From positions 62,001-126,000 of the forward strand of contig QMSP01000002.1 in the NCBI GenBank assembly GCA_003650925.1: a DNA stretch of 64,000 nucleotides, in the 5' to 3' direction. Both the position numbers and the translations under genes were made by a program. A model generated the notes under the pieces. The model worked only from the letters and a program-made list of their open reading frames with translations, did not search any database and was not told the origin of the DNA. The stretch comes from Thermoprotei archaeon (lineage in GTDB: Archaea; Thermoproteota; Thermoprotei; QMSL01). This document shows, piece by piece, positions 1 to 64,000 of the stretch. The stretch's first letter is position 1; each line of letters begins with the position of its first letter.

Positions 1-684
1 TCTAGCCACCACGTGCGCGGCCTTGATTGAATATTTCTCCATTAGTGAGGGTATCTGACTAGGATCCTCTATGTGTTCCATGATCCCTTTGCCTTTCTCC
101 ACCATTTCGGAGAGAAGATATTCATTGTAATCAGCTCCTATGCCGAAGATCACAAGCTCACAGCCTAGGTCTGCTAGCTCCCTAGCCACATCTACATATG
201 CCTGTACATCAGCTACATCAGTAGGTTGACCATCAGTCAATAGGAAAAGCCTTAGAGGCTTATCCTGCTTAGCAAGAGTCATGACTTCACTAATAGCCTT
301 TCTTAAAGCCGCATACATGCTTGTGGCTCCTTCTGCTGTTAATGTAGAAACAAGGCTCTTAGCCCTTTCTCTCTCTTTATCAGTTATGTTGGTGAAGCTT
401 CCTACTCTATCAACTCCTGTTGAAAACGTATAGAGCACTAAGTCTCCACCATCTGGGATGGAATCAATGACCCTCATGGCTGCCTCACGAGCAGCCTCTA
501 TCTTATCTCCTGCCATTGAACCACTCTTATCAATAAGCATAACTATAGTCGGAGGGGTCACGCTAATCATCCTAGCAGGAGCTTCACCAGCAATACCTCT
601 CAAGGCAATCTTGAAGTATATTGAGGTTGGCTTCTCAGTCATGAAGGCATACGAGTTGCTAGTCTTCACTTCCATCTCAAGCAC
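1..684 (-). CDS. VWA (von Willebrand factor A) domain protein, truncated by the window edge
   Basis: My reading of the complement of 1-684 (GTG start at 684) gives MEVKTSNSYAFMTEKPTSIYFKIALRG...TIVMLIDKSGSMAGDKIEAAREA...LFLLTDGQPTDV. DxSxS MIDAS motif present. Not listed in the ORF track because it has no stop in the window. Confidence 0.85.
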   Translation of the reverse strand, partial: MLEMEVKTSNSYAFMTEKPTSIYFKIALRGIAGEAPARMISVTPPTIVMLIDKSGSMAGDKIEAAREAAMRVIDSIPDGGDLVLYTFSTGVDRVGSFTNITDKERERAKSLVSTLTAEGATSMYAALRKAISEVMTLAKQDKPLRLFLLTDGQPTDVADVQAYVDVARELADLGCELVIFGIGADYNEYLLSEMVEKGKGIMEHIEDPSQIPSLMEKYSIKAAHVVAR

Positions 685-757
685 ATTATCACACTCCTAT
701 ATGAGCTTCTGTTGTATTAATATTCACCGACTCATGTTTAAATACTAAACTTTTAAC

Positions 758-3088
758 CTATGCACTCAAGTCCTCGTGGATCGAAAGCTTTGAGGCGGCT
801 ATGGCCACTTGACCTACACATAGTCCTCCATCTCCAGGAGGAAGCTTTCTGGCCGTGAGGACTACTACATCATTGCCTACGCTCTCAAGAATGCCTGATA
901 CTATGAAGTTGTTCACTGCAGCACCTCCTGAAACGATAATAGTCCTTATATCCCCACGAAGACAGCGTAGTGCGACTTCTCCCAGAGCTCTACCTAAAGT
1001 TCTTTGGATTCCTGCAGCCAATCTCCTCCTATCAACATGGTCCATGAGCTCGACTACCTGCTGTGCTATATAGGCAGTATCGACTATGAGCTTACCATCT
1101 GCCATTACTACTTTGTAGTCAAGCTCCAGAGGATCATGACCAAGAGCATACTCTTCAAGCTTTATTGCAGGCTCGCCCTCATATGTTCTCTCATAGCATA
1201 CGCCCAGTAGAGCCGACATAGCATCCAAGAACCTTCCTATGCTTGAAGTCAATGGACATCTCCTTGAGAAGGCTTGCCTAATAGCTATTCTAGCCTCCTC
1301 GACTCCGTAGGGGAGGTGCTCATGGAGATTCCTATTGACTATAAAGCTCTCTACTTCATCATCATCCATAAAGGCTGTGAGTATGCCTATAAGCATTCTC
1401 ACAGGGTACTTAGTAGCTCTATCGCCTCCAGGCATGGGATGAGACATCAGATGCCCTCTCCTGATGTAATCATCATACCTGGCTATCATAACCTCGCCTC
1501 CCCATACACTCCCATCCTCTCCAAACCCTACTCCATCTATGGCTATGCCTACGACCTCCTCGTCTTCGGGCACCTCATGCTCAACCATGACTGACGTTAT
1601 GTGTGCATGATGGTGCTGAGTCAAGATCAGAGGAGTGTTCATCTCCTTCGCCATCTCCTCAGCTCTCCTCCTTGTGAGATACCCTGGGTGCATGTCAGCT
1701 ACAAGAATACTCTCCCTTAGGTCGACTCTATAGGCCCTAAGAAGAAAATTAAGAGCCTCCTCCAGGTATTCTAAGGTGGCAATATTGTCAACGTCTCCTA
1801 TGTATTGCGTGGGTATTACGTACTTGCCTATCCCAAGAGCTCCACAGTTGGATAACATGGCTCCAAAGGCTATTATGGGCTTTTTAAGCTTAAAGGGCAG
1901 CTTTATCCATCTTGGAACAAATCCCCTGCTCCTCCTCAAAAAGGATGGCATTCCATGAGTCAGCCTGATCACGCTATCATCAGCACCATTGACTATCCTT
2001 CTATTATGCATGAGAAAATAATCTACTATTCCCTTAAGCTTGACAAAGGCCTCCTTGTTATCTCTACATATAGGCTCTCCTGGAGGATTCCCACTGGTCA
2101 TGATGAGAAACTTGTCCTTGGTCTCCCTAAGAAGGAGGTAGTGAATGCCTGAGTATGCCAACATTACGCCAAGAGTTCTCAGGCCTGGAGCTACAAGCTC
2201 TGATACAGGAGCATCATTCCTTCTAGGAGCCACGACTATGGGCCTTTGATAGGAGGAAAGCAGCTTAGCTATGTTCTCATCAACTACAATGAGTTTTCCA
2301 GCAATTTCCAAATTAAGAGCCATGACGGCAAAGGGTTTCTGTGGCCTTCTTTTTCGCCTCCTAAGCTCCATTACAACTTCATCATCTGATGCCAGAGCAG
2401 CTATGTGAAAGCCGCCTATTCCTTTTACTGCCACTATATATCCCTCATCTATCAGCCTAGCCGCTTCAACTAGTGGATCGTCAACCTCAACCCTTCTACC
2501 CTCAGCATCAAATAGCGTTATCTTAGGGCCACATATAGGGCAACTTATCCCTTGAGCATGATACCTCCTCACGTTGTTCAGATCCTCGTATTCCGAAAGG
2601 CATATACTACAAAGGGGGAAGTCTCGCATACTCGTATTCTCCCTATCATAAGGCACTTTCTCTATTATGGTGAATCTAGGACCACACCATGCACAAGAAT
2701 TGAAGGGATATCGATACCACCTTGAGGAGGGATCAAGTATTTCCTTTAGGCACTGATCACATATGCTGAAGTCAGGAGGTATGATGGAGAGCAGATCGCT
2801 TTCGTAAGCGCTCCTCTTAATTACAAACTGTCTATATCCTCTTGGCCCTACTTCCTCTACTACCACATCCTCTATCTCAGCCGTGGGAGGCTTCTCCTCT
2901 AGTAGGGCTCTTAAAAACTTCCTCAGGGCATCTTCCTCTCCTTCTACAAATATCTCTACCTCGACTCCTCCCTTATTCCTAACGTACCCACTAAGGCCGA
3001 GCCTTATGGCTAGCCTATGCACAAAAGGTCTGAAGCCCACTCCTTGAACCACACCTACGACCTTTATCAGCCATGCTCTTCTCTTCAT
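758..3088 (-). CDS. hypF: Carbamoyltransferase HypF ([NiFe] hydrogenase maturation)
   Basis: Acylphosphatase-like N-terminus GVVQGVGFRPFVHRLA, two CxxC zinc-finger pairs, YrdC-like region and HHHAH motif. Confidence 0.97.
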   Translation of the reverse strand: MKRRAWLIKVVGVVQGVGFRPFVHRLAIRLGLSGYVRNKGGVEVEIFVEGEEDALRKFLRALLEEKPPTAEIEDVVVEEVGPRGYRQFVIKRSAYESDLLSIIPPDFSICDQCLKEILDPSSRWYRYPFNSCAWCGPRFTIIEKVPYDRENTSMRDFPLCSICLSEYEDLNNVRRYHAQGISCPICGPKITLFDAEGRRVEVDDPLVEAARLIDEGYIVAVKGIGGFHIAALASDDEVVMELRRRKRRPQKPFAVMALNLEIAGKLIVVDENIAKLLSSYQRPIVVAPRRNDAPVSELVAPGLRTLGVMLAYSGIHYLLLRETKDKFLIMTSGNPPGEPICRDNKEAFVKLKGIVDYFLMHNRRIVNGADDSVIRLTHGMPSFLRRSRGFVPRWIKLPFKLKKPIIAFGAMLSNCGALGIGKYVIPTQYIGDVDNIATLEYLEEALNFLLRAYRVDLRESILVADMHPGYLTRRRAEEMAKEMNTPLILTQHHHAHITSVMVEHEVPEDEEVVGIAIDGVGFGEDGSVWGGEVMIARYDDYIRRGHLMSHPMPGGDRATKYPVRMLIGILTAFMDDDEVESFIVNRNLHEHLPYGVEEARIAIRQAFSRRCPLTSSIGRFLDAMSALLGVCYERTYEGEPAIKLEEYALGHDPLELDYKVVMADGKLIVDTAYIAQQVVELMDHVDRRRLAAGIQRTLGRALGEVALRCLRGDIRTIIVSGGAAVNNFIVSGILESVGNDVVVLTARKLPPGDGGLCVGQVAIAASKLSIHEDLSA

Positions 3089-3154
3089 TCGAGTCCTCAG
3101 AATATAGCCTAGGATATTTAAGGGTGGCGTAATCTCCTTATCAGGGAAGGCTGT

Positions 3155-3385
3155 ATGTGCTTAGGAGTGCCTGCAAGGGTTCTTAGGGTGAAGGAGGACT
3201 TAGCAGTAGTTGACTACGGAGGCGGGGTGATCAAGGAAGTTGATGCCAGTATTGTGCCTGACATAAAGCCAGGAGACTACGTCATAGTGCACGCGGGGAT
3301 AATAATAGCTAAGATAGATGAGGAGGAGGCCATGGAGATGATAAAGGCCTTGAGAGAGCTCAGAGCTCTACTGGATAGGCTATAG
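3155..3385 (+). CDS. hypC: HypC/HupF family hydrogenase maturation chaperone
   Basis: MCLGVPARV N-terminus and DIKPGDYVIVHAG motif; 76 aa. Confidence 0.96.
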   Translation: MCLGVPARVLRVKEDLAVVDYGGGVIKEVDASIVPDIKPGDYVIVHAGIIIAKIDEEEAMEMIKALRELRALLDRL

Positions 3386-3388
3386 CTT

Positions 3389-4411
3389 CTAGCATATTCT
3401 AGGAACTATCTCTCCTCTTGGAGGCTCTACGACCACGAGCCCTCCTATGCTGGTTCTCATGAGCACGTAGCCAGGTCTGCCTTGAACAGCCTTGCCTATT
3501 ATGCAGGCATCTACATAGCCCTCACTCCTTAGTGCTTCAACTATATCATCCGCTCTATCACTACTAACCGCTAATAAAGCTCTCCCCTCACAGGCAAGTA
3601 CGAGGGGGTCTATACCTAGCATCTCGCAGTAGGCTTTTACTTCATCCCTAATAGGAACCTTATCTTCCTCGATCACTATAGTGACTCCCGATTTCTTAGC
3701 CATCTCATTGAGGGCCATAGCTAGTCCTCCTCTTGTTGGATCTTTTGCTGCATGTACTCCGCCCACGCCTACGACTATGTTCATAACCTTTGTTAGAGGT
3801 TCACAGTCTGATCTGAGAGTAGTGCTTGATACGTTGATTCCACTTTGAAGAGCCATGATGACTGCTCCATGCTCTCCAATGGTGCCTGTTATTATTATGG
3901 CATCACCAGGCTTTACATTGGAGTCTAGTAGAAGCTCATTAGCTTTAGCTATACCTATGCCTACCGTTGAGATCACTATCTGGTCTAGTGAGCCTCTTGG
4001 CATGACCTTGAAATCCCCTCCTATAAGCGCAATGCCCTCGCTCTTGACGATCTTCCTCATGGAATCAAGTATCCTGTTCAGTTCGCTCACGGAAAAGCCT
4101 TCCTCAACCACTATTGAGTCCATGATTGCTAAGGGTTTAGCTCCCTTTACAACTAAGTCGTTAATGGTTCCTGTGATGGCAAGCTTGCCTATATCGCCCC
4201 CTGGAAAGAATATGGGGTTCACCGTGTAGCTATCCATGGTGACCACTACATGTACATCTCCAAGAGGTATGGTGGCTGAATCTTCCATGTCTATTAGGCC
4301 TACGCCTCCTCCAACTTTTCCAGGCTTGAACTTAGTGAGAATGAGCTTCTCTATCAGGTCTTGCATCTCTACTCCACCAGAGCCATGCGCAAGAGTTATC
4401 TTCTCATGCAC
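3389..4411 (-). CDS. hypE: Hydrogenase expression/formation protein HypE
   Basis: ITLAHGSGGVEMQDLI N-terminus, AIR-synthase-like GGDFKVMPRG and DPTRGGLA motifs, C-terminal PRIC. Confidence 0.96.
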   Translation of the reverse strand: MHEKITLAHGSGGVEMQDLIEKLILTKFKPGKVGGGVGLIDMEDSATIPLGDVHVVVTMDSYTVNPIFFPGGDIGKLAITGTINDLVVKGAKPLAIMDSIVVEEGFSVSELNRILDSMRKIVKSEGIALIGGDFKVMPRGSLDQIVISTVGIGIAKANELLLDSNVKPGDAIIITGTIGEHGAVIMALQSGINVSSTTLRSDCEPLTKVMNIVVGVGGVHAAKDPTRGGLAMALNEMAKKSGVTIVIEEDKVPIRDEVKAYCEMLGIDPLVLACEGRALLAVSSDRADDIVEALRSEGYVDACIIGKAVQGRPGYVLMRTSIGGLVVVEPPRGEIVPRIC

Positions 4412-4513
4412 ATTCCTTCCCCCAGCTCGAGGTTCGTGAACAGTAGTACAGGGCTGCCTTTTATGATTAATGGCAGGTAAAGCTCTTAAGAGACATCATG
4501 TCTTCTAAATGTT

Positions 4514-5632
4514 GTGGAACTGCTTCGAGAGTATAGAAGTAAAGAACTGGCTGAGCGAGTAGTCAAGGTCATCCACAAGCTATACGATGAGATAAGCTCC
4601 ACCAGGAGATCCATCAAGATAATGAGCTTTTGTGGCACACATGAACATACCATAGTGCGCTATGGGATAAGAAGCCTTATGCCTGAAGGAATTGAGCTCA
4701 TAGCTGGGCCTGGATGCCCCGTCTGTATAACGCCTGCTGATGTAATTGAGGCTGCTGCTAAGATATCTCTTGAAGGCATTAGAGTCTATACGTATGGAGA
4801 CCTCTATAGAGTACCAGGCATAAATCTAAGTCTTGCTCAAGCTAGAGCTCAAGGAGGAGATGTCATAGTAGTCTACAGCTTCATGGACGCTATTAGGCTG
4901 GCTAAGGAGAACAGAAGGGAATCAGTCTTCGTTGCAGTAGGCTTTGAGACTACTCAGCCATCAGTTGCAAGTAGGCTGGTCAAGGGTGAGGTCCCACCTA
5001 ACCTGAAACTCCTCATAGCATATAGACTCACTCCACCTATTCTCAAATACATACTTTCTCAAGGAGAAGTACCTCTAGACGGCATAATAGCTCCAGGCCA
5101 TGTCTCCACTATCGTTGGCTCCAACGCATGGGCTTTTGCCGCTAATGAATATGGCAAACCAACGGTAGTTGCAGGATTTGAGCCCTTGGATATTCTCATA
5201 GCAGTACTTGAGATATTGAAACAGATAAGACTAGGAAAGCCTTGCCTTCATAATGAATACACGCGAGCAGTAAGTCCTGAAGGAAACAGAATAGCTCTTA
5301 GATACATATATGAAGCCTTTGAAATCACGGAGGGACTATGGAGAGGCATAGGCTTTGTGCCTGACAGTGCTCTAAGGCTTAAAGAGCCTTATACTATGTA
5401 CGATGCTGAGCGAGAATATGGGCTGGAGATCGGAAGAAAGGACTATCTACGCCCAGGCTGCAGATGTGGTGATGTCATAGTGGGCAAGGCTAAGCCAACT
5501 GACTGTCCTCTATTCATGAAACTATGTACGCCTACTAGGCCTTATGGGCCTTGCATGGTATCAAGTGAAGGCACATGTGCCATATGGGCTAAGTATGGAG
5601 GTGTAGCTTATCTGAGGGAGTTTACACTCTAG
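4514..5632 (+). CDS. hypD: Hydrogenase formation protein HypD
   Basis: FCGTHEHTI, GPGCPVCITP and GFETTQPS motifs; C-terminal cysteines. Confidence 0.96.
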   Translation: MELLREYRSKELAERVVKVIHKLYDEISSTRRSIKIMSFCGTHEHTIVRYGIRSLMPEGIELIAGPGCPVCITPADVIEAAAKISLEGIRVYTYGDLYRVPGINLSLAQARAQGGDVIVVYSFMDAIRLAKENRRESVFVAVGFETTQPSVASRLVKGEVPPNLKLLIAYRLTPPILKYILSQGEVPLDGIIAPGHVSTIVGSNAWAFAANEYGKPTVVAGFEPLDILIAVLEILKQIRLGKPCLHNEYTRAVSPEGNRIALRYIYEAFEITEGLWRGIGFVPDSALRLKEPYTMYDAEREYGLEIGRKDYLRPGCRCGDVIVGKAKPTDCPLFMKLCTPTRPYGPCMVSSEGTCAIWAKYGGVAYLREFTL

Positions 5633-5638
5633 CTTTCA

Positions 5639-6628
5639 TCAACAACCTAGCCTTGGTGAGAGCTTCTCATCTCTGAATATGGCTACAAAAGGACCACCTA
5701 TCTCTCCCATGTAGGCTCTTGCTAGTCCCTCCGTATTAAAGCCATAACCTACGCGCCCCATCTTATCTATGGCTATGACGCCTGCAGTCCCTTCACCAAG
5801 TCTTCTTGTGACCTCTTCAATGGCCTTGGAGCATGATGATAGAGGGTCTGTTCCTTGCTTCATTAAGGTGTAGACCATGTAGCAAAGACAGGTCCTCATG
5901 ATCACCTCCCCTATGCCTGTCGCTGAGACAGCACCTACCTCGTTGTCAGCATAGAAGCCAGCTCCAGGTATTGGTGAATCACCTATTCTTCCCGGCATCT
6001 TAAGCCATATACCTCCAGTTGACGTTGCAGCGGCTAGATTTCCCTCCTCATCTAGCGCGACAGCGCCTACAGTATCTGAAAACATCCCTTGATTATATAG
6101 TTCTCTGTTCCTCTTCAAGTACTTTAGCTCGCCTCTGATGAAAAGCTCCTTTACGTCTTGGAACCTCCTGATCTTTCTAGGATCCTTAAAGTAATCCTCA
6201 CTTACAAAATCAAGCCCAATCCTTTTAGCCAGCTCTTCAGCAGCTTTGCCCACTAGAAGAACATGGTCTGTAAGCTTCATGACATAGCCTGCAAGCACTA
6301 CTGGATTCTTGACTCTACTTACAGCGGCTACTGCACCCACTTCAAGCCCTTTGCCATACATAACTCCAGCATCCAATTCTACATAACCTCTCAGATTGAA
6401 GACAGCACCTTTGCCTGCATTAAATAGCCCAGAATCCTCAAGATACTTAACAGCCTCTATTACAGCCTCCAAGGCTGAACCACTTTTCATAGCCTCATAA
6501 CCTTCTATAGCAGCACTCCTCAAAGCCTTTCTATACTCTACCTCAAGATGAGGCTCGCTCAGCACTCTTCGCCAAGTCCCTGCTCCTCCATGAACTAGAA
6601 CTCCCGCCCTCCTGAAACTTGAGTTCAA
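5639..6628 (-). CDS. Isoaspartyl peptidase / plant-type L-asparaginase (Ntn hydrolase)
   Basis: VHGGAGTW N-terminus and SDTVGAVALDEEGNLAAATSTGG autoprocessing-site context. Confidence 0.93.
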   Translation of the reverse strand: MNSSFRRAGVLVHGGAGTWRRVLSEPHLEVEYRKALRSAAIEGYEAMKSGSALEAVIEAVKYLEDSGLFNAGKGAVFNLRGYVELDAGVMYGKGLEVGAVAAVSRVKNPVVLAGYVMKLTDHVLLVGKAAEELAKRIGLDFVSEDYFKDPRKIRRFQDVKELFIRGELKYLKRNRELYNQGMFSDTVGAVALDEEGNLAAATSTGGIWLKMPGRIGDSPIPGAGFYADNEVGAVSATGIGEVIMRTCLCYMVYTLMKQGTDPLSSCSKAIEEVTRRLGEGTAGVIAIDKMGRVGYGFNTEGLARAYMGEIGGPFVAIFRDEKLSPRLGC

Positions 6629-7245
6629 TGTTCTCCCTCCTTTGCTCTTATCTTACTCTCCTCACTTTTGGGGACAAAGACGAAGGCTACTAGAACGCAT
6701 CCATAATGACCATCAGGTACACGCTCTATGACCTCAACTCTATAGTCAGCCTTACTCAACTTCATCCTCCTAGCCTCAGCCATCCTATGAAGAGTTGCCT
6801 TGAGCTCCTTAAGGAGCTCCTCTCTGTTGACATGACCATGCGCCTCAGCTACGATCCCATATCTCAAACCTCTATCATCAACACCAAACCCCCAAGCTAT
6901 GCCAGCTGATATCATCTCTCCTGGTCCTCCTAGCTCTTTAGCTAGGACGCAGAAGGTTATGGTGCCTGGAGTTATCTCGACATACTCTACCTCAACTGCG
7001 CCGCTAGGTATTATGGAGGAGACTGGCACCAAGTTGCACTGTGCTATGCCTGCATCCATAAGTGCCTCATCAAAGGCATTAAGTTCTGATATTTTATTCA
7101 CCGCTTTTCCACTGGTTATGAAGAAGTATTTTGGGATTTGGAAGCTATCTTCATCCCTATCGTTCATATAGTCTATGAACCTCCAGCGGTATTTCAAGCT
7201 AAAGAAAGGGTTTAATAGGTTTCTAAGTTCACCTCCACATATCAA
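6625..7245 (-). CDS. pdaD: Pyruvoyl-dependent arginine decarboxylase
   Basis: Self-cleavage region NLVPVSSIIP, followed by TPGTITFCVLAKELGGPGEMISAGIAWGF; 4-nt overlap with the downstream gene. Confidence 0.88.
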   Translation of the reverse strand: MICGGELRNLLNPFFSLKYRWRFIDYMNDRDEDSFQIPKYFFITSGKAVNKISELNAFDEALMDAGIAQCNLVPVSSIIPSGAVEVEYVEITPGTITFCVLAKELGGPGEMISAGIAWGFGVDDRGLRYGIVAEAHGHVNREELLKELKATLHRMAEARRMKLSKADYRVEVIERVPDGHYGCVLVAFVFVPKSEESKIRAKEGEH

Positions 7246-7446
7246 TTCCTGCCCTGGTACATAGTATGATCAGTTTGTAGGCCTATTATATTCATGAGCA
7301 TGGAAGGCTAGAGGTTGGTATGGTTATAGTTCTACACCGTATAGGTCATGTGAGTGGCAGATGAGGTTTATTACTCTCAAGCATATGAAATTCAATCAGA
7401 ACATTTTTATTATACTCAGTAAATCGGTAAGCTGAGGGAACAATAT

Positions 7447-10400
7447 TTGGGAAACTTAGTTACAGGCCTCATGATAACTCTCATGATGATATGTATAGGT
7501 TTGGCATGTGCTTACAACGACCTCCTGCTTGTTACAAGCAAGACTTGCTATAACTACACGGAGATTCTAATCCTGGAGTATAGAGGAGAGGAGCCAGCTA
7601 AAGAGCTCATGTTTGCATATCCCATACCTCCTAACACTACATGGCAGATATGTGACCTCGTGAAAGCTAATCCCAAGCCCATAGCCATCATGAAGAGAGG
7701 CCCTAACACATTGCTTCTCTTCACTGTACGACTAGTTGACCAGCTACCCTCTAAAGTGACCATAATGTGTAACGTCACCGTTCTAGAGCTTAGAAGTAAT
7801 CTAAACAAAGATAACTCAGGAAGCTCTTATGAAATACCATCAACATTAATGGTTAAATTCACAAGAGCTACCTACTGGTGGAACTACACGGCACCTGAAG
7901 TAGTTGAAGTGGTGGATGAGATCAGGTCTGCTCTGAGCGAGGAGGACAATGTATATGAAATAGTCATGGCCATACGCGAATGGCTGATCAAGAACATGAA
8001 ATATACTCTTCATAGGGAGAGAAGAGGAGCTGTTGAGGCAATACTTAGTAGAGAAGGAGATTGTTCAGAATATGCAGACATCTTCATTGCCTTATGTAGA
8101 GCTATGAGGTTGCCTGCAAGAAGAGCCTGGGGATGGCTGGTTAACATAAGAGGTGAGTATGCTACATGGCTAGGTCATACGTGGCCTGAGGTGTGGGTAC
8201 CTTCCATCAGGTCATGGGTTCCTATTGAGGTAACTATGATAGGTGAAGAGAAAGCGCCTAATCTAGGTGAAGTGGACACAAGATATCTTGCCTTTCTAAT
8301 AGAAGATGGCACTGAAGATATCACCTTGATGAGGATAATGCCAAGGGATGAATCAGCTCTTCCTGGCTCTGGGGAATGGAAGATGATAGATAAGGATGTA
8401 TGGCTCACATCTAGTATTATGATTCGTCCTATGAAGAAGAACCTTGGTGATCGCATTCTTGCGGCAAGGCTTAAACTGTTGATCGCTATAGCTATCGCTG
8501 TGCTAATAGCTGCAGCTCTTGTGATGAGTAGTATAAAGCAGAAGAGGGCTATCAAAGCTATTCTACTCCTCATAATGCTATTAGCACTAGTTAGCTGGAC
8601 AAGTGCTGTAGAAGCGAATGACGTTGAGGTAAGAGGTAAAGTAGTGGACATCTATGGCAATCCCATAGAGAACGCGACTATAGTCGTGCTTTTTGGCGAA
8701 GAGCGCTTGGAGGTAAGCACTAATGAAGCTGGCGAGTTCAATATCAATCTAAGCTCTCCATCCCTCCTCTACATATATCACGTGAATGAAGAGGGTATTC
8801 ATGACTATGTCCCCGTCACGATATACGTTGACCGCTCCTCAAATATCACAGTAACTCTACATCCAGGGGCTCTTCTTCGATTAGAGGGCCAGCCCTTTAG
8901 TATTGAACTTGCTTCTCTCGCTAGGGTGAGCGGCATAGTCGTTCTCGCAGAGAGGCCCATGCCTCTCCACTCCATAACTAGTTATGGCACTTACACCTCC
9001 TCAAATGTTTTTGGACTAGAGCCCAATGAAGCTGTAGTCCCAGCTAACATACCCTTCAGGCTTAAGATACAGCTCGTCACTACTCCTGCCATAATGCCAA
9101 TGCTCAAGAACGTCACTATGGAGACTACACTTGAGGAGATGGAAGAACTTCTTACTAAGATGGGGAGAAGGCTTACATTTCGAAGCACTAGGACCATAGA
9201 GATACCTGCTAATGGGTCCTACGTAGTGAGGCAAGGAGCCCTCATAGTACTTGATGTCAGTAAGATAGTACTTGAGCTTGACATAAACGGATATGCAGAC
9301 ATACTCGATAGACTAGACGGCACGATCTCAGACCTCGAGCGACTAGGCCTTTATATGTATGGAGACAGACTCCTGCTGGAGAAGGCGAAAGAAAGGCTTG
9401 AGGAAGCTAAGGTTCTGGTTGAAAAGGATCTCTTAGCTGAGGCCTACGTCAAGCTGAGGGAAGTCTATCTCTCAGTTCTAAGAGTATACTCTCATGTGAA
9501 GGACCTTCTACTTGAGGAGAATCGTGCTCTATTCGGCATAACGCTCTTTATATCCTTAACTTCATTCATGGTAGCCGCTCTTCTGTTTGAAGATAGGCGA
9601 AGAAGAGCTTTTGTATCAGCCTTAATAGCCGCTACCATAGTAATTGCGCTATATGTACTTCAGCCTCTCATGCGCCTAATGAAGACTGAGACCCTCATCA
9701 TGATAATATCCTCCTCCATATCCTTCCCACCCTTCCTCTCTCTAATTCTCCATATAGAGCCTACAAGCAGAGTTGGGATGGCTTTAGCTCTGGCAAAGAG
9801 GAACATTAGGAGGTGGAAGCTGAGGTCTATGCTCATATTGATATCTACCACTCTAATAGTAGCATCCCTAGTATCGCTTACTTCAGCCTCAGTGACATAC
9901 ACTACCATAACCACCAGGATAAACCTAGAGATCCCCAAGGGCTCATTACTTCTAAAGGGCATATCTTCAATTGAGGCTTTAAAGGAGTATGCAAGAAGAC
10001 TTGCAGGTCTTCATGCAGCAGAAGTCTTTCCTGTTTCAAGGCTGGACATGAGCTTAATGGAGTTCATCAAGACGAACTTCAGGGTAAGAGAAGTTCTACC
10101 TATGGTGATAACCCTTCCTACTATGCGTCCTCTCACATGGCTGGAGAGTGCAAAAGGTAGCCTGCCTGTATTCGGCATTATAGGGCTTGATTTTCAAGAG
10201 GACCCCATTGCGAAGGTACTTGAGGAAGGGGTCATCGAAGGCAATTTAAGAGATCTTGAGAACAGCAGGACTATAGCTGTCTCAAGCATAATGGCTGATG
10301 TTTTGGACCTAGAAGTAGGCTCAGTAGTCGAGATATTCAACATGAAGTACAGAGTAGTGGCTATTATAGACGACAATGCAGTAGTCAGGACAAAAGATCT

Positions 10401-11502
10401 TGATGGAATGCCTATACTTCCCTGCAAGCTAATGGTGAGCAGAGTAGGACAAGTTCTAGCCTTTGTAGTAACATGGGCTAATCCATACGAAGTCATACTT
10501 ATAAACTGGAGGGATGCCCTTAAGTTTCCCTTCACTATAATCTCAAGGCTCTATATCACTACCGACCAGGGCAGAGATCTTAAGAGGTTAGCTCTTGTAA
10601 TGACAGAAGCCTATAACCTGGTATCAGTCTACGCTACAGAGGAGGGAGTATTTGTCTCCTATCTAGGTCCTCTCATTCAAATGCATGGACTAGGCTTCAT
10701 AATAATGCCTCTAGTCCTAGCCTTCATGGTTATAGCCACAAGCTCCCTGGGCATAGCTTTTGAGAGGAGAGGTGAAGCGAAGGTCATGTCACTGCTAGGA
10801 CTCAGCCCCTCATCCTTAATCATGGTATATGCTACTGAGTACTTGATACTAGGCATGTTAGGGGGCATTACAGGGTATTTCCTAGCGCTTCTGTGGTATA
10901 GAGCATTTCGGAACATGGGCATAATGATAGGAGTTGTTGAGAAGGCGTCCAGCACGTGGGCACTAATAAGTATGGGCATGAGCTCAGCCATAACGTTGAC
11001 ATCCTCAATTCTCCCATTAATAGTAGCCGTGAGGAAGATTACTGCTTCAAAGATGCTTTCATGGAGGCCGTTCATATTAGATTCCATGAAAGGCATTATG
11101 GCGGTTGAGCTTCCTGTTGCTATAAGAAAAGAGGTCAAAGATTCGTTCATGAAGTACATGAAGGAGAATCTGAGGCGATGTATAGAGTCACGCTCATCAT
11201 TCAAAGTTGAGGAGATCAAAACTACTCAGAGTGGGGACTTAAGGCTTAGAATGTACTCAATTGAAGAAGGAGCCACTGTTGAATGCATTCTTGACATCAA
11301 GTGCATCGAGGAGGATGGAGGCTATAGAGCCCTTGTCATAGTCACTCCTATAACACCAAGAATAAGGTCAAGGTTCAAAGTCATAAGACAAATCTCTATG
11401 TTAGGCATGAGGTTAAGGTTGAGAAGTGCTCTTTCAGCCATACGGTTGCTCTCCATCAAGGGAGTTCTCCACTCTTCACCTTCTCAACAAGGAACTCAAT
11501 GA
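7447..11502 (+). CDS. Membrane protein: signal peptide + transglutaminase-like domain + TM + carboxypeptidase-regulatory-like domain + FtsX-like permease
   Basis: TGase motifs GDCSEYADIFIALCRAM and GHTWPEVWVPS; CarboxypepD_reg-like VRGKVVDIYGNPIENATIVV; FtsX-like NIRRWKLRSMLILISTTLIVASL...KDLDGMPILP and multiple C-terminal TM segments. Confidence 0.82.
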   Translation: MGNLVTGLMITLMMICIGLACAYNDLLLVTSKTCYNYTEILILEYRGEEPAKELMFAYPIPPNTTWQICDLVKANPKPIAIMKRGPNTLLLFTVRLVDQLPSKVTIMCNVTVLELRSNLNKDNSGSSYEIPSTLMVKFTRATYWWNYTAPEVVEVVDEIRSALSEEDNVYEIVMAIREWLIKNMKYTLHRERRGAVEAILSREGDCSEYADIFIALCRAMRLPARRAWGWLVNIRGEYATWLGHTWPEVWVPSIRSWVPIEVTMIGEEKAPNLGEVDTRYLAFLIEDGTEDITLMRIMPRDESALPGSGEWKMIDKDVWLTSSIMIRPMKKNLGDRILAARLKLLIAIAIAVLIAAALVMSSIKQKRAIKAILLLIMLLALVSWTSAVEANDVEVRGKVVDIYGNPIENATIVVLFGEERLEVSTNEAGEFNINLSSPSLLYIYHVNEEGIHDYVPVTIYVDRSSNITVTLHPGALLRLEGQPFSIELASLARVSGIVVLAERPMPLHSITSYGTYTSSNVFGLEPNEAVVPANIPFRLKIQLVTTPAIMPMLKNVTMETTLEEMEELLTKMGRRLTFRSTRTIEIPANGSYVVRQGALIVLDVSKIVLELDINGYADILDRLDGTISDLERLGLYMYGDRLLLEKAKERLEEAKVLVEKDLLAEAYVKLREVYLSVLRVYSHVKDLLLEENRALFGITLFISLTSFMVAALLFEDRRRRAFVSALIAATIVIALYVLQPLMRLMKTETLIMIISSSISFPPFLSLILHIEPTSRVGMALALAKRNIRRWKLRSMLILISTTLIVASLVSLTSASVTYTTITTRINLEIPKGSLLLKGISSIEALKEYARRLAGLHAAEVFPVSRLDMSLMEFIKTNFRVREVLPMVITLPTMRPLTWLESAKGSLPVFGIIGLDFQEDPIAKVLEEGVIEGNLRDLENSRTIAVSSIMADVLDLEVGSVVEIFNMKYRVVAIIDDNAVVRTKDLDGMPILPCKLMVSRVGQVLAFVVTWANPYEVILINWRDALKFPFTIISRLYITTDQGRDLKRLALVMTEAYNLVSVYATEEGVFVSYLGPLIQMHGLGFIIMPLVLAFMVIATSSLGIAFERRGEAKVMSLLGLSPSSLIMVYATEYLILGMLGGITGYFLALLWYRAFRNMGIMIGVVEKASSTWALISMGMSSAITLTSSILPLIVAVRKITASKMLSWRPFILDSMKGIMAVELPVAIRKEVKDSFMKYMKENLRRCIESRSSFKVEEIKTTQSGDLRLRMYSIEEGATVECILDIKCIEEDGGYRALVIVTPITPRIRSRFKVIRQISMLGMRLRLRSALSAIRLLSIKGVLHSSPSQQGTQ

Positions 11503-12373
11503 TATATTTAGCAGGATTGACTCCAGCTACATGCTTTAATTCTCTCCACTCAGGAGAGGCGTTGACCTCGAGCACATAGGTTCCTTCTTTGCCCTCAACT
11601 ATATCCACGCCAGCATACCATAAGTTCATCACCTGAGCAGCTCTTATGGCAAGCTCCTCAAGCTCCTCAGATAGCCTGATCGCCTCTCCCTTTCCTCCCT
11701 GAGCTATATTTGTCTTCCAGCTTTGGGTAGCTCTTCTCCTCATGGCAGCTATTACTTGAGAGCCTACTACAAATGCTCTTATATCGCAACCTCTACTCTC
11801 AACATACTCCTGAAGTAGAAGTGGCTGGCCATAAGTTAGAGAACTCTTCATGATGTTGAAGACCGTGTCAGCATCCTGGGCCAGTACTACTCCATAGCCT
11901 CTTGAGCCTATGATCGGCTTCATAACTAGAGGGCACATTCGTTTTGCCTCATCATATGCCACCCTTAACGACTCAGTAGACAAAGTCTCTGGCACTGGTA
12001 TGCCTGCTGATTTGAGCTTTATGAGAGTTAATAGTTTGTTCCTCGCCTCCACTAATGAGCTCACTGGGTTCATTAGCACTACGCCTCTGAGCTCTAGTAG
12101 TCTCAGGATGGCTACTCTCCTCATGAACTGTGAAAGGCTTATCATATGCCCAAATGACCTCACCACACCTCCATCATAGCAGTCTACTCTGTCGTGGGTA
12201 GAATAGTCTATAACCTCCATTCCTGTTCTGCTCAGTCTAGCAATAAGTCTTCTTGTCCTGACATACTTAACCTCATGCCCCAGCTCAAGAGCCGTCTTGA
12301 TGAGATCGTTACATGAGGAATCAGGTCTTGGGTTCTCATGTATTATTAATAGCCTCAAATCCACTCTCCTCAA
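11456..12373 (-). CDS. ATP-grasp ligase, RimK/LysX family
   Basis: MKPIIGSRGYGVVLAQD, LLLQEYVESRGCDIRAFVVG and VLEVNASPEW motifs. Confidence 0.85.
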   Translation of the reverse strand: MRRVDLRLLIIHENPRPDSSCNDLIKTALELGHEVKYVRTRRLIARLSRTGMEVIDYSTHDRVDCYDGGVVRSFGHMISLSQFMRRVAILRLLELRGVVLMNPVSSLVEARNKLLTLIKLKSAGIPVPETLSTESLRVAYDEAKRMCPLVMKPIIGSRGYGVVLAQDADTVFNIMKSSLTYGQPLLLQEYVESRGCDIRAFVVGSQVIAAMRRRATQSWKTNIAQGGKGEAIRLSEELEELAIRAAQVMNLWYAGVDIVEGKEGTYVLEVNASPEWRELKHVAGVNPAKYIIEFLVEKVKSGELP

Positions 12374-12481
12374 GGTCTTTTAACCGCAGTATTAAATATA
12401 GTCTTTATAATATCAGTAATTTGTGGAAATAAGGATAAAAGTCACAGAGTAGCTGAAACTACTGTAGTATGCGGTGTCTTT

Positions 12482-12865
12482 ATGGTGGGAGAAGCTAAGT
12501 CTAAAGAGGAAGAGACGAGACTTATACTAAGGGAATTAATAGACGGTGATGCCATTATAGGTGCGGCGGTCCTGGACGCGAGAGGCACTCCGCTAACATG
12601 GGTCTTGCCTCCTACCCTAGACCTGAAGGCAGTCAAGACCTCAAGTGCATTGATAGAGATACTGCTTAGGGTCAAAGATATGGAAGACTCCAGACTTGGT
12701 CGCTTTATATACTGCGTTGTTCGCTTCAGGAATGTGAAGACAACTGCTATGGACATAGACGGAAAGGGCTACCTGCTGCTCTTCGTAAGCCCTATATGGC
12801 ATGTTGAACTACTATTACCCAAGGTGAGGCAAGCACTTAATAAGCTGAGAGCTCTCCTCCTTTAA
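12482..12865 (+). CDS. Roadblock/LC7-like domain protein
   Basis: 127 aa with roadblock-like pattern: AAVLDARGTPLTWVLPP, alpha-helix, MDIDGKGYLLLFVSPIWHVELLLPKVRQALNKL. Confidence 0.6.
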   Translation: MVGEAKSKEEETRLILRELIDGDAIIGAAVLDARGTPLTWVLPPTLDLKAVKTSSALIEILLRVKDMEDSRLGRFIYCVVRFRNVKTTAMDIDGKGYLLLFVSPIWHVELLLPKVRQALNKLRALLL

Positions 12866-12867
12866 CA

Positions 12868-14457
12868 ATGCTACTGAGATGTCTAAGGAGTGCGCTACAT
12901 AGGCTATTAACAGCCGCACCCCTCTCATACAAAATTGTACTCTACAGTATATCGAGATCTGCTCCTCCTAGCGAAGAAGTGTTCAAGAAACTCAGTGAAA
13001 TAGTGAGGAATGATGGTCTTAGTGTACTCGCCGAGATACTGCATCTAACAGCCTATGATAGAGGTTTGCTCAGGAAGGTAGTTATGAGGAGCCTGAACAG
13101 CATATTGGTCAAGCTTGAGGGCTACCAGCTTGATAATGGCCTCTGGTATGAGAACGTGAGCTATAAGTTCGCTACAGACAAGGGTGTAGCTCTCAGACTT
13201 ACTCTCAGCATCCTTGAAGGTCTCTTGAGCTTAGGGGTAAGGAATAAATCTGTGATGAGGGCTATAGAGGCTCTTCTAAGACTTCAGAAGCCGGAAGGCT
13301 ACTGGTCAGGGCTTCTGAGAAGGCACTATATAGACTATGAAGTCACAGCACGTGCCATAGCTCTACTCCACGACCTCATGGAAGACTACAGGCTTAGGCT
13401 GGGCATCGAAGCTCTAAGGAAGTGGATATTTTCATCTCTCTCAAGCGGTCGTTGTGACCAGCCATGGGCACTACCCTACGTCATATTATGTCTGGTTAGA
13501 CTAGGCCATGAAGAGGAGCTTAAAGCTCGAATTATTGACCTGATTGAACTCGTCAGCCGTTATCAGCTTGCAACTGGAGATTGGTGTAGAGGCTACAGAT
13601 CGTTCATGAGCACATTCATTCTCATGCTCGCCCTAACAGACCTACTGAACGCTCACGAGGAGGTGGTGAGATATATAGAGACCCTCGTCGAAAGAAAGAG
13701 GAAGCTTCTGAGGACGATCTATGACAGAAACCTCTTGGAGCTTCTAAGGCATGATATAATTAGAGAGATAGAGGATGCTGAACGTTTACTACCCCTCAAT
13801 GGTGTAAAGAATCCCAAGCTATTGGCTGCCTTCAGCTGGGCCTACAAAAACTCCATTCCTCGCAAGCTCATGCCTAAGAGAGAAACCATTGAGCTCTACA
13901 AAGGCTATCTTCAGAAATACTCTTTTTCCAGCATACAAGAGCATGCTAGAACGCTTGCTGAATACGTGGTGGAGGAGGTAGCTAAGCATACTGATAGATA
14001 CGAAAATCTAGCTCTCACCATGAGGCTCTATAGGCTTAACTCATGGAATGAAAATCCCCTCGCCCTGCTCAGAGCAGCTCTTTTATCCTTCCCAGGTGTC
14101 ACTTCTCTATGCAGTGACCTATATGTGCTAGCGCTTTACTTGATGGGACTTAAGGGCTTAGAGTCGTGCTCCAGCCAAATTCAGCCTCCAGCTGATTCAA
14201 AGCTTCTAATTATTCTCAGAAGACTAGGCATGATATCGACACCAATAGTAGTGGCTATGAGAAATTATTCCATCATACGGAAGGAGGTCATGGAGTTAAG
14301 CAAAGAGCTGTTTCCTAGAGCGCCTTTCCTACTCTACTCATTAGCCTCCATAGCGAAGAAGTGGTGTTTGAGGAGGACTAGATGTGTAAGAGTGACTAGA
14401 GAAGGTTTGCTTAAATGTCCTCTATTCAATATATGCACTAAGAGGAGATATCAGTGA
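12868..14457 (+). CDS. QW-motif alpha/alpha-toroid protein with C-terminal degenerate HhH-GPD-like, cysteine-rich domain
   Basis: Three QxxxGxW motifs (QLDNGLW, QKPEGYW, QLATGDW). C-terminal FPGVTSLCSDLYVLALYLMGL...PPADSKLLIILRRLGM...CLRRTRCVRVTREGLLKCPLFNIC resembles the HhH-GPD and Fe-S region. Confidence 0.7.
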   Translation: MLLRCLRSALHRLLTAAPLSYKIVLYSISRSAPPSEEVFKKLSEIVRNDGLSVLAEILHLTAYDRGLLRKVVMRSLNSILVKLEGYQLDNGLWYENVSYKFATDKGVALRLTLSILEGLLSLGVRNKSVMRAIEALLRLQKPEGYWSGLLRRHYIDYEVTARAIALLHDLMEDYRLRLGIEALRKWIFSSLSSGRCDQPWALPYVILCLVRLGHEEELKARIIDLIELVSRYQLATGDWCRGYRSFMSTFILMLALTDLLNAHEEVVRYIETLVERKRKLLRTIYDRNLLELLRHDIIREIEDAERLLPLNGVKNPKLLAAFSWAYKNSIPRKLMPKRETIELYKGYLQKYSFSSIQEHARTLAEYVVEEVAKHTDRYENLALTMRLYRLNSWNENPLALLRAALLSFPGVTSLCSDLYVLALYLMGLKGLESCSSQIQPPADSKLLIILRRLGMISTPIVVAMRNYSIIRKEVMELSKELFPRAPFLLYSLASIAKKWCLRRTRCVRVTREGLLKCPLFNICTKRRYQ

Positions 14458-15362
14458 GAAAGCTTGACCCCTTAAGGCTCAATATAGAGGATCACGAAGA
14501 AGAAGTAATTGAGAGATACAGCACTATGCTTCAAAAAGTAGGTCTCTCTACTTCACGACCCATTAGAAGTCTTCTCTTGGGGCTTCTCATAATAAGCCTT
14601 CTCGACTCCAATAGATGGTCATGGAGAATAGGCGGAGAGGATGCCGTTCTGGAGGAGTACTGGCTCTTTGTAAGTCATGTGGGAGACATAGATCAAGAGC
14701 TTGAGCTCTTCTCAAATCCTGATTATGTCGAAACAGCTATTGAAGACACAAACTGTTTGGTGAGATTAAGTGATGATGCGCGCTCCTCCTTCGTAAGCAC
14801 TATTATATGTTATGCCGAGTTCGTGGAGAACCTTAAGGTCAATAAAGTTGAGGACTATGCTCTCTCTATAACTAGCTTTGTATTGGAGGACCTCCTATGC
14901 AGGCTGAGCCCTCATGACTTCAAGAGGAAAGCTCACATGTTAGGAAGGCTTCTAGCCGCTTCAAGGAGAGGTGATAGTCCCTTGGAGATGCTTAGGTTAG
15001 CTCTCATGTGCTTTCCAGCTATAACTCATCGTTCAGCGAATCTATATCTGTATTACTTGATAAGAGTTCTTGGAGTTTGGAGAAGTCCATCAGTAGTGAG
15101 AGAGCTTCACTGTCCACTTGATCCAAGCCTTTTAAGAGTACTTAGGAGGATAGGCATGCTGAGGGTGAGGACAAACAGAACCACTTATCAGGGCTACTTG
15201 TATAGAAGAGTTCAGGACATAGCTAGAACATTGTTTCCAGAGGATCCAACCAAGCTTTTTATCTTAAGATATGTTGGAGATAGCTTGTGTAGGTCAAGAA
15301 GACCTAGCTGTGAGGATTGCTGGCTATTTGGAGTCTGTGAATATTATCTTAAGGAACTCTAG
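14454..15362 (+). CDS. Degenerate HhH-GPD (endonuclease III-like) protein with Fe-S cysteine loop; paralog of the C-terminus of the preceding gene
   Basis: C-x6-C-x2-C-x5-C (CRSRRPSCEDCWLFGVC), the same spacing as Nth at 33753-34421; CPLDPSLLRVLRRIGM aligns with VPVDTHISRIAVRLGY of Nth. 4-nt overlap with the upstream gene. Confidence 0.7.
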   Translation: MRKLDPLRLNIEDHEEEVIERYSTMLQKVGLSTSRPIRSLLLGLLIISLLDSNRWSWRIGGEDAVLEEYWLFVSHVGDIDQELELFSNPDYVETAIEDTNCLVRLSDDARSSFVSTIICYAEFVENLKVNKVEDYALSITSFVLEDLLCRLSPHDFKRKAHMLGRLLAASRRGDSPLEMLRLALMCFPAITHRSANLYLYYLIRVLGVWRSPSVVRELHCPLDPSLLRVLRRIGMLRVRTNRTTYQGYLYRRVQDIARTLFPEDPTKLFILRYVGDSLCRSRRPSCEDCWLFGVCEYYLKEL

Positions 15363-15943
15363 AGCTCGCTTTCGCCTATGATCTCCTTCCTGTAGAGGTA
15401 TATACCATCAAGTATTCCAGGGCCGCCACCACGTCCATGAGGGCACTTTCTCATTTTGCCAGTAAGATGAGTCGCTAGATGTATGTTGGCTGCAGTTTGA
15501 CCTACAGCCTCTACGTCTATGCCTTCAACTATCACGTCATCTCCTTTCACGTATACTTTTGTATCCTTCCCAACTATCTTAGCAATTCTGGGAGCTTTTT
15601 CGCCTAGGAAGTTCTCTATGATGACTTTATCACCTTCCACCTTGATGCTCATGGGAAAGTGGGCATACACTATCTTCATGTAATATCTAAATCCCTTTGT
15701 AACTCCTAGTATCATGTTCTTGATTTTCGAGGCTATGGTTCTGAGGCAGGCATACTCCTTCTTCCTTGCGAATAGAACCTCGATCACCACTTTGTTATTC
15801 TCAAGCCTGATGTTTACAGGAGCATGGCTGAAATCCTTGACTAACTCCCCTTTGGGACCCTTGATTCTCACTACTTTACCTTCAATTTTTACTTCAACTC
15901 CACTTGGGATCTCAACCACTTCTCTAGCATATGCCACTCTCAT
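15359..15943 (-). CDS. rpl6: 50S ribosomal protein L6 (uL6)
   Basis: IPSGVEVKIEGKVVRIKGPKGEL and VEAVGQTAANIHLAT...DGIYLYRKE. Confidence 0.95.
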   Translation of the reverse strand: MRVAYAREVVEIPSGVEVKIEGKVVRIKGPKGELVKDFSHAPVNIRLENNKVVIEVLFARKKEYACLRTIASKIKNMILGVTKGFRYYMKIVYAHFPMSIKVEGDKVIIENFLGEKAPRIAKIVGKDTKVYVKGDDVIVEGIDVEAVGQTAANIHLATHLTGKMRKCPHGRGGGPGILDGIYLYRKEIIGESEL

Positions 15944-16026
15944 AGAGCTCCCCTAATCTTAGATGCTCTTAGGTATAAATCTACTACTCCTACTTTATTA
16001 AATAGGAACAGAGAAGGGGTGCTACA

Positions 16027-16533
16027 TTGGAGCACATACTCTCACTACTCAAGCGCAGAATAATCAAAGTGCTATTCTGCGGCGATAGTGGAGTTGGCAA
16101 GACAACGTTGATCGAGAGCTACAAGAACATGCAGTTCATTCCTCAGAGGACGACCATAGGGGTGAACTTTGCTACTTTCACTAATAAAGGATACAAAGTC
16201 CTGATAATAGACGCTGCTGGACAGCCTCGATTCTTTCCTATAATCAGAAGAATGTCTATTCTCAAAGGCGTTGACATAGCCTGCCTATGTTTTGATGCCT
16301 CAAGGCCTGAGACACTTGAAGTCTTGATGCTATGGAAGGAAGTCATTGACATATGGTGTCCTCAAGCCAAACTGCTACTTGTAGCCTGCAAATGTGACCT
16401 AGTGCCTATGGACGAGCTCATCAACATGGCTGAACGAGCTGCAGCTAGACTAGGCTGCATCAAGATCTACTACACCAGCGCTAAGGAATTGAAGTTCGAT
16501 AACCTCTTTGAGGAACTTATCAAGTTTCGATAG
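16027..16533 (+). CDS. Ras-superfamily small GTPase (Rab-like)
   Basis: G1 GDSGVGKT, switch I TTIGVNF, G3 DAAGQPRF, G4-like CKCD, G5-like TSAKE; no C-terminal prenylation cysteine. Confidence 0.9.
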   Translation: MEHILSLLKRRIIKVLFCGDSGVGKTTLIESYKNMQFIPQRTTIGVNFATFTNKGYKVLIIDAAGQPRFFPIIRRMSILKGVDIACLCFDASRPETLEVLMLWKEVIDIWCPQAKLLLVACKCDLVPMDELINMAERAAARLGCIKIYYTSAKELKFDNLFEELIKFR

Positions 16534-16538
16534 AGGTC

Positions 16539-17156
16539 CTATATCAAGAGCTTCAGGGCAATAGATGTGCCAAAAAGAACGCCCCACATCAACAGTCTCC
16601 ACCTTAATACTTTCTCGCCATCAAGAGGAGGTAAAGGCAACAGGTTGAAGAGAGCTAGGTCTGCATTGAGAATTGCGACAAGCCTTAGAATTCTACAGCC
16701 TAATATAACTCCCAGGCCGAAAATAGTAGCCATCAAGAGGTTCACCAGAGGACCTGCCATCGCTATTCTGCCGGTAGCTTCTCTATCGTAGAATGGGGCA
16801 TGGATCATGACTGCGCCTACAGCTATTATCCTTATGGGAAGGAAGAGGGTGAGAAGACTGATTATAGCCCATCGTGGTTCGAAGTAGAAAGAGGCCCAAT
16901 AGCCATGCCTTATGGCAGTTATCTTATGAGCTACCTCATGTGATATAAAGGAGAAAGCTATCAAAACCACAACAACTACCATGGCTATGCTGCCCATGAC
17001 TATGAGCTCCAACATGCGCTTAAGGCCTGTGAAACCGAACTCTATCACGAGGAATATGGTTGAACCTATGAGAAGCTCAATAGCCTCTCTCTTAGTGAAA
17101 ATACCTCTTCTGAGCATAATAATTCCTCCCTTGGGAATCCTAGCCCCAATATACAT
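16539..17156 (-). CDS. Site-2 protease-like M50 membrane metallopeptidase
   Basis: HEVAH zinc motif within a TM region and NLLPLPPLDGEKVLRW second motif. Confidence 0.88.
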   Translation of the reverse strand: MYIGARIPKGGIIMLRRGIFTKREAIELLIGSTIFLVIEFGFTGLKRMLELIVMGSIAMVVVVVLIAFSFISHEVAHKITAIRHGYWASFYFEPRWAIISLLTLFLPIRIIAVGAVMIHAPFYDREATGRIAMAGPLVNLLMATIFGLGVILGCRILRLVAILNADLALFNLLPLPPLDGEKVLRWRLLMWGVLFGTSIALKLLI

Positions 17157-17619
17157 TGGCTAGACTTAGAGCTATATCCATTGGAAGAGCTCTGGGATCT
17201 TTCATGACCTTTATGCTGACAATGCCTCTTACCAGCTCAGGCAATAGAGTGTCCTTGATTTGCCAGCCCTTCCCAATGCCAGGACAGCTATCTACAGCAT
17301 GAGGATTTATCTCAATCAGAAAGAAGTCCTTCATCTCCACACAACGTAACGGATATACTTGACAATTCCATGGAAAGAAGCCATGATCTAGCATTAATCC
17401 ACAGAGATGTCCCCTATAGAAAATACAGGAGCCATGTTCTCCATTCATCATTCTCAGCCTCCCTTTATCATCAGTATAGTAGAAGTCCTCGTAGCCATAA
17501 TTCTTTAAAGCCTCTATATCGCTAGGATAGAGCTCTAGTGCTACCCTGCCAAGAGCTCCACTACAACATCTACCACACCTCGAACATCTGAATCTCAATT
17601 TTCGATCGAATTGAACCAC
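17140..17619 (-). CDS. YkgJ-like cysteine cluster protein
   Basis: FRCSRCGRCCSGALGRVALELYPSDIEAL, CIFYRGHLCGLM and PWNCQVYPLRC. Confidence 0.82.
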   Translation of the reverse strand: MVQFDRKLRFRCSRCGRCCSGALGRVALELYPSDIEALKNYGYEDFYYTDDKGRLRMMNGEHGSCIFYRGHLCGLMLDHGFFPWNCQVYPLRCVEMKDFFLIEINPHAVDSCPGIGKGWQIKDTLLPELVRGIVSIKVMKDPRALPMDIALSLANVYWG

Positions 17620-17668
17620 GAAATCATAGCGCGTTCTACATCACCTTTCCTTAACTCCTCAAGTTACC

Positions 17669-18082
17669 CTATTTAAGCTTATCGTTAAGCTTCAAGCTCA
17701 AACCTTGCCTTATAAGTGCTTCAGCAGCCACCCTGTAGACTAATGTTTTCACTTGCTTCAAATCCTTCTCAACGTCGACTAAAAGCTCTCTCCTGACCAG
17801 TTGGTCATAGTCCTTAATCCACTTCACCAAGGTAAGGCACATCTCTCTGAGAATTGGGCACCTCGCACAGGTAGGAGATGCCCTCGCATGATCTCTTATA
17901 TTCAAGGCTAGTCTCCTAAAATAGTCCAGCCTTCTTCGCACATCTTCCTCAAGAGCTACCTTAAAGCTTATACAGTCCCTGCATAGCATGAGAGTTTCAT
18001 CGTAGCATCCATCACAAACATCCCTCCTACACCTGAGGCATATATGACGAGCATCTTCCCTATTGCATATGGCACACTTCAT
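17669..18082 (-). CDS. B-box-like zinc finger protein
   Basis: CAICNREDARHICLRCRRDVCDGCYDETLMLCRDC. Confidence 0.6.
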   Translation of the reverse strand: MKCAICNREDARHICLRCRRDVCDGCYDETLMLCRDCISFKVALEEDVRRRLDYFRRLALNIRDHARASPTCARCPILREMCLTLVKWIKDYDQLVRRELLVDVEKDLKQVKTLVYRVAAEALIRQGLSLKLNDKLK

Positions 18083-18230
18083 GAACTCTCGCCATATAGC
18101 TATAAGCTCTAGGAGATTTAAGCTTGTTCATTGTTAGGAGTCAAGCCTTTCCGTCAACGATAGCCTTCTAAGGGAGTCTTCTTCCCTGACAGCAGCTTAT
18201 GGAGCCTCTACTCAAATTATTTAAGCATTC

Positions 18231-18899
18231 GTGGACATAGGCTCTTCTGACATGAGGCTACCAGCAGAGATAATATGGTTGAAAGATTATGTAAAGAGCT
18301 GGAGATTTAGAGGAGGATATCTAGAGGTTGAGACGACATATGAGAATTTCAATCCATTACTAATAAGAGTCAAACAGGTGCCCTTTAGCATTGATAAGAT
18401 ATGGGAGTTCACAGGTATTGTGACTGTAGTTGATGAAAAAGCCATGGATGAGGCTAAGAAGAGATTGTTCAAGAGGTTGAAATGTATGGACATAGAGCTC
18501 GAATGGCGTGGTCTCTTAAGGAAGAAGCCAGTCTTTGTACCTTCTAAAGCCTTATCTGAGCTCGGCCTTTCTCACGATCCTACGCTTGGAGAATACTTAA
18601 TGGCCGATGGAGAGATAGTGAAGTACATAAACTCCATACAGCCAGCCGACGTTAGAGTACTTCTAGAAGTAATGCATACTGAAGAGCTATGGCCTTTTAG
18701 GAACAGAGAGAGCCTCATAAGCTCAATACTTAGCTACATTGAGAACCCAAGGAGAATAGTATGGTATGTTACCGTGGAGGAGTACTTCATAGGAGTTAGA
18801 ATGGGAAGTACAGCTAAGAAGGTAGTCATGCTTATAGATAGAATAAGTAGGAGACTTAGGGACTTCTTTGATGAGATCACCAAGGCCACACCCAAGTAG
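18231..18899 (+). CDS. Hypothetical protein (222 aa)
   Basis: Open frame with normal composition and no competing ORF on the other strand. Confidence 0.6.
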   Translation: MDIGSSDMRLPAEIIWLKDYVKSWRFRGGYLEVETTYENFNPLLIRVKQVPFSIDKIWEFTGIVTVVDEKAMDEAKKRLFKRLKCMDIELEWRGLLRKKPVFVPSKALSELGLSHDPTLGEYLMADGEIVKYINSIQPADVRVLLEVMHTEELWPFRNRESLISSILSYIENPRRIVWYVTVEEYFIGVRMGSTAKKVVMLIDRISRRLRDFFDEITKATPK

Positions 18900-19248
18900 A
18901 CCTAGCTAACAATGTGATCGAGAGCCCAAAACCTAGCATCAGGCTACTTCCCACGAAGAACCCTGCTACGATAGTCCCCCTTATCTCCCTCCATCTTTCC
19001 TTGCCGAGCATTCTTCCAAAGGCATATTCTCCTATCAAGGAGCCAAGAAACTGCGTTATGAGCTGAGGCGGCAACAGGAAGAGCCCTGTTATAAAAGCCA
19101 CGGGAGAGAAGGCAATTCCCACCTTGGAGGCTAAGTATCCAACACCTGCTGCTCCAAGAGATGTTAAGATTCCTGAGTATGGTTTCGGCGCCATGTTCCT
19201 CATAGCAGCCATAGCAAACTTCGTCATGGTGGCATGGCCAAAGTTCAT
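18877..19248 (-). CDS. Small membrane protein homologous to the C-terminus of the OPT-like protein at 48203-50212
   Basis: LFLLPPQLITQFLGSLIGEYAFGRMLGKERWREIRGTIVAGFFVGSS...TWVWPW vs FFLLPPYTLALFIGSCVGNFLIRRAMGRERWINLRDTIVAGFFAGSS...TWIWPW; about half the residues identical over about 68 aligned by eye. Confidence 0.75.
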   Translation of the reverse strand: MNFGHATMTKFAMAAMRNMAPKPYSGILTSLGAAGVGYLASKVGIAFSPVAFITGLFLLPPQLITQFLGSLIGEYAFGRMLGKERWREIRGTIVAGFFVGSSLMLGFGLSITLLARSTWVWPW

Positions 19249-19333
19249 GTCACTCTATGTACCATAAATCCCATGAAAAATCCCCCCATACTATTTGTTT
19301 CTTTTTAAACTTACCTTCAGTAATTAAACCTCA

Positions 19334-19350
19334 ACCTTTATATATTTTTA
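19334..19350 (+). promoter_or_regulatory. Candidate archaeal TATA element upstream of the roadblock gene
   Basis: AACCTTTATATATTTTT about 30-45 nt upstream of the ATG at 19381, with SD-like AGGTGA just before the start. Confidence 0.45.
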
Positions 19351-19380
19351 CCAAGTTACAGTTATCCGACAGGTGAACAT

Positions 19381-19764
19381 ATGCGTCCACCTCATCTAAT
19401 ATCACCTGAGATAGTTGAAGCCATGAAGAAGTATCGCAAGTTAGGGCATCTCACAGGAATTTTCCTCCTTAGCTCAGATGGCCTAACCCTTGTGGCTGAC
19501 TATGAAAATGAACTCGATGAAAGTCTCTTCGCTGCCATGGGGGCCTCCTTAGCGTCGATGGCGTCTACAATAGCTGATGAAGCTAAGCTATCTGAGGTCA
19601 GAAGGGTATTTATAGAGGCTAAAAATGGAGGTCTTATCGTTCTCCCTGTTAAGGATGAGTTTCTCCTTGTTGCTACCTTCCCTCCAACCACTAGAATAGG
19701 TGTAGCCCTCTATTGTCTTAGAAGGCTAAAGGACATCATCACAGAATCCTTATCCAAGCTCTAG
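19381..19764 (+). CDS. Roadblock/LC7 domain protein
   Basis: GIFLLSSDGLTLVADYENELDESLFAAMGASLASMASTIADEAKLSEVRRVFIEAKNGGLIVLPVKDEFLLVATFPP, a typical roadblock/MglB-like pattern. Confidence 0.85.
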   Translation: MRPPHLISPEIVEAMKKYRKLGHLTGIFLLSSDGLTLVADYENELDESLFAAMGASLASMASTIADEAKLSEVRRVFIEAKNGGLIVLPVKDEFLLVATFPPTTRIGVALYCLRRLKDIITESLSKL

Positions 19765-21290
19765 ACCCTTCTTGGAGCTCTTGTCCTACGTCTCCTACGC
19801 AGGTACAGAGTCACGATGGCAGCGATAGCCACCACTGTTAGCACGACTACCAAAGCCAACCTTTCTGGTGTTATGTAGACTGGAGGAGGAGCCTCAATTT
19901 CAACCTCTACAACGCTGCCACCACCCATGTAGAAGACCACTACATCATAGACCCCTGGTTTCAACACATCTTTCAGCGTAGTGGTTCCAGGTGGGTATTC
20001 TGCATAAGCTATTTCATAACAATACTTCTCTACTCTTGTCTCTACCCTCTCAGGCATGAGAGATACTGTAGAGATCACCTTTCCCTCTTTTCTTATGCTA
20101 AGGCCAATACTTCCTCCAAGCCAAGGCATCACTCGCACCCTCACCTTGTTGTTGACTATGCTCGCCTCCACTTGGACTTTCTTTGGCACTATAGCCAACA
20201 TTTCTGCCAGGACAATGGTAGTGTAGTGGTCAGCATCCTCTTGCGCAATGATCTGGATAGTACCATTACCGACCACTGGAACTCTTATGGTGCCTTCCCT
20301 ATTGATCTTGGCACTGACCAGCTGCACATCTTTATACATCACCACTACTAGCGCCTCACCATCAATCATAACCCTTAGGGGGATAGTCATGCCCTTTACG
20401 GCCTTGATCTTCAGAGGACTAACCATGAGTTTCCAGAACCTCTTCACTCTAAAGCTGAAAGTCCTTTCGACTGTAGTAACATATTTCCAAGGAGTCTGAC
20501 CTTCAGCCTTTATGGTTATGTCGACGTCACCATAGTATTCAAGCTCCTTCACATCAAGGGGGACGACTAGTGTTATGCTCGTATTGTAGCCCAAGGATCC
20601 TATTGAGTGCTCATAAAGAGGTAGTGGGAACTGCTTGCTCTTGACTTGAAACCTTATGTTATCAAACCTCAGGATCTCTATGGGAATCCCCTCCACCTTA
20701 TAGGCAACGCACATTACCTTCATTACAAGAGTTACATTGATCTTCCTAGCCATGGGGTCAACCTTTACGAGTACCTTGGGATAGAGAAAGAGGTTGATAG
20801 GAGGTGTCCTTACCTCGACAGGGATAACTCCAGTGAGGTCGCCAGCTGTGGTCATGATCGTGACTGTTATCTTGTCATTACCCATAAGCCCCTGTCTAAG
20901 CCCTAGTGTAGTGTGCGTTAGATTAAACCATCCCTTGCCTTCAAGATAGCTTACTCCTTCATCACTTACATCATAAGTCCAAGTGACTTCGCCCAGTGAA
21001 AGAGCAAAGCCCTTAATCGTGAGGTCTAGCTCTCTCCAATCTCCCTTCTTCTCAATACTCCATGAGATCTCATGAGATACTCCATATACAAGAATCCTTG
21101 GCATCCTTACTTTAAACACAATCCAGGCAATGGACTCGTCCTTTACAACTTGAAATATCAATACATGTACATCCTCTCCTAGAGGAGTGCAAGGCTTTTC
21201 AGCTGCACAAGGCTGTATAGCTAGGGAGAGTGCTATTATCAGTGCTATGATCATCATCCTCATGTGGTGCATATCGTCTCCCCTATTCAT
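19761..21290 (-). CDS. Secreted, C-terminally membrane-anchored surface protein
   Basis: N-terminal signal peptide MMIIALIIALSLAIQPCAA, long beta-rich ectodomain, C-terminal TM followed by RRRRRTRAPRR. Confidence 0.75.
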   Translation of the reverse strand: MNRGDDMHHMRMMIIALIIALSLAIQPCAAEKPCTPLGEDVHVLIFQVVKDESIAWIVFKVRMPRILVYGVSHEISWSIEKKGDWRELDLTIKGFALSLGEVTWTYDVSDEGVSYLEGKGWFNLTHTTLGLRQGLMGNDKITVTIMTTAGDLTGVIPVEVRTPPINLFLYPKVLVKVDPMARKINVTLVMKVMCVAYKVEGIPIEILRFDNIRFQVKSKQFPLPLYEHSIGSLGYNTSITLVVPLDVKELEYYGDVDITIKAEGQTPWKYVTTVERTFSFRVKRFWKLMVSPLKIKAVKGMTIPLRVMIDGEALVVVMYKDVQLVSAKINREGTIRVPVVGNGTIQIIAQEDADHYTTIVLAEMLAIVPKKVQVEASIVNNKVRVRVMPWLGGSIGLSIRKEGKVISTVSLMPERVETRVEKYCYEIAYAEYPPGTTTLKDVLKPGVYDVVVFYMGGGSVVEVEIEAPPPVYITPERLALVVVLTVVAIAAIVTLYLRRRRRTRAPRRV

Positions 21291-21528
21291 TATCCATTCT
21301 CAGGGATTTATCTTAATTCTTTAACATACGCTTCACCTTTATATCCTCTACTTGTACTTCATATCTAGTTATCATCAAGATACATCTTTCTCTGGCGCTT
21401 GATGTAATATTGACACAGTATGACATAGTACATTAGAAGGGGATAATATGGAGAAATATTAGTCAGGCAATAATAACCATTCAACATTTAAACTCAGTTC
21501 TCAGAGACAATTTTTAAATACCTGTATC

Positions 21529-22119
21529 ATGGTAATTAGTCTTGGAGGACAAGTGGACATGTCCTCTACACCTAGTATGAGAAAACTATTGAAAGACAAG
21601 AAAGGTATAAACCCCATAGCTGCAGTAATACTTATCGCGGTCATAGTTGCAGTAGCCGTGGCGGCAGCATACTACATGTGGGGAGTATTCTTCGGTGCTA
21701 GGAAACCTGTAGTCGAAGTAGTGGCTTCTAATGCATGGACTGATGAAGCTGATGAATTCTCATTCGTCATAGTGATTGAGAACAAAGGCCCTGTTGATGC
21801 AATACTGAAATCAGTCATTGTACGCTATGTGGACACCAACGGTGACATGCAAGAGCTAACCCTTGCCCCCAGCTCTGGACAGGACAGGATACCTGCTGGC
21901 ACAACATATGCATACCTGCCGGATAAAGCTATAACTACGCCACCTAGGGCAAACACACTCATAAACATCAGGCTGACCTTTGTAGGACTAAATCCAATAG
22001 ATGTGCCCAATGTGCCTGTTGAGTACAGCGATGATCCAGATACTACGGCTGGGAACTTCGCTAAGGCTCAAACGACAAACGTAGTTTCACTTCCGACTGG
22101 TGAAGAAGGAGGAACATAG
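21529..22119 (+). CDS. Archaeal type IV pilin with class III signal peptide
   Basis: KLLKDKKG|INPIAAVILIAVIVAVAVAAAYYMWG; SD GGAGG at 21544-21548 suggests the real start is GTG 21553 or ATG 21559. Confidence 0.87.
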   Translation: MVISLGGQVDMSSTPSMRKLLKDKKGINPIAAVILIAVIVAVAVAAAYYMWGVFFGARKPVVEVVASNAWTDEADEFSFVIVIENKGPVDAILKSVIVRYVDTNGDMQELTLAPSSGQDRIPAGTTYAYLPDKAITTPPRANTLINIRLTFVGLNPIDVPNVPVEYSDDPDTTAGNFAKAQTTNVVSLPTGEEGGT

Positions 22120-22146
22120 TCTACCAGAGTAATAAGGTGATATTGG

Positions 22147-23835
22147 ATGAAACTTAACATTTCTCGTGTTTTTCTTCCTCTAGTATATTCCTATCTATCC
22201 TCTCGACCTAAGCTCAGGGTTTCTCTTGAAAGTAAGCTTATCCGGGCAGGAATTTTCACCTCTCCTGAGGATTATATTGCAAGGATATTTGCAGCTCTTA
22301 CAACGACTGTTGTAGCTATAGTAGTACTCCTTGTGGTTACATACTTCTTCATACCTTTCATATTCCCGTACGTGGTGCTTCTAGCCTCCCCCATAATAGC
22401 AGCTGTAGTTCTCCTGTACTGGTACTGGCCTAACATAAAGGCCAGGAGTATAGCTGAGGCTATTACTGAGGAGACTCCCTATTTTGCGGTTTTCCTCTCT
22501 ATAGTCTCTAGGACGAATACCCCTCTGCCCTTGGCCTTGAGGTACATAAAGGATCAAGGCCTTGTTCAAGCTATATCATCCTTTATAGATCTTATATTAT
22601 CACGTCTACTCTTCTTCGGGAAGTCAATATTTGAGGCCATCCATGAGGTAGCCGATATAGTTCCCTCTCGTGAATATAGCGACCTAATGCGAGGCTATGT
22701 AACCAGCATGATGACTGGCAGCGATGTAGCATCCTATGTGGACTCCGCCTTAAGACATATGATTGAGGTCAAGCTCACTAACATAAAGGCTCTCGTTGAT
22801 ACCATAGTCTCAGCTTTAACTGGCCTTCTCACAGGAATATCCCTCATCTTCATGTTCATTGTGGTTCAACAGGTAGCTCAATTCATGAGTGGTGAAATTG
22901 GAGCAGTTGGTGCTGAAATATCCCCCATAATGTTCCTACTCATGGCAGTCCTCCCCATACCTCTTCTCTTTCTACTTGGTCGTGCTTTCATAGCTAAGCC
23001 GAGGAGATATCCTATCCTAGAGGCGTCTTTGACCATAGCTGTAGTTGCTGCACTCGCTGTAATTCATCAAGTATGGCTTATACAAATACCATTATTCCCA
23101 TATGTGGCAACCCTACTCCCACTCTTAGTCTTCTCCACTCTATACTACAGGAACTACGCTAGGCGTAAGTCACTTGAAAAAGGCTTTACTGAGTTCTTAA
23201 GAGATTTAACAAACATGAGAAGGTCAGGCTTTCCAGTTGAGAAGTGTTTTGTATCTCTATCAGCAAGAAACTATGGGGCCTTTACTTCAGACTTAAGGAG
23301 AATTGCTGATCAGATTCAAGCTGGCGTGCCCATAAGGGAAATCATAGCGGACCTTTCAAAGAGAACTCCGTCTACGTTTGTGCATAGGCTCTCACATCTT
23401 CTGCTAGCCACCATAGAGCTAGGAGGTGCATCAGTAGAGTCTCTAGACACCTTAAGCAATTTCGCTATTAGAATGAGGGAGGTTGAGGATGAGATTAGGG
23501 CAAAGTCCAGAGAGCCTGTAGTGATAGCGTTTATAACAGTAGCCGTAATGGCCTTCCTTCTCTCTTTCATGCCTGCCATATCACAACTAATGATGAAGAC
23601 TGCAACAATGGGAGCTACTCCTGGAATGGAGACCACTGCTACGGCTCCTGCTGCAAGTCCAGAATACCTTGATTGGGTAATGGTCGCATCAAGCGTACTA
23701 TTGTTCATCCTGGCAGGTGCTATGTACTTTGGAGACATAGCTGCATCCTCTATTATAGCTTCAGCAGGCGTGATAACGCTAATGATGCTGAAGCTTCTGC
23801 TCCCATATGTCTTAGAGTTCTTCATGGGGATGTGA
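22147..23835 (+). CDS. Type IV pilus membrane platform protein (ArlJ/TadC/GspF-like)
   Basis: 562 aa polytopic protein with two GspF-like halves (EETPYFAVFLSIVSRTNTPLPLALRYIK; FTEFLRDLTNMRRSGFPVEKCFVSLS); placed in the pilin/ATPase operon. Confidence 0.85.
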   Translation: MKLNISRVFLPLVYSYLSSRPKLRVSLESKLIRAGIFTSPEDYIARIFAALTTTVVAIVVLLVVTYFFIPFIFPYVVLLASPIIAAVVLLYWYWPNIKARSIAEAITEETPYFAVFLSIVSRTNTPLPLALRYIKDQGLVQAISSFIDLILSRLLFFGKSIFEAIHEVADIVPSREYSDLMRGYVTSMMTGSDVASYVDSALRHMIEVKLTNIKALVDTIVSALTGLLTGISLIFMFIVVQQVAQFMSGEIGAVGAEISPIMFLLMAVLPIPLLFLLGRAFIAKPRRYPILEASLTIAVVAALAVIHQVWLIQIPLFPYVATLLPLLVFSTLYYRNYARRKSLEKGFTEFLRDLTNMRRSGFPVEKCFVSLSARNYGAFTSDLRRIADQIQAGVPIREIIADLSKRTPSTFVHRLSHLLLATIELGGASVESLDTLSNFAIRMREVEDEIRAKSREPVVIAFITVAVMAFLLSFMPAISQLMMKTATMGATPGMETTATAPAASPEYLDWVMVASSVLLFILAGAMYFGDIAASSIIASAGVITLMMLKLLLPYVLEFFMGM

Positions 23836-23836
23836 C

Positions 23837-24235
23837 ATGACAGTGAGAGTGTTCTCATCAATAGCTGAGCTGAAGAGCTTCCTTGAAAATGCTGAAAAGC
23901 AGCATGAGGAAGCCCTGAAGAAGCTAGAGGAGATAGAGCAGGAAGTTAGGCAGTTAGTAGAGCAAGAAGTCTATGAGAGAATACCTGAGGAAAGAAGAGT
24001 ACTTGACCTGGTATATGCCAAGATAGAGATAGTTTATTCAATGCCCGCCTCAAAGCTACTTGAGCTGATACTAAGCCTAAAAAGAGGTGTAGAGCGCTCA
24101 CTAGACGGTATAAGGAGAAGTAAAAGAGTGGTCGAAGGGCTTGAGGCTAAATATGGTAGGGTTATAGGCGTTATTCTTACAAGATTTGATGAAGAGTGGA
24201 ATCTTCAGGAGATAAGGATCGTGCCTACCATATGA
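23837..24235 (+). CDS. Coiled-coil accessory protein of the pilus operon
   Basis: Acidic/basic helical sequence; starts 2 nt after the ArlJ-like gene stop. Confidence 0.6.
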   Translation: MTVRVFSSIAELKSFLENAEKQHEEALKKLEEIEQEVRQLVEQEVYERIPEERRVLDLVYAKIEIVYSMPASKLLELILSLKRGVERSLDGIRRSKRVVEGLEAKYGRVIGVILTRFDEEWNLQEIRIVPTI

Positions 24236-24319
24236 CATGAGTTCATGATGTAATCTTGAGAATTATCTTTTTAGCACCGCTTAGAGCATTTATTCAAGGA
24301 TATAACTGGTAGTGAGACA

Positions 24320-25117
24320 ATGTATGCTGAGGCCATAGCGATGCTAACCTCCCTGCTAAAGCTGGCCTCCTCAAACATAAGGCTCATAGCCATAACAATA
24401 GCTGTCATATCAGCCCTCATGGGAATCCTTGGGAAGCCTAGAGGAGTTATTGCCTGTGTTGTAAGCTACTTAGCCTTAGATACCATACTGCAATTCCTCA
24501 TGTACCTAGAATACTTGCCTAGAACACATGACCTCCTTGACATGACAGTTCACCTTGACCTGATACTCATAGTTGGAGTAGTCTCCTTGGCCATGCCATC
24601 GATAGTAAAGGTACTTAGTAAGGCAAGAGCTCCTAAGCTTCCACCTGAGGTTAAGATAACCAATGTCCCCGAGGAGACTATTGGGCCATCAGAAAAGGGA
24701 AGTCTGCTGGTAAGCGTTCTAAACCTAAAGGACTTCAGGTCGTGGATAAGAGAGCGGCTCTCTTCAATAAGGCGGGAGAGTGCAATACTGTCTTTAAGGC
24801 TTAGACAGGCTGAATTTTCATCGCTTGAAACCTCAAGGATCATAGGGGAGGGAAAGATCGGTGGTACTCGCATCCTCATAAAGTCAGGCTTCTCTGATGA
24901 AGAAGTGAGGATGCTTAAGGAGGCTAAAGATGAGAACGAGAGGGCCGTTGTATGCTATAAGTCAGTACTCGATGAGCTAGACTCATTTCCTAGGGAAGAA
25001 GGCTCCGCAGTAATGGTTATAACTGGGAGGAGTATTACAAGGATTGTGGTGCTAAGTTGGGAGTTACTGAAACGAAAGGTGCAAGAGGCTACATCAGGAC
25101 CACCATCTCAGGAGTAG
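24320..25117 (+). CDS. Membrane protein of the pilus operon, unknown function
   Basis: N-terminal TM helices and a soluble C-terminal half; co-oriented with its neighbours. Confidence 0.6.
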   Translation: MYAEAIAMLTSLLKLASSNIRLIAITIAVISALMGILGKPRGVIACVVSYLALDTILQFLMYLEYLPRTHDLLDMTVHLDLILIVGVVSLAMPSIVKVLSKARAPKLPPEVKITNVPEETIGPSEKGSLLVSVLNLKDFRSWIRERLSSIRRESAILSLRLRQAEFSSLETSRIIGEGKIGGTRILIKSGFSDEEVRMLKEAKDENERAVVCYKSVLDELDSFPREEGSAVMVITGRSITRIVVLSWELLKRKVQEATSGPPSQE

Positions 25118-26610
25118 GTTTGCTCCCTTTTACTGATGAGTATAAAATTGTAAGGAGATATGATCTAGTTCCTCCATATTCAGCAGCAGTTATAGCTGAA
25201 CACCAGGAGACAGGCGAGATAATATATTTCGTTTCCGAGCCCATACTCACAGATGAGGAGCTCAAAGTTTACCAGGAGCTCATGAGATATCTAATGGTAG
25301 AAGTTCCTAAGATAAAGGAGGAAAGCTTTCAAGGAATGGTCAGGGAGATGTATAGGCATGTCTCTGAAATCGTGAGAAAGTACAAATTTGCCTATCTCGA
25401 TATACCTGATGAATCCTGGGTTAAGATACTATATTACCTCACCAGAGACCTTATAGGCTATGGACCTATAGATCCTCTTATGCATGACCCCATGGTTGAG
25501 GATATATCCTGTGATGGTGTTAATAGACCTGTCTATGTATGGCATAGAGAGTATGAGAGCATACCAACCAACATAGTGTTCCTTGATGAGGCGTCCCTCG
25601 ATGAGTTCGTGGCTAGGCTAGTTCATAGGTCAGGAGCTACAGTATCAATAGCCAGACCCATAGTTGATGCACAGATGCCTGATGGTAGTAGGCTGTGTGT
25701 CACTTTTAAGCGTGAGGTATCCCTTGAGGGCTCTACCTTCACAATAAGGAAATTCAGAAAGATACCATTCACCTTCGCCGATATGATAAGACTAGGAACC
25801 ATAAGTCCTGAAATAGCTGCTTACTTCTGGATAATGCTTGAGAGAAAAAGAAGCTTCCTAGTACTAGGAGCTACAGGAAGTGGCAAGACAAGCTTTCTCA
25901 ATGCTGTGGCAACCTTTATACCACCCAACATGAAGATAGTCACTGTCGAAGAAACTCCAGAAATAAACCTTCCTCACAAGAACTGGGTAAGGTTAATCGC
26001 TAGACCTGCCTTTGCAGGAGGAGGCTCTGAAGTAACTCTATTCGATCTAGTTAAGGCTAGCTTAAGAATGAGGCCCGACTATCTAATTGTAGGCGAGATA
26101 AGAGGTGAAGAAGCCTATGTTCTCTTCCAAGCAACTTCAACAGGACATGGTGGCATCTCCACTATGCACGCTGAGGACTTTGAGTCAGCAGTTAACAGGC
26201 TTGAATCACCTCCTATGAACATACCAAGTGTTTATATACCATCAATGAACATTTTCGCTATGATAAGTAGGGTCAGAGTAGGGGGTAGAGTAGTGAGAAG
26301 AATAACCGAAGTCGCTGAGGTAAGGAGCGATAGAGAGTTTGTGACCATATTCAAGTGGAATCCCAAAGAGGATGGCTTCATTGCCATGTTGAACCGCTCA
26401 TTCCTAATACCCAAACTCGCTGACCTTTATGGAGAGGACGTAGAGGAGATACTATCCGAGATCGAAACAAGAGCTGTCATAGCTAGATGGCTAGCTCACA
26501 AGGGAGCTTCACTAGATGAAGTGTGTAGAACTGTTGAGATGTACTATAGGCGTAAAGAGAAAGTACTTGAGAAGGTGAGAGGCCTTGCCGGGCGTGATAC
26601 CTTCCCTTAA
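25057..26610 (+). CDS. Type II/IV secretion ATPase (ArlI/VirB11/GspE-like)
   Basis: Walker A LVLGATGSGKTSF, Asp box TVEETPEINL, Walker B YLIVGEIRGEEAYVLFQATSTGHGG, His box STMHAE. The TTG start overlaps the upstream gene by 61 nt; the true start may be downstream. Confidence 0.95.
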   Translation: MGVTETKGARGYIRTTISGVGLLPFTDEYKIVRRYDLVPPYSAAVIAEHQETGEIIYFVSEPILTDEELKVYQELMRYLMVEVPKIKEESFQGMVREMYRHVSEIVRKYKFAYLDIPDESWVKILYYLTRDLIGYGPIDPLMHDPMVEDISCDGVNRPVYVWHREYESIPTNIVFLDEASLDEFVARLVHRSGATVSIARPIVDAQMPDGSRLCVTFKREVSLEGSTFTIRKFRKIPFTFADMIRLGTISPEIAAYFWIMLERKRSFLVLGATGSGKTSFLNAVATFIPPNMKIVTVEETPEINLPHKNWVRLIARPAFAGGGSEVTLFDLVKASLRMRPDYLIVGEIRGEEAYVLFQATSTGHGGISTMHAEDFESAVNRLESPPMNIPSVYIPSMNIFAMISRVRVGGRVVRRITEVAEVRSDREFVTIFKWNPKEDGFIAMLNRSFLIPKLADLYGEDVEEILSEIETRAVIARWLAHKGASLDEVCRTVEMYYRRKEKVLEKVRGLAGRDTFP

Positions 26611-27328
26611 GCTAAAGCTCTTAGATAGCATCAGGAAGGATCTACTAAAGGAACTTGAGGTACTCTCCTCTCTAGTGGACATGGTGAAGGAGGTTGATAA
26701 GAAAGAGGAGTCTTTAGAAGGCGTTAAGATAGTTATAGGAGGAGATAGAGATGAAATAAAGCTATTGATAGATGAACGTATGAATGAAGTGATGAGACTT
26801 GCTGCTGCAATCAAGGAGCTTAATGATCTACTGCTTGAGAAAGGTCCTCCCCTCTTCGCTCTTCGCATAGATCGTAGAAATTTTGAAATAATATTGGGCA
26901 TATTAATCCATAAACTTCCTGTAATATTGGATCCCATACTGTTCACGCTCAGTACAACATCTCCTCCTTCTGAGAAGGTAGCCATGCTGAACAAGCCCAT
27001 TCCTCAGAAGGAGAAGACTCCTGAGGATAAGGAAGTAAGGGATAATAATTCTACGAATGAGAAATTTCGTGAAAACTTTCATGAGAGAGCTCAGAACTTG
27101 CTGAGTTTAACCTCTCTTATGAGGGAGGTACTCAGAGGTCCTGTACCTAAAGATAGAGCTCGCAAGGTACTTGGTTCTCTTTATGAGGAACTGCTACGCA
27201 AGGGTGCTCTTGTGGAGGAAAATGAGCTCGTTAGAGTAGTAAATAGGGTAATATTTCTAAGGTGCTGCTCCAAGACTATGAAGGAGGGAGGGACACATTC
27301 TAAGAGCAAGAAGGCTGAGAATGAATAG
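26585..27328 (+). CDS. Helical accessory protein of the pilus operon
   Basis: Overlaps the ATPase 3' end and the next gene; helical sequence. Confidence 0.6.
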   Translation: MPGVIPSLKLKLLDSIRKDLLKELEVLSSLVDMVKEVDKKEESLEGVKIVIGGDRDEIKLLIDERMNEVMRLAAAIKELNDLLLEKGPPLFALRIDRRNFEIILGILIHKLPVILDPILFTLSTTSPPSEKVAMLNKPIPQKEKTPEDKEVRDNNSTNEKFRENFHERAQNLLSLTSLMREVLRGPVPKDRARKVLGSLYEELLRKGALVEENELVRVVNRVIFLRCCSKTMKEGGTHSKSKKAENE

Positions 27329-27908
27329 GATAGCAGCTGTATCCATAGAATACCTGATACTATCTACAGTCCTCATCACCATAGGCTTCTACGTAGCCTA
27401 TGAAGCGTACACAAGGCTAAGCTATGTGTACAGGAGAGCGACTCTTGAGGAGTACATGACGAAGATGGCGGCTAATACTGCCCTTATAAGACTCCCTATT
27501 AGGCATGAAGCATCACCAGGCGTTTGGCTCTACTGGAAAATAGCTAGGACTGAGAGAGGTTACTTCTACGTAGCCGCTTATCTGCTGGATAAAACTACCT
27601 TCGAGCTCACGCCTCTTCAAGTGGAGTTCATGGTTCCTGATGAAGGATGGAAAAGCCCTCCAATAGCTAGCCCTTCCATAAGAGTAGATGAGATGACTCT
27701 AAGTGACGCCACAGTTCACATACCTGAACTCATGACAGTTAGATTGCCCTCCTTTAGGCTATATATTGTGTACTCAAGCGAAGGAACCTTCATCATGAGA
27801 GCCCTTATTCCTGAGGGTGCTGAGGGTGAGGTACATATCATGCTCATCCTATTAGTAGAAGGTGGTGAGGTGAGGATATATGAGGAGGATATACTTACGT
27901 CATGGTAG
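27321..27908 (+). CDS. Pilin-like protein with N-terminal hydrophobic helix
   Basis: MNRIAAVSIEYLILSTVLITIGFYVAYEAY N-terminal TM, then a soluble domain; within the pilus operon. Confidence 0.6.
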   Translation: MNRIAAVSIEYLILSTVLITIGFYVAYEAYTRLSYVYRRATLEEYMTKMAANTALIRLPIRHEASPGVWLYWKIARTERGYFYVAAYLLDKTTFELTPLQVEFMVPDEGWKSPPIASPSIRVDEMTLSDATVHIPELMTVRLPSFRLYIVYSSEGTFIMRALIPEGAEGEVHIMLILLVEGGEVRIYEEDILTSW

Positions 27909-29496
27909 GTCAAAGGGACAGGCTGTATTGACATACGTAGCCGTAGCTGCTCTCATAGCTGTTATCACCCTTGGATATTATCTGCTAATGAGACAAACTA
28001 GGACCCTCATCACTCTTAAGAATGTAGAGGACTATGAGAAGCTCGCTGTGAGACCAGTTGATGTGGGCAAACTTCTAGTCGAGAACATAGGCTCATCTCC
28101 GGCTACTATACTAAGGATATGGATTAGGAATATCTCTGATGGCAGCGTGTCATGGTATACCCTTTCTGAAATGGCTCAGGATAAGATAGTAATATCGTGT
28201 AAGCTCAATGGCGAGGACCTCTACCCTGCATCGGATACTATCTCTCTTGGGATAGGTGATTATCTGGAGCTTGAATTCAATACAAGCAGGCTCAAACTCA
28301 ATATGACTCGGATTGCTATTGAGACTATCCTAGACTTCTATGGATGGGAGTACATAATTCCTGAAGGATACTGGAATGTGACTCAGATGCCTCCTGGACT
28401 AAGCGGAAGCATAATATCCTTGAACATGAGTGATAATGCCCTTAACATGTTTGAGATCGAGCAAGGCTGTATAAAGGCTGTGCGTGGGATACTGGACCAT
28501 ATAGGTCTACTGAGAAATAACACCTTCCTCTATAGAAAGAATGTGGACTTCAAGGTCGAAGGCTCCTTTGAGTTCGGCTTTCTAGGAATAGGCTATGATA
28601 AAACCTATGGTGGCATGGTAATAGTGTTCACTGTACGAGACTATACAGGCGGTGTTGGTCCCAGTATAGAATACGAGGATGGTGGTAAAGCTTATCTTGA
28701 TATAGGCTACAGAGTGGTTATTCGCGGATTTAAGGCTCGCTCTGAGGTATATGGGCCTGGCAATGGAATCTTCATAAACAACATCAACGTTACCAATAAA
28801 ATCGGATTGTACTTCTTCTCCTACTTTGAAGGAGAGGACTCCAAGATTAACTTGATCCAAGGACATGCTGCACGTATAGAGGTGTTTGAGCCTGATCAAG
28901 GCCTAAGTGAAGCACCCTACTCCAACTACATGGTATTTGGTGACTTCGATGGAAATGGTCTTGCTGAAATGATATTCTGCGACATCTCGCTCAGCGATAC
29001 CTCGCACCTTTCAGGCTCTGTTCTAGGCAATGACAGAATATCCTCGTACGTATCTGATGACTACTCTGAAGGGCCCTATATAATGATCCTCAAAGACTAT
29101 GGAGGAAGAAGTGTGATAAGTGGTGCTAACTACATAAGGATCTCCTTGAGAATAAAGTTCTTTGATAATGCCCTTGATGACACAGAACTCAATGAGATCT
29201 CACCAAGTGAGCCCGTACTCTGGATATCTGTATACGAAGTAGGTGAGAATGGAAATCTAACAGAAGTCTATCGACATGAGTTGACCTATCAAGAGCTTAC
29301 ACTTCTTGAGAACACTGATCCTCCTCTCTGCACATCAAAGGTTGTAGAGGCTATATTCCCAATATCTTCCAACAAGAAGTATGTCGTAGGAATAGCATTT
29401 CAAGACCCATATAACGATGTCAGTGCATTTGAATTCCAGAATGATGCTGATATACTAGTCGGCATAGAGTTCATCAACATTGAGCTCTACACATAG
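27880..29496 (+). CDS. Large pilin-like/adhesin protein
   Basis: N-terminal RSKGQAVLTYVAVAALIAVITLGYYLLM resembles a class III signal/pilin helix; 538 aa, last gene of the pilus operon. Confidence 0.6.
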   Translation: MRRIYLRHGRSKGQAVLTYVAVAALIAVITLGYYLLMRQTRTLITLKNVEDYEKLAVRPVDVGKLLVENIGSSPATILRIWIRNISDGSVSWYTLSEMAQDKIVISCKLNGEDLYPASDTISLGIGDYLELEFNTSRLKLNMTRIAIETILDFYGWEYIIPEGYWNVTQMPPGLSGSIISLNMSDNALNMFEIEQGCIKAVRGILDHIGLLRNNTFLYRKNVDFKVEGSFEFGFLGIGYDKTYGGMVIVFTVRDYTGGVGPSIEYEDGGKAYLDIGYRVVIRGFKARSEVYGPGNGIFINNINVTNKIGLYFFSYFEGEDSKINLIQGHAARIEVFEPDQGLSEAPYSNYMVFGDFDGNGLAEMIFCDISLSDTSHLSGSVLGNDRISSYVSDDYSEGPYIMILKDYGGRSVISGANYIRISLRIKFFDNALDDTELNEISPSEPVLWISVYEVGENGNLTEVYRHELTYQELTLLENTDPPLCTSKVVEAIFPISSNKKYVVGIAFQDPYNDVSAFEFQNDADILVGIEFINIELYT

Positions 29497-29500
29497 AACT

Positions 29501-29656
29501 CTACTTCTTGTACCTCTTTAATCTCAAGTTCTTACTCCTACACCTTCTACACTTCTCTGCTGAAGGTGGATTTCGAGCTCCGCACTTCCTACATATCTTT
29601 ACGTTGAATACATGTTCCAGGACTATTCTTAGCTTCTCTGGATCCGTTATGGGCAT
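29501..29656 (-). CDS. rpl40e: 50S ribosomal protein L40e (eL40)
   Basis: Complement reads [51 protein letters not shown] (51 aa), with the CxxC...CxxC zinc ribbon of eL40. Missing from the ORF track because it is short. Confidence 0.95.
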
Positions 29657-29762
29657 AGTCTCCCCACATGAAGTATTGAAGAGTGCTTAAATAGCTTACT
29701 CTCATATCAGAGCGAAACATTTAGTATTTATTAGAAGGAGTGTATTCTACGGAGCTGAGATT

Positions 29763-31823
29763 ATGTCCATTAGTAGTAAAGCGCTTAGCATAGTCTTCCT
29801 GCTTATAGTTCTGGTCACCATCATGGCCATTCCCAGCTCTGCAAAAGCCTACACCGTGGTCATAGTTACCGAAGATGCTGAAGGAAATGCCCTAGCTAAT
29901 GTCAAGGTCAAAATCTTTAAAGATGATACTCTAGTAAGGGAAGTTACTACAGATTCCAATGGGAAAGTAAGCATAAGCTTAACTGAGGGAACGTATAAGG
30001 TGAAAGCCTACTTCAAGGGTGTCCTTATATATGAGGGGACAAAGCCAGTACTAGCAGTTAACGAAACTCAACAGTGGACCTTACCGTGTTTAGTATATCG
30101 TACCAGCGTAGTCGTACGTACTCCTGATGGTGAAGCCCTTAGCGCTCGTGTCTCCATAACTGAACTTGGCATTAGTGATACTTGTGGTAAGGAAGGAAAG
30201 CTTACATTGAAGATTCCTTTGAACTATGATACTAGCTCGATCACGCTAACCTTTTCAGTATTCTGGCAAGATGTAAAGGTATTCTCAAGAAAGTACACTC
30301 TTACAACCACTAATGCTTCTACAACTATTCAAATAACAGCAAAAGTCTACGATGTAACTATCAAGATACTCGATGCCACTGGAAATGCCTTGCCGGGAGG
30401 CAAGTGGAGGATAAACAAAGTGGAGTTATCTGCCTGTGAGGTCAAAGTTAAACATCCAAATGGAACTTTCATCGAGACAGAACCTGACTCCAAAGGAGTT
30501 ATAAGGCTTGAGAATATGCCCAAGGGTACCTACGAGGTCAGAGTACTGTGGTGGGGCGTCCTTGTCAAAAGCGTTGATGTGGAGATTCTTGAGGAGGAAC
30601 AACTAATCGAAGTAAAGTCCGATGTCTATCCAGTAAAACTGTATATAACTGATGGAGCAGGCGAACCTTTAGCAAACACTAATTTCACCGTCGTATTTCC
30701 TAAGCTAGGCATAACCTTCAACGTAACTACTGACGAAAATGGCTACATAGAGCTCTTCGGTATGATAGAGGGCGAGTACTTGGTTGAGCTTACATGGAGA
30801 GGAGAGGTACTGCGCGAATCCATAAGGATAGAGAGCCCTGGACTTGTAGGGGTTAAGTTCCCTATATATGATCTATCCATGAGGCTTATAAGCAAGGGAG
30901 CAGGACATAGACCTCTTTCAAGGGCCATCATACTTCTTTATAGGAGGATAGCTGGAAGGGAGGTTATAGTCTATAAAGGTCATAGCGATATGCATGGGTT
31001 TGTCTTGGTACCTAAGCTTCCTGAAGCTATGTACCGAGCTGTAGTATTATGGCATAATGTCACTGTGGCTGATATTCCAATAGCTCTCGATACTCCACTA
31101 GACCTCAGTGTACCATGTGATGTATATAGCATGAAGCTCAGACTAGTTGACCTCAAACATAGAGCTCTTATAAGAGCTCCTATCAGGGTAAAGCTCGCTA
31201 ATGGCACTTCAATTACGCTAAGAAGTGATGCTGGAGGTATTGTATTTCTCAGCACTATACCTAAGGGAGAGTATGAGCTTGAAGTGTTATGGAGGAACTT
31301 CACCGTAGGCAAGAGAGTGTTAACACTTCCTGGCCCAGCTGGTGACCTTGAAGAAGAGATAGTCTGTAACGTATATGACCTGAGGATATTCGTCAAGGGA
31401 GCCATAGGTCAGCCCTTAAGTGAAGCCAGAGTTACACTCTATAGAGCAGGCACGATCTACAGTGAAGGACTGACCGATAATGGCATCATTGAGTTCTCTC
31501 AAATACCTGGAGGTGAGTATCTGGTCACCATAGACTACAAGGGTGTCAGCCTACGCACAACCATGGAGCTGACAGGCACAGAGCCTGACGTCAAGTGGGA
31601 AGCTCAACTTGATGTACTATTCGAGATAATGGGTATTCCACTGGGCTTGATGACGGGGATAGTTCTAATAGTAGCGATAACAGTTGCTTCAGTGGCCTCA
31701 TACATAGTCATGATGAGGGTTAGAGCTAGGAGAGTAAAGCTATTCGAGGTATCTGAAGTGCATAGAGAGGTAAGGAAAAGGAAGAAGAGAAAGTGGAGGT
31801 TTCCTAAGTTGAAGAGGAGGTGA
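29763..31823 (+). CDS. Secreted repeat protein: about seven carboxypeptidase-regulatory/Ig-like repeats plus C-terminal TM
   Basis: Signal peptide; repeated starts such as VYDVTIKILDATGNALPG, VYPVKLYITDGAGEPLAN and VYDLRIFVKGAIGQPLSE; C-terminal TM and basic tail. Confidence 0.78.
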   Translation: MSISSKALSIVFLLIVLVTIMAIPSSAKAYTVVIVTEDAEGNALANVKVKIFKDDTLVREVTTDSNGKVSISLTEGTYKVKAYFKGVLIYEGTKPVLAVNETQQWTLPCLVYRTSVVVRTPDGEALSARVSITELGISDTCGKEGKLTLKIPLNYDTSSITLTFSVFWQDVKVFSRKYTLTTTNASTTIQITAKVYDVTIKILDATGNALPGGKWRINKVELSACEVKVKHPNGTFIETEPDSKGVIRLENMPKGTYEVRVLWWGVLVKSVDVEILEEEQLIEVKSDVYPVKLYITDGAGEPLANTNFTVVFPKLGITFNVTTDENGYIELFGMIEGEYLVELTWRGEVLRESIRIESPGLVGVKFPIYDLSMRLISKGAGHRPLSRAIILLYRRIAGREVIVYKGHSDMHGFVLVPKLPEAMYRAVVLWHNVTVADIPIALDTPLDLSVPCDVYSMKLRLVDLKHRALIRAPIRVKLANGTSITLRSDAGGIVFLSTIPKGEYELEVLWRNFTVGKRVLTLPGPAGDLEEEIVCNVYDLRIFVKGAIGQPLSEARVTLYRAGTIYSEGLTDNGIIEFSQIPGGEYLVTIDYKGVSLRTTMELTGTEPDVKWEAQLDVLFEIMGIPLGLMTGIVLIVAITVASVASYIVMMRVRARRVKLFEVSEVHREVRKRKKRKWRFPKLKRR

Positions 31824-31829
31824 CCACCT

Positions 31830-32756
31830 TTGGAGTTTAAGGAATTTGGTTGGCGCTTCACAGAGATGTTAGTTCCTAAGGAATGGGAGCTAGCAGCTGA
31901 TGGAGCTGGGGCTAAGTATGCGTACTTCAGGCTTGATGATAGCTTCAGGCCTAGGCTTGAAGTTAGATGGGATAGAGTTGAGCCAAAGAAGGCTCCATCA
32001 CCGAGAAGAAATGTAGAGAAGTTCCTATCTGACATAGAGAAGCACTTCTCTAAGAGATTGAAGAGGCAATATAAGCTGAAGAGGCTGGGTTTGAGGGAGG
32101 TAAAAATAGCTAATCATGAAGCTTGCATGTTCCATGTAAGGGATGAGAGCGGAAACGAGGTAGTAGGCGTTTCATGGTATTGCCCTGACACTAGGAGAAT
32201 GTTCATAGTACAGGGCTTTACCTTGGGCAAAGAATACAGCGCCTTTAAGAAGACCTTTGATAAAGTTCTCTCCAGCTTTGTATGCCACAAGAAGGAGCCT
32301 TGGCTCTGGAACGTTTATGGACTCAGATTTAAAACTCCAGAAGGCTATCGACTTGAAGGTCGAAATTTAAGATCTCCCTATGCAAGATTAACCTTCAGCA
32401 GAAATGATTTTTGGTTCATAGTAGCCTATCATGGAATGGCTAACATTCTATTTGAGGAGGAGTATACAAGCCTTTTAGACTGGTTTAGAAGGATGTACGT
32501 CAAGGATGCATTTAAACCCCTGGGGAGAACTGCCATTAGAACAAGCTACGACATAGCCGTTAAAGGTCATCATGGGCTTAAGATAGTGTCTGCTACAAGG
32601 TTATCACTGTTCAAAAAGCTCATAGTAGATACCTACCTATGGCTTTGTGATAGGGTGAATAGGATAATAGTGGTTAGCTTTGCGTATCCCGAGAAGATGT
32701 ATAGTGCAGTAAAGGATGAAATGAATAGTTTACTCGACAGCGTACTATGCCATTAG
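31830..32756 (+). CDS. Hypothetical protein (308 aa)
   Basis: Starts 7 nt after the upstream gene stop; two related-looking halves (GWRFTEMLVPKEWELA... and GLRFKTPEGYRLEG...). Confidence 0.6.
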   Translation: MEFKEFGWRFTEMLVPKEWELAADGAGAKYAYFRLDDSFRPRLEVRWDRVEPKKAPSPRRNVEKFLSDIEKHFSKRLKRQYKLKRLGLREVKIANHEACMFHVRDESGNEVVGVSWYCPDTRRMFIVQGFTLGKEYSAFKKTFDKVLSSFVCHKKEPWLWNVYGLRFKTPEGYRLEGRNLRSPYARLTFSRNDFWFIVAYHGMANILFEEEYTSLLDWFRRMYVKDAFKPLGRTAIRTSYDIAVKGHHGLKIVSATRLSLFKKLIVDTYLWLCDRVNRIIVVSFAYPEKMYSAVKDEMNSLLDSVLCH

Positions 32757-32837
32757 CACTCCTACAAGTGTGTCATGAAAACTCTTAAATCAATCTACTG
32801 TTATTTAAGGGGACAGAAGCTGTAGGGAGGCTGGAAT

Positions 32838-33242
32838 TTGAAGGTCTATACTGAAAGTTTCACCTTCAAGACTAGAGGCCCTATAGATATCATAGACATA
32901 ACTGACAAGGTAGAAGATATAGTCAGAAGGTCTGGGATAAGGAATGGAGTAGCCCACATATTTGCACCTCACGCCACAGGCATAGTAGTGTTAACCGAAC
33001 ACGAAGAGGGCCTTCTTGATGATCTCAGGGACCTTCTGGAGAAACTAGTTCCTAGTGAAGGAAGCTATAGACATCCTTCAAATCCTCATTCTCATTTAAG
33101 ATCGGTGCTGCTTCCACCTGATAAAACAGTTCCAGTCATCAATGGAAGGCTATCGCTCGGTACTTGGCAATCAATAATGTTTGTTGAAACAGACATCTAT
33201 CCAAGGACGAGAACCATAATTGTTACGGTGATTGGTGAGTAG
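32838..33242 (+). CDS. YjbQ/UPF0047 family (secondary thiamine-phosphate synthase-like)
   Basis: VAHIFAPHATGIVVLTEHEEGLLDDL, HPSNPHSHLRSVLLPPDKTVPVINGRLSLGTWQSIMFVETD. Confidence 0.93.
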   Translation: MKVYTESFTFKTRGPIDIIDITDKVEDIVRRSGIRNGVAHIFAPHATGIVVLTEHEEGLLDDLRDLLEKLVPSEGSYRHPSNPHSHLRSVLLPPDKTVPVINGRLSLGTWQSIMFVETDIYPRTRTIIVTVIGE

Positions 33243-33296
33243 AAATAGCCTTCACGATAAGCATCATTTAAATACTCCAGAGTAGTCTGCAAAACG

Positions 33297-33770
33297 ATGT
33301 CGAGCCAAGAAACCTTCCATGAATCACATGGGAATATCACGTGCTCCTTAAGAAGGCTCATAGATGTCAATGTATGTACTAGAGAGCTCAGGAGAAATCC
33401 AAGACTGTTAATCTACGGAAAATGCGTGGCAGAGGAATATCCAGAGATCTTCAAGCAATTTGCCAAGGACAGAGTAGCTCTTGCTGTATGTCTAGAAGCA
33501 GAGCATATGAACATGGTAGGCTTTAAGCTAGCTAGTATGGCTGCAAGATTAGACCTTAAAGAGATAGTAGTTCTAACAGTCGATGGCTCTCCCCACTGCG
33601 TACAGCTTCACATGATGGTTGAAGAAGTGAATAAATTCTTCAGTAACAGGCTTAATATCAAGCACATAGTCATAGAGGAGGGTAGAATAGTCGAGATTGA
33701 TAGCAAGTGTGTAAAGGTAGCTAGATATCTTAGTAGGATTCAGAAACTCATCTTAAGACAAAGTACGTGA
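33297..33770 (+). CDS. Conserved-looking cysteine-containing hypothetical protein
   Basis: 157 aa with spaced Cys (CTREL, GKCVAEEY, AVCLEAEH, SPHCVQLH). Confidence 0.6.
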   Translation: MSSQETFHESHGNITCSLRRLIDVNVCTRELRRNPRLLIYGKCVAEEYPEIFKQFAKDRVALAVCLEAEHMNMVGFKLASMAARLDLKEIVVLTVDGSPHCVQLHMMVEEVNKFFSNRLNIKHIVIEEGRIVEIDSKCVKVARYLSRIQKLILRQST

Positions 33771-34421
33771 AGGGCAAAAATCTCTAACAGGACATTGACT
33801 ACATAGAGGAGATCTAGCTCTGCAAATATTCCTACCAAACTCGAGCAATAGTAAGTGAGCAAGGCCCAGATCGTAGTCTCCTAGCTCAGCCTCTAGACTT
33901 TTCCTTATCTGTTCATAGTCTGTTCTTGACCTAGCGTATCCAAGTCTCACTGCAATTCTGCTTATATGAGTGTCAACTGGCAATACCTTTCTCCTAGCGT
34001 AGAACACAAGGAGTATATCCGCAGTCTTAAAACCAATGCCTGGCAGTGATAGAAGCTCTCGTCTCGCTTTGTCAAATGCCCACTTCCTCACCCAATCCAG
34101 GCTTCCTCCATACCTTCTGAGTATCTCCTTTGAGACATCTATTAATCTCCTAGCCTTTATTCGTTGCATTCCTGATGGTTTGATAACTTCAGCCAAGGTA
34201 TCCTCATCCATTCTGGCAATGTATTCAGCTTTTAGGGGCACCTTATTCTTCAAATTATCAAAGGCTCTCTTGGCATTTACATCGCTTGAGTTCTGGGATA
34301 ATATAGTGCCTACGAGGAGCTCAAAGGGATCTGCACTTCTTAACCTCTTTAGCCTATCCTTGACTTCATCTCCTACATGCCCCATCATATACTCTATTAT
34401 GAGCTTCAGTGGACGCTCCAC
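33753..34421 (-). CDS. nth: Endonuclease III (HhH-GPD, [4Fe-4S])
   Basis: LPGIGFKTADILLVFYARRKVLPVDTHISRIAVRLG and C-x6-C-x2-C-x5-C (CRARSPLCSQCPVRDFC). Confidence 0.95.
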   Translation of the reverse strand: MERPLKLIIEYMMGHVGDEVKDRLKRLRSADPFELLVGTILSQNSSDVNAKRAFDNLKNKVPLKAEYIARMDEDTLAEVIKPSGMQRIKARRLIDVSKEILRRYGGSLDWVRKWAFDKARRELLSLPGIGFKTADILLVFYARRKVLPVDTHISRIAVRLGYARSRTDYEQIRKSLEAELGDYDLGLAHLLLLEFGRNICRARSPLCSQCPVRDFCPSRTLS

Positions 34422-34459
34422 AATATTATTATCCTAGCTTAGGGATAATAGAGTAGCGG

Positions 34460-35719
34460 ATGAGGTTAAAGCTCATCTTCAAGTATGACCCTACGGTAAG
34501 AAATAGCATCGCATATCTGCTGGGCTCGATCGAAGTCAACGAGAGGCTGAGAGAGTTAGATATAACCCTCTCAAGAGACCCTAAGGGCGATATTGTCCAT
34601 GAGGATGACGTCATTAATATTGTAGCATACTCTCTAACAACAATTAATCTCCTAAGATGGCTAGATGAGATAAAAGCTCTTGTGAAGCTTAAAAAGAGGT
34701 GGAGGAACATAGTTCTCATAGCTGGAGGCCCTCATCCCTCAGGTGACCCCCAAGGCGTGCTGTTTAGAATGGGCTTTGACTACGTCTTTATAGGCGAAGC
34801 TGAAAGAAGCTTATCAGAGTTTCTCATATGTTTAGCTGAAGGTAAAGACCCTTACAATATAGGAGGAATAGCCTATGTTGAGGATGGAAAAGTAGTCATA
34901 AATCCACCTGCCAAGGTTGAGAACCTAGACTCTTATCCTCCTTGTAGTGATAGATTTCACCTATATCCCCCTATAGAGATAACAAGAGGCTGTCCATGGG
35001 GATGCAAATATTGTCAAACGCCTAGGATATTTGGTTTTACCGTCAGGCACAGAAGTATTGACTACATCGTCAAATATGCCATACACTATGAGAGATGCGG
35101 TATGACCCACATAAGGTTTATATCTCCTAATGGCTTCTCCTATGGCTCTAAGGATGGCAGAACTCCTGCTCCGCACAAGATTAGAGAATTATTATTGAGG
35201 GTAAAAAGAAACACAAGGAATCTAAGAGTATATCTTGGCACCTTTCCAAGTGAAGTTAGGCCCGACTTTGTCACACGAGAGACCCTTGAAGCTGTACATG
35301 GATTAATAGCCAACAGGAGAATAGCCATAGGCGCTCAGTCAGGAAGCGAACGAGTGCTTTCCGAGATCGGAAGAGGACACACAGTGGAGGATATCTTCAG
35401 AGCCGTTGAGCTTGTTAGGGATTATGGCTACATACCATACGTAGACTTCCTCTTTGGCTTACCATGCGAAACCCCACAAGATGAGGAAATGACGGCTCAA
35501 GTTATGTTGAGGCTGGCTAGGATGGGGGCTATAATAAGGGGACATACATTCATGCCTTTGCCAGGCACGCCTTATGCAAATGCCAGACCAGGGAGGATCA
35601 GTCCTACTATAAGGAGAGCCCTCATGGAGCTGAAGAGAATGGGAAGGCTTGAGGGAGAGTGGGAGGCTCAGGAGAGATTAGCTCAGGAGATAAGCCTTCT
35701 ACTCTCATCCACAAGGTGA
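34460..35719 (+). CDS. B12-binding domain/radical SAM protein
   Basis: ITRGCPWGCKYCQTP (CxxxCxxC) after a B12-binding-like N-terminus (VLIAGGPHPSGDPQGVLFRMGFDYVFIGEAE). Confidence 0.9.
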   Translation: MRLKLIFKYDPTVRNSIAYLLGSIEVNERLRELDITLSRDPKGDIVHEDDVINIVAYSLTTINLLRWLDEIKALVKLKKRWRNIVLIAGGPHPSGDPQGVLFRMGFDYVFIGEAERSLSEFLICLAEGKDPYNIGGIAYVEDGKVVINPPAKVENLDSYPPCSDRFHLYPPIEITRGCPWGCKYCQTPRIFGFTVRHRSIDYIVKYAIHYERCGMTHIRFISPNGFSYGSKDGRTPAPHKIRELLLRVKRNTRNLRVYLGTFPSEVRPDFVTRETLEAVHGLIANRRIAIGAQSGSERVLSEIGRGHTVEDIFRAVELVRDYGYIPYVDFLFGLPCETPQDEEMTAQVMLRLARMGAIIRGHTFMPLPGTPYANARPGRISPTIRRALMELKRMGRLEGEWEAQERLAQEISLLLSSTR

Positions 35720-36097
35720 TGTTGTCTTCTTAGTGCCCTTCACCTCGAGTCCTATATCCCCCATTACGTAGACGCGATCTCCTACACTCCAAGTCTCAAC
35801 TCTTGCAGGAGTTTTCATTTGGACCTTAACGAGGTCTATCTTGTCCTCTCCTAGGAGCTTCTCCAGCTTCTTTCTCTCATGGACACATTCATCTCCCTCA
35901 AAGCCATTGAAATCCAGCATGAACTCTCGCAATCCAACACCTCCTAGGACCATCCTCTTTCCTCTTATAGCTATAATCCTCCCCTTGTGTGGCTCATAGA
36001 GGTCTATTCTATACCCCATCCGCTCTAGTGCTTCCCTCAGTGTCTTCATGAAGTCCTCTAGTGGAATCATAAGCCTATACATGGCTATAAGGCTCAC
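35705..36097 (-). CDS. Hypothetical protein (130 aa)
   Basis: Open frame overlapping the radical SAM gene end by 15 nt. Confidence 0.5.
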   Translation of the reverse strand: MSLIAMYRLMIPLEDFMKTLREALERMGYRIDLYEPHKGRIIAIRGKRMVLGGVGLREFMLDFNGFEGDECVHERKKLEKLLGEDKIDLVKVQMKTPARVETWSVGDRVYVMGDIGLEVKGTKKTTSPCG

Positions 36098-36120
36098 ATG
36101 CTCACCTTGTGAAATAACTC

Positions 36121-36510
36121 CTAACCTCCATATAGCTTTATCCTCTTCAGCTTCTCCTTTGCATGGCCATAGACCTCAATCCCTTTATCAATAGCTTCTA
36201 CAATGAACTGGTTACCACTAAGAATACTTTGAACCACTTCATCCATGCTGTATATTGATATCTCCACATTAACATCTTTCACAGCCTTCAGGAGAAATCT
36301 ATTATACTTGTCTGGGCTTCTCTCAACTACTATCAATATATCAATATCGCTCATACCTCGAATGAACTTGGAGTTGGCTAAGGAGCCAGTTATGATCACT
36401 GAAATGGGCTTATAGTCCTCGATCATTTTATTTAGTAGATGCTCAAGTTCATCGAGTAAATCACTCGTGGATGGCCTATCAAGGATCTTTCTCAATTTCT
36501 CTCTTAGCAA
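36121..36510 (-). CDS. MNT-type nucleotidyltransferase (HEPN/MNT pair)
   Basis: ITGSLANSKFIRGMSDIDILIVVE (GS...SDID) NTase motif. Confidence 0.87.
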   Translation of the reverse strand: MLREKLRKILDRPSTSDLLDELEHLLNKMIEDYKPISVIITGSLANSKFIRGMSDIDILIVVERSPDKYNRFLLKAVKDVNVEISIYSMDEVVQSILSGNQFIVEAIDKGIEVYGHAKEKLKRIKLYGG

Positions 36511-36895
36511 ATTCTATCACCTCTCTAGCATGTTCTAGTGCCATTCTTGCATCTTCCTTTGTATAGTGCCTATAAGGTGCACCACTTGGCCATGCATTTG
36601 GATATCTAGTGGGTATGTAAAATCTATCAAGCATGTCAGCTCTTCTTATGAGATCTTCAGAAACATTGAGGTATCCTTTAAGCCTTCGGAGAAGCTCAGC
36701 AACGCTATGCAATACCTCATATCTGCCTATCTTTTTGATCATTAAAGCCTTCACTATTTTCTCACTGGCTTGATGGCAAAAGAAGCATACCTTGCTATAC
36801 CTTCCTAGCTTCATGAGGTCTTCTGCTGTAGCATAATCATCAAGAGCTTCGTCAAGCCAATCGCGATACCTCTCATAGCTCATGGTACTCCTCAA
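36479..36895 (-). CDS. HEPN domain protein (HEPN/MNT pair)
   Basis: Helical HEPN pattern: YRDWLDEALDDYATAEDLMKLGRYSKVCFFCHQASEKIVKALM...RYPNAWPSGAPYRHYTKEDA. Confidence 0.88.
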   Translation of the reverse strand: MRSTMSYERYRDWLDEALDDYATAEDLMKLGRYSKVCFFCHQASEKIVKALMIKKIGRYEVLHSVAELLRRLKGYLNVSEDLIRRADMLDRFYIPTRYPNAWPSGAPYRHYTKEDARMALEHAREVIEFAKREIEKDP

Positions 36896-37197
36896 ACTAC
36901 TAAGACACTTCCAAGCCTAAATATGCTAACGTATGGAACTGCAACTGTTAGAAGCACTTAAGAGACCTATTTCTCTGCACCTCATGAATTCATGATAATG
37001 TGGCGTGGTAGTAACTAAAGAGCTCGCCAAATCTTCAGCGTATGAGGTATGCGTTATCTCAAAATTCTCAGCCTTCCTTTGAATAAGCCTCTTTGAGCAT
37101 GAAGCATCAAAAGCCACACATCTTCAATAAAAGATGTAAATGCATAACATATCTAAGACCTTCTTCCCTCTTAGCTTCAAGTTGAGGAAACCTTTAA

Positions 37198-37683
37198 CTA
37201 AGCCATCTCTTTCAGTATATCAAGTACTATTGATGGACATACTCTTCTAACACCAGAGAGTTTAGCTATCTCTTCATGTATCTTAGAGAGACCATCACCA
37301 TCTCTAGCCCATATTACAGCTATTACTGCATGATCGCCTGACGCTAGAGCCAGATACTTGACATAGTCCCTCTCCTTCAAGTAAGCTGTAACTTTAAAAA
37401 GATGTTCAGGTTCGACGTCTATGCCCGTAATGGATATGGAATCACAGCCTAACTTTCGAGGATCCACTATAGCAGTATAGCCTTTAATCACGCCAAGCTG
37501 CTCGAGCTTCTTTACCCTCTTCATAACAGCCACATCGCTCATTCCTATTACACGAGCTATCTCACTATAGGAAGCTCTAGCATTTCTCCTTAGGAGCTCA
37601 AGTATCTTCCTATCTTTGTCATCTATTAAGAATATCATCCCACAGTTATAGTAATCAATGCTCCTAGTTAAGATTTCTAACAA
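37198..37683 (-). CDS. Lrp/AsnC family transcriptional regulator
   Basis: DRKILELLRRNARASYSEIARVIGMSDVAVMKRVKKLEQLGVIKGYTAIVDPRKLG. Confidence 0.93.
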   Translation of the reverse strand: MLEILTRSIDYYNCGMIFLIDDKDRKILELLRRNARASYSEIARVIGMSDVAVMKRVKKLEQLGVIKGYTAIVDPRKLGCDSISITGIDVEPEHLFKVTAYLKERDYVKYLALASGDHAVIAVIWARDGDGLSKIHEEIAKLSGVRRVCPSIVLDILKEMA

Positions 37684-37936
37684 TTATGTTTTATTTTCCC
37701 TATTAAAAATGTAGAGCTAATTAAAAATTTCTCAGAATGGCTCATTGTTCTTTTCATCATATATCATACAAATATGCCCCTAGGGATAGACAACATGACC
37801 ATGGTCCAAATGTCAATGCTCTTCAAAGGCTACGCTATCTATGCCCGGGGCAAAAGCCACTATACAATACAGATGTTTGATAACAAAACTAATATGGTTA
37901 ATATTTCTAACTTTTTATTTCTAATCTCTAGCCAAT

Positions 37937-37972
37937 ATATTGAAATATTGAATAATATCATATTGAAATATT
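37937..37972. repeat. Pair of 13-bp direct repeats ATATTGAAATATT, 23 bp start to start
   Basis: Identical copies read at 37937-37949 and 37960-37972 in AT-rich intergenic DNA. Confidence 0.8.
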
Positions 37973-38015
37973 AAGCTTATAGGTGTGCTATTCACAAGGT
38001 CACTTGGGATTCTTC

Positions 38016-38367
38016 ATGGAGCTCAAGAGATATATCGAGAAGTGGACTAGGGGAGAGGCCAGCGAGATTATGGAGTACCTTGCTGCATCTATAGTAGCCG
38101 AAGAACAAGGGCTTATTGAGGTCTCTCAAGACCATAGCTTTTGAGGAAGCATGGCATGGTGCCAAAGCCCTTGTACAAGAAGGTAAGATAAAGGACTTGG
38201 AGGAGTTTATAGAGCATAGGATCAAGGAGGAGAAGGAAGCTGCTAAGGAGAGACATGATGAGGCCAGTCATCATGATGAGCCTTAGAGAACTATGTTTGA
38301 GTATACTGCAAGAGATGAAGGGAGACATGCAAGAATACTCGAAGGTATTCTCAAAAAGCTTGGATAG
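38016..38367 (+). pseudogene. Rubrerythrin/ferritin-like di-iron protein, disrupted
   Basis: Frame a: MELKRYIEKWTRGEASEIMEYLAASIVAEEQGLIEVS (stop at 38142). Frame b: KTIAFEEAWHGAKALVQEGKIKDLEEFIEHRIKEEKEAAKERHDEASHHDEP-TAG-RTMFEYTARDEGRHARILEGILKKLG. One frameshift plus one in-frame TAG (38284-38286). Confidence 0.65.
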
Positions 38368-38393
38368 TCCAGACATCTAGGGGTTGAAGTTCC

Positions 38394-41300
38394 TTAAGTT
38401 TTTCTATAAGCAGCCCTCTGCGCCTTATGTGCCATCACTACAAGAACTATGACCAGCATCAATATGATAGTCATAGTTGAAGTATAGATTATCCAGGTGG
38501 GCCTCTCCTTTACAGTGAAGCTATCAGATAATCCATCTACATGCACTCTGTATACTCCTTCCTCTAGACCCTCAGTGTTTATGGTGAAGTTTACCTTCTT
38601 TACCTGCAGAGGCTCTAAGAATATCGTCTTGGCCAAAGTTATCCGTTGGTCGATTACTACACGTATCACGTGAATCGTTGATAAGTTCCCAGTGTTGGCT
38701 ATGTTTACTGTAATGTATACCACATCGCCACGATATACCTCCTTAGGGCTTATAATGAGCCCCTCGTATCTGATGAGTGGAATTCTGGCCCTCTTGAAGC
38801 CGTGATATGGGTCATACTTCACATCTTCAAATGGAAATCCATCCCCATGAACTACTCTGCATGATACTCTCCAATGACCCAAAGCCCCTTCTACCTTGAC
38901 TAATATCTTGTTCCATCCTTTTCTTAAGTTAATGACAACTCTGAACTTATCCTCATAGAAATCGCTATGATAGTAGTGCCAGCTGAACACCAGCTCATCA
39001 TTGATCCATACTCTGCATCCACCACTAGTTCCGATCATCAGGTAGGCCTTCCTCTCCTTAGGGCTGAAGACGTAGTTAAGTAGGTAGGCTATACCATAAT
39101 TAGTACCGAGGAGTTTGTACATATCAAAAACTCTTCCTTTGACACTAATCCACTTGTAAGTCTTTCCATTGACTAGATAAGAGGCATTAATGGCAATCTC
39201 AGGAGGATACCTGTCGACTATTAGAGACTCATCCATCCTATTGGGAAAAGGCCCCATGATGAGCCACTCCACCTCGTTCTCTTTCCTCATCAACGTTTCA
39301 AGAGCTTCGTTTGATAGTTGTCTTGGCCTAACAGGCTCGAAGGTTATGACACTGCTTATCCAGCTAAGCGCTACCTCCTCTACAAAGCCCTCACACATTT
39401 CGGGAAAAGGCGTTATCATACCAAAGTAGAGGTCTTCACCATTGTCTCCCCAGAACCTCCAGACAGGTATAGCCCAAGGTCCTCTAAGAGTTAGAACTAG
39501 GTCACAATCGTGTATAGGCTCTACTACGCCATATCTCCACCCACCTGTTCGATCAAGACCAGGAACGAATTCAGAGGGCGGCCCCTCTTTTGGAATTATA
39601 CGAACATACTCATGTTGAGTTGACGTGCGAATGTACGATATCATAGCTGCAACAATTCCTGATGGAGGCCCTTCGATGTCTTCAGGTCTGCATATCTTTG
39701 CAAGTTCCTCAGGCCTTTCATCAAGCAGAAGTGAGCGTAGCCTGATAAATGAAGGAAGTATGTGTGAATCATCTACACACATATGATCCTTGAATCTACC
39801 CCATCCAAGCTCTGGATCATTCAACTCAGCCTCAACAGCTCTATGAAGGGGCTCAGTCTCCCTATAGAATCGAGCTGTATCAAGGCATTGAAAACGAACC
39901 CAACGATTCAAGTACTGCCTCTCAGGTGTCTCCTTTGGATACCTAGGCCCATCTATTTGCCATCCAGCTGTCTCCCCCCAAATATTGGTTAGGAATACTC
40001 TTTCATCCATGGGCTCTGGCCTATCATGGGGTCTATGTTCGTAGAAATACTTAGCGCCTAGGGACATTACGAAGTGAATGACTAATTCCTTGGCAAAGCA
40101 ATAGGCCGCGAAGTTATAGTAGTCTATGTCGCTGACTATCCATGCCATGCGAGCAATAGCAATACAGGGAGGCGCCATATCTCCCATCTCAGCTATAGCA
40201 TATCGACCCCAGCCCTGCCATCTCATCTCCTCAGGTAGAACGAAGAATCTCTTGATAAGATCCCACCTCTCCTTTATCAAATCCCAGTCCCCAGTGAATT
40301 GTGCATAAGCCCATATCGTCTGCAGTAGATTAGTAGAGAACTTTCCTGCATCTCCCCAGCTTCCCCAAGAACCTATTCCTGGGCCATGTAGCAATAATTT
40401 GCCTCTGTGCGGGTCATAGGGTTTAGGAGTTAGCACAAAGTCTTCGAAATACTTCCTAAGACATGACTTTACAACTTCTCTGGTCCTTTCATCAAGATAT
40501 GGAAGAGCCCTGCAATACCATATATCTCCCATTACAGCCCAGCAGTAGTTGGTTTCCTGTGGACGCTTAGTCCATATACCTCCTCCGTGGTCTATGTCAA
40601 ATTCTCCAGGCTTAGGAAAGCGCCACTTCATAGTATCTCTAAGCCTCCTCAGAGCTTCTACTGCGACCTCATCATCCGGGTCAGGCATCTTAGGCATCTC
40701 CATCTCGTTTATGTACTGAAGAACTCTAAACCTCAGCTCGATAACATCAGTCCCTATTGCTCCCATTAATGGGCCATAAGGCGTATAGAGGTCTGGATCA
40801 TAGATTTCATGAGATAATTCAACAGGAAATCCATAAAGCCATGCTAGAGCTAATGTTGGAGATAGAGGAGCGAACTTAAGAGGCTTTGTACCCCACTCAT
40901 CCTCAAAGCATAGCCACACATACTTCTCTCTAATAATGACCAGGTCTCTGCTCCTATCGATAGAGAATGTCTCCCACATGCCAGCGGGATAGCAGAGAAA
41001 GGTTCTGCACCAGAACTCACATCTCCTGACTATATCGTCAGGTAGTGTTCGCTTCTCTTTCCACTCCCAGGTCCTTATAGAGCTAGCCTTTGGGCCAAAT
41101 ATTGGCGAATTCCTCATGCTCTTCTGAGGGACCTTAAGATAGCCGAAAAGAGGCATTGCAGCTATGTATCCAGTATCATCCTCTTCATAAAGAATCTCGA
41201 GATAGTCCTCTGTAAGCCTGATCAGAAGTGGTCTCCTCTGCAAGCATATGAGCCATGGAACATCAAAGAGATCCCATCCTTCAGCTCCTGTGAAGCTAAG

Positions 41301-41672
41301 GACTATCCATGGCCTCTTCATCTCGTCTCCTTCAATATGTCCTCCTCTCTCTATCATCTTCACTCCATGTTGAGTCATTACAAATAGACAAGTTGGAGGA
41401 CCTCTTCCATATTCTCTGATGTTATAAAAGAATAGAATTCTATGGCTTCTAGCTCTCATGAGCCAAGCTGGACTTGCAGCACTCCTCAGAACCCAGAAAG
41501 GCTTCTTACGCCATTCTCCCTCATGTACAAGCCTTGGATCAAAGGCTGACTTTATGGAGCTATGATTGAAGGCATCAGTATAGCTATTCTTGAATGTAGA
41601 GAAGACTGCAAGTGTCAGAACTAGCACCAATAACGTTGCATAAGCTCGCTCATGGGGCTCAGCATTGGCCAA
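38394..41672 (-). CDS. Membrane-anchored, putative (alpha/alpha)6 glycosidase-like ectoprotein with C-terminal CARDB-like domain and TM
   Basis: N-terminal hydrophobic segment; GSWGSWGDAGKFSTNLLQTIWAYAQFTGDWDLIKERWDLIKRFF; NIANTGNLSTIHVIRVVIDQ; C-terminal TM. Confidence 0.65.
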   Translation of the reverse strand: MANAEPHERAYATLLVLVLTLAVFSTFKNSYTDAFNHSSIKSAFDPRLVHEGEWRKKPFWVLRSAASPAWLMRARSHRILFFYNIREYGRGPPTCLFVMTQHGVKMIERGGHIEGDEMKRPWIVLSFTGAEGWDLFDVPWLICLQRRPLLIRLTEDYLEILYEEDDTGYIAAMPLFGYLKVPQKSMRNSPIFGPKASSIRTWEWKEKRTLPDDIVRRCEFWCRTFLCYPAGMWETFSIDRSRDLVIIREKYVWLCFEDEWGTKPLKFAPLSPTLALAWLYGFPVELSHEIYDPDLYTPYGPLMGAIGTDVIELRFRVLQYINEMEMPKMPDPDDEVAVEALRRLRDTMKWRFPKPGEFDIDHGGGIWTKRPQETNYCWAVMGDIWYCRALPYLDERTREVVKSCLRKYFEDFVLTPKPYDPHRGKLLLHGPGIGSWGSWGDAGKFSTNLLQTIWAYAQFTGDWDLIKERWDLIKRFFVLPEEMRWQGWGRYAIAEMGDMAPPCIAIARMAWIVSDIDYYNFAAYCFAKELVIHFVMSLGAKYFYEHRPHDRPEPMDERVFLTNIWGETAGWQIDGPRYPKETPERQYLNRWVRFQCLDTARFYRETEPLHRAVEAELNDPELGWGRFKDHMCVDDSHILPSFIRLRSLLLDERPEELAKICRPEDIEGPPSGIVAAMISYIRTSTQHEYVRIIPKEGPPSEFVPGLDRTGGWRYGVVEPIHDCDLVLTLRGPWAIPVWRFWGDNGEDLYFGMITPFPEMCEGFVEEVALSWISSVITFEPVRPRQLSNEALETLMRKENEVEWLIMGPFPNRMDESLIVDRYPPEIAINASYLVNGKTYKWISVKGRVFDMYKLLGTNYGIAYLLNYVFSPKERKAYLMIGTSGGCRVWINDELVFSWHYYHSDFYEDKFRVVINLRKGWNKILVKVEGALGHWRVSCRVVHGDGFPFEDVKYDPYHGFKRARIPLIRYEGLIISPKEVYRGDVVYITVNIANTGNLSTIHVIRVVIDQRITLAKTIFLEPLQVKKVNFTINTEGLEEGVYRVHVDGLSDSFTVKERPTWIIYTSTMTIILMLVIVLVVMAHKAQRAAYRKT

Positions 41673-41883
41673 TGTACATCCCCAGAGTCATTATTCCCAA
41701 TAGAGTATAACTAACATGAGTTTATTAGTTCTACTAGCTCAAATATGCAGGTCTCCTCATGTATCTCGGCATGCTCTCGATCTGTCAATGCCAAAACATA
41801 ATATGTGCTGTTCTTCAAGTAGTTTTCTGATTAATATTAAATACTACATTTAGTGGTGTATTAAGTATATCTATTATAAAAGC

Positions 41884-43590
41884 ATGTCTTTAGTGCATGA
41901 TCATAGGGCAGTGTTTAATATTTTGGAGCTTATGACAGCTGAAGTTAAAAGACTAAAAGCTTTAGCACATAAAGTAGTAGACGTGCACAGGCTAAGCTTT
42001 AGATTCGGCGATGTATTCATGGAATTCAAGGGATTTCAGCTAGCCTTCAGAGTATACACAATGCATAATGTGTACACACTGCACAAGCCTAAGGTAGAGA
42101 AATACCACGATAAGATGAAGGTCAAAAGCAGGGAATACGCCTATGCTGGAGGGCAAAAGAAGTGCTCTGGCCTCTTCGAAGCCACTCTGGTGGAGGACGA
42201 GGGTTCGGTCCTCATTGAAGCAAGAGCTGAGCATGATGAAGTCATAAAGTGTTATGGTATTCTGCTGAAGGACCTGGAGTATGGAAAAATCCTCGACACG
42301 GACTGGAGCTTCAAGGATCCAGAAGGAGTTATTGTCTTCTCCTATCCTTGGATATGGCTGAGTATGACCAGGTATCTTCCATCGCCCATCTTCTTCATAG
42401 AACACTTAGGCAAGGAGTACACCTTTGCGCTAAGCTTGGATGACAAAGTAAGGCCCAAGCGCTTCAGAGTGGTTAATCATGGTAGGAAGCTGGAGCTTGC
42501 ACTGTTCCATGAAGAGGACGCAAGATTAATGAGCACTCATCTAGAATCACCCCCCTGGAGAATAGGGAGAACGAAGAAGCCTGAGCTAGTCATAGAGGAG
42601 AGAATGAAACTTATGGAGGAAAAATGGGGACTGAAGCCATGGGAGATTAGAGACGATGTACCTTCATGGGCCAGAAGAGTATGCCTTGTGGTAAACTTGC
42701 ACTTCAAACACTGGACTGGCTATGCGTTTAACACCTACAAGACAGCAGCTGAAGCCTTAAACTGGATAGCTGAAAGGATAAGTGGAGAGAACGTCCTGGT
42801 GTACATGCCTGGATGGGACGGACGTTATTACTATGACTATCCCATCATGGAGCCAGACCCTGAGCTTGGAGGCAAAGAAGGCTTCAAGCAGTTGATAGAG
42901 CATGCTCATAGCCTTGGAATGCACGTAGTTCCCATGACAAGCGCCGTGGCCGTGGGCTTCTCCCACATAGAGAAGCTAGGCTTCAAAGATGCTATAGTGA
43001 TGGATAAGTATGGCAATAGACTGTACGAGAACTGGGTTGATTGGGATGAAGATGGGGAAAGGGACAACATATGGTATCCTGTAAACCTTGGCCATCCTGC
43101 TGTTAAAAAGTACTTCATAGACAAGATATCAAGCCTTATAGACGAGTATCAAGTCGATGGCATATTCCTTGACATATGCCACTTCTATGAGAATGACCCA
43201 CGCTATAGCTTCTATGAAGGGCTTAGGGACATAATAGCCTCTCTTCTGAGCAAATACAAAGGCAAGATACTCATCATGGGAGAGTGCTGGTATGATGCAC
43301 TACTGCCCATCATACCCATGACACACTCCCACAATCTAATGCCTAAGAACTGGCCGTACTTCTACCTCAAGTATGCTAGGATGACATATCACCTGTCATG
43401 GCCTGCCCCAGGCAGTGGAAGCACTGGAGTACATGAGAAAGGCTTTGGCAAGTTTGAGCTTCCAAGACTAGACGCAGAGATAATTCCCACACTGACAATA
43501 GTTGATGACACCTTGACAAAGTACAGAGACCAGGCTGAGAAAGTGATTGAAATAGCCAAAGAGTGGGGAGCTAAAAGAGGAATTCTATGA
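41884..43590 (+). CDS. Putative cytoplasmic TIM-barrel glycoside hydrolase (DUF6259/GH-like)
   Basis: VLVYMPGWDGRYYYDYP, VDGIFLDICHFYENDP and ILIMGECWYD, typical of alpha-amylase-like barrel strands; no signal peptide. Confidence 0.65.
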   Translation: MSLVHDHRAVFNILELMTAEVKRLKALAHKVVDVHRLSFRFGDVFMEFKGFQLAFRVYTMHNVYTLHKPKVEKYHDKMKVKSREYAYAGGQKKCSGLFEATLVEDEGSVLIEARAEHDEVIKCYGILLKDLEYGKILDTDWSFKDPEGVIVFSYPWIWLSMTRYLPSPIFFIEHLGKEYTFALSLDDKVRPKRFRVVNHGRKLELALFHEEDARLMSTHLESPPWRIGRTKKPELVIEERMKLMEEKWGLKPWEIRDDVPSWARRVCLVVNLHFKHWTGYAFNTYKTAAEALNWIAERISGENVLVYMPGWDGRYYYDYPIMEPDPELGGKEGFKQLIEHAHSLGMHVVPMTSAVAVGFSHIEKLGFKDAIVMDKYGNRLYENWVDWDEDGERDNIWYPVNLGHPAVKKYFIDKISSLIDEYQVDGIFLDICHFYENDPRYSFYEGLRDIIASLLSKYKGKILIMGECWYDALLPIIPMTHSHNLMPKNWPYFYLKYARMTYHLSWPAPGSGSTGVHEKGFGKFELPRLDAEIIPTLTIVDDTLTKYRDQAEKVIEIAKEWGAKRGIL

Positions 43591-43616
43591 TGCATCAAGG
43601 AGAAGTTGTGATTTCT

Positions 43617-46600
43617 TCAACCCCTTACCATCCCTATGTACTTGGCCTGTTGGTCTGGGGGTAGTGAACGCCATATGAGCAGCTGCTTTCTGAGGTCGTC
43701 TATGAAGAAGAAGTTTGATCTGATCCAAGTCTCTCTAGGTCCTGATACTCTCTTCAGCTTTATCGAGAATATTATCTCCTTAGGCCCTATCCTAACAGCC
43801 TCGACCTTTGCTATCTGCTGTATTTTGGCCTCAAAGGGTGCTAGACTCACCTTCATAGTAAGGTAGGTGGCCTTTGGTGCATAGTCTATCTCGGTCACTA
43901 TGAAAGTTCTCTTCTCTCTTCCCACTGCTTTGTAGTATTCATTCAGATATGCTATTATTGCCTTGGCCTCTGTCATGCTTGGTATCCTCATCATCAAAGG
44001 TATCTCCCATTCATCGCCCTTGGGCTTTGTTGGCAGCTCCCATCTTCTTCTAAGCGAAGGAGTCACAAGCTTGCTGGCCTGTAGAGCTGGATATGTAGCC
44101 GCTAGTAGCGTTACAAGCATTATGACCACTGCTGGATACACAACGGCTATGGAGGCGAAGTTAAATACGAAGTCTGGTGGAAGTACTCTCATCTTGATGA
44201 GCAGCTGGTTTATGAAGAACCCTAGGAAGTATCCACTAACGATACCTATGAGTGAATATGATAATGCCTCAGCGAAGGTGAAGAACACGATGTCAAATGG
44301 AGAGAATCCAAGTGTGCTAAAGATTTTTATCTCATTCCTCCTATCCCTGATGTTAGCAATAAAGGTCAGGGCTATGTTGAGAGCACCTATTACGAGCACT
44401 ATTGAGATGCTCCCCATGCCCAATATGGCAAACGTCCTCACAGATGAGGCTTGGTATACTACGCCATTCCATCCTATGAAGACGTTCAGATCAAGAGGCA
44501 CTATAAGCTCTTCTGCTATAGTGCGTAAGGCATCGAAGTTTATCTCACCTACGGGAAGCAACACTATAGAGCTTACATAGCCTCCCATTTCAAGAGCTCT
44601 TTGATATGGAATGATCACTACTCTATCCCATGAAAGCGTTGGAGGAAGCATTGCTGCCTGCGTTGCTATGGTGATGCCTCTGCCTAGCTCAGGAACATAG
44701 AGTGGATCTACAGGCGTCGGGGCTCTTCCATCTAAGTCCTTAAAGGCACTGATGCTCTTCATGTCAAGAAGAGCTACTACAGTGAAGTTCAGCCCATCTA
44801 TTTCAACCGTATCCCCTAGGCTTACATTAAGTCTCTTAGCCAGAACATCAGGAATTATTATCCAGTGCTCAGACTCCTTAAACCCATTGAAGCTGCCTAT
44901 ACAGGCATTAGCCAGCAGAAGCTCTACTTCAGTAGCACTTAGTCCCAGAATAGCTGTTATCTCTGTAGCAGGACCATCAGGTTGCTTGGTAACAGTAGTG
45001 TAAACTCCCTTGGGGAATTTGCTCTGAGGATAGTACCATACCCTTGGACATACAGCTAAGGCCTCATGAGCGAAATACCTGATGAGGCCTATGGTGTGCT
45101 GATCTAGAATATCTCTAGGTGGTATGCCTATGCCGCTCTTTATCAAGATCCCGTTGTAAAGCCCTGGAACCTCCTTTCTAACCAATGTCACCATGTATGT
45201 ATATGATGTCGAAGAGAGGGAGATCAAGGCCGATACCATGACTATAACCGTTATCATGGTTAGAACCGTCCTTAGAGGTCTCTTCCTCATGTACTCCAAG
45301 GAGTAAGAGAAGGATACAGCCAGCTCAGAGAACCTATCCACTTCTATCACGTGTATTCCCAGTAGTCTCCTGCTTATCTCCTTCCTTATTCTTTCAGCTC
45401 TTGAGATCGAGAACATGACTAGTATTGTGAAGAGCACAAGCAATATAGAGCCAAGCACGCTCATGCTGGCGTTGCTCATGATCATCAGCACTGGATGCAC
45501 CATGTAGAGGAGGCTCATCAGGACAACAGCTATGACTATGAGGGTTATAATGCGCCTATATCCTCTACCCTTAGTAGTCAATCTTTCAAGGAAGAATGTT
45601 GAAAGAAGAGTTATTGAGAAGAGGAAGAGGCCTGTTATGGCACTATCGTCTATGAGTAACATGGTGTCCATGTAGGCTCTATAAGCCCACATAAGCGCTA
45701 ATATGCTAGCTCTGTATGCCTCACTGTACCTCCTCTCTCTCAGCATCTCCTGGCAGAGCAGTAGGTATCTTTTAGCCTTGGCAAGAAACTCCTCTATGCT
45801 GAGGTTCCTCACAAATCTTTCCTTCAGCTTATTGTACCTATCGATGGTGAGCCAGTATAGGTCATAGGCATAACGATACGCCGTGAAGTTGAACCTCAAG
45901 TTTCTTCTGACATGAATGCCATATCCTTCAGGAGTTTCCTCTGAGGAGTTAGTGACCACAAGCACTGGCTTTGGAGAGGGGGGTAAGGCCATGCCTCCTC
46001 TTCTGACTATTATGGATATAACAGATCCCTCAGGCATGAACACCATGGCTAGAGGCTCTCTTTCATTGAAGTATATTCCATAGGCGAAGGGCTCATTCTT
46101 GCCATAGAAATCATACACCTCAACAGAAGCACCGATCGCCTTCAAGGCTTGGAAAGGCATGTGCACATCCTGAGTAGCAAAGCCTGAGGCCATGAGCGGA
46201 TCTACTAAGTCAAATATGGTTATAGAGTAACACTTGAATGATACAGTGCTCACATTAACTGGATGGTTTATGATGTAGTAATCCATAGGTATGGACTTCT
46301 CTCCATAGATACCCTTGTCAGGAGCATACTCTATGTGTCCTTTCTCATCTAGAAGCCATGCCTCAACACGCCAAACCCTACTCACGACTCCTTTGGCAAG
46401 ACCAGGAGTTGGCCTTTGCTCTACTCCTCCTATGAGAGAAGCAGCTATGAGAGGTGATGGAACTATGCCATGGATCGTGAACTCACCTTCTTCATCAGCT
46501 ATTTCAACTATCTTGGCGAAGGGATTCTCGTTCCCAGGAATGTATACTCTCACTATAGCCTTGGGGAGAGGCGAGTACCATCCCTTCTCAGGATCAAATC

Positions 46601-48221
46601 TAAGTGCACGTCCCCTCATGGTTACGAAGCCTGAGAACCTTCTAGTGGCTCCTAGAACGAAAAGTAGTCTCTTTGGCTTAACATCACTCCATCTTATTCC
46701 TAGGTCTGGTTTATTAGCAAAATACAAGGCCATGTAGGAGGAGAGCACAAGGTCAAGCTTCACTCTTCCAATGTTATCTTTAACTAATTGATAGTCGTCT
46801 AGAGGTGTACCTCTCCACAGCTTGGGACCTCTCGATATTATGCTGAAGCCTATGGCTCCTGTAGCAGTGACTACTTCACTTTCAAGAAGATATGGATATT
46901 CCTCTTGAGCCCAGAACATCTTATCCTCAAGCCTGAGGTATACGTACTCATCAGCAGAGGCATTAGCTTCAGCCCTTACGTAGTCATCTATTAGGCCGAA
47001 TATCTCATTTCTAATGACGCTGACTATGGGCTGTAATATAATGGTTATTCCCTCCACCATGGTTATGGCATAGTAGCTGCCATACATAACTGAAAGGCCC
47101 TTCGTATCTGCTGATAATGGGCCTAGGTTGATGAAGACCACTGGCTTAAGCTCATCGCTCTGGACTACATCACTGAAGTAAAACCTCTCTATGAACTCTC
47201 GAGCTCCATGAAGCGCCTGCCAATGGCCTGATAGAAACGCCAACATTACAGTTCTGTATGGTGGATTATCTCTTAGGAATCTTGCTAACTCAAGCAGCAG
47301 AGCTATGCTGAGTGCCTCATTAGCACTAAAGGCTAGCTTTGGGGCTATAGACCATGTATCCAAGTGAGTAGCTATTACAACTACTTCATCACTCAAGTGA
47401 GTGCCATTAAAGACCGCGATTATGTTATACGCCTTAACCCTCTCCCAGCTCATTCTCACATATACCCTGGCATGAGCATTATTCATAGAGGCCTCAAGCA
47501 ACAGGTCACGATACTTCCTCTCAACGAGGAGCCTGGGGAAGTAGAGTGGAGTATCAAGGAACTTCTTCAAGCATTCAAGATATGTTGTCCCCTCTGGCGC
47601 TATGAAGACTACTGCTTGACCGCCAAGCTTAGCGATATTCAGCCAGTTATCCATGGAGTTGAACTCCATCAATGCTATAGCCCTATCAATGTCCTTCCCA
47701 TCAATCTCCTCAAGTCTACCAGTGCCTACGTAGACAAGCTTGCCCTCAATACCATCAGCTCTGCATATCTGTATGCCGTTAGGCCATAGAGCATAAGCTG
47801 GTATTCTATACTCCTTATCATCAAGAAGGAGTACTATCTCACTTCCTAAGTCAAGAGGAACAACAGCATTATACTCTTGGACTATAACTTTATCGGCATA
47901 AGCCTTTACACTCTCTAGCACGAACTCTACAACCTCGTAATATCCTTCATAGCCTGTTACACGAGAACCCATATGCGAGATCTTCTCAACAAGCTTCAGT
48001 ATGTCCTTCTCCTTTAAGAAATCCTCAAGATCCTCTACACTGATCTTGACTTCTTCCTGATTAACTGGTCTATGGCCAGTTAATGCTGGGTACTGATTAC
48101 ACGTAACAACTATAAGCGAGTGGTATACGATGAGGATCGCCAATAGTGACCAGGCTATTGCATGAGCCAGTATAATCCTGCTCCTGAAGGATACCGTAGC
48201 CATTGGCTTCACCAGTTTCAA
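43617..48221 (-). CDS. Membrane protein: M28-type aminopeptidase-like ectodomain + FtsX-like permease
   Basis: M28-like VVVIATHLDTWSIAPKLAFSANEALSIALLLELARFL...VMLAFLSGHWQALHGAREFIERF; FtsX-like MRKRPLRTVLTMITVIVMVSALISLSS and C-terminal TMs. Probable start is ATG at 48203 (SD-like GGTGA), not 48221. Confidence 0.82.
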   Translation of the reverse strand: MKLVKPMATVSFRSRIILAHAIAWSLLAILIVYHSLIVVTCNQYPALTGHRPVNQEEVKISVEDLEDFLKEKDILKLVEKISHMGSRVTGYEGYYEVVEFVLESVKAYADKVIVQEYNAVVPLDLGSEIVLLLDDKEYRIPAYALWPNGIQICRADGIEGKLVYVGTGRLEEIDGKDIDRAIALMEFNSMDNWLNIAKLGGQAVVFIAPEGTTYLECLKKFLDTPLYFPRLLVERKYRDLLLEASMNNAHARVYVRMSWERVKAYNIIAVFNGTHLSDEVVVIATHLDTWSIAPKLAFSANEALSIALLLELARFLRDNPPYRTVMLAFLSGHWQALHGAREFIERFYFSDVVQSDELKPVVFINLGPLSADTKGLSVMYGSYYAITMVEGITIILQPIVSVIRNEIFGLIDDYVRAEANASADEYVYLRLEDKMFWAQEEYPYLLESEVVTATGAIGFSIISRGPKLWRGTPLDDYQLVKDNIGRVKLDLVLSSYMALYFANKPDLGIRWSDVKPKRLLFVLGATRRFSGFVTMRGRALRFDPEKGWYSPLPKAIVRVYIPGNENPFAKIVEIADEEGEFTIHGIVPSPLIAASLIGGVEQRPTPGLAKGVVSRVWRVEAWLLDEKGHIEYAPDKGIYGEKSIPMDYYIINHPVNVSTVSFKCYSITIFDLVDPLMASGFATQDVHMPFQALKAIGASVEVYDFYGKNEPFAYGIYFNEREPLAMVFMPEGSVISIIVRRGGMALPPSPKPVLVVTNSSEETPEGYGIHVRRNLRFNFTAYRYAYDLYWLTIDRYNKLKERFVRNLSIEEFLAKAKRYLLLCQEMLRERRYSEAYRASILALMWAYRAYMDTMLLIDDSAITGLFLFSITLLSTFFLERLTTKGRGYRRIITLIVIAVVLMSLLYMVHPVLMIMSNASMSVLGSILLVLFTILVMFSISRAERIRKEISRRLLGIHVIEVDRFSELAVSFSYSLEYMRKRPLRTVLTMITVIVMVSALISLSSTSYTYMVTLVRKEVPGLYNGILIKSGIGIPPRDILDQHTIGLIRYFAHEALAVCPRVWYYPQSKFPKGVYTTVTKQPDGPATEITAILGLSATEVELLLANACIGSFNGFKESEHWIIIPDVLAKRLNVSLGDTVEIDGLNFTVVALLDMKSISAFKDLDGRAPTPVDPLYVPELGRGITIATQAAMLPPTLSWDRVVIIPYQRALEMGGYVSSIVLLPVGEINFDALRTIAEELIVPLDLNVFIGWNGVVYQASSVRTFAILGMGSISIVLVIGALNIALTFIANIRDRRNEIKIFSTLGFSPFDIVFFTFAEALSYSLIGIVSGYFLGFFINQLLIKMRVLPPDFVFNFASIAVVYPAVVIMLVTLLAATYPALQASKLVTPSLRRRWELPTKPKGDEWEIPLMMRIPSMTEAKAIIAYLNEYYKAVGREKRTFIVTEIDYAPKATYLTMKVSLAPFEAKIQQIAKVEAVRIGPKEIIFSIKLKRVSGPRETWIRSNFFFIDDLRKQLLIWRSLPPDQQAKYIGMVRG

Positions 48222-50212
48222 GTTCTCTTATAATAGGGAAACTTTTAAGCCTATTTTCCTGCTCTCTTTTTATCTCGGGGGTCTCTCGCTTGAGCATGAA
48301 AGATCAAGCAAGGGCTAGGGAGGGGCATATTGAGTTCAGGAGAGGCCTTACCTTCAGATCGTTGATGTTGATACTTATACTAGAACTATTATTTCTTCCA
48401 GTTACTGTATATACAAATTTAGTAACAGGAATATCAATACTTGTATCAGCCGCAGCCATAGTGCCACTCATAACGTCTCTTATAGCATCCATGTATGGAA
48501 TAGCCTTCTCCGTTCAGGAGGTCTTCATGATATATGCAGTACTTAAAGCAGTGATAACTTTTGTTCCCCCCTACTACTGGCTTGTATACAGGTCCTTCTT
48601 TGTCAAATTCCCCTTCTTGAGAATCTTCAGGCTTGGAGGAGTTTCGATTCAAGAGCTGGTGCCCACATGGATAACTCCACCTCCATCGTCTCCTGTTCAC
48701 TTCTATAGAACACTTCTACATCCACAGTGGCTTGCCTCCATAGGAGTAATAACTACTATGACCTTGCTCATATTTGGAGCTGACCTAGTCCTCGCCATAA
48801 TCTTCGCCTATCTCTTCATAGAGATCGAGAGGCTACCTTTCCCATTTGCTAGAGTTGATGCATCGCTTGTAACCACGCTTGTGAGAGAAGAGGAGGAGAG
48901 AGCTAAGCTGTTCTACATAGCGCTCTTCGCTGGAATACTGCTTAGTGCTGTAGTCTATGTACCTCACATGCTAGGAACGCCTTTGATACCACTTCCTTGG
49001 GCTGATTTCACGATAGTAACTCAGTATGTTCTACCAGGTGCTCTGATAGCCCTAGCTACTGACCCCAGCCTGTTCGTTGGAGGTTTTGTGCTTTCTCCCA
49101 CTATAACGCTGCTTATGTTTTTGGGCTCGGCCATAGTCTGGATCATTGGAAATAACGTACTTGTCACTTACTTTAAGGAAGTAGCGCCTGAGTGGGCATC
49201 AGAGTACTACATAGGCATGTGCGCTACATCAATCTATCAGCGCTCCTTCCTCAGAGTGTGGATAGCTTTTCAGCTAGGGACCATGGTAGGCTTTCCATTG
49301 ATCATGACGCTGATATATGGAAGAGAGCTCATAAGAGCCATCAGAAGCTTATCAAGGCTCTCTGAGCATAGAGGCTTATCCTATGTACCACACTTCAAGC
49401 TTGTCCTCTTGCTATATCCCATATTCAGCCTAGCGTCTGTAGCTCTCTTCCATATGCTGGTCCCTGACTATCCCATCCTGGTCTCAATACCTGTATCGCT
49501 GGGATTAAGCTTCCTCATATCGTTCCTTGTTGGGAGAACTGTGGCCGAGATAGGAATCACTCCCACCTTCACATGGCCCTGGCAGGCTATAACATACATG
49601 ACTAGGTATGAAGGAGTAGCTGGCTGGATCTTTGCCCCATACATATCCGTCGGGGGTAATGCTCTTCATATAAACTCAATCATGGTTGCCTATCTTACGG
49701 AGACTAGAATATCAGACTATGTGAAAGGCGTTACCATAGGATTCATCCTTAGTCTGATACTGGGGCTTATCTTCATGGATCTCTTCTGGAGGCTAGCGCC
49801 TATACCTTCAGCTGCTTATCCCTACACAATAGTCTTATGGCCAACGCTTGCTATGAATGATGCCCTCTTCATAACTAGAAAGATAACGATAAGAAGTGGA
49901 GTATTCTCAGCAGGTATCCTGATAGGAGCTCTACTTCCTGCACTAGAGGTGCTGCTCAGGAGAAGGGATATAAGGGCCTTCTCAGGGATAGCAATCATGA
50001 TGGGATTCTTCCTGTTGCCTCCCTACACCCTTGCCCTCTTTATAGGCTCATGTGTTGGAAACTTCCTGATAAGACGAGCAATGGGCAGAGAGCGATGGAT
50101 CAACCTCCGCGATACAATAGTTGCAGGCTTCTTTGCTGGAAGTAGTGTGGCTATAGGGATGGGGATAGCCGCTACGATGATAGCAAAGGCTACTTGGATA
50201 TGGCCATGGTAG
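48203..50212 (+). CDS. Large polytopic membrane protein, OPT-like (DUF6785/DUF6784-type)
   Basis: Many TM segments, C-terminal ERWINLRDTIVAGFFAGSS...TWIWPW. Probable start is TTG 48290 or ATG 48296 (MKDQARAREG). Confidence 0.7.
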   Translation: MASPVSSSLIIGKLLSLFSCSLFISGVSRLSMKDQARAREGHIEFRRGLTFRSLMLILILELLFLPVTVYTNLVTGISILVSAAAIVPLITSLIASMYGIAFSVQEVFMIYAVLKAVITFVPPYYWLVYRSFFVKFPFLRIFRLGGVSIQELVPTWITPPPSSPVHFYRTLLHPQWLASIGVITTMTLLIFGADLVLAIIFAYLFIEIERLPFPFARVDASLVTTLVREEEERAKLFYIALFAGILLSAVVYVPHMLGTPLIPLPWADFTIVTQYVLPGALIALATDPSLFVGGFVLSPTITLLMFLGSAIVWIIGNNVLVTYFKEVAPEWASEYYIGMCATSIYQRSFLRVWIAFQLGTMVGFPLIMTLIYGRELIRAIRSLSRLSEHRGLSYVPHFKLVLLLYPIFSLASVALFHMLVPDYPILVSIPVSLGLSFLISFLVGRTVAEIGITPTFTWPWQAITYMTRYEGVAGWIFAPYISVGGNALHINSIMVAYLTETRISDYVKGVTIGFILSLILGLIFMDLFWRLAPIPSAAYPYTIVLWPTLAMNDALFITRKITIRSGVFSAGILIGALLPALEVLLRRRDIRAFSGIAIMMGFFLLPPYTLALFIGSCVGNFLIRRAMGRERWINLRDTIVAGFFAGSSVAIGMGIAATMIAKATWIWPW

Positions 50213-50324
50213 AACAGCTCTTCTTTAGAACTTATATTCGATGTCACTGAGTTTACATTCTGTGACATAGAAAGCTTATATACGCTCTTCGTACAAGAGA
50301 TACCAATCGGAGGTGTAAGTATCT

Positions 50325-52373
50325 ATGTCCACCGAAGAGAGAGTTAGAGTGCGTCCTGGAGCGCTCATCTTCGCAATAATCTTCTTCATAGTACTACTGG
50401 TGATCTCCGACATAGAGTCGCTGTATACACTAAAGCCAGGAACCTTCTTCGGCGGCTTTGCTATATCAATATTCTGGATAGCTGTTATCAATGAGCTCAT
50501 AGGAAGAGTGAATCCTAGGCTAAAGCTGAACCCAGCTGAGCTCCTAGTGATATTCTCCTGCTTCACCTTCATAATAGGCGCTAACTACTACGTTAGAGGC
50601 GTCGTAGGTGCTTCAGGGATCTTCATGTACCTCGACCACGTATATACTGGGCTCTGTGCAGCTATGAACATAGAAGCTTTCAAGGATTACTACCTAAAGG
50701 TGGTGCCCTCGTTCATGTTTCCCAAAACGGCTAGAGTCATAGAGATGATATGGAAAGGCAAGACCATAGGAGAGGTAATACCTTGGGGTGAATTCATAAC
50801 GCCTATAGCATTCTGGTCACTATATCTCATATCAGTCATTCTTCTCGGAGTCTTCATAGGCTTCGTAGCCGCTAAGCCTTGGACTGAAGTTGAAAGACTA
50901 GTCTTCCCCATGTCGGTGCCAGCTTCCTATCTGCTTCAGGTATCAGGCGAGGGCAAGCTCTTCAAGTACAAGAACGCCCAGAAGATATTCTGGGGCATGT
51001 TCATCATAGGCGTGATCTTCTCAATACTGCCTCTGCTAACTGAGGTACTTCCTCCTGTAGCGCTTGTAGCCTTCACAGGATGGGGACAGACGCCCGTGGA
51101 TATATACCCGCTTGCAGCAGCTCTGCCAGGAGCATGGGCTCGTGGAGTACTCATGATAGACCAAGTAGCCCTAATGATGCTGTTAAGGGATGACGTCTAC
51201 TATACAGCCATATTCGCATACATAGTTTTCGGCGTCCTCTATCAGGCCATAGCCGTCAGGACAGGGATTATTCCATATGAGCCAGGGATGGAGTTCAGAT
51301 TCAATTGGGAGAATGTCCCAGCATGGTGGCCTCCTGTCCCCTACGCCTTCATAGGCTCAGGAGCAGCCTTCGGAGTAGGCGTATGGATGCTATATCAGAT
51401 GAGGGATAGATTCAAGGCCATATTCAGATCGATAGTGGGCAAGGAGGTCGTAGTCGAAGATGGGCTCTCCTTGAGGGCTCTAGGCCTTCTGGGCCTTGGA
51501 GCTGCTATCCTCTGGCTCATCGTATGGACGGCAGCAGGAGTGCCCTTCCTAATATCGCTCTTTGTCCTCATAGGCTGGTTCATATGGTATGTACACATGG
51601 CTAGAGTAGCAGCTGAGTTCTGGTGGCACAACGTCGACTTCTGTAGCGACTTCCCAGGATGGACATTGTACTATCCAATAGGAGCCTCTCTGGGATATTG
51701 GCCCTGGAGTGTGCCTCCAGAGGGCAATAACTATGCATGGTTTGCAACCTGCTGGCTCATGTATGGAAGCGGAGGTATGTGGGTTACTAGAACACATGGA
51801 CAGGGCTCCGCAGGCATGGTCACGATCTACAAGATAGCCCATGACATAAAGATGAGCATAAAGGACCTGCTTGTAGCCAATGTACTCATAGTTATCATAG
51901 GAGTGCCCGTTGCAGCCATAATACACACATGGCTTCTTGCCAGTGCTGGAGGCATGGCTAACACGAACGCCATGTCGTGGGTGCCATATCCAAGAAGTGA
52001 TGCCTTCATAACAGGAACTGGAGGCCTAAGGCCTGGGCAGACATTCGAGGCCACCTATGGATGGGTGGCTACAGGCTTCATAACTGTGATCCTGTTATTC
52101 TTGATAAGGCTGAAGTTCCCAGGATTCATCATAAACCCAGTGATATTAGTGCCTGCATTAGCCTGCATGCCCTGGATATGGTTAAACGCCCTCATAGCAC
52201 TGATAGTGAAGAAGATATTAATAGGCACAGTAGGCTATGAGAGGTTTGAAGCTATAGTAAGGCCTGGCGCAGCTGGTATAGCTCTAGGATTTGGAGCTCT
52301 ACACACCATACTGTGCTTCATTGACTTCTTCACAGGTGCCTTGCCAAAGTTCTACTCACTGTACGCACCATAG
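50325..52373 (+). CDS. Large polytopic membrane protein, OPT-like (DUF6785/DUF6784-type)
   Basis: Many TM segments, PWTEVERLVFPMSVPASYLL and THGQGSAGMVTIYKIAHDIKMS; adjacent to and co-oriented with the related gene upstream. Confidence 0.7.
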   Translation: MSTEERVRVRPGALIFAIIFFIVLLVISDIESLYTLKPGTFFGGFAISIFWIAVINELIGRVNPRLKLNPAELLVIFSCFTFIIGANYYVRGVVGASGIFMYLDHVYTGLCAAMNIEAFKDYYLKVVPSFMFPKTARVIEMIWKGKTIGEVIPWGEFITPIAFWSLYLISVILLGVFIGFVAAKPWTEVERLVFPMSVPASYLLQVSGEGKLFKYKNAQKIFWGMFIIGVIFSILPLLTEVLPPVALVAFTGWGQTPVDIYPLAAALPGAWARGVLMIDQVALMMLLRDDVYYTAIFAYIVFGVLYQAIAVRTGIIPYEPGMEFRFNWENVPAWWPPVPYAFIGSGAAFGVGVWMLYQMRDRFKAIFRSIVGKEVVVEDGLSLRALGLLGLGAAILWLIVWTAAGVPFLISLFVLIGWFIWYVHMARVAAEFWWHNVDFCSDFPGWTLYYPIGASLGYWPWSVPPEGNNYAWFATCWLMYGSGGMWVTRTHGQGSAGMVTIYKIAHDIKMSIKDLLVANVLIVIIGVPVAAIIHTWLLASAGGMANTNAMSWVPYPRSDAFITGTGGLRPGQTFEATYGWVATGFITVILLFLIRLKFPGFIINPVILVPALACMPWIWLNALIALIVKKILIGTVGYERFEAIVRPGAAGIALGFGALHTILCFIDFFTGALPKFYSLYAP

Positions 52374-52406
52374 GTAGCGTAATAGACCCATGTGGAAATA
52401 TCAAGA

Positions 52407-52419
52407 AGATTTTCTTTTT
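52407..52419 (+). terminator. T-rich candidate archaeal terminator
   Basis: AGATTTTCTTTTT about 40 nt after the stop of the 50325-52373 gene. Confidence 0.35.
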
Positions 52420-52589
52420 ACCTGGAGCCTTCCCTTGAAATCCTCTGATGAGTTTTGAATGCTAATTGTCCAGTGGATGGACTGCTATGAGGCCCTCTGG
52501 CTATCCTTCTAATGAACCGAAGGACTCGCTTATAAGCAAAAACGATAAAAGCTCACTCTCTATATGAGGTTTACAGTAAAGATGATAAC

Positions 52590-53672
52590 ATGGCAAGCAT
52601 AGATAGAGAACTGGTTGAAGCTCTTGAAGAACTAGGATTGACAAGATATGAGGCTCTAGCCTATTTAGCTATTCTCATGTCTGGTCCCTCAGTGGCCACA
52701 GAGATTGTGAAGACGTCAGGCATTCCTCAATCAAGGATCTATGATGTACTGTCAGGCCTTGAGAGGAAAGGCTTCATAGAATCAACAGGAGATAGACCAA
52801 AGATCTATCGAGCTCATGATCCTGAAGTGGTGCTAGAGAACATGAGGAAGAGATTTATAAATAGAATAGAGGAGCTCAAAGCCAAGTTGAATGAGATAAA
52901 ACGAGCCGTACCTGAGAGAAAGCCCAGTGTATGGGTTGTCTATCGAAGAGAGAACATCGTGGCAAGGATTAGGCTTCTGATGGAGCGAGCTGTTCATGAA
53001 TGTCTAGCGGCGCTGCCTCTCTCTATGCTCGCTGATGAGGCCATGAGAAGAGTTCTAGAGGAGATGGTATCTCGTCATGTGAATGTAGTCCTAGTGCTAT
53101 ATCGTGACGTAGAGGATAAAGACCTTCTTGAAGGCCTTGTGAAGAAGTTCAGAGGAAAGCTGTGTCTAAAGATAAGAGAGGTTCCTGGGCCTGTGGTATG
53201 CCTCTCAGACCATCTACAAAGCATAATAACCTCCTTCAAGACAATTTCATGGGGAGCCGAGAGGTTTGGCGCTAAGAATCATGCCCTAATAGCCACTGAG
53301 GAGGATCTAGCTCATGTCCTGTCCTACTTCCTCTATCATTCCCTCTACTACAATGCTGTTAAGCTATGTGAAATAGTGCCTGAGTTCATGAAGGGGTTGA
53401 GGTTCATCAGTGTGTGGAGGTTCACTGAGCTCATGAAGGACCTCCTTATGAGAGGCTATGAAGTTCGCATAAGGATCAAGGGGTCATATATCAGGAAAAG
53501 AGGCTATGTAGAGCTTGAAGGCAAGGTAGTTAACGTAAACCATGATGATGACAGAAGACTATATGACTTAGAACTTGAGGATGGGACCACAGTAGGTGGT
53601 CGAGAAGCAACATTAGAAGATGTAGAGGCCCAGATAATAGAAGTAGTTGACGTCAAGCTCAGAAAGGAATAG
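52590..53672 (+). CDS. TrmB family transcriptional regulator
   Basis: LEELGLTRYEALAYLAILMSGPSVATEIVKTSGIPQSRIYDVLSGLERKGFIESTGDRPKIYRAHDPEVV plus C-terminal beta domain. Confidence 0.92.
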   Translation: MASIDRELVEALEELGLTRYEALAYLAILMSGPSVATEIVKTSGIPQSRIYDVLSGLERKGFIESTGDRPKIYRAHDPEVVLENMRKRFINRIEELKAKLNEIKRAVPERKPSVWVVYRRENIVARIRLLMERAVHECLAALPLSMLADEAMRRVLEEMVSRHVNVVLVLYRDVEDKDLLEGLVKKFRGKLCLKIREVPGPVVCLSDHLQSIITSFKTISWGAERFGAKNHALIATEEDLAHVLSYFLYHSLYYNAVKLCEIVPEFMKGLRFISVWRFTELMKDLLMRGYEVRIRIKGSYIRKRGYVELEGKVVNVNHDDDRRLYDLELEDGTTVGGREATLEDVEAQIIEVVDVKLRKE

Positions 53673-53731
53673 ATGTAACTGGTCAGAGTATGTAGCGCTG
53701 TATCCATGGATGACAAGCAGTTAAGGCTATT

Positions 53732-54517
53732 TTGGCCTCAAGGGGTAGATTTAGAGTGATGATAAAGGTCAATAGGGTGCTAATACTTCTAGTGGAGCAT
53801 GATCCTGGACTAAGAAGGAGCATTATTAAGGAGGTTGAAGATGTTGCCCAGCTAATTTTCAACGATGAGAAGGACTCATATGTTGTGCATGTGAATCTAT
53901 ACTGCGATGATGAATCCCTCTTCAGAAATCTATATCTAAAAGCCTTAGAGCATGGAGTTATGACCTTGGGGAAAGGCATGCTTGCCTATCATGAGGCATG
54001 GACAGGTGTTCCCAATATACATCTCCCCCTCAAAGAACTGCAGGAGTTGCCTCCTATGGTTAGAAGAGGCGTCCTAGAGCATGAAATAGCTCATGCTAGA
54101 CTACATGGAAGTCTAGAGTACTACACAAGTCCACCTTATTATGTTGATGACGAGCTCCTACTCTATGTCATATATTGCTCCGTGAAGGACTATGAAGTAG
54201 GAATCTTTTTGAGAACGAGAGGCATGGTGAGAGAACAGCTTGAATACGTGAGCTATGTTCTCAGATCTCTTGATGAGAAGGATTATTATAGTGTAGTCAA
54301 GCTATTTGGCCTGACCCTTCCTTTCCATGACCTACTCTCATCAGAACTACTCGAAGAGTTAAGCAAAGTTTTGGAACAAGATGTAACTATCATTAGGAGG
54401 AAATACGAAGAAGTTGAGAGCCTTGGCTTTTATGATAAAGTATATGTACTATATGAATTCTACAGAAGGTTAATTCAGCGTATTCAAACTTCACATGGTA
54501 ACAAGCTGAACAGATAG
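53732..54517 (+). CDS. Putative zincin-type metalloprotein
   Basis: RRGVLEHEIAHARLHGSLEYY contains HExxH; otherwise unrecognised. Confidence 0.5.
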   Translation: MASRGRFRVMIKVNRVLILLVEHDPGLRRSIIKEVEDVAQLIFNDEKDSYVVHVNLYCDDESLFRNLYLKALEHGVMTLGKGMLAYHEAWTGVPNIHLPLKELQELPPMVRRGVLEHEIAHARLHGSLEYYTSPPYYVDDELLLYVIYCSVKDYEVGIFLRTRGMVREQLEYVSYVLRSLDEKDYYSVVKLFGLTLPFHDLLSSELLEELSKVLEQDVTIIRRKYEEVESLGFYDKVYVLYEFYRRLIQRIQTSHGNKLNR

Positions 54518-55500
54518 TGCTATTAGCTATCACCTTCATATTAACTAGGGGAAGTTCCTTGAAGGTGATAACTCTCAAGGACTACGGCATCGAGAGAATG
54601 GAGGATATACACCATTTTCTGAACAGATGTCTCGATCAGGATGCAGTGGACAAAGAGCTATTCTCTCATATAACTAAAGAGGATCCAAACTTTAACCCAG
54701 AGTTAACATTTATTGCACTGGAGAATGATAACCTTATAGGCGTCCTCATTGGTGTTGAGAGAACTAAAGAGCCTAAGGAGGCGATAGAGCAACATCAGCG
54801 AACAGCATGGATTAAAGTCCTAGCCGTAGACCCCCTAGCTCAAAATAGAGATGAGGCTTTGGACAAGCTGCTGAGTGAATTCATTGAAGTTATGAAAACC
54901 AGAGGCAAGGAGGAAGTGAGATATGCTGACTTCGCCTCATGGTACCTATTCCCTGGCCTTGACCTAAGCTATGAATACTACTTGATCAAGCTTCTGAAAA
55001 GAGGCTTCACCAAGGTAGGTGAGTGTGTAGACTATGAGGTTGACTTGCTTCACTTTAGGATCCCCAGAAGAGTTCATGAAGTTATGAAGAGCTGTCAAGC
55101 TAAGAATATCCTCTTCAGAAGAGGAGTCAGAGGAGAGGAGAATGCTGTCTCTAAGTGGGTGTTCGAGCGTTTTGGCCCCTTCTGGAAGATAGAGACTCTG
55201 ATGGCTTACACCAGACGTGAGAGGCCTACCATATGGCTAGCCCTAAGGGGAGATGAAGTTCTAGGCTTCTCATGCTATAGTGCTCTTCATATTGATTGGT
55301 TTGGCCCCATAGGGGTTGATGTAAAGGCCAGAAGGCTGGGCATAGGGACAGTACTCCTCTTCAAGTCTCTTGAGGACATGCGTCTCATGGGAAGGCGTAT
55401 AATAAGAATACCTTGGACTTCACATCTATTCTTCTACTCGCAGGTGCCCAATGTAGTGAGAATAAGACATTATTGGCAGCTGCAATTAAAGCTTAAGTGA
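54517..55500 (+). CDS. GNAT-type acetyltransferase (two GNAT-like halves)
   Basis: IGVDVKARRLGIGTVLLFKSLEDMRLMG acetyl-CoA-binding-like motif and an N-terminal half with LTFIALENDNLIGVLIG. Confidence 0.75.
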   Translation: MLLAITFILTRGSSLKVITLKDYGIERMEDIHHFLNRCLDQDAVDKELFSHITKEDPNFNPELTFIALENDNLIGVLIGVERTKEPKEAIEQHQRTAWIKVLAVDPLAQNRDEALDKLLSEFIEVMKTRGKEEVRYADFASWYLFPGLDLSYEYYLIKLLKRGFTKVGECVDYEVDLLHFRIPRRVHEVMKSCQAKNILFRRGVRGEENAVSKWVFERFGPFWKIETLMAYTRRERPTIWLALRGDEVLGFSCYSALHIDWFGPIGVDVKARRLGIGTVLLFKSLEDMRLMGRRIIRIPWTSHLFFYSQVPNVVRIRHYWQLQLKLK

Positions 55501-55647
55501 TGTTGAGCATCTAGATGTCCATGGTTCTCACAGATTTCTTCTCATCACTCACTATACGCTACAACACCACTATAGCATGATGATATTAGAACAAGAGCCT
55601 AGGAACTCTTAAATTTCTCCATATCTGATCCCTTAAGGTGGGCTGGG

Positions 55648-57171
55648 TTGAGTAAACCACCATCCCTTATGGCAACTCAGCATCCAGATACCAGCAGGAA
55701 GTACTTTCTAGAAGTGGACAAGGAAATAGATGAGGCAATAAAGGATCTCATGCCTGTGGAGAAGGGGGGTTATGGCTGTGATGAGAAGATGATCGACTAT
55801 GAAGGCAAACTAACGCCTTTCCTTCAGCCAAGATGGATACTCGAGAGGCTGCACTCTCTAGAGAAAGGCCTTACTCCAGGCAAAGACTTTCTCCTTACTG
55901 TGAGGATACCTCTTGAGGAGTATGAATCCGTTGAAAGACATGTCCTCACTCTAGTCTCTGTCATGATGGCTAACATGTTATCAGAGAAGCTCTATGGTGA
56001 ACATGCTATCAAATATCTAGTACATCCTCTCACACGAGGAGTTAGAGGGCTTGAGAGGGCGCAGAGAAGGGCCTTAAAATTAATAAAGTTCATGGGAGAG
56101 GAGTTTGGCTTGAGAGATGAAGATATCTTCATCGTGCCGCTAATAGAGGACGTCTCAACCATGCTTAGGATCAGAGAGCTCATCCTAACCTACAACGTTG
56201 TGCTGATCAAAATGGGAGTCTATGCTGAGTACCTTAGAGTATTCCTAGGCAAGTCTGATTCCTCACTAGCCTATGGCCATCTTACATCAGTCTATGCCAT
56301 AAAGATAGCCTTGCGGGAGCTAAGCGAGCTTACTCGAAGTGGAGAGATCGAGATATACCCCATAGTGGGCTCTGGCCTTGTCCCCTTCCGAGGCCACCTT
56401 GCTCCTTGGAATGTAAACAACTTTACCCAAGACTACTCTGGCTACTGGACTGTAACCGTTCAGAGCGCTTTGAGATTTGATATAGCTTATAATGACTACC
56501 TGAAGACTAGAGCTACTCTCCTTGAGGCTAAAGGAAGAGAACCCATTCTGGGCCACTATGATCTAGCAGAGCTTAGGAGAGCTCTTGAGCTCTTGACCCT
56601 AGAGTATTTAAAGGTACTGACCCAAGCATACGACCGGCTAACTCCTCTATTTGAAAGCATGCCTAAGACAAGAGCGCGCATGGAGAGGGCAAGGTATGGC
56701 AGGAGATTGCATGAAGCTGTTAGTTTCATCAGCAGATATCTGAATGAACTAGGTCTCAGAAGCGTGGAGAACATAGTTCTCCCAAGAGCGATAATATATA
56801 CTGCCTCGTGGTACACCATAGGTTTCCCACCATCGCTTATAGGACTGGGAAGAGGTCTCGAGAGAGTTAGAAAAGAGCTGAGCGAAGACCTCTTCGACTT
56901 CCTGATCAGGGGCTATAAAGGCCTGTGCGAGGATTTGAAGTATGAAGAGAAGTTCACAGTATTGGACGCTACTCAGAAGTTCCTGAATGAGAAGACCTTC
57001 TCTCTACTACTTGAAGATTTAGACATCCTCAAGGAATATCTCGACTTCATACCTAATCCCTCTGAGCACTACTATAACCTATGTCTTGAAGCTGTTAAGA
57101 GCCTAGGCAACAAACCTAAGCTACAGGACATCGTACTTAGGATGGCTCTGCATCGCAAGTCATTGGGCTAG
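55648..57171 (+). CDS. ppcA: Archaeal-type phosphoenolpyruvate carboxylase
   Basis: LMATQHPDTSRKYFLEVDKEIDEAI, GCDEKMIDYEGKLTPFLQPRWILE, VGSGLVPFRGHLAPWNVNNF. Confidence 0.95.
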   Translation: MSKPPSLMATQHPDTSRKYFLEVDKEIDEAIKDLMPVEKGGYGCDEKMIDYEGKLTPFLQPRWILERLHSLEKGLTPGKDFLLTVRIPLEEYESVERHVLTLVSVMMANMLSEKLYGEHAIKYLVHPLTRGVRGLERAQRRALKLIKFMGEEFGLRDEDIFIVPLIEDVSTMLRIRELILTYNVVLIKMGVYAEYLRVFLGKSDSSLAYGHLTSVYAIKIALRELSELTRSGEIEIYPIVGSGLVPFRGHLAPWNVNNFTQDYSGYWTVTVQSALRFDIAYNDYLKTRATLLEAKGREPILGHYDLAELRRALELLTLEYLKVLTQAYDRLTPLFESMPKTRARMERARYGRRLHEAVSFISRYLNELGLRSVENIVLPRAIIYTASWYTIGFPPSLIGLGRGLERVRKELSEDLFDFLIRGYKGLCEDLKYEEKFTVLDATQKFLNEKTFSLLLEDLDILKEYLDFIPNPSEHYYNLCLEAVKSLGNKPKLQDIVLRMALHRKSLG

Positions 57172-57270
57172 GAGAGGATTTGGGCTAACGATTAAGCTGT
57201 TCACCATGTACAATGGCTTCATGGAATTGTGGCAGCTCTGCCATCATGCCAAAACTGAGAACTTCATGAG

Positions 57271-57330
57271 CAGTTCAGGAAGGGCAAGGCCTCATCACTC
57301 ATCAGTGACTCAGGCGCTCATCATCACAGA
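57271..57330 (-). ncRNA. Possible C/D box-like sRNA
   Basis: Complement reads TCTGTGATGATGAGCGCCTGAGTCACTGATGAGTGATGAGGCCTTGCCCTTCCTGAACTG (boxes GTGATGA, CTGA, CTGATGA/GTGATGA, CTGA) with TTTTAT upstream. The first guide spacing (7 nt) is short. Confidence 0.25.
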
Positions 57331-57525
57331 GAGAAATCCCTACTGAGGCATAAAAGCGTATGTGAAGCATCACCAGCACAGCTACAGCTTTATGTATCCT
57401 GCCTCATAGCCTGGAAAGGCGCTACGTGTAGATCACCAGGCGCGTTAAGAAAGACTATATTTCATCCACTATTAAAAATCACTAAGGATATACTACCTCC
57501 TCACAACACTTCACTGCATGAGAAT

Positions 57526-58500
57526 ATGAAGGCTAAGGCCTTGGATAAGAGGATTCAGGAGGTATGCTTGAAGCTCCTAGAGGAGAAGCTAGACCTGCAC
57601 ATCAGGAAATGCTTCCTTAAGAGGCTGGATGGGCTATCCAATATGACTTATCTACTTACAGTAATGGATGAGAAAGGCAGAGCCTTGCAGTTTTCCATAA
57701 AGGTCTACGAGGGAAGTCATCAGGAGGCAAGGGGGAAGATTCGTACAGAATACTATGCCACTAGATTGCTTCGTCAACATGGCATTGAGACTCCTCGAAT
57801 AATATATGCGGACTTCAAAGGTGAAGCCCTTGGAAAGCCTTACATGATTAGAGTATGGGTGAATGCTAAAAGTGCAGAGAAATTACTAGATAGAGAGTCT
57901 ATCCGTGATGAAGTGCTTAAGGTGTTGGCCCATACCCTGGTTCAAATTCATAAAATACCTCTCACGGCTATAGATTCTAGATATCTCCATATACCTAGAA
58001 GCGTACATGAATACTTGGATGCTCAGGTAAGATGGCTAGAGAAGCTTGGCCACTCACTGAGCCTGAGAATGCAAAAGCTGATTAGGTGGCTAAGGGAAAA
58101 CATGCCTTTCAAGGACGAGCTCTCCCTTCCTCATGGTGATTACGGTCTTGATAATGTTCTTATAGATGATCAGCTGAGGCCTTATCTCGTTGATCTAGAG
58201 AGTTTCGAGGTAGGTACTACTTCCTCCGATGTAGGCTATGCCTATCTCCTCATAGCGGTGCATGAGGGAACAATCCATAGAGCAGCAGGTCTTGCATGCT
58301 ATTTCATCGGGGAGTATCACAGGCGAAATTCACTTAGCTATGAAGCTCCTCGTCTTCATAAAACTATATGGAGGCTTCAAGAGCAACAATCAAGAAGTGG
58401 CTGCTCATATGCTCCTCTAGTTGAGAACATCTTCATCAGGCTCACTATGAAGTATTTGAGAGATGTGATATTCTCTAAGACGTCCGTGAAGGTGTTATGA
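57526..58500 (+). CDS. Aminoglycoside phosphotransferase (APH)/kinase-like protein
   Basis: LPHGDYGLDNVLIDDQLRPYLVDLESFEVG (HGDxxxxN...D motif). Confidence 0.87.
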   Translation: MKAKALDKRIQEVCLKLLEEKLDLHIRKCFLKRLDGLSNMTYLLTVMDEKGRALQFSIKVYEGSHQEARGKIRTEYYATRLLRQHGIETPRIIYADFKGEALGKPYMIRVWVNAKSAEKLLDRESIRDEVLKVLAHTLVQIHKIPLTAIDSRYLHIPRSVHEYLDAQVRWLEKLGHSLSLRMQKLIRWLRENMPFKDELSLPHGDYGLDNVLIDDQLRPYLVDLESFEVGTTSSDVGYAYLLIAVHEGTIHRAAGLACYFIGEYHRRNSLSYEAPRLHKTIWRLQEQQSRSGCSYAPLVENIFIRLTMKYLRDVIFSKTSVKVL

Positions 58501-58518
58501 AGCTAGTAACGAGATATC

Positions 58519-58965
58519 CTACTCTAAGCTTGACGCCTTCTCTTCGAATAATTTTAGGCAAAGCTCAAGCACCACTCTGGCCTTCACAATAGCCTCTTCT
58601 GAATCCTTTTCATCATACAGTTCACTGGGAGGAATCTCTGCCTCCTCATCTCCATACATGGCAGGGCCTCTGTTATGACTCAAGTCTCTTGAATATCTTG
58701 CAATATCGGAGATCTTCTCCTGAAACCATTTTGGAAATAGGAATGAGTAGCGCCTTAGTAGAGGCGCCACATCATGTGATTTTGGGTATTCGACACCATA
58801 TAGGCGCAATATGGCCTTAAGACAAAGTTCTATAGCTTCTTGGCATAGCCTAACAGCATTATGATGGAAGCCTCTGGCTCGAGAGAACTCAGCGAGTGCT
58901 ATCCTCTCCTCAGCATTATCTAAATAGGCTTTAACGAACTGTAGCCTTCGCTTAACTTCACTCAA
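58519..58965 (-). CDS. HEPN domain protein (second HEPN/MNT pair)
   Basis: HEPN-like helices: KAYLDNAEERIALAEFSRARGFHHNAVRLCQEAIELCLKAILRLYGVEYPKSHDV, ARYSRDLSHNRGPAMYGDEEA. Confidence 0.87.
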   Translation of the reverse strand: MSEVKRRLQFVKAYLDNAEERIALAEFSRARGFHHNAVRLCQEAIELCLKAILRLYGVEYPKSHDVAPLLRRYSFLFPKWFQEKISDIARYSRDLSHNRGPAMYGDEEAEIPPSELYDEKDSEEAIVKARVVLELCLKLFEEKASSLE

Positions 58966-59545
58966 CCAACTTCACCCCACACAAATCTATGAGAGGATTG
59001 CCTCTAGTGAAGATCCAGTACCATCTTCTACCCATGACCTCTCTTTTAGCTCCATATTTCTCCACTAATAATCTGCCAAGCTTTTTCAAGAGTCTTGTTA
59101 GGAAATTATCTTTGTCATACAGTATTACAGCATCATGAACTAGTTCTATGTATAATGGCCTAAAGTATTTGGCTTCCTCATAATCCAGTATTACAGGGCT
59201 TACGCCAGTGAAGATCCCCATCTCGCTAATCTTCACTCTCATATCCTCTATGCTTTCAATAGCATCTATTATCATGTAATAGCGTCTCATCCTTGAACGA
59301 TGCCTAATGTTCCTCATGACTATCAGCACGTCTATGTCGCTCGTCCTCCTATAATCCCCCCTCGCTACAGAGCCGAACACGGCTACTGAGACCAGCTTCT
59401 GCTCATGAGCTTTCAGCAACTCATCTAGGAACACTTTAATCAATGTACGGTATGGTTCATCAATTCTCTCTAACTCCTTAACCTTGACCTCAGCGCCCAT
59501 AGCAGTTCTCCATTTTGGTTCACTATGTAGCTCGATATTAAGCAT
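58958..59545 (-). CDS. MNT-type nucleotidyltransferase (second HEPN/MNT pair)
   Basis: VFGSVARGDYRRTSDIDVLIVMRN; overlaps the HEPN gene by 8 nt. Confidence 0.9.
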   Translation of the reverse strand: MLNIELHSEPKWRTAMGAEVKVKELERIDEPYRTLIKVFLDELLKAHEQKLVSVAVFGSVARGDYRRTSDIDVLIVMRNIRHRSRMRRYYMIIDAIESIEDMRVKISEMGIFTGVSPVILDYEEAKYFRPLYIELVHDAVILYDKDNFLTRLLKKLGRLLVEKYGAKREVMGRRWYWIFTRGNPLIDLCGVKLVE

Positions 59546-59806
59546 TTCACTCTATGATGAACTTCATATATCATCTTGAGCATGTGATAGATGGACTGGT
59601 AGGAAGGTCGTCTATTTACTAGCCTCCATAAGCTTTCATAGTGTCGATGACACTAGCATACTTTACCAGAATGAGGCAGCATGACCTATTGGCTCGTGTA
59701 TGGTATGGAGTTTTCTTTGCAGTGTTACATCGAAAAGGAAGTGTCCTTAGAAGGCATGTCCACGAACTTATCGTAAAATAGATATAAATTCAGGTATTAC
59801 AACAAT

Positions 59807-60223
59807 ATGATCGCCATGTCTCTAGACTGGAGGACACTGCTTAAACTGTCAAGAGACTTCTATGAGAGAGCAAAGAAGGAATTTGAAGAAGCGGTCTCTG
59901 AAGATGACATTTTAAGTATCAGAGACTCATCGGAGAAGGCTTGGAATGCAGTGGTTCAAGCCACTAACGCGCTTATACTGGCACTAGCTCATAAGCTGCC
60001 AGCTAGTCATTTTGAAAGAAGGAAAATATTGAGAGAGCTCGAGGGAAAATATTCCGAAATCGAGAGACTTGGGATAGCTGATAGATACATGGCCAGATAC
60101 AAGGTACTTCATGGCGAGACATTCTACGAGGGGATAATTGATATAGAGCAACTAAAGGTAGAGTTCAAGAAGGTCAAGAAATACATTGAAGATATTGAAA
60201 AACTGCTTATGCAAGTGACATGA
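59807..60223 (+). CDS. PaREP1/HEPN-like archaeal protein
   Basis: SRDFYERAKKEFEEAVSEDDILSIRDSSEKAWNAVVQATNALILALAHKLP. Confidence 0.65.
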   Translation: MIAMSLDWRTLLKLSRDFYERAKKEFEEAVSEDDILSIRDSSEKAWNAVVQATNALILALAHKLPASHFERRKILRELEGKYSEIERLGIADRYMARYKVLHGETFYEGIIDIEQLKVEFKKVKKYIEDIEKLLMQVT

Positions 60224-60371
60224 AGTGTCGAAGTCAATAAGACTAAAACTCCTGTAGCAGCTCCCATCAGCTATGTCTTCAGAACACAGCAGGAGGTTCT
60301 ATTGAGTAATGATTTTGCCTTAAGAGTTCAAGATCTCGCCTTCAGAAAAATGCTAATACAGCTTCTAGATC

Positions 60372-61325
60372 ATGAAGAATTTGGAGATAGAGATGATGAG
60401 AAGGGTTCTAATGCTCGTGATACCTCTGTTGGCGCTTGCAATATTAACACTACTTGCGATATCGTTCATGAAGCCTCATGAACAATCTAGACCCTCGCTC
60501 GAGCCTTTTGTACGCGTGAAGGTGATAATGAGTGAGCTTGAGGAAACAATACAGGAGCTTAATCTCACGAATTATGACACTAAGGTTGCTTATGGAAGGC
60601 CTCTCATGAAGATACTCAATAGGATAAGGAGAGCCTATCCAGGACGAATTCTCTATAGAAGCTATGGAACAATCCTCTACTTCCTCCTCAAAAGCCCAGA
60701 AGTGGTTGAGATCATCAAAGATAGGCACCAAGAGCTCCTCAACTACACTATAGCCTACTTCATGGAGACTAGGGGAGCAGCTAGATACATTATTGGCCTA
60801 TATAATGATGATGACTATCACGAAATAGTGATAGAAAACAGAACAAACAAGGCGTTTGTAGTGGAGGTAAGAGAAGTGGGCAAGCTGGATTTTCTAGTCA
60901 GGGCCTTAGCCTATGTTCTTCCACCATGTTATATCTACGATGGCTATCATGGTTACGCCATGGTCTTCTGCGCTTCTGACGCTGAGCTAGTTGTACTCTT
61001 CAGTAATCGAACGATAATCCTCACGAACCCCATTCTAAGGAAGGTCATAAGCGTTATTAGGATCCCAAAATCGACAGAAGGGAAGATATATGCCTATACA
61101 CTCATCCTAACCATAGACCTTGACCGTCGAGCCATGAGCATAACTTACAACCCCGAGCTATCTCGTACCATAATCATGAACGGTGAGCTAGAGGATCCAG
61201 TCATAGGAGTGTACATGAAGTTGAGCGAGTTCTTAAGCGACTACAGGCAAGCCATCGAGGATGAAGTTATAGTAGCTCACCGTATTGCAGGCTATGCTAA
61301 CCATAACGTGGTGAAGGTACACTAG
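60372..61325 (+). CDS. Hypothetical protein with N-terminal TM anchor
   Basis: Single hydrophobic segment VLMLVIPLLALAILTLLAISFM then a soluble domain. Confidence 0.6.
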   Translation: MKNLEIEMMRRVLMLVIPLLALAILTLLAISFMKPHEQSRPSLEPFVRVKVIMSELEETIQELNLTNYDTKVAYGRPLMKILNRIRRAYPGRILYRSYGTILYFLLKSPEVVEIIKDRHQELLNYTIAYFMETRGAARYIIGLYNDDDYHEIVIENRTNKAFVVEVREVGKLDFLVRALAYVLPPCYIYDGYHGYAMVFCASDAELVVLFSNRTIILTNPILRKVISVIRIPKSTEGKIYAYTLILTIDLDRRAMSITYNPELSRTIIMNGELEDPVIGVYMKLSEFLSDYRQAIEDEVIVAHRIAGYANHNVVKVH

Positions 61326-61437
61326 CACCATCATCATAACCTTAAAGACTACTTGAAGCCCTCATCGTATGACACGTATCACCCTTTATGATAACGGCTA
61401 TTAAAACTCATCAAACAGAGTTCTCAAATAGAGAAGG

Positions 61438-61974
61438 GTGGGCATAATGTCAACAATTAAGCTGAAGCCTCACGAAGTAGCAGTACTTGCCTCCATCTAC
61501 AGAGGCATTGACACCATAGACTCCATATCCAGAGAGCTCAACCTAGACAAAAACGATACCATCAAGATCCTGGAGAAGCTCATGAATAAAGGCCTGGTGA
61601 AGGTAGAGCTGAAGGGGCTTATATTCAAGAAGTATCATTTCAAGCTGACAGAGAAAGGCCTTGAGGCACTATACGATGCCTTAGACAAGGTCAAGAATAC
61701 CGTACTCAAGGCTAGGGATATGCTGGACAAGGGAAGAGCTGATGAGGCTCAAGTAATCATGAAACCATACGTCGACTATCTAGTACCACTTCTACTCCTA
61801 GGGCTCATCGACCATGTCATGTTATGGCCCCTGATATGTGCTCTGGAGCTGTCACTTCACCCACTAGCCCACCATGAATTCCCTGTAGAGACGATGGACG
61901 AGGAAGTCGAGAGTATGGAGGAATATGAGAAGCATGATGAGCACCTGGAGGAGATAGAGGACCTTGAGCTCTAA
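61438..61974 (+). CDS. Winged-helix DNA-binding protein
   Basis: LKPHEVAVLASIYRGIDTIDSISRELNLDKNDTIKILEKLMNKGLVKVELKGLIFKKYHFKLTEKGLEAL; ATG at 61447 may be the real start. Confidence 0.78.
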   Translation: MGIMSTIKLKPHEVAVLASIYRGIDTIDSISRELNLDKNDTIKILEKLMNKGLVKVELKGLIFKKYHFKLTEKGLEALYDALDKVKNTVLKARDMLDKGRADEAQVIMKPYVDYLVPLLLLGLIDHVMLWPLICALELSLHPLAHHEFPVETMDEEVESMEEYEKHDEHLEEIEDLEL

Positions 61975-62027
61975 CCTAATTATCTAGATTCATAATCTCT
62001 GCCTACAAATCAGCATGCTCACTCCCA

Positions 62028-63698
62028 TCAATAGGCAGTATATGATTCAACCATGTAAAGAACTATCATCGTCACAACCAAGGCAAAGGTCATCGAGCTC
62101 ATCATAAGGCCTATCCCTATCAGTGACAGTAGCGAGTTTCCCATAGCGCTCAGGGAGAGGCCCATGAGAGCCACCATGCCAGCTCCCACAGAGGATGCTG
62201 AGCACACTACGTATGTCAACATAGACATGGGCTTGACGTATACGAAGGTGTCTGCATACGTGCCAACAAGGCCTCGAGATGTTGAGAGTCTATGAAGACT
62301 ACTCGTATATTCAATAGAGCTCCTGGAGCCTTGGATTATTCCCAAGGCAAAGGCCTGAACCTCAAGTATGATAAGAGTCACGATGAAGAGCGCCAGAATG
62401 TTGAAATCATTGACTAGATGATATAGGAGGACCATCAGAGGAAGCATTATGATGAGTCCATCCTTCAGCATATAGGGCAGTACTAGGAGGAGAACAAGCC
62501 TACGTAGATCACAAGGGCTCGTCCTATAGACCCAGAAGGTAGCTCCCTCGCTTAATCCCCTGTTATAGGCTAGACTCACAAGAGGTATGAAGAGGCCGAA
62601 AAGAACACCACTGACTAAACCGATGGCGTCATGGGAAAATATCATCATGTGCAGCAGTCCTAGACTCCTCAAGAACTCCATCACCACATGAACACATAAA
62701 CATAGTGTGCCTGAAATCATGACGCTTACTATAAGGCTCCTAGGTCTTATCTTAGCTACGACTATATCGAGAAGCCTCCTTACACTAACTGGCTCCACCT
62801 CCGCTTCCACGGTCATCTTGAACTCATCGAGAGGAAATGAGTATAGCCTACCCTCACGAATGGATTTGAAGATTGGATAGACCATGATGAATAGGAGCAT
62901 GATCGTGTAGGAGACTATGAGGGGCAGATATCCTTCATAGACACCATTGTATTTTAAGAGCAGGGAGACTCCTATGAAAACCAGGAGAAGAGGGGCCATG
63001 CTCATGACCATACGACTTGTGCTCAAGGCTAGCTGCCGGTCATAATTATATATCACATACATGCAAAAGAGTATCATGGATGAGGCCACGGCTGATGCAT
63101 AGACCACAGTTCTCAAAATGGTGCCAAACACCTTGTGAATCAAGGAGTAAGGCGACCTTCTGTCGTGCAGCATAAGTATGGACAAGAGGAAGTCAAGCAT
63201 AAGAAGGAATATGAAGACTGTGAGGAAGAGCCTCATCATGGCTAGTGAGAAGCCTTCCCTAGACAACACCTCAGAAGTTAGGAACAACCTTAAGAATGGT
63301 GAGAGATAGCCTGTCTCGCCTATGGAGAATACAATAGATAACATGAAAGATCTCACAAACAAAACCTTGAGGATCTCAGCATCGCTCAGAGGGGCTACAT
63401 AAAGGCTATAGACATCATCAATAGTAAGGATAGCACCTGATGGCCTTCGGCTCGTGCCCATAGAAGATCCATACTTTGCCCAGTCAAGGAGCATAAGCGA
63501 TATGACCATGAGTGAGCACATGAGAATCCTTGGGCTCCTGATAGGCAATTCCTGATGGACAACCTCCTTGGCCTCTGAAGGGGAGAATGCGGGAAGTACT
63601 ATGATGAATGCGTAGAATATCGTGGATATTATCAAGAAGGGCTTCATCTCTCTCAGAATGGACTTCAAGAACAGCTTATAGACCAGGGACTTCAACAA
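62028..63698 (-). CDS. ABC transporter permease-like membrane protein
   Basis: Polytopic protein overlapping the ABC ATPase gene by 7 nt on the same strand. Confidence 0.75.
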   Translation of the reverse strand: MLKSLVYKLFLKSILREMKPFLIISTIFYAFIIVLPAFSPSEAKEVVHQELPIRSPRILMCSLMVISLMLLDWAKYGSSMGTSRRPSGAILTIDDVYSLYVAPLSDAEILKVLFVRSFMLSIVFSIGETGYLSPFLRLFLTSEVLSREGFSLAMMRLFLTVFIFLLMLDFLLSILMLHDRRSPYSLIHKVFGTILRTVVYASAVASSMILFCMYVIYNYDRQLALSTSRMVMSMAPLLLVFIGVSLLLKYNGVYEGYLPLIVSYTIMLLFIMVYPIFKSIREGRLYSFPLDEFKMTVEAEVEPVSVRRLLDIVVAKIRPRSLIVSVMISGTLCLCVHVVMEFLRSLGLLHMMIFSHDAIGLVSGVLFGLFIPLVSLAYNRGLSEGATFWVYRTSPCDLRRLVLLLVLPYMLKDGLIIMLPLMVLLYHLVNDFNILALFIVTLIILEVQAFALGIIQGSRSSIEYTSSLHRLSTSRGLVGTYADTFVYVKPMSMLTYVVCSASSVGAGMVALMGLSLSAMGNSLLSLIGIGLMMSSMTFALVVTMIVLYMVESYTAY

Positions 63699-64000
63699 GA
63701 ACTCCCCCTTATGACAACCTTGTATAGTCCCTCAAGGCTCTCTGTGCCGTACTTGGCCAGGAGGTCATCAAGTCTTCCCTCCTCTAGAATCCTACCATGA
63801 TTAATAAAGCCCACTCTATCAGCTATTCGAGAAACCCATGGAAGTATATGGCTTGAGATTAGGAATGAAGAACCCTTCTTAGCGAGCTTCATGATCTCCT
63901 CTTTAAGCACAATCTGAGAATCGACATCGATGTTATTATAGGGCTCATCCATCACAATAAGCTTAGGCTCCAAGAGAAGGGCCTGGACTAAGGCTAGCTT
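63692..64000 (-). CDS. ABC transporter ATP-binding protein (C-terminal part; continues past the window edge)
   Basis: Reading from the edge: KLALVQALLLEPKLIVMDEPYNNIDVDSQIVLKEEIMKLAKKGSSFLISSHILPWVSRIADRVGFINHGRILEEG (Walker B, D-loop, H-loop). The ORF track starts at an internal Met. Confidence 0.92.
   Translation of the reverse strand, partial: KLALVQALLLEPKLIVMDEPYNNIDVDSQIVLKEEIMKLAKKGSSFLISSHILPWVSRIADRVGFINHGRILEEGRLDDLLAKYGTESLEGLYKVVIRGSSC

Follow-up and report, generated by a model that had tools for sequence, protein, structure and literature searches.

The window analysed here, a stretch of 64,000 nucleotides from a little-studied lineage of heat-loving archaea, encodes a protein that joins an alpha/alpha toroid of the terpene cyclase/prenyltransferase type to a degenerate endonuclease III (Nth)-like domain. 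What role could such a combination serve: DNA repair, cyclase-type chemistry or something else? The original prediction, made from the DNA letters, had presented this gene (hereafter A) as a novel fusion. The toroid/Nth-like fusion proved to be real; A does not stand alone, however: it forms a conserved pair with the next gene, B, a second degenerate Nth copy that the prediction overlooked and through which the tie of A to Nth becomes far clearer. The stop codon of A (14455–14457) and the GTG start of B (14454) overlap by four bases, GTGA, at 14454–14457. The features of the locus are collected in Table 1. Families are given by the codes of our genome search (f1, f2 and so on), the window's family being f1.

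Table 1. Positions of A, B and associated genes; coordinates refer to the window unless another code precedes them.
Feature	Position	Strand	Basis or remark
Gene A, 529 aa: toroid (~1-285) and degenerate Nth-like domain (~286-529)	12868..14457	+	ORF list, alignments, AlphaFold model, profiles
QW motif 1, QLDNGLW, residues 87-93 of A	13126..13146	+	motif search
QW motif 2, QKPEGYW, residues 140-146 of A	13285..13305	+	motif search
QW motif 3, QLATGDW, residues 233-239 of A	13564..13584	+	motif search
Hairpin region of A, FPGVTSLCSDLYVLALYLMGL; Leu at the Nth catalytic Lys position	14089..14151	+	alignment
PPADS region of A; Asp443 at the Nth catalytic Asp by alignment; following TH of VDTH gone	14188..14202	+	alignment
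Four-Cys cluster of A, C-x5-C-x10-C-x5-C, residues 500/506/517/523; putative Fe-S site, C2-C3 loop widened	14365..14436	+	
Gene B, 302 aa, Nth-like paralogue of the C-terminal half of A	14454..15362	+	GTG start inside A stop codon
Cys cluster of B, C-x6-C-x2-C-x5-C, canonical Nth [4Fe-4S] spacing	15288..15338	+	
Ordinary endonuclease III of the window's genome, separate from A and B	33759..34346 (G000:C2:95759-96346)	-	
Small Roadblock/LC7-like protein of 127 aa; 2 bases separate its end from A	12482..12865	+	by eye, no Pfam match
RimK-family ATP-grasp ligase, divergent from A	11456..12373	-	
Conserved protein of ~220 aa	18231-18899; L045:10608-11273; L046:8652-9314; L051:11996-12727		
KaiC-family ATPase	L046:3321-4085; L045:7268-8035; L051:15469-16221; L057:12298-13068		

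The open reading frame of A, its coordinates and the peptides cited in the original prediction are all exact; antisense coding opposite A is ruled out by the abundant stops on that strand. The three predicted QxxxGxW motifs begin at residues 87, 140 and 233, and in 20,000 shuffles of residues 1–280 the maximum was a single such motif (82 times) and never two. The toroid itself is borne out by several approaches: the A family profile matches squalene-hopene cyclase (E = 1e-12), an f37 ortholog of A exceeds the Pfam cut-offs for the N and C families of SQHop_cyclase, and the AlphaFold model of A, which like that of B was built from alignments of the family members gathered here, is confident (pLDDT 89.2) and retrieves squalene-hopene cyclase (E = 7.2e-5) as well as farnesyltransferase toroids in Foldseek. 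The first half of A thus shares the QW repeats and helical toroid of the cyclases and prenyltransferases, and these features are what would speak for A being an enzyme of one of these kinds, a terpene cyclase or protein prenyltransferase to which an accessory domain was added. We consider such an enzyme very improbable, since the catalytic DxDD is missing from ten of 11 A members including the window's (one member has DIDD), the toroid positions that never vary belong to the structural QW repeats, and the usual partner of A is an Nth paralogue. A also differs from the known toroids in having an Nth-like domain fused to it.

Homology of the C-terminal half of A to HhH-GPD proteins of the Nth type, proposed at first from the letters, was recovered in profile–profile comparison with archaeal Nth (96.2%, E = 2.7e-9), and was stronger for the B family (98.2%, E = 3.4e-14), whose profile also matches the structures of ROS1 (4.7e-7), Nth and MutY. 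In both cases, the homology covers the region from the hairpin to the Fe-S cluster. The hairpin and catalytic-Asp positions are Nth-like as claimed: FPGVTSLCSD of A aligns with the Nth hairpin LPGVGxKTAD, and PPADSK aligns with P(V/I)DTH. The C-terminal half of A matches B even as a single sequence (E = 3.3e-13) and more firmly by profiles (99.8%, E = 8e-29); in f37 and f58, it matches positions 12–305 of the 310 in the B model, with E down to 9e-49, so that A amounts to a toroid plus a complete B-like domain. The AlphaFold model of B (pLDDT 93.4) retrieves Deinococcus and E. coli endonuclease III, MutY and AGOG in Foldseek with a probability of ~1.00; its agreement with endonuclease III is modest (E = 1.5e-3 or weaker, TM 0.43–0.61), and the sequence profiles are the stronger evidence. 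At the level of sequence, these comparisons establish descent of both A and B from an endonuclease III-like ancestor, with the alpha/alpha toroid as an addition gained by A.

Both genes occur in seven archaeal families, five in the window's class (f1, f2, f9, f11 and f14) and two outside it (f37 and f58), the latter pairs coming from 400 sampled genomes of the phylum. They are adjacent in f1, f2, f37 and f58 and are both present but apart in f9, f11 and f14, while f5, also of the window's class, has B alone. An A gene cut by a contig end is present in f55; the G264 match is an A gene truncated in this way. Members of f2 are MAGs labelled Thermoprotei archaeon, and a back-translation scan with four A sequences recovered f2 MAGs only. 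The well-sampled families f3, f4 and f7 gave neither A nor B, just ordinary Nth-type matches. A match at G003:C293 (L014/L055) was rejected as a family member, having in-frame stops and no other support, and toroid-only matches in G081 and G202 look like separate squalene-cyclase-like proteins. In the tree, A and B group together against ordinary Nth at 100/100, and the A and B sequences of f37 and f58 fall among the A and B rows, respectively. From this placement, the A/B duplication probably predates the split of these classes. Strict monophyly of A and of B is not rejected (p = 0.30 and 0.29, respectively), on long branches that do not fix the exact order.

As far as the libraries and papers searched show, this fusion with its Nth-like paralogue partner is real, conserved and so far undescribed. 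Pfam and NCBIfam gave nothing for the window's A at cut-off, and no Pfam, NCBIfam or PADLOC family spans A or B, in line with the earlier statement that no described family combines these folds. The match of B to DUF2400 (PF09674) stays below threshold (17.4 versus a cut-off of 25 bits), which does not make B a member by that test. A defence-system reading found no support, PADLOC giving only a weak match at the B cysteines (E = 0.004); a phage search with the window's A and a plasmid search with the f37 A returned no matches. Our literature search found no paper on a toroid/HhH fusion, on A or B, or on Nth-like genes in cdv neighbourhoods.

If the fold is that of Nth, is its chemistry retained? 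We aligned 11 A rows and 13 B rows with ten archaeal Nth rows, in all of which the hairpin G-x-G, the Lys and the Asp-Thr-His are invariant. The catalytic Lys position is never Lys in B, where it is Arg (as in the window), Gln, Glu, Gly or Tyr; six of the 11 A rows, those of f2, f37 and f58, have Lys, and all six retain the Asp as well, while the window's A has Leu instead and the Lys has also gone from A of f9, f11 and f14. The catalytic Asp is present in A and B of the window and in most members, the exceptions being B in f5 and f11 and A in f11 and f14. The Thr-His of VDTH, kept in every Nth row, is gone from all 24 A and B rows, the LSQ(N)T motif of Nth is lost throughout, and the hairpin GxG is lost in most members. 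The cysteines have fared differently, being among the best conserved positions of both families: they are retained in all B sequences of the alignment and, as a full set of four, in ten of the 11 A members. The predicted C-x5-C-x10-C-x5-C of A is exact, and is a variant of the Nth spacing found in B of the window, with a wider C2–C3 interval. Judged from the alignments, the cysteine clusters have been conserved while the Nth catalytic signature has not.

The main rival to a non-catalytic role is that A, with B as helper, acts as a DNA glycosylase that is specific to the lineage and has a changed active site, the toroid being an add-on for recognition of a lesion or partner. We regard this as possible but rather unlikely. 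The A proteins that keep both Lys and Asp suit an enzyme, and this counts against a non-catalytic reading; the Asp of most B and the Fe-S cysteines point the same way. Against it stand the absence of Lys from A of the window, f9, f11 and f14 and from every B, and the loss of VDTH and LSQ(N)T throughout. A further point against it is the separate ordinary Nth encoded in all 11 genomes checked, so that A and B do not serve as the cell's main Nth. Missing residues are nevertheless no proof of inactivity, since Sis-HhH-GPD from Saccharolobus islandicus, which has Glu134 and Ser152 in place of the Nth Lys and Asp, excises alkylated bases (PMC11754123). B of f5, with Glu and Thr at these positions, comes close to this active protein, which also weighs against a non-catalytic reading. 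Sis-HhH-GPD resembles our proteins in lacking the Lys/Asp and in having four cysteines, and differs in keeping the HhH-GPD signature motif and in its demonstrated activity; the sections of PMC11754123 drawn on here report no toroid or paralogous partner, and we liken it to B by residues, not as an ortholog. The converse case is EndoIII-3 of Deinococcus radiodurans (PDB 4uob), the top Foldseek match of B, which has the Nth fold and occurs alongside active Nth enzymes with EndoIII activity undetected (PMC10523315). Unlike A and B, it is a single protein without a toroid and its catalytic residues are kept.

The conserved cysteines also suit a different role, in which A and B are an Fe-S (or zinc) scaffold or redox sensor acting off nucleic acid, with the Nth fold as cluster holder and the toroid binding another protein. 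The hairpin glycines are mostly gone, as such a role would allow, and a roadblock-like gene is co-located in f1 and f14. However, most members are basic (every A, with pI 7.9–9.7), and the Nth region running from hairpin to cluster has been kept in full; we therefore consider a role off nucleic acid unlikely.

The gene neighbourhoods provide a lead on cellular context. The roadblock-like gene lies directly upstream of A in both f1 and f14, and the RimK-family gene is divergent from A in seven genomes of four families (f1, f2, f9 and f11). In both f5 genomes, B directly adjoins a cdvB–cdvC operon, with a Pfam-recognised CdvA in one of the two. In f9 (G056) and f11, B is directly upstream of a PRC-barrel/coiled-coil protein, the family of which aligns with CdvA over its full length (97.1%, E = 6e-11), a score that the coiled coil may inflate. 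A CdvA-like gene also lies ~4 kb from A in G036. B thus adjoins cdv or CdvA-like genes in three of eight families (f5, f9 and f11) and not in f1, f2, f14, f37 or f58; this linkage was noticed after the fact, by inspection, and was not a planned test. Only in the f5 genomes did we see an MIT-domain CdvC the size of Vps4; elsewhere, Vps4_C matches were in larger or fragmentary proteins, and the window's genome showed no Vps4-sized CdvC. The main text of an ESCRT survey (PMC10936438) does not mention endonuclease, glycosylase or HhH.

Taking together the Nth homology, the toroid, the pairing, the 100/100 grouping, the erosion of the active site, the separate Nth, the basic A and the cdv context, we give about an even chance to A and B forming a dedicated two-subunit complex: a mostly non-catalytic Fe-S DNA-binding pair with the toroid as docking domain. 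Each subunit would carry an Fe-S cluster stabilising an Nth-type DNA-binding clamp, and the pair would bind DNA, perhaps particular structures or damage, without the normal base-excision/AP-lyase chemistry. The toroid of A may offer a docking surface for a protein partner, through which, most speculatively, the complex might serve chromosome or cell-division processes. The case for DNA binding is weakened by the loss of the hairpin GxG in most members, and the window's B, with a pI of 6.6, is not a basic protein; the post hoc cdv link in three of eight families and the lack of a Vps4-sized CdvC in most genomes also count against this reading. A bolder version, in which an Fe-S pseudo-glycosylase complex links the state of the DNA (damage or unfinished replication) to Cdv/CdvA-type division as a checkpoint component, with the toroid attaching it to the machinery of division or polarity, strikes us as improbable. 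If the cdv linkage is real, the pair would be a candidate for connecting division with genome integrity in archaea, among them lineages without a detected Vps4-sized CdvC. These proteins show an Nth fold that was maintained, duplicated and joined to an unrelated toroid even as its catalytic residues were worn away, a pattern suggesting that Fe-S HhH proteins have a second function beyond base excision.

Several further genes were observed near the pair. The contig of the window also carries a CdvA-like PRC/coiled-coil protein ~25 kb upstream of A (L140:5192-5989; G000:C2). In f9 and f11 (L047 and L045; G056 and G048, respectively), B is next to its CdvA-like PRC/coiled-coil gene and near a DUF1512 gene; Pfam confirms DUF1512 in L047, and the L045 gene is a blastp homologue of the one in L047. 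Topoisomerase VI subunit-like genes, recognised by eye, lie ~2–5 kb from B in f14 and f9 (L056 and L047, respectively). In f1, f9 and f11, the ~220-aa conserved protein, which has no Pfam match, is encoded no more than ~8 kb from A; in f9, f11 and f14, the KaiC-family ATPase gene is no more than ~5 kb from A and, in f9 and f11, is followed by a methyltransferase-like gene. Within a few kilobases of A and B, the window also encodes a Ras-like small GTPase (Pfam; 16027–16533) and a further roadblock-like protein, recognised by eye (19381–19764).
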